A stretch of DNA of 39,155 nucleotides, taken from assembly GCA_011051655.1 (NCBI GenBank), contig DRKS01000010.1, forward strand, positions 1 to 39,155, written 5' to 3'. This document shows, piece by piece, positions 1-39,155 of the stretch (within the stretch, counting starts at the first letter, position 1; each line of letters starts with the position of its first letter). This DNA is from Sedimenticola sp. GTDB taxonomy: Bacteria > Pseudomonadota > Gammaproteobacteria > Chromatiales > Chromatiaceae. The notes under the pieces were generated by a model. That model was not told the DNA's origin. It did no database searches and worked only from the letters and a program-made list of their open reading frames with translations. Both the position numbers and the translations under genes were made by a program.

Positions 1-804
1 ATCCTGGAGCTGAGCCCCGACCTGCGCCAGCGCCAGCGCGAGACCCTGGCGGCGAGAGCGCCGCACCTGCTGGACCGGGTGGAATGGCTGGATGCGCTGC
101 CGGACCCGGGATTCCGCGGCGCCGTGGTGGCCAACGAGGTGCTGGACGCCATGCCGGTGAGCCGTTTCCGCATCGGGGAAGACGGCGTCCGGGAAGGCTT
201 CGTATGCTGGCGGGACGAGGGCTTCCGGGCCTTCTGGGATGAGCCTCTCACCCCCGGCCTGGAGGAGGCCGTCAGCGCATTGCAGGAATGCCTGGGAGGG
301 TTCGACGCCGGCTACGAATCCGAGCTCAACCTGCGCGCCGGTCCCTGGCTGCGGGAGCTGGCGCAATCCATGGAGGCCGGCGCGGTGCTGCTCATCGACT
401 ACGGCTACCCCCGCACGGAGTACTACCATCCCCAGCGCAGCGCCGGCACCCTGCTGTGCCACTACCGCCACCGGGCCCACGGCGACCCCCTCATCCTGCC
501 CGGCCTGCAGGATATCACTGCCCATGTGGATTTTACCGCGGTGGCCCGGGCGGGCCTGGATGCCGGGTTCGATCTCGGCGGCTACACCACCCAGGCCCAC
601 TTCCTCCTCGGCTGTGGTCTGGATGCGCTGATCGCGGCGTCCGACCCCCATGACGTCAAGGCCCACCTGACCCTGATGCAGGGGGTGAAGCGCCTGACCC
701 TGCCGTCGGAGATGGGGGAGCGTTTCCAGGTGCTGGCGCTGACCCGCCGCCTGGACCGGCCCCTGGCGGGCTTCAGCCTGCGGGACCTGCGCGGGCGGCT
801 CTGA
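1..804 (+). CDS. MidA-type class I SAM-dependent methyltransferase (COG1565), 5' partial
   Basis: The reading frame is open from the first base, so the gene's start lies outside the window; 267 codons remain. The visible part begins with ILELSPDLR and continues through VANEVLDAMPV and VLLIDYGY, blocks typical of the COG1565/MidA family (DUF185), which carries an SAM-binding Rossmann fold. The human member NDUFAF7 methylates an arginine of complex I subunit NDUFS2. The bacterial substrate is generally unknown, so a protein arginine methyltransferase role is only inferred. The glycine-rich SAM loop expected near the N-terminus is missing because of the window edge. The stop is followed after two bases by the next gene, suggesting co-transcription. 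Confidence 0.85.
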   Translation: MLELSPDLRQRQRETLAARAPHLLDRVEWLDALPDPGFRGAVVANEVLDAMPVSRFRIGEDGVREGFVCWRDEGFRAFWDEPLTPGLEEAVSALQECLGGFDAGYESELNLRAGPWLRELAQSMEAGAVLLIDYGYPRTEYYHPQRSAGTLLCHYRHRAHGDPLILPGLQDITAHVDFTAVARAGLDAGFDLGGYTTQAHFLLGCGLDALIAASDPHDVKAHLTLMQGVKRLTLPSEMGERFQVLALTRRLDRPLAGFSLRDLRGRL

Positions 805-806
805 AC

Positions 807-1526
807 ATGGCGGTTTCCCGTTTCATCGCCGGCGGCCTGCTCTGTGTCACGCTGGTATCGCTCGCGGGCTGCAACGGGGCGAGCCCCAAGGACCCGGCCA
901 TCGAGCCCCGGCCGTTCCAGGTGAGGGATCTGGCCAAGAGCGACGTGGACCTGGTGGCCGAGACCCATCTGCGGCTCACCCTGGGCCATTTGCGCACCCT
1001 GATGGAAAAGCTCTACCGGCGCAATCCCCGGGAGTGGCGCAAGGGCGGCCAGCCCGGCATCGAGGCGGCGGTGGAGCGGGTGTTCGGCGCGGCCCGTCCG
1101 GCCCGGTTTCCCGAGTTACGGGGGCGGCGCTCCGTCGGCAGCATGCGCCTGGCCTTCGAGGAGGATTTCCAGGGTGATCGGGTGCTGGCCCTGGTGGAGG
1201 GGCTGCGCGGCATGGTGCTGGACGCCTATAACGGCCAGCAGGAGTTCTACCTGCTGGATGAGCTGGACCCCCAAAGGCTGTACAACGCGGCGCGCAACAT
1301 CGAGATCGCGGTGTGGAAGCTGAGCAACGACAGGGATGCCGGCGGAAGGCTCTTTTTCGTCACCAACGAGGTTGCCGGCCCCATCCGGAACCTGAGCTTC
1401 GAGCGCCTGTTCGGCAAGATCATCGCCCTGCAGGACAGCATGGCCCAAATCGTGGCCGACACCACCAACCGGCGCATCAAGAACGTGATCCAATCGGCGG
1501 CCTCGGCGGTGTTTATCGGAATCTGA
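807..1526 (+). CDS. Predicted lipoprotein of unknown function
   Basis: This is a 239-residue protein starting two bases after the methyltransferase stop, so translation is probably coupled. The N-terminus is a lipoprotein signal: a short basic segment, a hydrophobic stretch and the lipobox LAGC with the acylated Cys at residue 22. The mature part is largely helical-looking and charged, with an LYRRNPREW block near residue 70 and a C-terminal amphipathic region. I do not recognise a named domain. The residue after the lipidated Cys is Asn rather than Asp, which by the E. coli +2 rule suggests sorting to the outer membrane. Function is unknown; the gene reads as complete and intact. Confidence 0.7.
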   Translation: MAVSRFIAGGLLCVTLVSLAGCNGASPKDPAIEPRPFQVRDLAKSDVDLVAETHLRLTLGHLRTLMEKLYRRNPREWRKGGQPGIEAAVERVFGAARPARFPELRGRRSVGSMRLAFEEDFQGDRVLALVEGLRGMVLDAYNGQQEFYLLDELDPQRLYNAARNIEIAVWKLSNDRDAGGRLFFVTNEVAGPIRNLSFERLFGKIIALQDSMAQIVADTTNRRIKNVIQSAASAVFIGI

Positions 1527-1532
1527 CGCAGT

Positions 1533-1559
1533 CCGGCTTCACCGGAAGTCACAAGCCGG
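1533..1559. repeat. Short inverted repeat downstream of the lipoprotein gene
   Basis: Arms CCGGCTT (1533-1539) and AAGCCGG (1553-1559) can form a 7-bp hairpin right after the lipoprotein stop. No T-run follows, so it is at best a weak terminator or an mRNA 3' end stabiliser. Confidence 0.35.
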
Positions 1560-1588
1560 TTGGCATCCGCAAACCATGTGCGAGATTC

Positions 1589-1663
1589 CTTCGCGGCTGA
1601 AGCCGCTCCTACAACCAACTGAATTTACAGATTATTTTTGTAGGAGCGGCTTCAGCCGCGAAG
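1589..1663. repeat. REP-type inverted repeat (REPIN-like) between convergent genes
   Basis: Two 26-base arms (1589-1614 and 1638-1663) are exact reverse complements separated by 23 AT-rich bases. Each arm carries the core TAGGAGCGGCTTCAGCCGCG, itself partly palindromic. This core resembles the dispersed REP sequences known from Pseudomonas and Xanthomonas, which are mobilised by RAYT transposases. The element sits exactly between the convergent lipoprotein gene and cca, the usual location for such elements, where it may also end transcription from either side. No RAYT gene is in the window. Confidence 0.75.
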
Positions 1664-1717
1664 AAAAAAGCACCGTTTCTGGACGGATGCGGGTTACAAA
1701 AGGCGGGGAACAGGCCC

Positions 1718-2917
1718 TCAGCCGGGGGCTGATTTCCGCACTGCGGCGATCCGCCCGATTCTCTCTTGTGCCACAAGTGCCGCGATTCTTTGGGGGTCGG
1801 CCCCGGCGCGGCTAATGGCGGCGGCGTCCACCCCGGCGGCGGCCTCCCTGACGGCGCGGAAATAGGCGGCCTGGGGGTAGTCCCGCCGCTCCATGCCGGC
1901 GCGGCCCCGGATGTCGGCCTCGCAGACCAGCAGGAACTGCTCGAAGCGTTGCGGGCGGCGCAGGGCGTCCAGGGTCATCAGGGTGTCCAGCAGCTTGCCC
2001 GGGCGCAGCTCCAGGGCCCGGTGGCAGCGGGTGTGGTAACGGGCCGCCTGGATGGCCAGGTCGCGCCAAGCGTTGGGGATGCGCAGGCGCCGGCAGAGGG
2101 ACTCGATGATGGCCGCGCCACGCTTTTCATGGCCGCGGTGGCTGGGCCACAGCTCCGGGGGGGTGGCGCCCTTGCCCAGGTCGTGGACCAGGGCGGCGAA
2201 GCGCACCTGGGGGTCGCCGCTCAACCGGCAGGCCTGTTCCAGCACCAGCAGGCTGTGCAGGCCGGTGTCGATCTCCGGGTGGTATTTCCTGGGCTGGGGC
2301 ACGCCGAACAGGCGGTCCAGCTCCGGCAGGACCGGGGCCAGGGCATCCAGGTCGCGCAGGACCTTGAAGAAAAGGTGGGCCTTCTCTTCCCCGAGGGCCT
2401 TTGAGATTTCCCCCCACACCCGCTCCGGGACCAGATCGTCCAGCGCCCCGGCGGCGGCCATCTCCCGCGCCAGCTCGCAAGTCTCCGGGGCGATGCGAAA
2501 CCCCAGGCCGTGATAACGGGTGGCGAAGCGGGCCAGCCGCAGGACCCGCACCGGGTCCTCGGTAAAGGAAGGGGTGTGGCGCAGGATGCGGTTTTCCAGA
2601 TCCGCCCGGCCGCCGCAGGGGTCGATGATCTCGCCGTCCGGACCCCGGGCCAGGGCGTTGATGGTGAGATCCCGCCGGGCCAGATCCTCCTCGATACCCA
2701 CCGGGCCGCTGCCGGCGTCACCCCTGTTGCGCCGCGGCAGGGAATATTCCTCATGGGTTTCGGGGTGCAGGAATACGGGGAAATCCTTGCCGACCTGCCG
2801 GTAGCCCAGGGCGCGCAACCGCTCCGGCGTGGCCCCGGTGACCAGCCAGTCCCGCTCCCTGACCGGCTGGCCGAGCAGCAGATCCCGCACGGCCCCGCCG
2901 ACCAGGTAGACCCTCAT
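1718..2917 (-). CDS. cca: CCA-adding tRNA nucleotidyltransferase (multifunctional Cca with HD domain)
   Basis: The enzyme adds or repairs the 3' CCA of tRNA. The protein opens with MRVYLVGGAVRDLLLG, which aligns with the MKIYLVGGAVRD start of E. coli Cca, then RERDWLVTGATPERL and the KDFPVFLHPETHEEYSLPR block of the class II nucleotidyltransferase core. An HD phosphohydrolase domain follows (FAALVHDLGKG), as in the long bacterial form with phosphatase/phosphodiesterase activity. The length of 399 residues is close to the E. coli protein. I chose the start at 2917 by homology. In-frame ATGs at 2932 and 2941 are possible, and none has a clear ribosome binding site. The open frame upstream of these has no family similarity. 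The gene is divergent from the aminopeptidase gene, with only about 40 bases between them. Confidence 0.93.
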   Translation of the reverse strand: MRVYLVGGAVRDLLLGQPVRERDWLVTGATPERLRALGYRQVGKDFPVFLHPETHEEYSLPRRNRGDAGSGPVGIEEDLARRDLTINALARGPDGEIIDPCGGRADLENRILRHTPSFTEDPVRVLRLARFATRYHGLGFRIAPETCELAREMAAAGALDDLVPERVWGEISKALGEEKAHLFFKVLRDLDALAPVLPELDRLFGVPQPRKYHPEIDTGLHSLLVLEQACRLSGDPQVRFAALVHDLGKGATPPELWPSHRGHEKRGAAIIESLCRRLRIPNAWRDLAIQAARYHTRCHRALELRPGKLLDTLMTLDALRRPQRFEQFLLVCEADIRGRAGMERRDYPQAAYFRAVREAAAGVDAAAISRAGADPQRIAALVAQERIGRIAAVRKSAPG

Positions 2918-2956
2918 CTGTTTGTCGCTCATCGCCGTCATGCTAACGTGTGCTTC

Positions 2957-4156
2957 ATGCGCATGCCAAAGGCCCTTTTGCTGCTGCTGATTCTTCAGGT
3001 TTTGCCGGGTTGTGCAACCCTGGGCTATTACGCCCAGTCCATTCATGGGCAACTGGATCTGCTGGGGCGGCGCCAGCCCATGGAGCAACTGATCGCCGAT
3101 GCGGCGACGCCGGATAAGCTGCGAAAGCGCCTGCGTCTGGTGCTGGAGATGCGGGATTTCGCCAGCCGTGCGCTGGGGCTGCCGGAGAACGGCAGCTACC
3201 GCAGCTATGCCGATCTCGGGCGTTCCGCCATGGTCTGGAGTGTAGTGGCCACGCCGGAATTTTCCATGCGGCCCAGGCAGTGGTGCTATCCGGTGGTGGG
3301 CTGCGCCGCCTACCGGGGCTATTTTTCCAATGACCGGGCGGAGACCTTTGCCGCGGGCCTGGCGCATCAGCGCCTGGATGTGGTGGTGGAGCCGGTGCCG
3401 GCCTATTCCACCCTGGGCTGGTTCGATGACCCCCTGCCGAGCACGGTGATCAACTGGCCGGAACCCAGTCTGGCCGGGCTGATCTTTCATGAGCTGGCCC
3501 ATCAGCGGCTCTATTTTCCGGGTGACAGCAATTTCAACGAGGCCTTCGCCAGCGCCGTGGAGCAGGTGGGGGTGGAGCGCTGGATGGCGGCCAGGAAGGA
3601 TGGCGCGGGGCTGGCCCGCTGGCGGGAGAACCAGGCGCGGGAGGAGGACTTCGTGCGGTTGCTGCTGGCCGCCAGGGAGCGGCTCATCGAGCTGTATGCC
3701 CGCCCCCTGCCAGAGGCCGGGATGCGCGCCGCCAAGGCGGCGGAGTTCGGCCGGCTGCGGGATGAGTATGCCCGGCTGAAGGAGGGCTGGGGCGGTTACA
3801 GCGGCTACGACCGCTGGTTCGATCGCCCCTTGAACAACGCCCGCCTGGCCTCGGTGGCCACCTACCGGCGGCTGCTGCCGGGTCTGCTGGCGCTGCTGGA
3901 GCGCGGGGGCGGTGATCTCGCCGCCTTCTACCGGGCCTGTGAGCGCATGGAGGGACTCTCCCCCGAAGCGCGTGCGGCCCGGCTGGCCGCCCTCAGGTCA
4001 GCCGCCGGAGCCGGGCGAGGCGCCCCTGCTTCGAGCGGGCGCCGAGATAGAGGGGCACAATGCTGTCCACGTCCGCAGGCTCGATGCCAAGCTCAATCAG
4101 GCCGTTGTGCCGGCACAGGCTGTCCACCTGCAGCGACAGATAGTTGTCGTAGCTGA
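2957..4156 (+). CDS. Predicted lipoprotein aminopeptidase (COG4324, PF10023)
   Basis: The protein starts with a lipoprotein signal ending in LPGC (Cys19) and continues with ATLGYYAQSIHGQL, characteristic of the COG4324 predicted aminopeptidases. A zinc-metallopeptidase motif HELAH lies at residues 178-182, followed by NEAFASAVE from residue 194, which probably supplies the third metal ligand. RSYADLGR, GYFS and PAYSTLGWFDDP blocks also match the family. The likely site of action is the cell envelope, anchored by lipid. The last ~55 residues, after LAALRSAAG, are read from DNA antisense to the end of the next gene; they are low-complexity (Arg/Ala/Cys/Gln) and not expected in the family. The conserved protein appears to end near residue 345, so the extension probably reflects loss of the original stop codon. 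ATG 2963 is an alternative start. Confidence 0.82.
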   Translation: MRMPKALLLLLILQVLPGCATLGYYAQSIHGQLDLLGRRQPMEQLIADAATPDKLRKRLRLVLEMRDFASRALGLPENGSYRSYADLGRSAMVWSVVATPEFSMRPRQWCYPVVGCAAYRGYFSNDRAETFAAGLAHQRLDVVVEPVPAYSTLGWFDDPLPSTVINWPEPSLAGLIFHELAHQRLYFPGDSNFNEAFASAVEQVGVERWMAARKDGAGLARWRENQAREEDFVRLLLAARERLIELYARPLPEAGMRAAKAAEFGRLRDEYARLKEGWGGYSGYDRWFDRPLNNARLASVATYRRLLPGLLALLERGGGDLAAFYRACERMEGLSPEARAARLAALRSAAGAGRGAPASSGRRDRGAQCCPRPQARCQAQSGRCAGTGCPPAATDSCRS

Positions 4157-4940
4157 AGGGCTGCCCCGGCAGGCGTTCGAGGATCCGGGCCTGGAGGATG
4201 GAGGCGGAGTCGCCGAGTCCGATAATGGGCCTGGCCAGGCCGAGATTGTCGGCGCTGTAGCGCACCAGTTCCCGCAGGGTGAATATGCGCGGGCCGCAGA
4301 GATCATAGCGGCGGCCCCAGGTGGCGGGATCCGCCAGGGCCCGGATGAAGGCGTCGGCCACGTCGCCCACGTAGACGGGGGCGAAGCGGGCGTCCGGGCA
4401 GGCCAGCGGGAAGGGGGCCGGGACCAGGCCCAGCAGTTCGGCGAAGCGGTTGAAGAAGCTGTCGCCGGGGCCGAAGATGACCGAGGGCCGGAAGCTGGTG
4501 ACCCTGATCTCCGGATGGCCGTGGGCGTGGTTCTCGCCTTCCCCCTTGGTGGACAGGTAGCGGCTGGGGCCGCGCTCCCGGTCCGCATTGAGGGCGCTCA
4601 TATGCAGCAGCCGGGTCACCCCGGCCGCCTTGCAGGCCTCCATGACCCTGTCCACCAGCTCCACGTGGGCCCGCCGGAAGCCCCCTTCGTCGCCGCTCTC
4701 ATTGAGGATGCCCACCAGGTTGATGACGGCGTCGCAGCCGCTAAACTGCGCCTTCAGGCTTGCCGGATCGAAGATGTCCGCCGCAACGGGACGGACTCCC
4801 GGCAGCACCTCCAGGTCCCGGTGGCGCTGGGGATGGCGGCTGGGGATGCGGCACTGGATGCCCCTCCTGGCCAGGCGGCAGGCCAGGTGATGTCCGACGA
4901 AGCCGCTACCGCCGAGAATACAGACCCTGTTAATCTTCAT
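3993..4940 (-). CDS. NAD(P)-binding complex I NDUFA9-like / atypical SDR family protein
   Basis: A 315-residue Rossmann-fold protein. MKINRVCILGGSGFVGHHL contains the nucleotide-binding GGSGFVG, and later DAVINLVGIL, LLHMSALNA and TSFRPSVIFGPGDSFFNRF match the NDUFA9-like branch of extended/atypical SDRs (COG0702-type NAD-dependent epimerase/dehydratase). The canonical YxxxK is represented by Y(L)STK, so a catalytic role is possible but the substrate is unknown. The start at 4940 is supported by an excellent ribosome binding site, AAGGAGG at 4948-4954, seven bases from the ATG; an upstream in-frame GTG is not needed. Its 3' end overlaps the tail of the convergent aminopeptidase frame by 164 bases. 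It is divergent from the TSUP gene across about 43 bases. Confidence 0.85.
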   Translation of the reverse strand: MKINRVCILGGSGFVGHHLACRLARRGIQCRIPSRHPQRHRDLEVLPGVRPVAADIFDPASLKAQFSGCDAVINLVGILNESGDEGGFRRAHVELVDRVMEACKAAGVTRLLHMSALNADRERGPSRYLSTKGEGENHAHGHPEIRVTSFRPSVIFGPGDSFFNRFAELLGLVPAPFPLACPDARFAPVYVGDVADAFIRALADPATWGRRYDLCGPRIFTLRELVRYSADNLGLARPIIGLGDSASILQARILERLPGQPFSYDNYLSLQVDSLCRHNGLIELGIEPADVDSIVPLYLGARSKQGRLARLRRLT

Positions 4941-4983
4941 TGTCTGGCCTCCTTGAACCATTGCCGGATTAGACGCGTTTCCG

Positions 4984-5796
4984 ATGGAGTATCTTCCCGA
5001 CTGGCTCCCTATGCAAGACCTGCCCGCCTACCTGGCGCTGGGGGCGGTGGCCGGTCTGGCGGCCGGCCTGCTGGGGGTCGGCGGCGGGCTCATTATCGTG
5101 CCGGCCCTGATCTGGATCTATGGCGCCAGGGGCCTTGACGGGGCCATTGTGGCCCATCTGGCGGTGGGGACCTCCCTGGCCAGCATTGTGGTGACCTCCA
5201 TCTCATCCGTTTACGCCCATCACCGCCGCCGCGCCGTTCAGTGGCCCCTGGCCGGCGCCATGGCGCCAGGCATCCTGATCGGCGCATTGCTGGGGGCGGC
5301 GCTGGCGGACAGCCTGCCGGCTCCCGTTCTCCAGCGGGCCTTTGCTTTGTTCGCCGTTGTGGCAGGGGCCCGCATGCTGGCGGGGACGCCCGGGAGAGGA
5401 GACCGTGATCTTCCCGGAAGCTGGGGTCTGGGCCTGGCCGGCGGCCTTATCGGCCTGGTCTCGGCCGTTGTCGGCATCGGCGGCGGCACCATGACCACGC
5501 CTTTTCTCAACCGGCGCGGGGTGGGGATGCGCCAGGCGGTGGCGACCTCCAGCGCCTGTGGGCTGCCCATCGCCCTGGCCGGCGGCCTCGGTTTCGCCGT
5601 TGCCGGCTGGGGCGGGCCCGCCCTGCCGGCCGGCAGCAGCGGCTTTGTCCATTGGCCGGCGGTGCTGGGCGTCGTGGCGGCCAGTATCCCGGCCGCCCCC
5701 CTGGGGGCGCATTTGGCGCACAGCCTGCCCGTGTCCGCCCTGAAAAGGATTTTTGCACTGTTGTTATTGCTGATTGGCGGTAAAATGATGATCTGA
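4984..5796 (+). CDS. TSUP family membrane transporter (TauE/SafE-like permease)
   Basis: A 270-residue, very hydrophobic protein with about eight predicted membrane segments in two similar halves. Each half begins with a glycine-rich signature of the sulfite exporter TauE/SafE family: GLLGVGGGLIIVPAL near residue 35 and GLVSAVVGIGGGTMTTPFL near residue 160. Family members export or import sulfur-containing anions or organic acids across the inner membrane; substrate cannot be read from sequence. The start at 4984 is the first ATG, and a second in-frame ATG ten codons on (MQDLPAYL) is equally possible since neither has a clear Shine-Dalgarno. Confidence 0.9.
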   Translation: MEYLPDWLPMQDLPAYLALGAVAGLAAGLLGVGGGLIIVPALIWIYGARGLDGAIVAHLAVGTSLASIVVTSISSVYAHHRRRAVQWPLAGAMAPGILIGALLGAALADSLPAPVLQRAFALFAVVAGARMLAGTPGRGDRDLPGSWGLGLAGGLIGLVSAVVGIGGGTMTTPFLNRRGVGMRQAVATSSACGLPIALAGGLGFAVAGWGGPALPAGSSGFVHWPAVLGVVAASIPAAPLGAHLAHSLPVSALKRIFALLLLLIGGKMMI

Positions 5797-5880
5797 CCGC
5801 CCCGGCGCATGCGGCCCTTGCCAGCATGAGCCGGTTGGTGGTTTTATTGGAGCCTGCAACATAACGATAAGGGTCGAAGC

Positions 5881-6333
5881 ATGATGAATGATCGGACTGG
5901 GGAACAGGTTGAGCGGCGCACCGGCACCCGGGATATGATTGACAAGCTGCTGGCGGAGCGCCAGGAGATGTTCACGCTCTACTGGCATGTGGCGGGCCTG
6001 GAGCCCTTCTCCCCGGACAAACCGATAAAACAGCATCTGCAGGAGTTTTGCGAGGTGTTGGTGGATTACATCGCCTTTGGCCATTTCGAGGTCTACGACC
6101 GCATCGCAAACCGGAAGGAAAGACGGGAAGCGGTTATCGCGGTGGCGGAGAAGAACTATCCGCGCATCCTTGAGACCACGGAAATCGCCGTGGCCTTCAA
6201 TGACAAATATGATGAGTCGGACCATGAGCTGCAACTGGATCATTTGTCCGATGACCTGTCCAAGCTGGGAGAGGAGCTTGCAACCCGCATCGAGCTGGAA
6301 GACCAGCTGATCGCCGTCATGTTGCAGCGTTGA
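5881..6333 (+). CDS. rsd: Rsd/AlgQ family anti-sigma-70 regulator
   Basis: A 150-residue all-helical protein with the family signatures DMIDKLLAERQEMFTLYWHVAGLEPF and LQEFCEVLVDYIAFGHFEVYDRI. Rsd binds region 4 of sigma-70 in E. coli and lowers its availability to core RNA polymerase, favouring alternative sigma factors. AlgQ of Pseudomonas also affects alginate and siderophore genes. The length is close to E. coli Rsd. A possible ribosome binding site AAGGG lies 8-9 bases before the start. The 6S RNA gene in this window acts on the same holoenzyme. Either rsd or algQ naming is defensible. Confidence 0.88.
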   Translation: MMNDRTGEQVERRTGTRDMIDKLLAERQEMFTLYWHVAGLEPFSPDKPIKQHLQEFCEVLVDYIAFGHFEVYDRIANRKERREAVIAVAEKNYPRILETTEIAVAFNDKYDESDHELQLDHLSDDLSKLGEELATRIELEDQLIAVMLQR

Positions 6334-6471
6334 GTCCCTGTTCCTTGTGCCGTCATGAGGCCGCCGGTACGGTGGCGGTTTCCCGTCACTGCCATCCGGG
6401 TGTCTTGATGTCTGCCTCCCGCCGATGCTGTCCGTGCCGGATCAACACCTGACCTTCGCGATAACCAAGCC

Positions 6472-7179
6472 ATGTTTTTAGATAAGTATCATACCGATAC
6501 GGAGGAGGGGGTTCGGGTTTCCCGCCGGCAGGCCAGCGCTTTCGCCAAAGAGATTGCGAATGACTTCAATCCCCTCCACGATGCGGACGCCAAGCGCTTT
6601 TGCGTGCCCGGCGACCTGCTGTTCGCCTTGGTTCTGGCCAGGTACGGCCTGAGCAAAAGGATGGACTTCGTGTTCTCCGGCATGGTCGGCGGCGATGTTC
6701 CGCTGGTCTTTCCGGACACCACCGCCGAAACGATCGCCATTCGTGACGGGGCGGGCAAGGAGTACCTGGTTGTCGAACGCAGCGGCGATGTTGCCGCCGG
6801 CCGGGACCGGATCCGGGGCTTCATCCGCAGCTATGTGGAGTTTTCCGGGCATAACTTCCCCCACATTCTGGTTCCCCTGATGGCCGAGCGTGGTGTCATG
6901 ATCAACCCGGACCGGCCGTTGGTGATGTATCAGGGCATGTCATTCGAACTGGAGCGGCTCGATTTCGCCAACCCCAGGCTGGAGTTGGTCGATTCCAGCC
7001 TGGAAATCAATAAAAAGAGAGGCCGGGTGCTCCTGGAGTTTTGCCTGACGGAATCGGGTGAGGTGATCGGCAGAGGCACCAAGAGCATGGTCCTGAGCGG
7101 CCTGCGTCCCTATGACCAGGCCTGCATCGACCGGCTGGTCCATGCCTATGCGGCGCGCAGGCAGGCCTGTGCGATGTGA
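6472..7179 (+). CDS. DUF3581 family protein
   Basis: A 235-residue cytoplasmic protein without signal or membrane segments. The N-terminal block FAKEIANDFNPLHDADAKRFCVPGDLLFALVLARYGLS matches the gammaproteobacterial DUF3581 family (PF12119). The N-x-H-D and CVPGDLLFA elements are reminiscent of MaoC/hot-dog-fold hydratases (ND.NP.H..), so an acyl-thioester-related role is conceivable but unproven. It stands alone between rsd and the carbonic anhydrase, separated by 138 and about 90 bases respectively, so its own promoter is likely. The gene appears complete. Confidence 0.8.
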   Translation: MFLDKYHTDTEEGVRVSRRQASAFAKEIANDFNPLHDADAKRFCVPGDLLFALVLARYGLSKRMDFVFSGMVGGDVPLVFPDTTAETIAIRDGAGKEYLVVERSGDVAAGRDRIRGFIRSYVEFSGHNFPHILVPLMAERGVMINPDRPLVMYQGMSFELERLDFANPRLELVDSSLEINKKRGRVLLEFCLTESGEVIGRGTKSMVLSGLRPYDQACIDRLVHAYAARRQACAM

Positions 7180-7269
7180 AAAAACCTGCCGCGGGCCGGA
7201 CGCTGGCCCGGGGGTGGCCGCTGCTGTAAAATGGGATCAGCTTATATATCAATAAATTAGGTGGGTAGA

Positions 7270-8043
7270 ATGAAAAAATATCGGTTAGTGCTTATCGCTG
7301 CGGTGCTTGCTGCGGTTACGGGCTTCCCAACACTGGCGGCTGATCATGGCCAGCCCCCGGTCCACTGGAGTTATGGCGGCGGGGCCGGCCCTGAGAAATG
7401 GGGTGAACTCAAGCCTGAATACAAGGCATGCAGCGCCGGCAGGCAGCAATCACCCATCAATATCAATATCGAAGACACCCTGAACAGCGAGATTGGCGCC
7501 ATTGAGTTTTTCTACAAACCCACGCCCCTGAAGGTGCTGAACAACGGCCACACCATTCAGGTCGACTATGCCCCGGGCAGCAGCATGACGGTCGCCGGTC
7601 ACCGCTATGAGCTGCTCCAGTTCCACTTCCATGCCCCCAGCGAGCACAGGATCAACGGCAAGCGCGCCAGGATGGAAGCGCATCTGGTGCATAAAAATGC
7701 AGCGGGAGAGCTTGCCGTGGTCGGCGTCATGATGAACAGGGGCGCCGCCAACGGAACCGTGGCCGCCATCTGGAAGCATATTCCCCATGAGCTGGACAAG
7801 GTGGTCGCCGTTGATGGCGTTACCGTCAACGCGGCGGATCTGCTGCCGGCAAAGCCCCAGAGGTTCTACCATTACATGGGCTCGCTGACGACGCCGCCAT
7901 GCACCGAGAATGTCAGCTGGTTCGTCATGAAATACGATGTCAGCGTGGCCGACAGCCAGCTCACGGACTTTGGCTACACCATCGGCAGCAATGCCCGTCC
8001 CGTGCAGCCGTTGAACCGCCGCTTCATCCTCGTGAATGAATGA
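7270..8043 (+). CDS. Periplasmic alpha-class carbonic anhydrase
   Basis: It interconverts CO2 and bicarbonate. The 257-residue protein has a Sec signal peptide (MKKYR, hydrophobic core, cleavage likely after TLAA near residue 24), placing it in the periplasm. The alpha-CA hallmarks are present: QQSPININ near residue 60, zinc ligands His119 and His121 in LLQFHFHAPSEH, His138 in MEAHLVHKN, and YMGSLTTPPCTENVSW near residue 205. I chose the ATG at 7270 over an in-frame GTG at 7261 because an AGGTGGG-like ribosome binding site (7259-7265) lies between, and because MKKYR begins a normal signal peptide. In an autotroph it would help supply inorganic carbon, but that physiology is inferred. Confidence 0.95.
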   Translation: MKKYRLVLIAAVLAAVTGFPTLAADHGQPPVHWSYGGGAGPEKWGELKPEYKACSAGRQQSPININIEDTLNSEIGAIEFFYKPTPLKVLNNGHTIQVDYAPGSSMTVAGHRYELLQFHFHAPSEHRINGKRARMEAHLVHKNAAGELAVVGVMMNRGAANGTVAAIWKHIPHELDKVVAVDGVTVNAADLLPAKPQRFYHYMGSLTTPPCTENVSWFVMKYDVSVADSQLTDFGYTIGSNARPVQPLNRRFILVNE

Positions 8044-8100
8044 GCGGGCTCAAAAAAGAAAGACATCCCTGTCCAAGATCACAGCGGAGATAATGATGTG

Positions 8101-8132
8101 AAAAAGCGGTTGCCGCCGCTCATGGCGCAACC
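8101..8132 (-). terminator. Rho-independent terminator of the priA-argS-SPOR genes
   Basis: On the minus strand the arms GGTTGC and GCAACC (8132-8127 with 8113-8108), extended by an inner GCC/GGC with one bulged base, form a hairpin followed directly by GCTTTTT. It lies just past the end of the SPOR-domain gene and faces the convergent carbonic anhydrase gene. Confidence 0.65.
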
Positions 8133-8194
8133 CATTGAAGCACGGGTTTCTTAAGGCTGACTTAAACCCTGGAACCCCGGCGCCGCGATTGAGC

Positions 8195-8779
8195 TTATTT
8201 CTTCAATTTGATCAGCAGGCTGTTGATGCCGTTCTGCCGCAGCCGGGCGCGAATGCGGTTGACCTGCCGGCTGCTGTAGTAGGGGCCGCTGCGCACCCGG
8301 TGGAAGATGTCCCGGTTGTCGATATTCACCTTTTGGATCCTGGCCTCGATGCCGAGGAGGGCAAGGCCGGCCTTCATCCGGTCGGCGTCCGCGTACTTCC
8401 GGAAGGAACCCATTTGCAGCATGTAGGCGGTGCTTGCCGTCGGGGCGCCTTGCGTCACCGCCGCCGCTGATGGCCTCTGGGTTGCCTTGCCGGGCCTGGC
8501 TTCTGGCTCCGGCTCCGGCACCACCACCTCCATCTCGGGAAGCTCGGTGTAAAAGTCGAAGCGCGGCTTTGGGGGGAGCGGTTTCTGCTCCTTTTTTGGT
8601 TCCGGCCGGGGGGCGGCTGTTTGAGACCCCGGCGACCCGGGCGCCGGCGGGCCGAGCTTGAGCCAGACGAGGCCGGCGGCGAACAGCCCCACCAATACCC
8701 CGGTCGCGAACCAGACCCATCCCGGCGTCTGGCCCTTTTTGGGCTTGGGATGGGCGCGGCTTTTATAGTCCCGCGCCAT
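8195..8779 (-). CDS. SPOR-domain inner-membrane protein (FtsN-like)
   Basis: The 194-residue protein has a short basic cytoplasmic N-terminus (MARDYKSRAHPKPKKGQ), one transmembrane helix at about residues 20-42 (WVWFATGVLVGLFAAGLVWL), a Pro/Lys/Glu-rich periplasmic linker, and a C-terminal SPOR domain (about residues 115-194: YMLQMGSFRKYADADRMKAGL, then VRSGPYYSSRQVNRIRARL). SPOR domains bind denuded septal peptidoglycan. FtsN of E. coli has the same layout but is longer. The gene starts on the base after the argS stop, a typical argS-SPOR pair of Gammaproteobacteria. Whether it is the true FtsN or a secondary SPOR protein cannot be settled here. Confidence 0.88.
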   Translation of the reverse strand: MARDYKSRAHPKPKKGQTPGWVWFATGVLVGLFAAGLVWLKLGPPAPGSPGSQTAAPRPEPKKEQKPLPPKPRFDFYTELPEMEVVVPEPEPEARPGKATQRPSAAAVTQGAPTASTAYMLQMGSFRKYADADRMKAGLALLGIEARIQKVNIDNRDIFHRVRSGPYYSSRQVNRIRARLRQNGINSLLIKLKK

Positions 8780-10549
8780 CTACATGCTCTCCGGAGCCGA
8801 AACCCCAAGCAGGTTCAGACCATTGCGCAGCACCTGGCGGACCGCCAGGATCAGCTTGATGCGGGCGTCGCGCAGGGCCCTGTCATCCACCAGGAACTGG
8901 TGGGCGTTGTAGTAGGTGTGGAAGTCGTTGGCCAGTTCCCGCAGATAGTGGGTCAGTTGGTGGGGCTCTTCCTTGAGGGCCGCCGCCTCCACCACCTCGG
9001 CATAGCGGGACAGGGTGCGCAGCAGCGCCTGCTCGTGGTCCTCGGTCAAGTGCTCCAGGTTGGTCGCGCCGGCGCTGGTCTCCAGGTCGAAGCCCTTCCC
9101 CGCCCCCTGCTTCAGCACGCTGCACACCCGCGCATGGGCGTACTGCACATAGTAGACGGGGTTGTCGCTGGACTGGGATTTGGCCAGGTCCAGGTCGAAA
9201 TCCAGGTGCTGCTCGCACTTGCGCATGACATAGAAGAAACGGGCCGCGTCCCGCCCCACTTCCTGGCGCAGTTCGCGCAGGGTGACGAAGGAGCCGGAGC
9301 GGGTGGACATCTGCACCTTCCGGCCCTGGCGGTAGAGGTTGGCGAACTGCACCAGCAGCACGTCCAGCCTGGCGGGATCATCCCCCAGGGCCTCCAGCGC
9401 CGCCTTCACCCGGGGCACATAGCCGTGGTGGTCCGCGCCCCAGACATCGATGACCCGCTCGAAGCCGCGCTCCAGCTTGTCGGCGTGATAGGCGATGTCG
9501 GAGGCGAAATAGGTGGTCTGGCCGTTGTCCCGCTCCACCACCCGGTCTTTTTCGTCCCCGTAATCGGTGGAGCGGAACCACAGGGCCCCGTCCTTTTCGT
9601 ACAGGTGTCCCGAGTCGCGCAGGCGCTGTACCACCTTGTTCACCGCACCGCTCTCGACCAGGCTGCGCTCCGAATACCACTTTTCGTAACAGACCCCGAA
9701 TTCTTCCAGGTCTTCGCGTATGTCATCCAGGATGTTGTTCAGCCCCAGCTCGAAGACATAGCGGTAGCGGATATCCCCGAGCAGGTGCCGGGCCCGTTCG
9801 ATAAGGGCGTCGATGTGGGCCTCTTTGTCGCCGTCCGGCTGTTGTGGCGTCTCATCCGGGGGGAGATCGGCAAAAACCTCTGCGGCGCTGTGACGGTAGT
9901 CGTCGCCGTGCTCCTGGTGCAGGGTGGCGGCGATGTCCAGCACATAGTCCCCCCGGTAGCCGTTGGACGGGAAGCTGAAGGTTTCGCCGCAAAGCCCCAG
10001 GTAACGCAGCCAGACGCTGGTGGCCAGGATGTCCATCTGGCGCCCGGCGTCGTTGACGTAGTATTCCCGATGCACCTCGAAGCCCACCGCCTCCAGCAGA
10101 TCGGCCACGGCCGCCCCGTAGGCGGCGCCGCGGCCGTGCCCCACGTGCAGCGGCCCGGTGGGATTGGCGGAAACGAACTCCACCTGCACCCGCTTGCCCG
10201 CGCCGATGCGGCTGCGGCCGAAATCATGGCCCTGGTGCAGAATCTCGGGAACCAGCTCCCGGTAGGCCTCCGGCGCCAGAAAAAAATTGATGAAGCCCGG
10301 ACCCGCGATCTCGACCCTGGCCACCCGGCGGGAGTCCGGCAGGGCGGCCACCACCTTCTCCGCCAGGTCCCTGGGCCGGCAGCGGGCGACCTTGGCCAGC
10401 ACCATGGCCACATTGCAGGCGAAGTCGCCGTGCGCGGCGTCACGGGTGCGCTCGATAACGGGCTGGGGAATCCGGCCGGCGGGCAGGGCCCCGTCCGCCG
10501 CCAACCGCTCGAGGGCCTGGGAAACGAGTTGTTGGATCTGGGCTTTCAT
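8780..10549 (-). CDS. argS: Arginyl-tRNA synthetase
   Basis: Charges tRNA-Arg with arginine. The 589-residue class I synthetase has the N-terminal additional domain (residues 1-90), then [15 protein letters not shown] with the HIGH-type motif HVGH at 135-138. The KMSKS equivalent is the QMSTRSG loop, as in ArgRS enzymes lacking the canonical lysine. The C-terminal anticodon-binding DALR domain follows ([29 protein letters not shown]). Length agrees with the E. coli enzyme. It is downstream of priA on the same strand, separated by about 130 bases holding a tandem repeat and a hairpin, and directly precedes the SPOR gene. Confidence 0.97.
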
Positions 10550-10605
10550 TACATCGGTTGAAGATTAATTGGGTTTAAGTCGCAGGGGCGCAAAGTATAT
10601 ACCAG

Positions 10606-10623
10606 AAGCGGCCGCAGCCGCTT
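10606..10623. repeat. Small inverted repeat upstream of argS
   Basis: Arms AAGCGGC (10606-10612) and GCCGCTT (10617-10623) flank CGCA. On the minus strand it is followed by CTGGTATATACTTTG, which includes TATACT, a possible -10 element for argS, without a good -35. No U-run follows the hairpin, so it is not a convincing terminator. Confidence 0.35.
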
Positions 10624-10634
10624 ACCCGCCACCT

Positions 10635-10673
10635 CAACTGACAACTGAAAACTGATGACTGAAAACTGACAAC
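10635..10673. repeat. Short tandem repeat (ACTGAAAACTGA units) between priA and argS
   Basis: The 12-mer ACTGAAAACTGA occurs at 10644-10655 and again at 10658-10669, a period of 14, flanked by further degenerate AACTGACA copies. It lies immediately downstream of the priA stop codon. Function unknown. Confidence 0.6.
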
Positions 10674-10678
10674 CACTT

Positions 10679-12931
10679 TTAAAGCATCTCCTGGGGATCG
10701 ACATCGATAGACCAGCGAACCCGGCGGGCGCTCTTCAGCTTTCCCAGGGCCGGTGTCCAGGCCTGCAGCAACCGTTGCAGTCTGCCCCTGTCAGCGGATT
10801 GCAGCAGCAACTGGGCACGCACCCGGCCGGCCCGGCGCTCCATGGGGGCGGGGACCGGACCCCAGATCTCCACCTCGCCGGACGCCAGGGTTCCTGCGGC
10901 CCCCGCGGCCTCCTCCAGGAAGGCCATGGGGGCCTTGGGGGAGGGGGCCTCGGCGCGCAGCAGGGCCTGGTGGCTGTAGGGCGGCAGGCCCGCCTGGCGC
11001 CGCTCGGCAAGAGATTCCCGGGCGAAGGCGCCATAGCCCCGGCGCACCAGGGTCTGCAACAAGGGGTGGTCGGGGTGGCGGGTCTGGAGCAACACCCGCC
11101 CGGCCTTTTCGGCCCGCCCGGCCCGTCCCCCCACCTGCTCGATCAGCTGGGCCATGCGCTCCGCCGCGCGGTAATCGGCGCTGAACAGGCCCTGGTCCAC
11201 ATCCAGGATGCCGGCCAGGGTGACATCCGGAAAATGGTGCCCCTTGGCCAGCATCTGGGTTCCAAGCAGGATGCGGTAGCGGCCGGCATGGATCCCGTTC
11301 AGCATCTTCTCCAGCGCCCCCTTGCGCCTGGTGCTGTCCCGGTCGATGCGGGCGATGGGCAGATGGGGGAAGCGCCTGGTCAGCACCTCCTCCAGGCGCT
11401 CCGTGCCCTGGCCCAGGGGGCGCAGATCGAGACCGCCGCAATCCGGGCACCGCCCGGGCATGGGGCGCTGGTGGCCGCAGTGGTGACACCAGAGGAGACG
11501 GGTGCCGAGGTGCAGGGTCATGCGGGCGTCGCAGCGGGGGCATTCCGACAGCCAGCCGCAGTGATGACAGGTGACCACCGGCGCATAGCCGCGGCGGTTG
11601 AGAAACAGCAGCACCTGGTTGCCTGCGGCCAGCTCGTCCTGCATCAGCCGCAGCAGCGTGGGTGACAGGCCGCCGTCCAGCGGGGCGGAGCGGATATCCA
11701 GCAGATCCAGCCTGGGCGGGCGGGCGTTCCCCGCCCGCTCCGGCAGCTCCAGCCTGTGATAACGCCCGGCCTCCACATTGCGCAGGCTCTCCAGCGACGG
11801 CGTGGCGGAGCCCAGCACCACCGGGCAGCCGCGGCGGCGGGCCCGCACGATGGCGAGATCCCGGGCGGAATAGCGAAAGCCGTCCTGCTGCTTGAAAGAG
11901 AGATCGTGCTCCTCGTCCACCAGGACGAGGCCCAGCCGGGGCAGGGGGGTGAAGACCGCCGAGCGGGTGCCGACCGCCACCGCCGCCTGTCCCCGGCCGG
12001 CGGCGAGCCAGGCCCGCTCCCGCTCCCGCTCGGCCAGACCGGAATGCAGCAGGGCCACGGCCGGGCCGATGCGGCGTTGGAAGCGGCGCATGAGCTGGGG
12101 GGTAAGGGCGATCTCCGGCGCCAGAATCAGCACCTGGCGGCCGGCCGCCAGGGCGGCCTCGACCAGGCTCAGATAGACCTCCGTCTTGCCGCTGCCGGTG
12201 ACGCCGTCCAGGAGAAAGGCCCCGAAACCGCCGAACCGGGCCCTGACGGCCGCCACCGCCTCCCGCTGGGCGGGGTTGAGGGGCGGACCCGGCTCCTTCC
12301 GCCCCTGCCGCCCCTCTTCCCCGGCAACGATCTCGCAGGGCTCTATCCAGCCCTTCTTCGCCAGCGTGCGCAGGACCGGGAGGCAGGGTCCGCAGGCGGC
12401 ATGGAGCCTGTCCCGTGACAACCCCTCCGGGTGCCCGGCCAGGGTCTGCAACACCTGTGACTGGCGGGGCGCCCGGGCGGGATTGGCGGCCGCTCCCGGC
12501 ATCCTGCCTCCCGCGGCACTGGTGCATCCCTGCACGGCGGCCACTCCCGCCGCGGTCAGGCGCCAGCCTGGAGATGTCAGGCTTGCTGGTGCTTCGCCTT
12601 TGCGCAGGCGCACCGGCAGGGCCGCGGCAATCGCCTCTCCTGGCGGATGCTGGTAGTAGGCGGCGGCCCACAGCAGCAGTTCCAGGTCCTCGTCCCCCAG
12701 CAGCGGATCGGAATCCAGCACCGCCAGGGCGGGTCTCAATTTGTCTCTCTCCAGGCTGGTTTCCGCCGCCACTTCCAGCAGCACGCCGCAGCGTTTGGCG
12801 CGTCCGAAGGGCACCAGCAGGCGCATGCCGCGCTTCAGGGCGGCGGGGTCGGCCCCGGGCGGGGGCAGGTAATCGAAACAGGAATAGAGAGGGGCAGGGA
12901 CCGCAATGCGCAGGATGGGGGACATGATCAC
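10679..12931 (-). CDS. priA: Primosomal protein N' (PriA), replication-restart helicase
   Basis: A 3'-5' superfamily 2 DNA helicase that loads the replisome at stalled forks. The order is: N-terminal 3'BD domain (ILRIAVPAPLYSCFDYLPPP), Walker A GVTGSGKT at residues 243-250, DEEH box followed by DLSFKQQDGFRYSARDLA, and a zinc-binding segment with paired cysteines (CHHCGWLSECPRCD and CHHCGHQRPMPGRCPDCGG). Motifs QMLAKGHHFPDVTL and QVGGRAGRAEKAGRVLLQT follow. At 750 residues it is close to E. coli PriA (732). The start is taken as GTG at 12931, with AGGTAGAG about 10 bases upstream. ATG at 12925 (MSPILRIAVP) is an alternative. It is divergent from rlmH. Confidence 0.96.
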   Translation of the reverse strand: MIMSPILRIAVPAPLYSCFDYLPPPGADPAALKRGMRLLVPFGRAKRCGVLLEVAAETSLERDKLRPALAVLDSDPLLGDEDLELLLWAAAYYQHPPGEAIAAALPVRLRKGEAPASLTSPGWRLTAAGVAAVQGCTSAAGGRMPGAAANPARAPRQSQVLQTLAGHPEGLSRDRLHAACGPCLPVLRTLAKKGWIEPCEIVAGEEGRQGRKEPGPPLNPAQREAVAAVRARFGGFGAFLLDGVTGSGKTEVYLSLVEAALAAGRQVLILAPEIALTPQLMRRFQRRIGPAVALLHSGLAERERERAWLAAGRGQAAVAVGTRSAVFTPLPRLGLVLVDEEHDLSFKQQDGFRYSARDLAIVRARRRGCPVVLGSATPSLESLRNVEAGRYHRLELPERAGNARPPRLDLLDIRSAPLDGGLSPTLLRLMQDELAAGNQVLLFLNRRGYAPVVTCHHCGWLSECPRCDARMTLHLGTRLLWCHHCGHQRPMPGRCPDCGGLDLRPLGQGTERLEEVLTRRFPHLPIARIDRDSTRRKGALEKMLNGIHAGRYRILLGTQMLAKGHHFPDVTLAGILDVDQGLFSADYRAAERMAQLIEQVGGRAGRAEKAGRVLLQTRHPDHPLLQTLVRRGYGAFARESLAERRQAGLPPYSHQALLRAEAPSPKAPMAFLEEAAGAAGTLASGEVEIWGPVPAPMERRAGRVRAQLLLQSADRGRLQRLLQAWTPALGKLKSARRVRWSIDVDPQEML

Positions 12932-13016
12932 AACTCTACCTGATTTGGGCCGTGTTTCTTACCGCTCTTTTTAGGATACGATAGGAACCACTGACACGGC
13001 TTATATCCCCCGGGTG

Positions 13017-13487
13017 ATGAATATCCATCTTATCTGCATCGGCAACCGCATGCCCCGCTGGGTGGAGGAGGGCTATGGGGAGTACGCCAAGCGCCTGCCG
13101 GCGGAGTGCGCCTTGCGGCTGGTGGAGATCCCTCCCGGCCGGCGCGGCAAAGGCGCCGATATGCGCCGGGTCCTGCGGGATGAGGGCGGGCGCATGCTGG
13201 CCGCCATCCCCAGGGACTGCCGGGTGCTGGCGCTGGATGTCCGGGGCAGGAGCTGGTCCACGGAACAGTTATCCGCAAAACTGGGGGAATGGATGGCGGA
13301 CGGTCGCGATCTCGCGCTGCTGGTGGGCGGCCCGGAGGGCCTGTCCGATGCCTGCCTGCAGCGGGCGGACGGCCGCTGGTCGCTCTCCGGGTTGACCCTG
13401 CCCCATCCCCTGGTGCGGGTGGTGCTGGCGGAGCAGCTCTACCGGGCCTGGAGCATCTTGCGGAACCACCCCTATCACCGGGCCTGA
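13017..13487 (+). CDS. rlmH: 23S rRNA (pseudouridine1915-N3)-methyltransferase RlmH
   Basis: A SPOUT-family methyltransferase that modifies pseudouridine 1915 of 23S rRNA on the assembled 70S ribosome. The 156 residues match the family length (155 in E. coli). Visible motifs are MNIHLICIGNRMPRWVEEGY at the start, the SAM-binding LLVGGPEGLSDAC, and the terminal LTLPHPLVRVVLAEQLYRAWSILRNHPYHR block. I start at the ATG because MNIHLI aligns with E. coli; a GTG lies one codon upstream. The usual partner rsfS is not adjacent; here the gene lies between divergent priA and co-directional maf. Confidence 0.96.
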   Translation: MNIHLICIGNRMPRWVEEGYGEYAKRLPAECALRLVEIPPGRRGKGADMRRVLRDEGGRMLAAIPRDCRVLALDVRGRSWSTEQLSAKLGEWMADGRDLALLVGGPEGLSDACLQRADGRWSLSGLTLPHPLVRVVLAEQLYRAWSILRNHPYHRA

Positions 13488-13496
13488 CGGCAGGGC

Positions 13497-13505
13497 TGGT
13501 ATAGT
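13497..13505 (+). promoter_or_regulatory. Possible extended -10 promoter element upstream of maf
   Basis: TGGTATAGT reads as an extended -10 (TGnTATAGT) ten bases after the rlmH stop and about 70 bases before the maf start. There is no recognisable -35 at the right distance, so this is a weak call. Confidence 0.3.
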
Positions 13506-13576
13506 GTCCGGAGGTTGCGGGATTGAAGGACAAAGGGAAACGCCCGTCATTTTTCCAACTGCATGAAGGGAGCATA

Positions 13577-14167
13577 ATGCCGCAGATCTATCTCGCCTCC
13601 CGCTCGCCCCGCCGGCGCGAACTGTTGAACCAGATCGGGGTCCGTCATGAAGTGGTCTCCGTGGACGTGGATGAAAGCCTCCGTTCAGGCGAGGCCCCCG
13701 CGGAATATGTCATCCGGCTGGCCCTGGAAAAGGCGCGGGCGGCCCGTGCCGCGGTGGGGGCCGGCCCGGCGGTTCCCGTGCTGGCGGCGGATACCGCCGT
13801 GGTGGTGGACGACGAGATCCTGGGCAAGCCCCGCGGGCGGGACCATGCCCTGGCGATGATGGCCCGCCTGTCGGGCCGCCGCCACGAGGTGCTGACCGGG
13901 GTGGCCCTGGTGGGCAAGAAGACCGCCAGCCGCCTGAGCGTGAGCCATGTCAGCTTTCGCCCCGTCGGGCCGGATGAGGCGCTGGCCTATTGGCACAGCG
14001 GGGAGCCGGCGGACAAGGCCGGCGGCTACGCCATCCAGGGCCTGGGCGCCCTGTTCGTGTCACGGCTGGAGGGCAGCTATTCCGGCGTCATGGGCCTGCC
14101 GCTGTTCGAGACGGCGGAGCTGCTGCTGGCGGCCGGCGTCGGGCTGTTAAGCGCCCCGGCGACGTGA
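13577..14167 (+). CDS. maf: Maf family nucleoside triphosphate pyrophosphatase (dTTP/UTP type, YhdE-like)
   Basis: The 196-residue protein begins [21 protein letters not shown], the Maf substrate-binding SxSPRR motif, then [31 protein letters not shown] and [31 protein letters not shown]. Maf proteins hydrolyse dTTP, UTP and modified nucleotides to monophosphates and have been linked to septum inhibition. The last block and the location next to rng point to the YhdE subfamily. The start at 13577 follows a good AAGGGAG ribosome binding site. It is the first gene of a maf-rng-yhdP-nit-tldD-pmbA series. Confidence 0.94.
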
Positions 14168-14202
14168 TAAAAAAGCCACTGGATTGAACTGATGACCGAC
14201 CT

Positions 14203-15663
14203 ATGAGCGAAGAGATCCTGATCAATGTGACCCCCCCCGAGACCCGCGTCGCGCTGATTGAGAACGGGGTGATTCAAGAGGTCATTGTGGAGCGCGCCAG
14301 CCGGCGCGGGCTGGTGGGCAATATCTACAAGGGCCGCGTCTGCCGGGTGCTGCCGGGCATGCAGGCTGCCTTCGTGGACATCGGACTGGAGCGGGCCGCC
14401 TTTCTCCATGCCTCGGACATCGTCAACGGCCCGAACAACGGGGAGGAGCGCATCGCCAACATCACCGAACTGGTGCGGGAGGGGGGGGAGGTGATCGTAC
14501 AGGTGGTCAAGGACCCGCTGGGCAGCAAGGGCGCCCGCCTAACCACCAATCTGTCCATACCCTCCCGCTTCCTGGTGTTCATGCCATCCCTCGAGTCCGA
14601 AGGCGTATCGCAGAAAATCGACAATGAGGAGGAGCGCCAGCGCCTGCGGACGATCCTCAGCGGTTTCCGGGATGAAACCGGCCAGCAGGGGGGGTTCATC
14701 GCCCGCACCGCGGCGGAGGGCATGTCCGAAGCCGCGCTGCGCGCCGACATGCTGTATCTCACCCGCACCTGGGAGTCCATCCAGGAGCGCTGCGGCAGCG
14801 CGGGCATCCGGGAGCTGATCCACGAGGACCTGCCCCTGTCCCTGCGCGCGCTGCGTGACATGGTCAGCCAGGATATCGAGAAGGTGCGCATCGACTCGAG
14901 GGAGACCTGGCGGCGGGCGGTGGAGTTTACCCAGAAATTCATCCCGGAAATCAGCCCGTGCATCGAATACTACCCCGGCGAGCGCCCGATTTTCGATCTC
15001 TATGGCGTGGAGGACGAGCTGGAGAAGGCGTTGCAGCGCAAGGTGGAACTCAAGTCCGGCGGCTACATGGTCATCGACCAGACCGAGGCCATGACCACCA
15101 TCGATATCAATACCGGCGCCTTCGTCGGCCACCGCAACCTGGAAGAGACCATTTTCAAGACCAACCTGGAGGCGGCCCAGGCCATTTGCCGGCAACTGCG
15201 CCTGCGCAACCTGGGGGGCATCATCATCATCGACTTCATCGACATGGCGGACGAGGAGCACAAGCGCCAGGTGCTGCGGGCGCTGGAGAAGGCCCTGGCC
15301 AGGGATCATGCCAAGACCACCATCACCGAGGTCTCCTCCCTCGGCCTGGTGGAGATGACCCGCAAGCGCACCCGGGAGTCCCTGGAGCATGTGCTGTGCG
15401 AACCCTGCCCCTGCTGCAAGGGGCGCGGCTCGCTGAAGACGGCGGAGACCACCTGTTATGAGATCTTCCGGGAAATCCTGCGCGAGGCGCGCCAGTTCGA
15501 CGTGGAGTCCCTGCTGGTGCTGGCCTCCCAGGAGGTGATCGACCGCCTGCTGGACGAGGAGTCCGCCAATCTCGCGGAACTGGGGGCCTTTACCGGCAAG
15601 ACCATCCGGCTGCAGGTGGAGGCCCTCTACACCCAGGAGAACTACGACGTCGTGCTGGTATAA
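14203..15663 (+). CDS. rng: Ribonuclease G
   Basis: An endoribonuclease of the RNase E/G family that matures 16S rRNA 5' ends and degrades some mRNAs. Of 486 residues, the first ~125 form the S1 RNA-binding region (GNIYKGRVCRVLPGMQAAFVDIGLERAAFLHASD). The catalytic DNase-I-like part contains TTIDINTGAFVG and IIIIDFIDMADEEHKR with the metal-binding aspartates. The CEPCPCCKGRG segment corresponds to the Zn-link Cys pair. There is no long C-terminal scaffold, which separates it from RNase E. It is 35 bases past maf, and yhdP starts on the base after its stop. Confidence 0.96.
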   Translation: MSEEILINVTPPETRVALIENGVIQEVIVERASRRGLVGNIYKGRVCRVLPGMQAAFVDIGLERAAFLHASDIVNGPNNGEERIANITELVREGGEVIVQVVKDPLGSKGARLTTNLSIPSRFLVFMPSLESEGVSQKIDNEEERQRLRTILSGFRDETGQQGGFIARTAAEGMSEAALRADMLYLTRTWESIQERCGSAGIRELIHEDLPLSLRALRDMVSQDIEKVRIDSRETWRRAVEFTQKFIPEISPCIEYYPGERPIFDLYGVEDELEKALQRKVELKSGGYMVIDQTEAMTTIDINTGAFVGHRNLEETIFKTNLEAAQAICRQLRLRNLGGIIIIDFIDMADEEHKRQVLRALEKALARDHAKTTITEVSSLGLVEMTRKRTRESLEHVLCEPCPCCKGRGSLKTAETTCYEIFREILREARQFDVESLLVLASQEVIDRLLDEESANLAELGAFTGKTIRLQVEALYTQENYDVVLV

Positions 15664-18600
15664 ATGATCCGGCTGACCAAACGCCTCGTCGTCAAGCTCT
15701 GGCAGGGCCTCCTGCTGGCGGTGATTCTCATCGGGATACTGAGCGGCGTGGCCCGGCTGCTGGCGCCGGTGGTGGCCGGTTACCATGGCGAGGTCGCCCA
15801 GTGGGCCCAGGAGACCCTGGGCCAGCCGGTGCGGATCGGGGACATGGCCGCCCGCTGGCGCGGCTTCGGCCCGCGGCTGGTGTTGCATGACGTGGCCCTG
15901 CTCGATGCCAGGACCCGGCGGCCGAATCTGCAATTTTCCGAGGTCCGCATCGACCTCAACCTGATCGACGTGCTGCGCAGCGGCAACCCCGTGCCCCAGC
16001 GGGTCACCGTCGTGGGCGCCGAACTGCTGGTGAAAAGGCGCTCCGACGGCTCCATCGTGGTGCAGGGCCTGGAGGATTTGCAGACGCAGGGGGACGGGGG
16101 AGGCGCAAGCCCGCTGTATCTGCTGCCCTGGCGGCTGGCCATCCGCGACAGCACCGTATTCTGGGAGAACCAGGCCATCGGCGCCGAGCCGGTGCGCTTC
16201 GAGAATGTGGCGGTGACCCTGGTCAATGACGGGCCCCGTCACCAGCTGGACGCCAGCCTGAACCTGCCGGGGAAGGACAGGGGCAGGATGGAACTCCATG
16301 CCGACCTGAGAGGCGCGCTGGACAGGCCCGGCGCCTGGGTGGGCGATGTCTATCTCAAGGGCGGGCGCCTGGCTTTGGGTGAACTGCTCGAAGGCCGCCT
16401 GCCGGAGGGCTATGTCTTCGAGCGCGGGCGGGGGGACATGGAGCTCTGGAGCCGCTGGGAGGGGGGGCGGATGAGGCGGTTGCAGGGCCGCATCGGCTGG
16501 AAGGATCTGCGCCTGAGTGCCGGGGGGCGGACCGGCCGGGAGGACGCCAGGGTGCTGGAGGTGGAGCGCCTGGGCGCCCGGTTCCTGTGGGAGAAGCAGG
16601 TCCGGGGCTGGCGTTTCGGCATGGAGGAGATCGACCTCAGGCGCGCCGGCCGGAGCTGGCCGGGCGGCGGCCTCAGCCTGGCCGTGCGCTACGACGACCA
16701 GAACCGGCTCCGCCTGGAGGCCGGGATCGAATTCCTGCGCCTGGAGGACCTCCAGGCCGTCCTGGACCTGTTTCCTCCGCCCCCCGGCCCGGCCGCGGAG
16801 GCCCTGGCGGGACTGCGGCCCCAGGGCGATCTGCGCGGGATCCAGATCGGCTACACCGAAACGGCGGACGCCCCCCGATGGTCGTTCAGCGGCCGGATGG
16901 AGCACCTGCACACCATCCCCTGGGGGGACATCCCGGGAATGAAAAACATCACGGCCAGGGTGGAGATCGACCAGGACCGGGGGGCGGTTCTCCTTGACAG
17001 CCGCCGGGCCGGGCTGGACTTCTCCGGCCTGTTCCGGGCGCCGCTGGGGCTGGAGCGGCTGACGGGGCTGGCCCAGTGGGTGCGCATGCCGGAGGGCGGC
17101 TGGCGCATCCGGGCCGATGACCTGGCGGCCCGCAACCAGGATATCCGCACCCGGACCCGGATCCGGCTGGATTTGCCGGGGCCGTCCGGGCCTTCCCCCT
17201 TTCTCGATCTGCAGACCGACTTCGAGAAGGGCGCCGTCTCCAGCGCCCACCGCTACCTGCCCGTCGGCATCATGGACAAAGGCCTGGTGGACTGGCTGGA
17301 CCGGGCTTTGGCCGGCGGCCGGGTCACCTCTGGCAGTTGCCTGGTGCGCGGGCGCCTGGGGGATTTTCCCTATGAGAACCATGCCGGCCGCTTCGAGGTC
17401 CTTTTCGGGGTGGAGGAGCTGGTGCTCGACTACTATCCGGGCTGGCCGAGGGTCGAAGAGGTGGCGGCCGAGATCCGCTTTCTCGACAACGGCTTTGATG
17501 CCTGGATCACGGAAGGCAGGATCCTGGCCAGCCATATCCGGCGGGCCCATGGCCGCATCGACCGGCTCTCGGAAGGCTCCCCCTTCGAACTCGAGGGCGA
17601 GACCAGGGGGCCCCTCGGCGATCATCTGCGCCTGCTGCGCGAAACCCCGTTGTCCGAAGACTTCGCCGCCACCGTGGCCAACATGCGGGCGGAGGGGGAG
17701 GCCCGGCTGGCGGTGGATTTCGCCATCCCCCTGGCCGATGACGGCCTGCCGCCCTTCCGCATCCACGGCCGGGTGGATTTCCAGAACTCGACCCTGCACC
17801 TGGAGGATTGGCAGTTGTCCCTCGAGGCCATGCGGGGGAGGCTCGGGTTCGACCGGGAGGGCATCCGGGCCAAGGACATCCGGGCCCGCGTGCTGGACAC
17901 CCCCGTCGCCATCGATATAGGCCCGGGGCCCGCCGGGACGGAGGGCACGCGGATCAGGGCCCGGGGCGCTGTCGCGAGCGCCACCCTGGCGAAGCGCTTC
18001 CCCGACATGGGGCTGGGGCTGCTCGAAGGGACGGCCGACTGGTTGCTGTCGCTGGACATCCCCAGCCCGGGCGCCGGGCCGGAGACGCCCGCCCGGCTGG
18101 TGGCGGAATCGGACCTGGCGGGAGTCGCCGTCCGCCTGCCCGCCCCCCTGGGCAAGGCCGCGGCGGCGCCACGGCATTTCCGCCTCGCCACTGAATTCGG
18201 CGACGGGCCGGCGCGACCCGTTCAGATCCGTTTCGGCGACATCCTGGATGCGGCCCTGCTGCTGGACCTGCGCGATCCCCGGGACATGAAGCTGCTCCGT
18301 GGCGAGCTGCGTCTCGGCGGCGGCGGGGCCCGTCTGCCCCCGACGGACGAAATGCGCCTGCATGCCGTTCTGGATGAACTGGATATCGGCCCCTGGCTGG
18401 ACAGGCTGGAGGGCGCCCCCCTGGAAGCGCCGTCCCGGCCCCTGTCGGTGGATGCGCGGATCGGGGTCCTGCGCAAGGGTGAATTCGAGCTCAGGGAGGT
18501 GGCGCTCGATCTAGAGCAAAAGGCCGGGGTCTGGAGCGGCCGCCTGGCCAGCAACCTGTTCGCGGCCGATGTAACCACGGCGAGCCTGGACCGGGATCTC

Positions 18601-19563
18601 CTGGATCTGCGGTTGCAGCGGCTGGATCTGAATTTCAGGCCGGGAGGGAAGACGAAAAAGCCCGGGACGGAGCGGCCGCCGGGACGGGGGGATCTGCTCG
18701 ACCCCCGCGATTTTCCCGCGCTGAGGCTGGATGCCGAAACCCTGGTCCTCAATGAGAAGGATCTCGGCCCCCTCACCCTGAATGTCCGCCGGGTTGACCG
18801 GGGGCTCATGCTGGAGCAGACGACCATCGACTCCCACCAGTTGAGCATAACCGCCAGCGGCCACTGGCTGATGGTGGGGCAGAGCCCTGAATCCTCATTG
18901 ATATTCGATCTCAAGACCTCCTCCATGGGGGATCTGCTGGCGGATCTCGGCTTTACCCGGAACATACAGGGTGCCGATGCCACCATAGGGGGCCGCCTGA
19001 AGTGGCCCGGAGGCCCCCAGCGCGCCAGCCTGGCCAGCATCGAGGGCCAGGTGTCGATGCGCATCGGCAAAGGCAGTTTCCTGGAGGTGGAACCTGGCAT
19101 CGGGCGGGTCTTCGGCCTGCTCAATATAACGGCGCTGCAGCGGCGCCTCATGCTGGATTTCAGCGATCTGTATGGGAAGGGCTTCAGCTTCGACCGCATC
19201 GAGGGGACCTTCGACCTGGAAAAGGGTGACGCCTACACCAATAACCTCCAGATCGACGGCCCGGCCGCCAATATCCTCATCACCGGCCGCACCGGCCTGG
19301 TCAAGGAGGATTTCGATCAGCAGATCATCGTATCCCCCCAGTTGACCGATTCCGTAATACTGGGCACCGCCATCGCCAATCCCGCGGTGGGCGCGGCCCT
19401 GTTCCTGTTCAAGAACATCACGGGCAAGAACCTGGACAAGATCACCAGCTACCAGTACCAGGTGACCGGCCCCTGGGATAATCCGGTCATGTCCAGGAAA
19501 GAGAGCCTGCTGCTCTCGACCGACCAGGGCGATGCGCCGGCGGATGCCCCGGATGAGCCTTAG
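15664..19563 (+). CDS. yhdP: YhdP family AsmA-like envelope protein (phospholipid transport)
   Basis: A 1299-residue protein with one N-terminal transmembrane helix (about residues 13-35, LWQGLLLAVILIGILSGVARLL) and a long periplasmic part rich in beta-strand patterns, typical of AsmA/TamB bridge-like lipid-transfer proteins. The C-terminal RIGKGSFLEVEPGIGRVFGLLNITALQRRL, DFSDLYGKGFSFDRIEGTF and NITGKNLDKITSYQYQVTGPWDNP blocks identify YhdP (DUF3971/AsmA_2). In E. coli, YhdP with TamB and YdbH moves phospholipids to the outer membrane and affects enterobacterial common antigen and barrier function. Size matches E. coli (1266). Translation is probably coupled to rng, whose stop is adjacent. 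Confidence 0.92.
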   Translation: MIRLTKRLVVKLWQGLLLAVILIGILSGVARLLAPVVAGYHGEVAQWAQETLGQPVRIGDMAARWRGFGPRLVLHDVALLDARTRRPNLQFSEVRIDLNLIDVLRSGNPVPQRVTVVGAELLVKRRSDGSIVVQGLEDLQTQGDGGGASPLYLLPWRLAIRDSTVFWENQAIGAEPVRFENVAVTLVNDGPRHQLDASLNLPGKDRGRMELHADLRGALDRPGAWVGDVYLKGGRLALGELLEGRLPEGYVFERGRGDMELWSRWEGGRMRRLQGRIGWKDLRLSAGGRTGREDARVLEVERLGARFLWEKQVRGWRFGMEEIDLRRAGRSWPGGGLSLAVRYDDQNRLRLEAGIEFLRLEDLQAVLDLFPPPPGPAAEALAGLRPQGDLRGIQIGYTETADAPRWSFSGRMEHLHTIPWGDIPGMKNITARVEIDQDRGAVLLDSRRAGLDFSGLFRAPLGLERLTGLAQWVRMPEGGWRIRADDLAARNQDIRTRTRIRLDLPGPSGPSPFLDLQTDFEKGAVSSAHRYLPVGIMDKGLVDWLDRALAGGRVTSGSCLVRGRLGDFPYENHAGRFEVLFGVEELVLDYYPGWPRVEEVAAEIRFLDNGFDAWITEGRILASHIRRAHGRIDRLSEGSPFELEGETRGPLGDHLRLLRETPLSEDFAATVANMRAEGEARLAVDFAIPLADDGLPPFRIHGRVDFQNSTLHLEDWQLSLEAMRGRLGFDREGIRAKDIRARVLDTPVAIDIGPGPAGTEGTRIRARGAVASATLAKRFPDMGLGLLEGTADWLLSLDIPSPGAGPETPARLVAESDLAGVAVRLPAPLGKAAAAPRHFRLATEFGDGPARPVQIRFGDILDAALLLDLRDPRDMKLLRGELRLGGGGARLPPTDEMRLHAVLDELDIGPWLDRLEGAPLEAPSRPLSVDARIGVLRKGEFELREVALDLEQKAGVWSGRLASNLFAADVTTASLDRDLLDLRLQRLDLNFRPGGKTKKPGTERPPGRGDLLDPRDFPALRLDAETLVLNEKDLGPLTLNVRRVDRGLMLEQTTIDSHQLSITASGHWLMVGQSPESSLIFDLKTSSMGDLLADLGFTRNIQGADATIGGRLKWPGGPQRASLASIEGQVSMRIGKGSFLEVEPGIGRVFGLLNITALQRRLMLDFSDLYGKGFSFDRIEGTFDLEKGDAYTNNLQIDGPAANILITGRTGLVKEDFDQQIIVSPQLTDSVILGTAIANPAVGAALFLFKNITGKNLDKITSYQYQVTGPWDNPVMSRKESLLLSTDQGDAPADAPDEP

Positions 19564-19696
19564 CCCGGGTGGGGCGAGTGCCTCTAACGGAGTACCCCTT
19601 ACCCGCAGTGCTGGAATTTAATGCCTTGGGCGGCCTTTATGTTATCCTGCCGATTGCCGCTAAAAACAAGAGAGAAAACCGAAAGACTGTTGCTAA

Positions 19697-20530
19697 ATGA
19701 GTGAGACAAAGAAAAAGATCGCAGCCATCCAGATGGCCAGCGGCCCCAATGTCGGCGCCAATCTGCTGGAGGCCGAGAGGTTGATCGTCGAAGCGGCGGA
19801 CGCCGGCGCGGGCCTTGCCGTCCTGCCCGAGAACTTCGGCTTCATGGGGGCGTCGGAAGAGGACAAATGCGCCCTGTGTGAAAAGGACGGAGAGGGCCCG
19901 ATGCAGGACTTTCTGAGTCAGCTCGCCGGCCGTCTGGGTATCTGGCTGGTGGGCGGCACCATTCCCCTGGAGGCCCATGTCCCCGGAAAAATAAGGGCCG
20001 CCTGCCTGGTCTATGACGATCAGGGCAAACGGGTGGCCCGCTATGACAAGATCCACCTGTTCGATGTTCACCTGGTGGAGACTGATGAACGCTATATCGA
20101 ATCCGAAACCATCGAGCCGGGGGATCAGGCGGTGGTGATCGATTCGCCCTTCGGCCGCCTGGGCATCGCCGTCTGCTACGATCTGCGCTTCCCCGAGATG
20201 TTCCGGCGCATGCTGGATGAGGGCATGGAGACCCTGGTGATGCCGGCCGCCTTCACCGCCATCACCGGCAAGGCCCATTGGGAGATCCTGGTCCGGGCGC
20301 GGGCGGTGGAGAATTTCTGTTATGTGGTCGCGGCGGCCCAGGGCGGCTTCCACGTCAACGGCCGGGAAACCTACGGCCACAGCATGATCGTGGATCCCTG
20401 GGGCACCATTCTGGCCGAGCTGCCCAGCGGCGCCGGCTCCGTCATCGCCCCCCTGGATCTGGAATACCTCGCGGCCACGCGGCGTAATTTCCCCTCCCTC
20501 GATCACCGCCAGCTCTATTGCCACTTATGA
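19697..20530 (+). CDS. Nitrilase-superfamily amidase (Nit1/deaminated-glutathione amidase type)
   Basis: A 277-residue carbon-nitrogen hydrolase with the catalytic triad visible: Glu45 (VLPENFGFMG), Lys118 (RYDKIHLFDV) and Cys160 (IAVCYDLRFPEMFR). The KIHLFDVHL loop and the tldD-rng neighbourhood point to the Nit1/Nit2-like branch, whose members hydrolyse deaminated glutathione or omega-amides of keto acids. The exact substrate is inferred. The 133 bases before it contain no coding sequence and no clear terminator, so read-through from yhdP is likely. Confidence 0.9.
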   Translation: MSETKKKIAAIQMASGPNVGANLLEAERLIVEAADAGAGLAVLPENFGFMGASEEDKCALCEKDGEGPMQDFLSQLAGRLGIWLVGGTIPLEAHVPGKIRAACLVYDDQGKRVARYDKIHLFDVHLVETDERYIESETIEPGDQAVVIDSPFGRLGIAVCYDLRFPEMFRRMLDEGMETLVMPAAFTAITGKAHWEILVRARAVENFCYVVAAAQGGFHVNGRETYGHSMIVDPWGTILAELPSGAGSVIAPLDLEYLAATRRNFPSLDHRQLYCHL

Positions 20531-20568
20531 GTTGTGGGGCAAGATGGTTTGTGTTTTCCTGCTAGCTG

Positions 20569-22011
<1,443 letters not shown>

Positions 22012-22022
22012 GGCATTAATGC

Positions 22023-23369
22023 ATGCAGAACGATTCCAATGACATGGTTGAACGCGAGGCCCGCATGGAGCAACTGGTCTGTGATCTGCTGGCCGAGGCG
22101 AAGAGACAGGGCGCCAGCGCCGCGGAGGCCTGTGTCAGCGGGGATGCGGGCCTGTCCGTCAGCGTGCGCCTGGGGGATGTGGAGACCATCGAGCACATGC
22201 GGGACAACGGCCTGGGCGTCACCGTCTACTTTGGCCGGCGCAAGGGCTCGGCGAGCACCTCGGACCTCAGCCCGGAGGCGGTGCGCGATACGGTAAAGGC
22301 CGCTTGCAACATCGCCCGCTATACCACCGAGGATGAATGCAACGGGCTGGCCGATGCGGAGCTGATGGCCACCGATCCGCCGGACCTGAAGCTTTATCAT
22401 CCCTGGGATATTGACGTCAGCGGTGCCATCGAGCTGGGCAAAAGGTGCGAAGAGGCGGCCCGGACGCTGGATGAGCGCATTGTCAATTCGGAGGGGGCCT
22501 CCTTGAATACCCACGCCGGGCTGCATGTCTACGGCAACAGCCATGGTTTCATCGGCGGCTATCCCACCACCCGCCACAGCCTGAGCTGCGCCGTAATCGG
22601 GCAGGAAGGCGAAACCATGCAGCGTGACTATTGGTACACGGTTGGCCGCGCCGCGGCAGACCTCGAGACTGCGGAGGCGGTAGGCGCAAAGGCCGCCCGG
22701 CGGGCGCTGGCCCGCCTTGGCGCGCGCAAGATCAGCACCCGTGACGCCCCGGTTGTTTTTCAGTCGGATATCGCCACCGGCCTGCTGCGCAACTTTATCA
22801 GCGCCATCCGGGGCGCCGCCCTCTACCGGCAGGCCTCGTTTTTGCTCGATCATCTGGGTAAACAGATCTTCCCCCGCTTTGTGCATATCCATGAAAATCC
22901 CCTCTTGCCGGGAGGGTTGGGCAGCGCCGCCTTCGATGCTGAGGGTGTCGCCACTCATGCCAGGGATCTGGTCAGCGAAGGGGTGCTCAGGGGCTATGTG
23001 TTAAACAGCTATTCGGCCCGCAAACTGGGCATGCAGACCACGGGCAATGCGGGTGGCGTCCGAAACCTGGCGATTGATCCCGGCGAGCTGGACCTGGATG
23101 GACTGTTGAAGGAGATGGGGACCGGCCTGTTGGTCACTGAAATGATGGGCCACGGCGTCAATATGGTTACCGGGGACTATTCCCGTGGCGCTGCCGGATT
23201 CTGGGTGGAGCGCGGAGAGATCCAGTATCCGGTGGAAGAGATCACCATCGCCGGCAATCTGAAGGAGATGTTCCGGCAGTTGCTGGCCGTCGGCACCGAT
23301 GAAGAACGCCGCGGCAACATCCGCACCGGCTCCTGGCTCATTGAGAACATGACGATTGCAGGAAGCTAA
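22023..23369 (+). CDS. pmbA: PmbA/TldE, partner subunit of the TldD protease
   Basis: The 448-residue non-catalytic subunit that forms a heterodimer with TldD. It shares the fold but lacks the HExxxH motif; the equivalent region reads FQSDIATGLLRNFISAIRGAALYRQASFL. Family blocks include GLGVTVYFGRRKGSASTSDLS, EGVLRGYVLNSYSARKLGMQTTGNAGG and MMGHGVNMVTGDYSRGAAGFWVE. In E. coli tldD and pmbA are far apart; here they are adjacent, as in many other Gammaproteobacteria. A strong hairpin terminator follows the stop. Confidence 0.96.
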   Translation: MQNDSNDMVEREARMEQLVCDLLAEAKRQGASAAEACVSGDAGLSVSVRLGDVETIEHMRDNGLGVTVYFGRRKGSASTSDLSPEAVRDTVKAACNIARYTTEDECNGLADAELMATDPPDLKLYHPWDIDVSGAIELGKRCEEAARTLDERIVNSEGASLNTHAGLHVYGNSHGFIGGYPTTRHSLSCAVIGQEGETMQRDYWYTVGRAAADLETAEAVGAKAARRALARLGARKISTRDAPVVFQSDIATGLLRNFISAIRGAALYRQASFLLDHLGKQIFPRFVHIHENPLLPGGLGSAAFDAEGVATHARDLVSEGVLRGYVLNSYSARKLGMQTTGNAGGVRNLAIDPGELDLDGLLKEMGTGLLVTEMMGHGVNMVTGDYSRGAAGFWVERGEIQYPVEEITIAGNLKEMFRQLLAVGTDEERRGNIRTGSWLIENMTIAGS

Positions 23370-23390
23370 TTCCCGCTTTGTAGCACCTGA

Positions 23391-23441
23391 CTGACGACAA
23401 AGGGGGGGCGGAAACGCCCCCCTTTGTCGTCAGCGTTTTTT
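23391..23441 (+). terminator. Rho-independent terminator after pmbA
   Basis: Arms 23391-23410 and 23415-23433 pair over almost 20 bp (CTGACGACAAAGGGGGG... with one extra G bulged) around a GAAA loop. A run of six T's at 23436-23441 follows. The right arm and T-run lie inside the end of the convergent adk frame: its TGA stop is complementary to 23430-23432, and the T-run is the antisense of its last lysine codons. Confidence 0.85.
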
Positions 23442-24752
23442 ACGCGCCGTTTTTTTCTTTGTGGTCTTCTTTTTAGCCGCCACCTTCTTCTTCACAGCGA
23501 CCTTTTTCTTCGCGGTCTTCTTCTTGACCGCCGCCTTCTTCTTTACGGCGGCCTTTTTCTTGGAGGCCACTTTTTTCTTCGCGGCCTTTTTCTTTGTGGT
23601 CTTCTTTTTAGCCGCCACCTTCTTCTTCACGGCGGCCTTTTTCTTCGCGGTCTTCTTCTTGCCCGCCGCCTTCTTCTTTGCGACGGCTTTTTTCTTGGAG
23701 GCTGCTTTTTTCTTCACGGCCTTCTTTTTGGCTGCTGCCTTCTTCCTCGTAACGGCCTTTTTCTTTGCGGTCTTCTTTTTAGCCGCCACCTTCTTCTTCA
23801 CAGCGGCCTTTTTCTTCACGGTCTTCTTCTTGCCCGCCGCCTTCTTCTTTGCGACGATCTTTTTCTTGGAGGCTGCTTTTTTCTTCACGGTCTTCTTTTT
23901 GGCTGTTGCCTTCTTCTTCGTGACGGCCTTTTTCTTGGAGGCCACTTTTTTCTTTACGGTTTTATTTTTAGCCGCTGCCTTTTTTGCCGCTTTTTTTGCC
24001 GGAGTGGCTGCGGCCGGTTTTTCCCCGGCCGCCTCCAATCCCTCTTCCGGTGGCTCAGAGGTATCGTTCGCGGCCGGGGCTGGCGCGGCGCCGGAGGCCT
24101 TTCCGAGGGCGTTGTTTATTTCCCTGCACACGGCCTTGAATATGGTGTTGATGTCCCCCACGCCTTCAACCCTGGCCAGCCGGCCCGCCGCCTTATAATA
24201 TTGAATCACCGGCGCGGTCTGGTGCTGGTAGACCCGCAGCCGGTTGGTGATGGTCACTTCATTGTCGTCAGAGCGCTGGTGAAGCTTGCCGCCGCACTTG
24301 TCGCAAATGCCTTCCACGGTGGGAGGATTGGTGTACATGTTGTACATCTGTCCGCAGGATTCACAGGTGCGCCGGCCCTCCAGCCGCTGCATGATGATGT
24401 CGGGGTCCACATCGATGAGCAGTGAGAGATCCAGTGGCTGGTTCAGTTTTTCGAGTAATTCGTCCAGGGCCTCCGCCTGGCTGATATTGCGGGGGAATCC
24501 GTCCAGGATGAAGCCGTTGGCCGCATCGGGCTGGCTGAGCCGGTCCTGGATCATGCCCAGGACGATCTCGTCGGAAACCAGGTGGCCTTCATCCATGACC
24601 TGTTTGGCCTGTATGCCCAGGGGCGTCTTTGACTCCACTGCTTCGCGCAGCAGGTCGCCGGTGGAGATCTGCGGGATATGGTACTGGTCGGCGAGTTTTT
24701 TGGCCTGGGTTCCCTTTCCGGAACCCGGCGCGCCCAATAATACTATTCTCAT
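23430..24752 (-). CDS. adk: Adenylate kinase with a C-terminal histone H1-like Lys/Ala-rich tail
   Basis: Residues 1 to about 217 are a complete long-form adenylate kinase (ATP + AMP to 2 ADP): P-loop GAPGSGKGT at 7-15, AMP-binding STGDLLR at 30-36, LDGFPRN at 83-89 and a LID domain. The LID carries four cysteines (C130, C133, C150, C153), the structural zinc type; E. coli Adk lacks these. A flexible Ala/Pro/Glu linker (about 218-249) leads into ~190 residues of (A/V/T)(A/S/T)KKK repeats with almost no other residue types, like bacterial H1/AlgP tails. E. coli Adk is 214 residues, so this protein is twice the normal size. The frame is continuous through the junction. The start has a GGGGGA ribosome binding site. 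The tail could bind nucleic acid or polyphosphate, or be a slippage-prone addition; function is unknown. Confidence 0.93.
   Translation of the reverse strand: MRIVLLGAPGSGKGTQAKKLADQYHIPQISTGDLLREAVESKTPLGIQAKQVMDEGHLVSDEIVLGMIQDRLSQPDAANGFILDGFPRNISQAEALDELLEKLNQPLDLSLLIDVDPDIIMQRLEGRRTCESCGQMYNMYTNPPTVEGICDKCGGKLHQRSDDNEVTITNRLRVYQHQTAPVIQYYKAAGRLARVEGVGDINTIFKAVCREINNALGKASGAAPAPAANDTSEPPEEGLEAAGEKPAAATPAKKAAKKAAAKNKTVKKKVASKKKAVTKKKATAKKKTVKKKAASKKKIVAKKKAAGKKKTVKKKAAVKKKVAAKKKTAKKKAVTRKKAAAKKKAVKKKAASKKKAVAKKKAAGKKKTAKKKAAVKKKVAAKKKTTKKKAAKKKVASKKKAAVKKKAAVKKKTAKKKVAVKKKVAAKKKTTKKKTARKKR
23461..23980. repeat. Degenerate internal repeats encoding the Adk tail
   Basis: A block starting GTGGTCTTCTTTTTAGCCGC at 23461 recurs at 23596 (offset 135) and, with small changes, at 23767 (offset 171). 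Both offsets are multiples of 15, i.e. of the KKKxx pentapeptide unit, so duplications kept both reading frame and repeat register. Confidence 0.75.
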
Positions 24753-24926
24753 TGTTCCCCCTGCTGTCCACTGATGGCCGAGGAAGCCCGCTGCCGCATG
24801 CCGGTTGAAACCCGTCGACAGCCATGCCCCAATGCCGTGATTTATGGCTGCGTTAAGCTACCCCCAGATGTCCTGTGAAGTCAACGCGGTTTTTGCGCTT
24901 GTCGCCGTATTGGCGCGCCTGTTCCC

Positions 24927-24956
24927 TTGAGTAACAAACCGGCCTTGGGCTATCCT
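24927..24956 (+). promoter_or_regulatory. Candidate sigma-70 promoter of the phosphofructokinase gene
   Basis: TTGAGT (24927-24932) and TATCCT (24951-24956) are separated by 18 bases, about 40 bases before the start codon. They lie in the 243-base divergent region between adk and the phosphofructokinase gene. Each box matches consensus at four of six positions; this is a prediction only. Confidence 0.35.
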
Positions 24957-24995
24957 CTGGCCATTGTCGACAGAAACCACCGGAGCCGATGAACC

Positions 24996-26258
24996 ATGAC
25001 CCCCAAGAACGCCTTTTATGCGCAGTCCGGCGGTGTGACCGCTGTTATCAATGCCTCCGCCTGCGGTCTGATTGAGACGGCCCGCAAGCACTCCGACAGG
25101 ATCGGCAATGTCTATGCCGGCCGCAACGGCATTATCGGCGCCCTGACAGAGGACTTGATCGATACCTCCCAAGAGTCCGACGAGGCCATTGCGGCTCTGC
25201 GCAATACACCCTCCGGGGCCTTCGGTTCCTGCCGGTACAAGCTGAAAAGCCTGGAGGAAAACCGGCGCGAATATGAGCGGCTGATCGAGGTCTTCAAGGC
25301 GCATGATATCGGTTATTTCTTTTACAATGGGGGTGGCGATTCCGCCGATACCTGCCACAAGGTGTCCCAGCTGTCCGAGAAGCTGGGTTATCCCATTCAG
25401 GCCATTCATGTGCCGAAGACGGTGGATAACGACCTGCCGGTTACCGATAACTGCCCCGGCTTCGGGTCCGTCGCCAAGTACATCGCCGTTTCCACCCGCG
25501 AGGCGAGCTTTGACGTGGCCTCCATGTATAAAACCTCCACCAAGGTCTTCGTGCTCGAGGTCATGGGCCGGCATGCGGGCTGGATAGCCGCCGCCGGCGG
25601 TCTGGCGGCGGATGCCGATCATGACCTGCCCATCCTTATATTGTTTCCTGAGATTGTGTTCGATCAGGCCGCCTTCATCGCCAAGGTGAAGGAGAAGATC
25701 GATCAGTATGGCTACTGCTCCATTGTCGTTTCAGAGGGTGTAAAGGGGCCGGACGGTAAGTTTCTTTCGGACCAGGGCCTGCGTGATGCCTTCGGCCACG
25801 CCCAGCTTGGGGGGGTTGCGCCGGTGGTGGCCAATATCATCAAGAATGAACTGGGGCTGAAATATCATTGGGCCGTGGCGGATTATTTGCAGCGCGCCGC
25901 CCGGCATATCGCATCCAGGACGGATGTGGAGCAGGCCTATGCCCTGGGCAGGGCCGCAGTGGAGTTGGCCCTGGAGGGCAAGAACGCCATCATGCCCGCC
26001 ATCGTGCGCACCAGTGATGAGCCTTACGCATGGGAGATCGGCCACGCCAATCTGGCGGATGTGGCCAATGTGGAAAAGATGATGCCGGATAACTTCATTA
26101 CGGAGGATGGCTTTGGCATTACCGATGAATGCCGCCGCTACCTGGCGCCGCTGATTCAGGGTGAGGATTATCCGTCCTATAAGAATGGGCTGCCCCGGTA
26201 CATCACCCTGAAGAATGTGGCTGTGCCCAAAAAGCTGGGCGCCGGATTCGATCTTTAG
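24996..26258 (+). CDS. pfp: Pyrophosphate-dependent 6-phosphofructokinase
   Basis: The 420-residue enzyme interconverts fructose 6-phosphate and fructose 1,6-bisphosphate. The family motif reads NGGGDSADT (residues 111-119), with Asp at the position that is Gly in ATP-dependent enzymes (GGDGS), a change known to favour PPi over ATP. PKTVDND at 140-146, which carries the lysine typical of PPi enzymes, and [11 protein letters not shown] agree. PPi-PFKs are reversible and save ATP. Methanotroph enzymes also act on sedoheptulose 7-phosphate and ribulose 5-phosphate. The start at 24996 has GGAG about 10 bases upstream. The gene is divergent from adk and convergent with rpiA, sharing a TTAG in which the two stop codons overlap. 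Confidence 0.92.
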
Positions 26259-26911
26259 GTGAGGGTTTTTTCCCCCGACTCCGTGCCCAGGATAAGCACG
26301 TCCGCGGGACGCTGAGCGAAGATGCCCACGGTGACGACGCCAGCGATATTGTTCAGCTCCCTTTCCATTTTTACCGGCTCCATGATCTTGAGATTATGCA
26401 CGTCCAGGATCAGGTTGCCGTTGTCGGTGGTGAAGCCTTCGCGCCACATGGGGGTGCCGCCAAGCTTGACCAGTTCCCGGCCGACATAGCTGCGCGCCAT
26501 GGGGATGACCTCAATGGGCAATGGGAATCCGCCCAACATATCCACCAGTTTGCTCTCATCGGCAATGCATACGAATTTTTTGCTGGCTGCGGCTATGATT
26601 TTTTCCCGCGTCAGCGCGCCGCCGCCGCCCTTGATCAGATGGAGATAATGGGTGGCTTCGTCGGCGCCGTCCACATAGAGGCTGAGTTCCCCCACGGCAT
26701 TCAGGTCGAATACGGGGATGCCGTGGGCCTTCAGGCGCTCCGTTGATGCTTCAGAACTGGATACGGTGCCATCGATGCGGTGCTTGATGTCCGCCAGCAG
26801 GTCTATGAAGTGGTTGACCGTAGAGCCGGTGCCGATGCCGATAACGCCGTCTTCGTCCACATAATCCAAAGCAGCCTTTGCCGCCCTTTTTTTCAGCTCG
26901 TCCAAGGACAT
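26255..26911 (-). CDS. rpiA: Ribose-5-phosphate isomerase A
   Basis: Interconverts ribose 5-phosphate and ribulose 5-phosphate in the pentose phosphate and Calvin pathways. The 218 residues match E. coli RpiA (219). Motifs are [13 protein letters not shown] near residue 25, [61 protein letters not shown] with the catalytic Asp/Glu/Lys residues, and [16 protein letters not shown]. An AGGAG ribosome binding site lies seven bases before the ATG. It is convergent with the PPi-phosphofructokinase and divergent from ilvA. Confidence 0.97.
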
Positions 26912-26944
26912 GGTGTGCTCCTGAGCAGTATCTGGGTGGTTACA

Positions 26945-26970
26945 GTTTACGGTTTACGGTTGACGGTTTA
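26945..26970. repeat. Seven-base tandem repeat between rpiA and ilvA
   Basis: GTTTACG (26945-26951), GTTTACG (26952-26958), GTTGACG (26959-26965) and a partial GTTTA form a period-7 array of about 3.7 copies in the 92-base divergent region. It may be incidental or a binding site; no regulator is recognisable. Confidence 0.6.
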
Positions 26971-27003
26971 AAGTGGTGATTCAAACGAGAGACACTTGGC
27001 GAC

Positions 27004-28557
27004 ATGACTCAAAAGTATATTGAAAGAATTCTCAGGGCGCGGGTTTATGATGTGGCGCAGGAGACACCTCTGGAACTGGCGCCACGGATGTCGCAGCGGC
27101 TCAACAACCAGGTCTATCTCAAGCGCGAGGACTTGCAGCCGGTTTTCTCCTTCAAGCTGCGGGGGGCCTATAACAAGATGATCAATCTGGCCCCTTGCGT
27201 CCGGGAAAGGGGTGTGATTGCCGCTTCGGCGGGGAATCATGCCCAGGGTGTTGCGCTTTCGGCGAAGCGCCTGGGTATCCGGGCCCTGATTGTGATGCCG
27301 AAAACGACGCCTCCGATAAAAGTTCAGTCGGTACGGAATCTGGGTGCGAAGATTGTACTGCATGGTGATTCCTATGATGAGGCCTATGCTCATTCCATGG
27401 AACTGGCGCAAGAGCAACAGTTGACCTTCATTCATCCATTCGATGATCCGGACGTGATTGCAGGCCAGGGCACTATCGGCATGGAGATACTGCGCCAGCA
27501 CATGGATCCGATCGATGCGGTATTCGTTCCCGTGGGCGGCGGCGGCCTGATCGCAGGCGTGGGCGCTTATGTGAAATATGTGCGCCCGGAAGTCAAGATC
27601 ATCGGCGTGGAGCCGGAGGATGCGCCATCGCTCTATCGTGCATTGGAAGCAGGCCGCCGCATCACCCTCAAGCAGGTGGGTATTTTTGCGGACGGCGTGG
27701 CGGTGCGCCAGGTAGGCAAGGAGTCCTTTCGGGTTGCGCGAAAATGTGTGGATGAGGTTATTCTGGTCACCACGGATGAGATCTGCGCCGCCATCAAGGA
27801 CGTGTTCGATGATACCCGCACGGTTCCCGAGCCGGCGGGCGCCCTGGCCGTGGCGGGTTTGAAGAAGTATGTACAGCGGGAGCGGCCTGAGGGCGGGCAC
27901 CTGTTGGCCATTGAAAGCGGCGCCAACATCAATTTTGACCGCCTGCGGCATGTGGCCGAACGTGCGGAACTGGGCGAGCAGCGTGAGGCATTGCTGGCGG
28001 TCGAGATCCCGGAACGCCCGGGCAGTTTTCTCGGGTTTTGCCGCGCCCTGGGCCGGCGCAGCATTACCGAATTCAATTACCGGTACAGCGATGCTGCCCG
28101 GGCCCATGTCTTTGCCGGCATAGAACTTGCCGAAGGAGATGCGGAGCGCGCCGGCTTGATTGAGCATCTTCGGGAAAAAGGTTATCCGGTGATTGATATG
28201 ACCGATAACGAAACCGCAAAGCTGCATATACGTTACATGGTGGGCGGGCATGCCACCGGTGTTGCCGGTGAGCATCTGTTCCGGTTTGAATTTCCCGAAC
28301 GCCCGGGGGCGTTGCTGAATTTTCTCAGTCAAATGGGCCGGCGCTGGAATATCAGCCTTTTCCATTACCGCAACCATGGTGCGGCCTATGGCAGGGTCTT
28401 GATGGGGATTCAAATCGATGCGGGGGAAAGGACCGAATTCCAGCGGTTTCTGAAAATGCTGGGTTACCCCTGTTGGGAAGAGACCGACAATCTTGCCTAT
28501 AGGCTGTTTGCGGGTGCCGGCAGCACTCAGTCTTTTGTCGGTGATGAATTGGATTAG
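27004..28557 (+). CDS. ilvA: Threonine ammonia-lyase (biosynthetic)
   Basis: A PLP enzyme converting threonine to 2-oxobutanoate, first step of isoleucine synthesis. The 517 residues match E. coli IlvA (514). PLP-binding Lys51 lies in FSFKLRGAYNKM, the substrate loop SAGNHAQGVALSA follows, and the phosphate-binding glycine loop reads VGGGGLIAGVG. Two C-terminal ACT-like regulatory domains start near residues 335 and 425 (ALLAVEIPERPGSFLGFCRALG and FRFEFPERPGALLNFLSQMG), the form inhibited by isoleucine and activated by valine. No leader peptide or attenuator is visible upstream. A strong symmetrical terminator follows. Confidence 0.97.
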   Translation: MTQKYIERILRARVYDVAQETPLELAPRMSQRLNNQVYLKREDLQPVFSFKLRGAYNKMINLAPCVRERGVIAASAGNHAQGVALSAKRLGIRALIVMPKTTPPIKVQSVRNLGAKIVLHGDSYDEAYAHSMELAQEQQLTFIHPFDDPDVIAGQGTIGMEILRQHMDPIDAVFVPVGGGGLIAGVGAYVKYVRPEVKIIGVEPEDAPSLYRALEAGRRITLKQVGIFADGVAVRQVGKESFRVARKCVDEVILVTTDEICAAIKDVFDDTRTVPEPAGALAVAGLKKYVQRERPEGGHLLAIESGANINFDRLRHVAERAELGEQREALLAVEIPERPGSFLGFCRALGRRSITEFNYRYSDAARAHVFAGIELAEGDAERAGLIEHLREKGYPVIDMTDNETAKLHIRYMVGGHATGVAGEHLFRFEFPERPGALLNFLSQMGRRWNISLFHYRNHGAAYGRVLMGIQIDAGERTEFQRFLKMLGYPCWEETDNLAYRLFAGAGSTQSFVGDELD

Positions 28558-28582
28558 TGTTAACAGGCCCTAGCCAATCATT

Positions 28583-28632
28583 CACCAGGAATAAAAAAGG
28601 CCCGCATAAGCGGGCCTTTTTTATTCCTGGTG
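28583..28632. terminator. Bidirectional rho-independent terminator between ilvA and the H1-like gene
   Basis: Two perfect 23-base arms (28583-28605 and 28610-28632) flank the loop ATAA. The GC core GGCCCGC/GCGGGCC is bordered by A6 on the left and T6 on the right, so a stem plus U-run exists on both strands. It serves the convergent ilvA (plus) and histone-like gene (minus). Confidence 0.92.
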
Positions 28633-28646
28633 GGATGCAGGCTGGT

Positions 28647-29117
28647 TTATTTTTTTGCCGCTTTTTTACGCGGCCGGACTTTTCGTGGCCTAAGTACGCG
28701 TTTTGCCGCGGCTTTCTTTTTGGCTGCCTTTTTCCTGGTTACGGCTTTCTTTTTAGCGGCGGCCTTCTTCTTGGTGGCTGCTTTCTTTTTAGCTACAGCT
28801 TTCTTTTTGGCTGCCTTTTTCTTTACGACCTTTTTCTTGGCTGGGGCCTTCTTTTTGGCAACTTTTTTCTTGGCTGCAACTTTCTTTTTAGCGGCGGCCT
28901 TTTTCTTGGTGGTCACCTTCTTTTTGGCTGCGACTTTCTTTTTGGCGACCTTTTTCTTTACTGCTTTTTTCTTGGTGGCGACCTTCTTTTTGGCAACTTT
29001 TTTCTTGGCTGCAACTTTCTTTTTAGCGGCGGCCTTTTTCTTGGTGGTCACCTTCTTTTTAGTCGCCACTTTCTTTTTGGCGACGGGCTTCTTTTTAGCA
29101 GCTTTTTTCACGGCCAT
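28647..29117 (-). CDS. Histone H1-like Lys/Ala-rich DNA-binding protein (AlgP-like)
   Basis: A 156-residue, extremely basic protein made almost entirely of KKKxx pentads (MAVKKAAKKKPVAKKKVATKKK...), ending in an Arg/Pro-rich patch RVLRPRKVRPRKKAAKK. This composition is that of bacterial H1 homologues such as AlgP or the eukaryotic H1 C-terminal tail, which bind and condense DNA. There is no globular domain. The start at 29117 is fixed by a strong GGAGG (29125-29129) eight bases upstream; a longer in-frame open stretch has no such site. The gene contains a 135-base internal duplication. Its role is inferred from composition only. It is a separate gene from the H1-like tail on Adk. Confidence 0.82.
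   Translation of the reverse strand: MAVKKAAKKKPVAKKKVATKKKVTTKKKAAAKKKVAAKKKVAKKKVATKKKAVKKKVAKKKVAAKKKVTTKKKAAAKKKVAAKKKVAKKKAPAKKKVVKKKAAKKKAVAKKKAATKKKAAAKKKAVTRKKAAKKKAAAKRVLRPRKVRPRKKAAKK
28847..29060. repeat. 135-base-period direct repeat inside the H1-like gene
   Basis: Bases 28847-28925 are identical to 28982-29060 (79 bases), a displacement of 135 bases or 45 codons. The duplication preserves the reading frame and the five-residue repeat register. Confidence 0.85.
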
Positions 29118-29155
29118 TTGCTTTCCTCCGAGAGAAAGAACCCAATTCACTGCTG

Positions 29156-29161
29156 AGTATA
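29156..29161 (-). promoter_or_regulatory. Possible -10 element of the H1-like gene
   Basis: TATACT on the minus strand lies 39 bases before the start codon in a conspicuously AT-rich stretch (about 29157-29222). No -35 is well placed; a TTGACT at 29214-29209 is too far upstream to pair with it. Weak prediction. Confidence 0.3.
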
Positions 29162-29286
29162 ATAAAGTCTTTAAAAAAAGCTAGTGGATTTTTTGTGTTT
29201 TTTCAAAAAGTCAACTGTTTTTGTTGATGAATCACTTTCCCTGTTTGTCATGGTTAGGGGTGGTGTGCCCGTCAGTCAACAAGCGT

Positions 29287-29916
29287 CTATGTGTTGTGCT
29301 TTGTTTCTGTTGTCCGGAAGCCGTACTGAACAAAGCTGTAGAAAGCGGCCTCCGTGACCACGCCGTGAAGTGGGATATCCCAGCTTTGGGTTGGGACTGT
29401 CGCTATCTTCTGGCAGTCGTGGGCGATGCCAATCAGGCAAGGTGAACACCATTGTTTGCGGCGGTGCAGAAAGGCAAGGGTGCGGTCATAAAAGCCGCCG
29501 CCCATGCCCAGGCGGTTACCTCGATCGTCAAAGCCGACCAGTGGCAGCATGATCAGATCCAGGCCCCAAGGTGGAACGGGGGGGCGCTTGCGGACAGAGG
29601 GTTCCTTGATGCCAAAGTGATTTGGAATGAGTTGATCGCCCGGCCGGTATTCACAAAACCAGAGTGAGCGTTGGGGCCGGGGGCGCAAAACGGGTAGAAA
29701 GCAGGTTTTTCCCATTCGGCGGGCACGGTCGAGTATGGGCGCCGGGTCCATTTCCCCGTCAGCGCTTAAATACAGGGCAATGCGTTGGCTGTGCAGAAAT
29801 GGTTTTAAGCGCATCAACCGTTTCGCCATGGCGTGGCTGTGAGATCTTTGCTCCCGGGCGGAGATGGCATGACGTTGCGCGCGTAAATTCCGGCGCAATT
29901 GTTTCAGGTCATTCAT
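29287..29916 (-). CDS. ygfA: 5-formyltetrahydrofolate cyclo-ligase family protein (YgfA)
   Basis: ATP-dependent conversion of 5-formyl-THF to 5,10-methenyl-THF. The 209-residue protein has LRRNLRAQRHAIS at its N-terminus and the ligand-binding/ATP-loop block LIMLPLVGFDDRGNRLGMGGGFYDRTLAFL near residue 125. In Gammaproteobacteria the gene follows the 6S RNA gene, as here, and E. coli processes both from one transcript. The glycine cleavage genes nearby also feed the one-carbon folate pool. Base composition is less GC-rich than in neighbouring genes. Confidence 0.93.
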   Translation of the reverse strand: MNDLKQLRRNLRAQRHAISAREQRSHSHAMAKRLMRLKPFLHSQRIALYLSADGEMDPAPILDRARRMGKTCFLPVLRPRPQRSLWFCEYRPGDQLIPNHFGIKEPSVRKRPPVPPWGLDLIMLPLVGFDDRGNRLGMGGGFYDRTLAFLHRRKQWCSPCLIGIAHDCQKIATVPTQSWDIPLHGVVTEAAFYSFVQYGFRTTETKHNT

Positions 29917-29976
29917 TTGCTAACCCTGACCGGTGGGGAGCCTTGGCTGGGGTCGGGGCTTTGAAGTCAGGAGAAG

Positions 29977-30165
29977 AAAGGCGCCCCCCACCTGTGCCGT
30001 CGTGAGCCTTTGCTCTTGAACCTGTAGGTTCAAGTGGGAGCAACAGGGATGCATCAGGCTTTCCGCTCGGGGCGGACATGCACAACAGCATCTTCATTAT
30101 GCCCCCCGGGCATTGATTAGGCTCAAGAAAATACCCGGTCACTAACGAACACTGCAGGGGGCGCC
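29977..30165 (-). ncRNA. ssrS: 6S RNA
   Basis: The gap between zapA and ygfA is the conserved site of 6S RNA, and its minus strand has the right anatomy. The closing stem is GGCGCCCCC (30165-30157) with GGGGGCGCC (29988-29980), followed by a TTTCTTCT run. The 5' side contains TGCAGTGTTCG as in E. coli TGAGATGTTCG. A conserved stretch TGCATGTCCGCC with CCGAGCGGAAAGCCT sits mid-molecule, and the TTGAACCTACAGGTTCAAG hairpin near 30015-30033 matches the TTGAACC/GGTTCAAG element of the E. coli RNA. 6S RNA binds sigma-70 RNA polymerase as an open-promoter mimic in stationary phase. Ends are approximate, within about 10 bases. Confidence 0.9.
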
Positions 30166-30167
30166 TG

Positions 30168-30195
30168 TTTACAAGGCTAAACCTTATTGACTCAA
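30168..30195 (-). promoter_or_regulatory. Predicted promoter of 6S RNA
   Basis: TTGAGT (30195-30190) and TGTAAA (30173-30168) are spaced by 16 bases and point to a start near 30160-30163, at the foot of the closing stem. The -35 box overlaps the zapA stop codon. Both boxes match consensus at four of six positions. Confidence 0.45.
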
Positions 30196-30506
30196 AGTTC
30201 CAGTTGGTTGGTCGCATTTAGTGCGACTTCAATCTTTTCCTGCAACATACGAATGCGCTTGCCGGCGGATTGTGCGCTGGTTTCTTTCTGGGTCTTCTGG
30301 CCCAGTAACTCGTGGGCGAGATTCAGTGCCGCCATCACTGCAATTCGATCGGTGCCGATTACTTTGCCGTTATCACGGATTTCCCGCATTTTTGCATCCA
30401 GAAACCGGACGGAGTTGAGCAGGGCCTCCCGTTCGCCCGCGTCACAGGCGATGCGGTAATCCTTGTCCAGAATATGCACGGTTACTGAGGATGATTCTTG
30501 CTTCAT
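30192..30506 (-). CDS. zapA: Cell division protein ZapA
   Basis: A 104-residue FtsZ-bundling protein that stabilises the Z ring. The N-terminal SVTVHILDKDYRIACDAGEREALLNSVRFLDAKMREIRD is the ZapA globular domain. IGTDRIAVMAALNLAHELL follows, and the remainder is the coiled-coil helix used for dimer/tetramer contact. Length is near E. coli ZapA (109). Its start overlaps the stop of the zapB-like gene by four bases (ATGA), giving translational coupling. 6S RNA lies immediately downstream, as in E. coli. Confidence 0.95.
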   Translation of the reverse strand: MKQESSSVTVHILDKDYRIACDAGEREALLNSVRFLDAKMREIRDNGKVIGTDRIAVMAALNLAHELLGQKTQKETSAQSAGKRIRMLQEKIEVALNATNQLEL

Positions 30507-30709
30507 GAACCGGATTCCATGGACTTCAATCGGGTGATTATGGCTTCCACCCGGGTTTTGGCGAGTTCGGTTTTTTCCAGCAGTTCAGCCCGCTCGGCCA
30601 CCAGGCTCTCCTGCTGGCTGCGCAGGGAGCTGTTTTCCTCCCGGAGTCGGGCGCAGGCCCGGATGAGTTCTTCCACCCGGACTTCGAGCTTTTTCAGATC
30701 CAGCTCCAT
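30503..30709 (-). CDS. ZapB-like coiled-coil protein (TIGR02449 family)
   Basis: A small protein of 68 residues from ATG 30709, or 77 from ATG 30736. It is almost entirely one coiled coil: MELDLKKLEVRVEELIRACARLREENSSLRSQQESLVAERAELLEKTELAKTRVEAIITRLKSME. It matches the TIGR02449 family that accompanies zapA in many Gammaproteobacteria and resembles ZapB, a ZapA-binding Z-ring factor. I prefer 30709 because the family normally begins at this point and because the promoter found upstream would begin transcription right at 30736, leaving no leader. No strong ribosome binding site precedes either ATG. Confidence 0.82.
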   Translation of the reverse strand: MELDLKKLEVRVEELIRACARLREENSSLRSQQESLVAERAELLEKTELAKTRVEAIITRLKSMESGS

Positions 30710-30742
30710 AGCATCGGCACCGTCACTTTCATTCATGGATGC

Positions 30743-30771
30743 AATATAGAGCGCGTCAAGCGGTGGGTCAA
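30743..30771 (-). promoter_or_regulatory. Sigma-70 promoter of the zapB-like/zapA/6S/ygfA genes
   Basis: On the minus strand TTGACC (30771-30766) and TATATT (30748-30743) are exactly 17 bases apart, each one mismatch from consensus. The predicted start is at about 30736, which coincides with the most upstream possible start codon of the zapB-like gene. Confidence 0.65.
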
Positions 30772-30785
30772 CGGTTTCGATGGCA

Positions 30786-30794
30786 TGGTATTAT
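30786..30794 (+). promoter_or_regulatory. Extended -10 element of ygfB
   Basis: TGGTATTAT (TGnTATTAT) lies directly before the ygfB ATG at 30801; transcription would start at or next to the ATG, giving a leaderless message. No good -35 is present. The element sits within 16 bases of the divergent promoter's -35. Confidence 0.4.
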
Positions 30795-30800
30795 TCCGCC

Positions 30801-31337
30801 ATGCATGATTTTGAATATATCGAGCGCCGGCTTGACGCGGCGCATGTGCTTTCGAGTCCCGCCGAGGCGCAAGGCCTGTTGTGCGGCCTGCTGTGTCCGT
30901 CCGGGCATGATGTGCGGCGGCAGTGGATCGGCGAGTTGCTGGATGATGAGGCGGCGGCCGCGTCCGCCGGTGATGCCCGGGACGCCCTGGCCGGGCTCTA
31001 TACCGGAACCTTGTCCTCACTGGAGGATCCGGGTTTCGCCTTCAGCCCCTTGCTGCCGGATGCCAAAAGGCCGATTGCCGAGCGGGGGCGGGCGCTGACG
31101 GAGTGGTGCCAGGGTTTTCTCTATGGCCTGGGCCTGGCGGGTGTGAATCTGGAGAAGGCCTTGCGGGAGCAGGGCCGGGAGGCGCTGAAGGATCTGACCG
31201 AGATTACCCGCATGGATGCGGACGCCGCCGGCGAGGACGAGGAACACGAAGAGGCCCTCGCCGAACTGGAGGAGTTTGTCAAAGTGGCCGTGTTGTTGAT
31301 TTATGAAGATCTGGCCGCCAGGCGGGAAGGGCATTGA
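30801..31337 (+). CDS. ygfB: UPF0149 / YecA-YgfB family protein
   Basis: A 178-residue acidic helical protein. The SPAEAQGLLCGLLCPSG block near residue 22 and the EWCQGFLYGLGLAG block near residue 105 are the family hallmarks, and the C-terminus is Glu/Asp-rich followed by VKVAVLLIYEDL. It is located between zapA and pepP as in E. coli. In Pseudomonas aeruginosa YgfB represses AmpDh3 and influences beta-lactam resistance by countering AlpA antitermination; whether that holds here is unknown. I chose the MHDFEY start because the upstream in-frame ATG (30780) adds residues not seen in the family. Confidence 0.9.
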   Translation: MHDFEYIERRLDAAHVLSSPAEAQGLLCGLLCPSGHDVRRQWIGELLDDEAAAASAGDARDALAGLYTGTLSSLEDPGFAFSPLLPDAKRPIAERGRALTEWCQGFLYGLGLAGVNLEKALREQGREALKDLTEITRMDADAAGEDEEHEEALAELEEFVKVAVLLIYEDLAARREGH

Positions 31338-31364
31338 CGGCCATGTCATCCTGAAGGAGCGCCA

Positions 31365-32672
31365 GTGACCCCAGCAGAATTCAAACGCCGCCGGCGCCAG
31401 TTGATGCGCATGATGGGACCGGACAGTATCGCCATCCTGCCGTCTGCCCCGGTGGCCACGCGCAACCGTGACGTGGAATACCCCTATCGTCCGGACAGCG
31501 ACTTCTATTACCTCACGGGTTTTCCCGAGCCTGAGGCGGTGGCCGTGTTGATCCCCGGCCGCAAGCAGGCCGAGTATGTGCTGTTTTGCCGTGAGCGGGA
31601 TAAGAAGAAGGAGATGTGGGACGGCGCCCGGGCGGGGCAGGCGGGGGCCTGTGATGTCTATGGCGCCGATGACTCTTTTCCCATCGGTGATCTGGGAGAT
31701 ATTTTGCCGCGCATGCTGGAACAGCGCGAGCGCGTTTTCTATGCCATGGGCTGCAATGCAGACCTGGACAGGCAACTGGGCGAGTGGGTCAATCATCTTC
31801 GCAACGAGTCCCGGTCGGGTCTGCACGGCCCGCTGGAATTCGTGGCCCTGGATCATTACCTGCACGACATGCGGCTCTACAAGAGCCGCTCCGAGATCAA
31901 GGCCATGCGCACTGCCGCCAGGATCTCGGCCAAGGCCCACCGGCGGGCCATGCAGGTCTGCCGCCCGGGGATGATGGAGTATCAGCTCGAGGCGGAAATC
32001 ACTCATGAATGCGCCCGCCACGGCGCCCGCTCCCAGGCCTATCCGGCCATCGTCGGCGGTGGCGGCAACGCCTGCGTTCTGCACTATATAGATAACGACA
32101 ACGAGCTGCGGGACGGTGACATGGTGCTGATCGACGCCGGCTGCGAGTACGACTACTATGCCTCCGATATCACCCGCACCTTCCCGGTCAACGGGATCTT
32201 CAGCGGGCCCCAGCGGGAGCTCTATGAACTGGTGCTGGCGGCCCAGGAGGCGGCCATCAAAAAACTGAAGCCCGGCAATCACTGGGACGATCCCCACCAG
32301 GCGGCGGTGAAGGTCATCACCAAGGGCCTGGTCGAGTTGGGCATCCTCAAGGGGTCGGTGCCGAAGCTGATCAGGGACAAGGCCTATAACAAATACTATG
32401 TGCACCGCACCGGCCACTGGCTGGGCATGGATGTGCACGATGTCGGCGATTACAAAATCGACGGGGAATGGCGCCTGCTGGAACCCGGCATGGTGATGAC
32501 CGTGGAGCCCGGGCTCTATATCCCGAAAGGCACCCGTGGGGTTCCCGCCAAATGGCGCAACATGGGCATTCGCATCGAGGACGATCTGCTGGTGACCAAG
32601 GACGGTCACGATGTGCTTACCAAGGATGCGCCCAAAACGGTGGCGGAGATCGAAGCGGTAATGGGGGGCTAG
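31365..32672 (+). CDS. pepP: Xaa-Pro aminopeptidase
   Basis: A cytoplasmic metallopeptidase removing N-terminal residues next to proline. The 435 residues (E. coli 441) comprise an N-terminal AMP_N domain (FKRRRRQLMRMMGPDSIAILPSAP, YRPDSDFYYLTGFPEPEAV) and a pita-bread catalytic domain. The metal ligands are all visible: both aspartates in MVLIDAGCEYDYYASDITRTF, His in HRTGHWLGMDVHDVG, Glu in MVMTVEPGLY and Glu in GIRIEDDLLV. The GTG start has a clear AAGGAGC ribosome binding site. In E. coli ubiH and ubiI separate pepP from gcvT; here gcvT starts on the next base after the stop. Confidence 0.95.
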   Translation: MTPAEFKRRRRQLMRMMGPDSIAILPSAPVATRNRDVEYPYRPDSDFYYLTGFPEPEAVAVLIPGRKQAEYVLFCRERDKKKEMWDGARAGQAGACDVYGADDSFPIGDLGDILPRMLEQRERVFYAMGCNADLDRQLGEWVNHLRNESRSGLHGPLEFVALDHYLHDMRLYKSRSEIKAMRTAARISAKAHRRAMQVCRPGMMEYQLEAEITHECARHGARSQAYPAIVGGGGNACVLHYIDNDNELRDGDMVLIDAGCEYDYYASDITRTFPVNGIFSGPQRELYELVLAAQEAAIKKLKPGNHWDDPHQAAVKVITKGLVELGILKGSVPKLIRDKAYNKYYVHRTGHWLGMDVHDVGDYKIDGEWRLLEPGMVMTVEPGLYIPKGTRGVPAKWRNMGIRIEDDLLVTKDGHDVLTKDAPKTVAEIEAVMGG

Positions 32673-33779
32673 ATGGAATCCAAGACGGCGCTGTATGAAG
32701 TACATAAGGAGATGGGGGCGCGCATGGTGCCCTTTGCCGGTTGGAGCATGCCGCTGCACTACGGCTCCCAGATAGAGGAGCATCATGCGGTGCGCCGGGA
32801 CGCCGGCATGTTCGATGTCTCCCATATGCTGGTGCTGGATCTGGAAGGCGGGAACGCGCGGTCCTTCCTGCGGCATCTGCTGGCCAATGATGTGGACCGG
32901 TTGCAGGGTTCCGGCAGGGCCCTCTACAGCTGCATGCTGAATGAGCAGGGCGGGGTGATGGACGATCTGATTGTCTATCGCCTGGGGGACGACTGGTTTC
33001 GCATGGTGGTCAATGCCGGCTGCGCGGACAAGGATCTCGCCTGGATCGAACGCCAGGCGAGACCCTTCTGCGTCGCCGTCCGGCCGCGGCGCGATCTGGC
33101 CATGGTTGCCGTGCAGGGACCACGGGCGCGGGAGAAGGCGACGCCCTTGCTGCCTCCCGGCTTCGCCGGAGTGGTTGCCGGGATGCCGGTGTTTCACGCG
33201 GCCGTCGCCGCTGACTGGCTGGTGGCCCGTACCGGCTATACGGGGGAGGACGGTTTTGAGATCATGCTGCCCCAGGGGGCGGCCCCCGCCTTGTGGCGGG
33301 CCCTGGCCGGCGCGGGCGTCTCTCCCTGCGGCCTGGGCGCGCGGGACACCCTGCGCCTGGAGGCGGGCATGAACCTCTATGGATCGGATATGGACGAGCA
33401 GACCTCCCCCTTGGAATCCGGCCTTGGCTGGACCATTGCCTGGGAGCCGAAAGAGCGGGATTTCATCGGCCGCAAGGCCCTTGAGCCCAGGCGCGATGAC
33501 CCGGCCAACAGGCGCCTTGTGGGGCTGCTGCTGGAGGGGCGGGGGGTGCTGCGCAATCATCAGAAGGTGTTTTCCGGGGCGGCCGGGATCGGCGAGGTGA
33601 CGTCCGGCGGCTTTGCGCCGACCCTGCAGCGGTCCATCGCCCTGGCCAGGGTCCGGCCCGATATCGGCGAGACCTGCAGCGTGGAAATCCGCGGCAGGCG
33701 GGTGCCGGCAAGGGTGGTGCGGCCGCCGTTCGTGCGCAGGGGCAAGGCCTGTATTGACTTAGAGGGGGTGAAATCATGA
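32673..33779 (+). CDS. gcvT: Aminomethyltransferase (glycine cleavage T protein)
   Basis: Transfers the methylene carbon from aminomethyl-lipoyl GcvH to THF, releasing ammonia. The 368 residues (E. coli 364) start [52 protein letters not shown], with the folate-site Asp within [55 protein letters not shown] and the C-terminal barrel block complete the family pattern. It abuts pepP and overlaps gcvH by four bases, so no glycine riboswitch lies in front of it. Confidence 0.97.
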
Positions 33780-34165
33780 GTGAAATTCCAACTGATCTGA
33801 GATATTGCGGCACTCACGAATGGGTGAGCGGGGTGGAGGACGGGGTGGTCACCGTCGGCATCACGGATCACGCCCAGGAGCAGCTTGGCGATTTGGTGTT
33901 CGTGGAGCTGCCGGAAGTGGGCACGCCGGTGGAGGCGGAAGCCGAATGCGCCGTGGTCGAGTCGGTGAAGGCCGCGTCCGATATCTACAGCCCGGTCGAT
34001 GGCGAAGTGGTCGAGGTCAACGAGGCGCTGGCGGACTCGCCCGAGCTCATCAACGATGATCCCTATGGCGATGGCTGGATGTTCAAGATCCGCGTGGCGG
34101 ATGAAACCGATCTGGACAACCTGCTGGACGCGGATGGGTATCGGGAAGTGGCGGAAGCCGAATAA
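33776..34165 (+). CDS. gcvH: Glycine cleavage H protein
   Basis: The lipoylated carrier that shuttles the aminomethyl group between P, T and L proteins. The 129 residues equal the E. coli size. The lipoyl lysine is Lys65 in [24 protein letters not shown]. The start ATG overlaps the gcvT stop (ATGA), a classic coupled arrangement, and gcvPA follows after 18 bases. Confidence 0.97.
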
Positions 34166-34183
34166 TCCCCACCGAGCCCGCCC

Positions 34184-35557
34184 ATGCCCTTTATTCCCCA
34201 CACCGAGGACGAGGTCCGCCACATGCTGGCCGCCATCGGCGCCGGCGACATCGAAGAGCTGTTCGATGAAATCCCCGCCGCCCTGCGCTGCGGCCGGCTG
34301 GAGGGGCTGCCGGAGGCCCTGTCCGAAATGGAGGCGGCCGGGCTCATGGCCGAGCGGGCCCGCCGGGACGGCCGGCTGGTCTGCTTCGCCGGCGCCGGCG
34401 CCTACGACCATCACATCCCGGCGGCGGTGTGGGAGATCGCCACCCGGGGCGAATACTACTCGGCCTACACCCCCTATCAGGCGGAGGCCAGCCAGGGCAC
34501 CCTGCAGGTGCTGTATGAATATCAGTCCATGATGGTGGCGCTCACCGCAATGGATGTCTCCAACGCCTCCCTCTACGACGGGGCCACGGCCCTGGCCGAG
34601 GCGGTGCTGATGGCGGTGCGGGCCAACCGCAAATCCAGGTCGCGCCGGGTGCTGGTTCCCGCCACCGTGCATCCCGTCTACCGCCGGGTGGCCCGGACCA
34701 TCGTCCACAACCAGGGCATCGAGCTGGTGGAGCTGCCCTTCTGCAACCAGGGGGGGCATACCCCCCCCGGCTCCCTGGCCCGCTTCGACGGCCAGGATAT
34801 CGCCGCCCTGGTCGTTCCCCAGCCAAACTTCTTCGGCGTACTGGAAGAGGTGGATGCCCTCACCGACTGGGCCCATGCCAACAAGGCCCTGGTGATCGCC
34901 CTGGTCAACCCGGTGGCGCTGGCGGTGCTCAATCCGCCGGGTGAGTGGGGGACCCGGGGGGCGGATATCTGTTGTGGCGAAGGCCAGCCCCTGGGCGCGC
35001 CCTTGTCATCGGGCGGCCCCTATTTCGGCTTCATGTGCTGCAAGCAGGCCCTGGCGCGCCAGATGCCGGGACGCATCGTCGGCGCCACCCGGGACCTGGA
35101 GGGCAAGAGAGGCTACACCCTCACCCTGCAGGCCCGTGAGCAGCACATCCGCCGGTCCAAGGCGACATCCAATATCTGCACCAACCAAGGCCTGATGGCC
35201 ACCGCGGCGACCATTCACATGGCCTTGCTGGGGGCCGAAGGCCTGGAGCGGGTTGCCGCGGCCTGCCATGCCAACACCCAGACACTGGTGGGCAAGCTGG
35301 CGCAGCTCCCCGGTGTCGAAACCCTGTTCGACCGGCCGGTGTTCCATGAGCAGGCATTGCGCATGCCGGCGAAGGCGAAGACCGTGCTGAAAGGCCTGGC
35401 CGGGCAGGGGGTGCTGGGCGGTCTCGATTTGAGCCGCGACTATCCCGAACTGGGTGATGCGGTGCTGGTCTGCGCCACCGAGAAACGCACGGAGCGGGAG
35501 ATGGATGATTACCGCCAAAAGCTGGCGGGAGTTCTTGGGCAAGAGAGTTTGGATTAG
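34184..35557 (+). CDS. gcvPA: Glycine dehydrogenase (decarboxylating) subunit 1
   Basis: The alpha subunit of the two-piece P protein, corresponding to the N-terminal half of E. coli GcvP. The 457 residues include [87 protein letters not shown] and [20 protein letters not shown]. This subunit lacks the PLP lysine and helps form the active site together with GcvPB. The split form is common in thermophiles, Firmicutes and several Gammaproteobacteria but not in E. coli. Confidence 0.96.
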
Positions 35558-35574
35558 GCTTGGTTTTAATTTAA

Positions 35575-37029
35575 ATGCTTATTTATGAACGATCCCGCGC
35601 CGGGCGGCGGGCAGGCGCCCAGGCGCCACTGCGGGAAAACGATCTCTCCGGCATTCCCGGGGCGTTCCGCCGCAAACAGCGCGCCGCCCTGCCCGAGGTC
35701 TCGGAGATGCAGGTGGTGCGCCACTATACCCGGCTCTCCCAGAAGAATTTTTCCATCGACACCCAATTCTATCCATTGGGCTCCTGCACCATGAAATACA
35801 ACCCGCGGGGCTGCAACACCCTGGCCATGCTGCCGGGATTCCTGGCCCGTCACCCGGAGACCCCGGATGACCACAGCCAGGGATTTATGGCCTGCCTGTA
35901 TGAACTGCAGGAGATGCTGAAAGAGGTCACCGGCATGCGGGCGGTGTCCCTCACGCCCGCCGCCGGGGCCCAGGGGGAGTTCGCCGGGGTGGCGATGATT
36001 CGCGCCTACCATGAAGCCCGCGGTGACATGGAGCGCACCGAGATCCTGGTCCCGGACGCGGCCCATGGCACCAACCCGGCCTCGGCCGTGATGTGCGGCT
36101 ACAGGGTGCGGGAGGTTCCCACCGGCCCCGACGGTGACGTGGACGTGGAGGCCCTGCGCAAGGTGCTGGGCCCCCATACCGCCGGCATCATGTTGACCAA
36201 CCCCTCCACCCTGGGGGTGTTCGACCGGCGTATCCGGGAGATCGCCGCCCTGGTACACCAGGCCGGCGGCCTGCTCTATTACGATGGCGCCAACCTCAAC
36301 GCCATCCTCGGCAAGGTGCGTCCGGGGGACATGGGTTTCGACGTCATTCACGTCAACCTGCACAAGACCTTCTCCACCCCCCATGGCGGAGGCGGTCCGG
36401 GGGCGGGGCCGGTGGGCGTGAGCGAGCGTCTCGAACCCTATCTGCCCGTCCCGCTGGTGGCCCGCGCGGGGGAGCGCTACCACTGGCTGACGGAGCGGGA
36501 CCGCCCCGGGAGCATTGGCCGCCTGTCCGCCTTCGCCGGCAATGCGGGCATCCTGCTGCGCGCCTATGTCTATGCCCGCATGCTGGGCCGCGAAGGCATG
36601 GAGCGCGTGGCCGAGTATTCCACCCTCAACGCCAATTACATGCTGAAGCGGCTCATGGCGGCCGGTTTCGATGCGGCCTACCCCCAGCGCCGCGCCACCC
36701 ACGAGTTCATCATCACCCTCAAGCGCCAGGCCAAAGAACTCGGGGTGAGCACCATGGACTTCGCCAAGCGCCTGCTGGATTACGGCTTCCACGCCCCCAC
36801 CACCTATTTCCCCCTGCTGGTGCCGGAATGCCTGCTCATCGAGCCCACCGAAACCGAGTGCCGCGAAGAGCTGGATGGCTTCATCCAGGCCCTGTGCGAC
36901 ATCCGGCGGGAGGCGGAGCAGGACCCTGAGCGGGTGAAGACCGCCCCCCACAACCTGCCGGTCAGGCGGCTGGACGACGTGCGCGCCGCCCGGGAGCTGG
37001 ACCTGGCCTGGAAACCAAGCAGTGGCTGA
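35575..37029 (+). CDS. gcvPB: Glycine dehydrogenase (decarboxylating) subunit 2
   Basis: The PLP-carrying beta subunit of P protein, which decarboxylates glycine and passes the aminomethyl group to GcvH. The 484 residues contain [45 protein letters not shown] and [24 protein letters not shown], in which Lys264 is the expected PLP Schiff-base residue. The start ATG is 17 bases past gcvPA. The last 8 bases overlap the GTG start of dgkA. Confidence 0.96.
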
Positions 37030-37381
37030 TCGGGGCGCAGACGGGCTGACCCGCCTGATCAAGGCGTTTCATTATTCAATGGCCGGCTTCAGGGCGGCCT
37101 TCGCCAATGAGCAGGCCTTCCGCCAGGAGGTCTATTGCCTGATCGTCCTGGCGCCTCTGGGCCTGTGGTGGGGCGAGACGGGGCTGGAGCGGGCCCTGTT
37201 GGTGGGCAGCCTGCTGATCGTACCCATTGTGGAGCTGCTCAACTCCGCCGTCGAAGCCGTGGTGGACCGGGTCGGAACCGAACACCACGAACTGTCCGGC
37301 CGCGCCAAGGACATGGGCTCGGCGGCGGTGCTGCTCAGCATCCTGCTGGCCTGTGTGGTCTGGCTGCTGGTGCTGCTGTGA
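37022..37381 (+). CDS. dgkA: Diacylglycerol kinase
   Basis: A small trimeric inner-membrane kinase that recycles diacylglycerol to phosphatidic acid. The 119 residues (E. coli 122) have an amphipathic N-terminal helix ([26 protein letters not shown]), three transmembrane helices, and the active-site block [37 protein letters not shown] with the catalytic and Mg-binding glutamates. The GTG start overlaps gcvPB by eight bases, so it is probably expressed with the gcv genes, though its function is unrelated. Confidence 0.93.
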
Positions 37382-37418
37382 AGCACCAAGGTGCCCATCG
37401 AGAATGTGAGGTGATTTT

Positions 37419-37598
37419 ATGAAGCTGAAAGTAATTGTTCATGAAGCGGAAGAAGGGGGCTGCTGGGCCGAAGTCCCTTCCATCCCAGGCTGTGCCACAC
37501 AGGGTGAGACATTTGAGGAGCTTCTGGGAAATATCTACGAGGCCGTGGAGGGATGCCTGTCCGTGGACCTGAAGGACCTAGGAGTCTGTCGGATTTAG
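37419..37598 (+). CDS. HicB-like antitoxin, C-terminus cut off by an insertion sequence
   Basis: The 59-codon frame reads [59 protein letters not shown]. Residues 1-53 match the HicB_lk antitoxin domain, the RNase-H-like part that neutralises HicA-type mRNA interferases and can bind its own promoter. The last codons and stop lie in the inverted repeat of the IS. Removing the element and one CTAG copy restores an open frame (DLKDLEI) into the right flank. GAGGTG upstream is a fair ribosome binding site. No HicA gene lies on the left side; one could be to the right, beyond the window. The remnant may be non-functional. Confidence 0.72.
37578..37581. repeat. Left copy of CTAG flanking the IS (probable target duplication)
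   Basis: CTAG occurs immediately outside the left inverted repeat and again at 39147-39150 outside the right one. It could be a 4-bp target duplication or part of the conserved IS end. Confidence 0.55.
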
Positions 37599-39146
37599 CT
37601 CCTACATTCCTATAGAATAGTGACATCGTACCAAGAAGGGATTGAAGCCACCATGTCAGACAAATTCCAGCCGATCAATCGAGATACCGCCTATCTGTTG
37701 CCGCCATCATTGCAGGATTGGTTGCCGGAGAAGCACCTGGCGCGCTTTGTGGTGGACATTGTGGATCAACTCGACCTGGGGGAACTGGTGAAGCATTATG
37801 GTGGCGGTGGGAAACCGCCCTATCACCCGGCTGTGTTATTGGCGCTGTTGTTCTACGGCTACGCGACGGGGGTGTTTTCCAGTCGCAAGCTGGAGCAAGC
37901 GACCTACGACTCGGTAGCGTTCCGTTTTATCACCGGAGACACGCATCCAGACCATGACACGATTGCCGCCTTCCGTAAGCGTTTTCTGCCGGAGCTGGAA
38001 GGCCTGTTTGTGCAGATGCTGGTGGTGGCCAAGGTGATGGGTGTGTTCAAGTTGGGCAAGGTCAGCCTGGACGGCACCAAAATCAAGGCCAACGCCAGCA
38101 AGCACAAGGCGATGAGCTGGGGCTATGCAAACAAGCTGGAAGAGCAACTACGCCGGGAGGTCCAGGAACTGCTTAAGAAAGCAGAACGTGCCGATGCCGA
38201 AGATGAACCCGAGATGGATATTCCGGATGAGCTGACCCGCCGGGAAGATCGGCTGGCGGCGATCAAGAAAGCCAAAGAGGAGATCGAACGGCGTGCGAAA
38301 GAATGCTTCGATGCGGAACAGGCCGAGTATGAAGCGAAGCTCAAACAACGCAAAGATAAAGATGCAAAAACCGGCAAGAAAGCCCGTGGACGTGAGCCGA
38401 AGCCACCACAAGCCGGGCCGCGGGACAAAGACCAGGTTAATTTTACTGATGCAGAGTCCCGTATCATGCCGTCCTCGGAAGGTTTTGTGCAGGGCTACAA
38501 TGCCCAGGCGGCGGTTGATATTGAGTCGCACCTGATCGTGGAAAATCACCTCACCCAGCAGTCGAATGACAAACAGGAAGTGGAGCCGACCCTGAAGGGC
38601 CTGAAGGAAACCGAGGAACATTTAGGCAAGGCGGAAGCTTTATTGGCAGATGCGGGTTACTTCAGTGCAGACAATATAAAACAGTGTGAAGCTGAAGAGG
38701 TCGTACCGTATATCTCGGATCACCGGGAGCGGCACAACCAGTCGTGGGATGAGCGATTCAAACCCCCACCGCCTTGCCCGGAAGACGCCGATGCCGTGAC
38801 AGTGATGGCGCATCGATTACGCACAGCAGAAGGGAAGGCAATCTATGCCAAACGCAAATCCACCGTGGAAACGGTGTTTGGCATTATTAAAGAAGTGATG
38901 GGATTTCGGCGATTTCACCTTCGTGGGCTAAATGCGGCACAGGGCGAATGGAATCTGGTGTGTATGGCGTGGAACCTGAAAAGAATGTATGCCCTGGGAG
39001 GCTGAGAGCATGGCTCAGGAAGGTTTTACCCCGACAAAGTGTGCCCATTGCCGTGTGGGATGTGTTTTATTAAACAAAAAATCAGGGTTAGCGCTCAAGT
39101 CAGTGGAGTGCGCCTCTTTGCTGACCGGGCTAAACCCGACAGGCTC
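37582..39146 (+). mobile_element. IS1182-family insertion sequence, complete
   Basis: The element is 1565 bp, bounded by 20-base imperfect inverted repeats (37582-37601 and 39127-39146; 17 of 20 positions match, both beginning GAG-CTGTCGG-TTTAGC when read inward). It holds one intact transposase gene and is flanked by CTAG on both sides. The insertion interrupts a HicB-like antitoxin gene. The intact frame and well-preserved ends suggest a recent, possibly still active copy. Its base composition is less GC-rich than the surrounding chromosome. Confidence 0.88.
37653..39005 (+). CDS. IS1182-family transposase
   Basis: A 450-residue DDE transposase. The N-terminal MSDKFQPINRDTAYLLPPSLQDWLPEKHLARFVVDIVDQLDL is typical of IS1182-type enzymes (DUF772 region), with KPPYHPAVLLALLFYGYATGVFSSRKLE and FRFITGDTHPDHDTIAAFRKRF. 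The first catalytic Asp is in KVSLDGTKIKANASKHKAMSW, the second in LLADAGYFS, and the Glu is likely in KRKSTVETVFGIIKEVMGFRRFHLRG. A long charged insertion (about residues 160-255) separates the first and second parts of the catalytic domain. I start at ATG 37653; an in-frame GTG at 37620 would add 11 residues. Confidence 0.93.
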   Translation: MSDKFQPINRDTAYLLPPSLQDWLPEKHLARFVVDIVDQLDLGELVKHYGGGGKPPYHPAVLLALLFYGYATGVFSSRKLEQATYDSVAFRFITGDTHPDHDTIAAFRKRFLPELEGLFVQMLVVAKVMGVFKLGKVSLDGTKIKANASKHKAMSWGYANKLEEQLRREVQELLKKAERADAEDEPEMDIPDELTRREDRLAAIKKAKEEIERRAKECFDAEQAEYEAKLKQRKDKDAKTGKKARGREPKPPQAGPRDKDQVNFTDAESRIMPSSEGFVQGYNAQAAVDIESHLIVENHLTQQSNDKQEVEPTLKGLKETEEHLGKAEALLADAGYFSADNIKQCEAEEVVPYISDHRERHNQSWDERFKPPPPCPEDADAVTVMAHRLRTAEGKAIYAKRKSTVETVFGIIKEVMGFRRFHLRGLNAAQGEWNLVCMAWNLKRMYALGG

Positions 39147-39150
39147 CTAG
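39147..39150. repeat. Right copy of CTAG flanking the IS
   Basis: This matches the CTAG at 37578-37581. The five bases after it (AGATA) are the continuation of the interrupted hicB-like gene if the element is removed. Confidence 0.55.
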
Positions 39151-39155
39151 AGATA

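Follow-up and report, generated by a model that had tools for sequence, protein, structure and literature searches.

The window, by which we mean the whole 39,155-nucleotide stretch of Sedimenticola sp. DNA analysed here, carries on its minus strand an adenylate kinase (adk) gene of 440 codons plus stop (23430..24752), recognised by profile matches. As the initial annotation had proposed, one uninterrupted frame of 440 aa, for a full-length product of ~47 kDa, joins an adenylate kinase (Adk) with a four-cysteine LID to a linker and a tail. The kinase core (residues 1-214; 24111..24752, minus strand), delimited by its NF001380 match, PDB alignment and an AlphaFold2 model, is throughout that of a long-LID bacterial adenylate kinase (PF00406 plus PF05191; PDB 1zin, which we take to be a 'zinc-type' enzyme), including P-loop, AMP site and LID. 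The protein scores 304.7 bits against NF001380 (cut-off 251) and 255.5 against TIGR01351 (cut-off 168) and thus belongs to both curated families; its core matches both PF00406 and the ADK_lid profile (PF05191) and is colinear with solved adenylate kinases in alignments to 5g3y, 5g3z and 3dl0, with 1zin also in the match table. The LID segment (24294..24365, minus strand), to which the PF05191 match corresponds, retains all four cysteines (C130, C133, C150 and C153), and from what we know of such Adks we take it to be of the zinc type. Each of the 16 active-site positions checked (P-loop, AMP-site and ATP-side arginines), whose roles we assume to be those of their E. coli Adk counterparts, is intact, and the protein shows none of the active-site residue loss that would mark a pseudoenzyme. 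AlphaFold2 models the core with ten-residue mean pLDDT values of 94-98 up to residue 210, about 96 overall. Because this is the only Adk match detected at E ≤ 1e-30 in a 96%-complete genome, it should be the cell's working Adk, with predicted catalysis of ATP + AMP = 2 ADP.

The best-matching bacterial Adk chains in the PDB are about 216-226 residues long and so end where the window linker starts. Here a further 226 aa follow from residue 215: an Ala/Pro/Glu linker of about 38 residues (215-252; 23997..24110, minus strand), evident from its sequence and a drop in pLDDT, and then a Lys/Ala tail of about 188 residues (253-440; 23433..23996, minus strand), defined by repeat spacing, composition and AlphaFold2, with K/R runs in which the lysine runs are separated by Ala, Val, Thr or Ser. 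The tail is 44% K, 27% A and 2.7% proline, and the net charge is -6 for the core versus +96 for the tail with linker. Lys/Ala-rich, low-complexity, basic and predicted to be disordered, it qualifies as H1-like, and no curated H1-like model was among the profile matches of the full-length protein. Over linker residues 215-252 of the AlphaFold2 model pLDDT declines from 89 to about 42, all 138 residues with pLDDT below 50 lie in the linker and tail, and the last ~68 residues (372-439) form a helix at pLDDT of about 50-82. Strict KKKxx pentads, as first described, are not what the tail contains: the K/R runs are spaced by 6 residues twenty times, by 5 ten times, and by 4 and by 10 once each, which rules out a strict pentad register. 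A 17-residue (51-bp) unit from Tandem Repeats Finder fits a 6+6+5 spacing. Two larger duplications are in frame, one of 135 bp with 92% matches and one of 171 bp with 94%. The 5-residue register claimed earlier is not supported, 171 bp being no multiple of five codons.

An open frame is by itself weak evidence for such a tail, because the low-complexity tail DNA is open on the plus strand as well, where a 245-aa ORF spans 23461..24198. The weight for a genuine tail comes from conservation in other genomes, not from frame length. All six sampled genomes of g77, the nearest genus found, have the tail, which makes an assembly error unlikely and disposes of the possibility, raised by the initial annotation as a refutation, that all close relatives lack it. 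Given these six genomes and dozens of families with the tail, a one-assembly artefact or chance event is ruled out.

The adk gene is convergent with pmbA and divergent from pfp, which encodes a PPi-dependent phosphofructokinase (24996..26258, plus strand; NF010675, 663.1 bits against a cut-off of 273) whose closest solved chain is PDB 3hno (E 1.8e-227). This Pfp is mildly acidic, with a net charge of -10 over 420 residues. The 243-bp region between the two divergent genes (24753..24995) possibly holds promoters for both; in a 7-sequence alignment, the block TGAAGTCAAyGyGGTTTTT is common to the window genome (G000) and the six g77 genomes. On the minus strand this block includes TTGACT, a -35-like hexamer for adk. 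A hairpin search placed a terminator-like hairpin just 3' of the adk stop, between adk and pmbA (23403..23422, minus strand), which is weak alone, 8 hairpins of this type having been found in the region against 4.5 expected by shuffling. About 4 kb away, a minus-strand gene (28647-29150) encodes a stand-alone 167-aa H1-like protein, identified by spacing, DNA alignment and a weak match to NF038053 (31.8 bits, below the cut-off of 80). Its lysine runs mix 6- and 5-residue spacings as the Adk tail does, and long DNA alignments between the two, in many registers, are 66-74% identical. At E ≤ 0.001 the genome contains two matches only to the tailed protein: this H1-like protein and the tailed Adk itself.

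We then asked how widely tailed Adks occur, scoring as a tail, by script on the fetched sequence, at least 60 aa with a K+R fraction of at least 0.22. When 55 relatives were searched, the 11 best matches beyond the window's own genome included 9 in frames of 387-536 aa; the other two, in G033 and G035, are short. A sample of 170 genomes of the family yielded, among the matches listed, at least 75 Adk frames 300 aa long or longer, spread over at least 73 genomes; two of these frames (G138:C13 and G089:C1:1086910) are probably those of short Adks, extended upstream. Tails were scored in at least 72 of the 170, including G005 and G009, which came from the search of the 55 relatives only. Across the class (370 genomes), at least 94 genomes have a frame of at least 300 aa and at least 89, in at least 41 families, have a tail, so that the uniqueness implied by the initial annotation cannot be upheld. 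Five of the 94 lack a scored tail: G289, G537 and G390 (long, K/R-poor), together with G375 and G526, which by our reading have no tail and an upstream-extended frame. Among named genomes, 24 of the best 80 loci are tailed, including L110 of the cultivated Steroidobacter gossypii, with a tail of 137 aa, and loci of a Sulfuricaulis MAG and a Lamellibrachia endosymbiont; loci of Ectothiorhodospira (2), Halothiobacillus (2), Methylophaga (1) and Woeseiaceae/Woeseia (7) are among the untailed. Many family genomes (G007, G019, most of G128-G144 and most of G087-G094) carry three Adks at E ≤ 1e-30, one tailed with four cysteines and two short.

The resulting 186 tailed entries comprise 162 distinct genomes and 24 named records, among which a few organisms may count twice; the window's own family supplies 72 of the 186, and relatives are therefore over-represented. 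On a FastTree tree of 293 related cores (186 tailed; tail absent from 107), tail state changes 11 times, whereas 200 label shuffles on that tree give 86.9 changes on average and never fewer than 76. FastTree is only approximate where branches are long, but the contrast between 11 and 86.9 is large. The tail is stably inherited.

Composition and charge, not sequence, seem to be what is conserved in the tail. Across the 181 gammaproteobacterial tailed Adks (the 186 minus five g378 entries), acidic residues make up 10.5% of the first third versus about 1% later, basic residues climb from 25% to 47%, the median net charge is +69, and 153 of the 181 have a C-terminal Lys or Arg. Over all tails, a run spacing of 5 is commonest and 6 next; tail length has a median of 190 aa (5th-95th percentile 92-318) and often differs by tens of residues between close species. 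In one relative (L043 in G015, frame 7813-9258), the tail passes into out-of-frame RRRRP and GEEGP stretches that look like frame slips in the repeat, either by error or by real hot-spot mutation. For 72 close, non-independent pairs, median dN/dS is 0.07 in the core and 0.28 in the tail; the tail value is finite in 60 of the 72, ranging from 0.07 to 0.86 and always below 1, and saturated in the other 12, apparent tail values being open to lowering by repeat alignment. Because the median exceeds that of the core and the finite values stay below 1, the tail evolves faster than the core without being free to vary. Together, a tail state that changes 11 times where every shuffle gives at least 76, and dN/dS values below 1, favour maintenance of the tail by selection, bearing out the earlier suggestion.

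The divergent arrangement with pfp, like the altered-site paralogues described below, lies beyond the initial annotation. Upstream context could be read for 168 tailed entries: in 149 the Adk gene is divergent to pfp (70 in the window's family and 79 elsewhere), and in the other 19 the 2.5 kb upstream contain no pfp; a tandem or downstream pfp was seen for none of the 168 in the stretches examined. The divergent pair occurs in 33 of the 39 family codes with context. It is also found for 28 of 74 untailed entries with readable context, so the pair is independent of the tail, and these untailed Adks, pfp-paired ones included, mean that neither Adk nor pfp function requires the tail. Of 20 genomes checked for a distant pfp because none was seen beside the Adk (these include G289, which has no scored tail), 14 have pfp elsewhere, and 6 have none at E ≤ 1e-20. 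The presence of pfp as a predictor of the tail is ruled out, since 166 of the 170 family genomes have it at E ≤ 1e-60. In 18 family genomes in which no tailed Adk was seen, at least 4.5 kb upstream of pfp was examined and held no Adk; in a nineteenth, G055, the pfp flank is cut by a contig edge. In a Solemya symbiont, PPi-dependent phosphofructokinase has been tied to an energy-saving Calvin cycle and an H+-PPase, in a report whose main text makes no mention of adenylate kinase (PMC4287430). Some pfp-linked Adks (L110, L115 and the Woeseiaceae loci) have cysteine at only 1-3 of the 4 aligned LID positions, which would amount to loss or replacement of the metal site.

In 41 of the 181 gammaproteobacterial tailed Adks, 38 of them from the window's family, three or more of the 16 active-site positions are changed (13/16 or fewer intact). 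The changes fall most often on G14 (31/41), T15 (35/41), T31 (35/41), R36 (35/41) and D84 (36/41), and further on D162 (23/41), R88 (19/41), D163 (13/41) and R171 (11/41); K13 (39/41), R123 (39/41), R160 (38/41), R127 (37/41) and Q92 (38-40) are retained. If the E. coli roles hold, as we assume, the pattern amounts to loss of the AMP and Mg/phosphoryl-transfer sites, with most ATP-side contacts preserved. These genes are not decaying, because core dN/dS is 0.02-0.09 in the 13 close pairs made up of two altered cores. The loss of AMP- and Mg-site residues, with the P-loop lysine and the majority of ATP-side arginines retained, suggests that in several lineages with a second Adk the altered tailed copies are tail-anchored adenylate-binding proteins and not enzymes, and we would predict them to be inactive. 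All 41 keep four cysteines, the tail and a divergent pfp. Because this retention is accompanied by purifying selection, the tail and its context probably matter beyond AMP phosphorylation, and the tail probably has a function in its own right.

Of the 41 altered cores, 39 are in genomes in which another Adk was counted; the remaining two are in G079 and G080 (90 and 91% complete), with no other Adk found. Counts per genome, made at E ≤ 1e-30 for 101 genomes and at E ≤ 1e-40 for 65 more, cover 157 of the 181; all 16 sites are intact in 41 of the 45 cases in which the tailed Adk is the only one found (one tailed sole-Adk relative, G195, has 14/16) and in 47 of the 112 with other Adks. A plain Fisher test of altered core against extra Adk, which ignores relatedness and is not to be leaned on, gives p = 3.6e-5; a tree-aware comparison yields only 5 independent pairs on supported branches and a median p of 1.

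A Lys/Ala-rich C-terminal tail on an Adk also occurs in members of an existing family model, NF010381 / PRK13808 (335 positions). Adks of that type, found in g378, have a short LID and a core without cysteine, in contrast to the four-Cys LID of the window protein, which scores 202.9 bits against NF010381, far below the cut-off of 426, and is no member. Among 199 genomes of a phylum sample, five g378 members (L248-L252), which we infer to be Bradyrhizobium-like alphaproteobacteria, exceed the cut-off and have tails of 91-103 aa. With a different LID and so low a score, common descent of the two tails is not favoured; from these sequences they look like separate origins. PRK13808 also appears in PMC8263066, as a weak domain similarity of a fungal protein that has no bearing here. 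In the titles and abstract openings of the literature matches listed, from a collection with few subscription papers, a Lys-rich Adk tail, its function and an Adk-pfp gene pair are undescribed. The window core is ordinary and its tail of a known kind, and NF010381/PRK13808 already implies that tailed Adks exist.

Comparable tails occur on unrelated domains. AlgP of Pseudomonas likewise has a Lys/Ala-rich C-terminal tail predicted to be disordered, although its N-terminal domain is predicted to be helical and is not an enzyme, and its repeat is KPAA as opposed to KKK plus 2-3 residues in the window. AlgP is reported to localise to polyphosphate granules, its Lys/Ala/Pro-rich C-terminus is required for their even spacing, and a fragment of that C-terminus binds DNA; adenylate kinase does not come up in the main text (PMC9239181). 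PhaF, a granule-binding phasin where the window protein is a nucleotide kinase, combines a functional domain with a DNA-binding tail that has been likened to nucleoid-associated proteins, and its C-terminal domain is reported as natively unfolded without DNA (PMC3574117). Lys/Ala-rich tails have thus become attached to more than one type of functional domain, as AlgP and PhaF illustrate.

By analogy with PhaF and AlgP, we consider it reasonably probable that the window gene encodes a working Adk whose polycationic C-terminal tail is under selection, is probably disordered and anchors adenylate turnover on a cellular polyanion. The tail would hold the enzyme on that polyanion, most likely nucleoid DNA/RNA or polyphosphate, and the turnover of ATP and AMP to 2 ADP would then occur there. 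The pairing with pfp would allow the products of ATP -> AMP + PPi reactions to be managed jointly, AMP through Adk and PPi through Pfp. A more far-reaching proposal, which we regard as tentative and on balance doubtful, is that there is a large and hitherto undescribed family of pfp-linked, tail-anchored gammaproteobacterial Adks in which the tail, the four-Cys LID and pfp are conserved functional parts, and that in several lineages these have become adenylate-binding pseudo-kinases on the nucleoid or on polyphosphate, reporting or buffering adenylate state.

Sequence cannot distinguish DNA or RNA from polyphosphate as the tail's target. That the tail binds polyphosphate granules specifically, with Adk working there alongside PPK (polyP:AMP phosphotransfer) and beside a PPi-based glycolysis or Calvin cycle, strikes us as rather unlikely. 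One match to the PPK family and two to H+-PPase are present in the genome, PPK and Adk form a complex in E. coli, and pfp is the partner in 149 of 168 tailed entries; PPK is common, however, being found in 7 of 14 control genomes, and pfp is present in the 166 of 170 family genomes whether or not they have a tailed Adk. The similar composition of the AlgP tail, on a protein that sits on polyphosphate granules, speaks for the same idea, but AlgP fragments bind DNA too, and adenylate kinase is absent from the main text of that report (PMC9239181). A tolerated, functionless repeat expansion, perhaps copied from the H1-like gene, would draw on the ease with which low-complexity repeats expand, on the wide variation in tail length, and on the presence of that gene about 4 kb off with the same 6/5 spacings and 66-74% DNA identity. 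We think this improbable, given 11 tree changes against a shuffle mean of 87, a tail dN/dS below 1 in all 60 pairs with a value, and the tail's retention in 41 of 41 altered-core paralogues. Least probable, and in our view very much so, is that the tail tethers Adk to Pfp or another acidic enzyme for metabolic channelling and not to nucleic acid or polyphosphate: the divergent pairing is conserved and Pfp is mildly acidic, but 28 untailed Adks retain the pairing, 19 tailed ones have no pfp neighbour, and a tail of +96 far exceeds the -10 of the partner.

Textbooks treat adenylate kinase as a soluble housekeeping enzyme. Since what is apparently the only Adk copy of this organism bears a conserved polycationic tail, energy-charge chemistry is probably placed at a particular site in the cell. 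The altered-site paralogues offer a natural separation of the role of the tail from enzymology, and the conserved pairing with pfp offers a route to the coordination of PPi metabolism and adenylate balance in Gammaproteobacteria.
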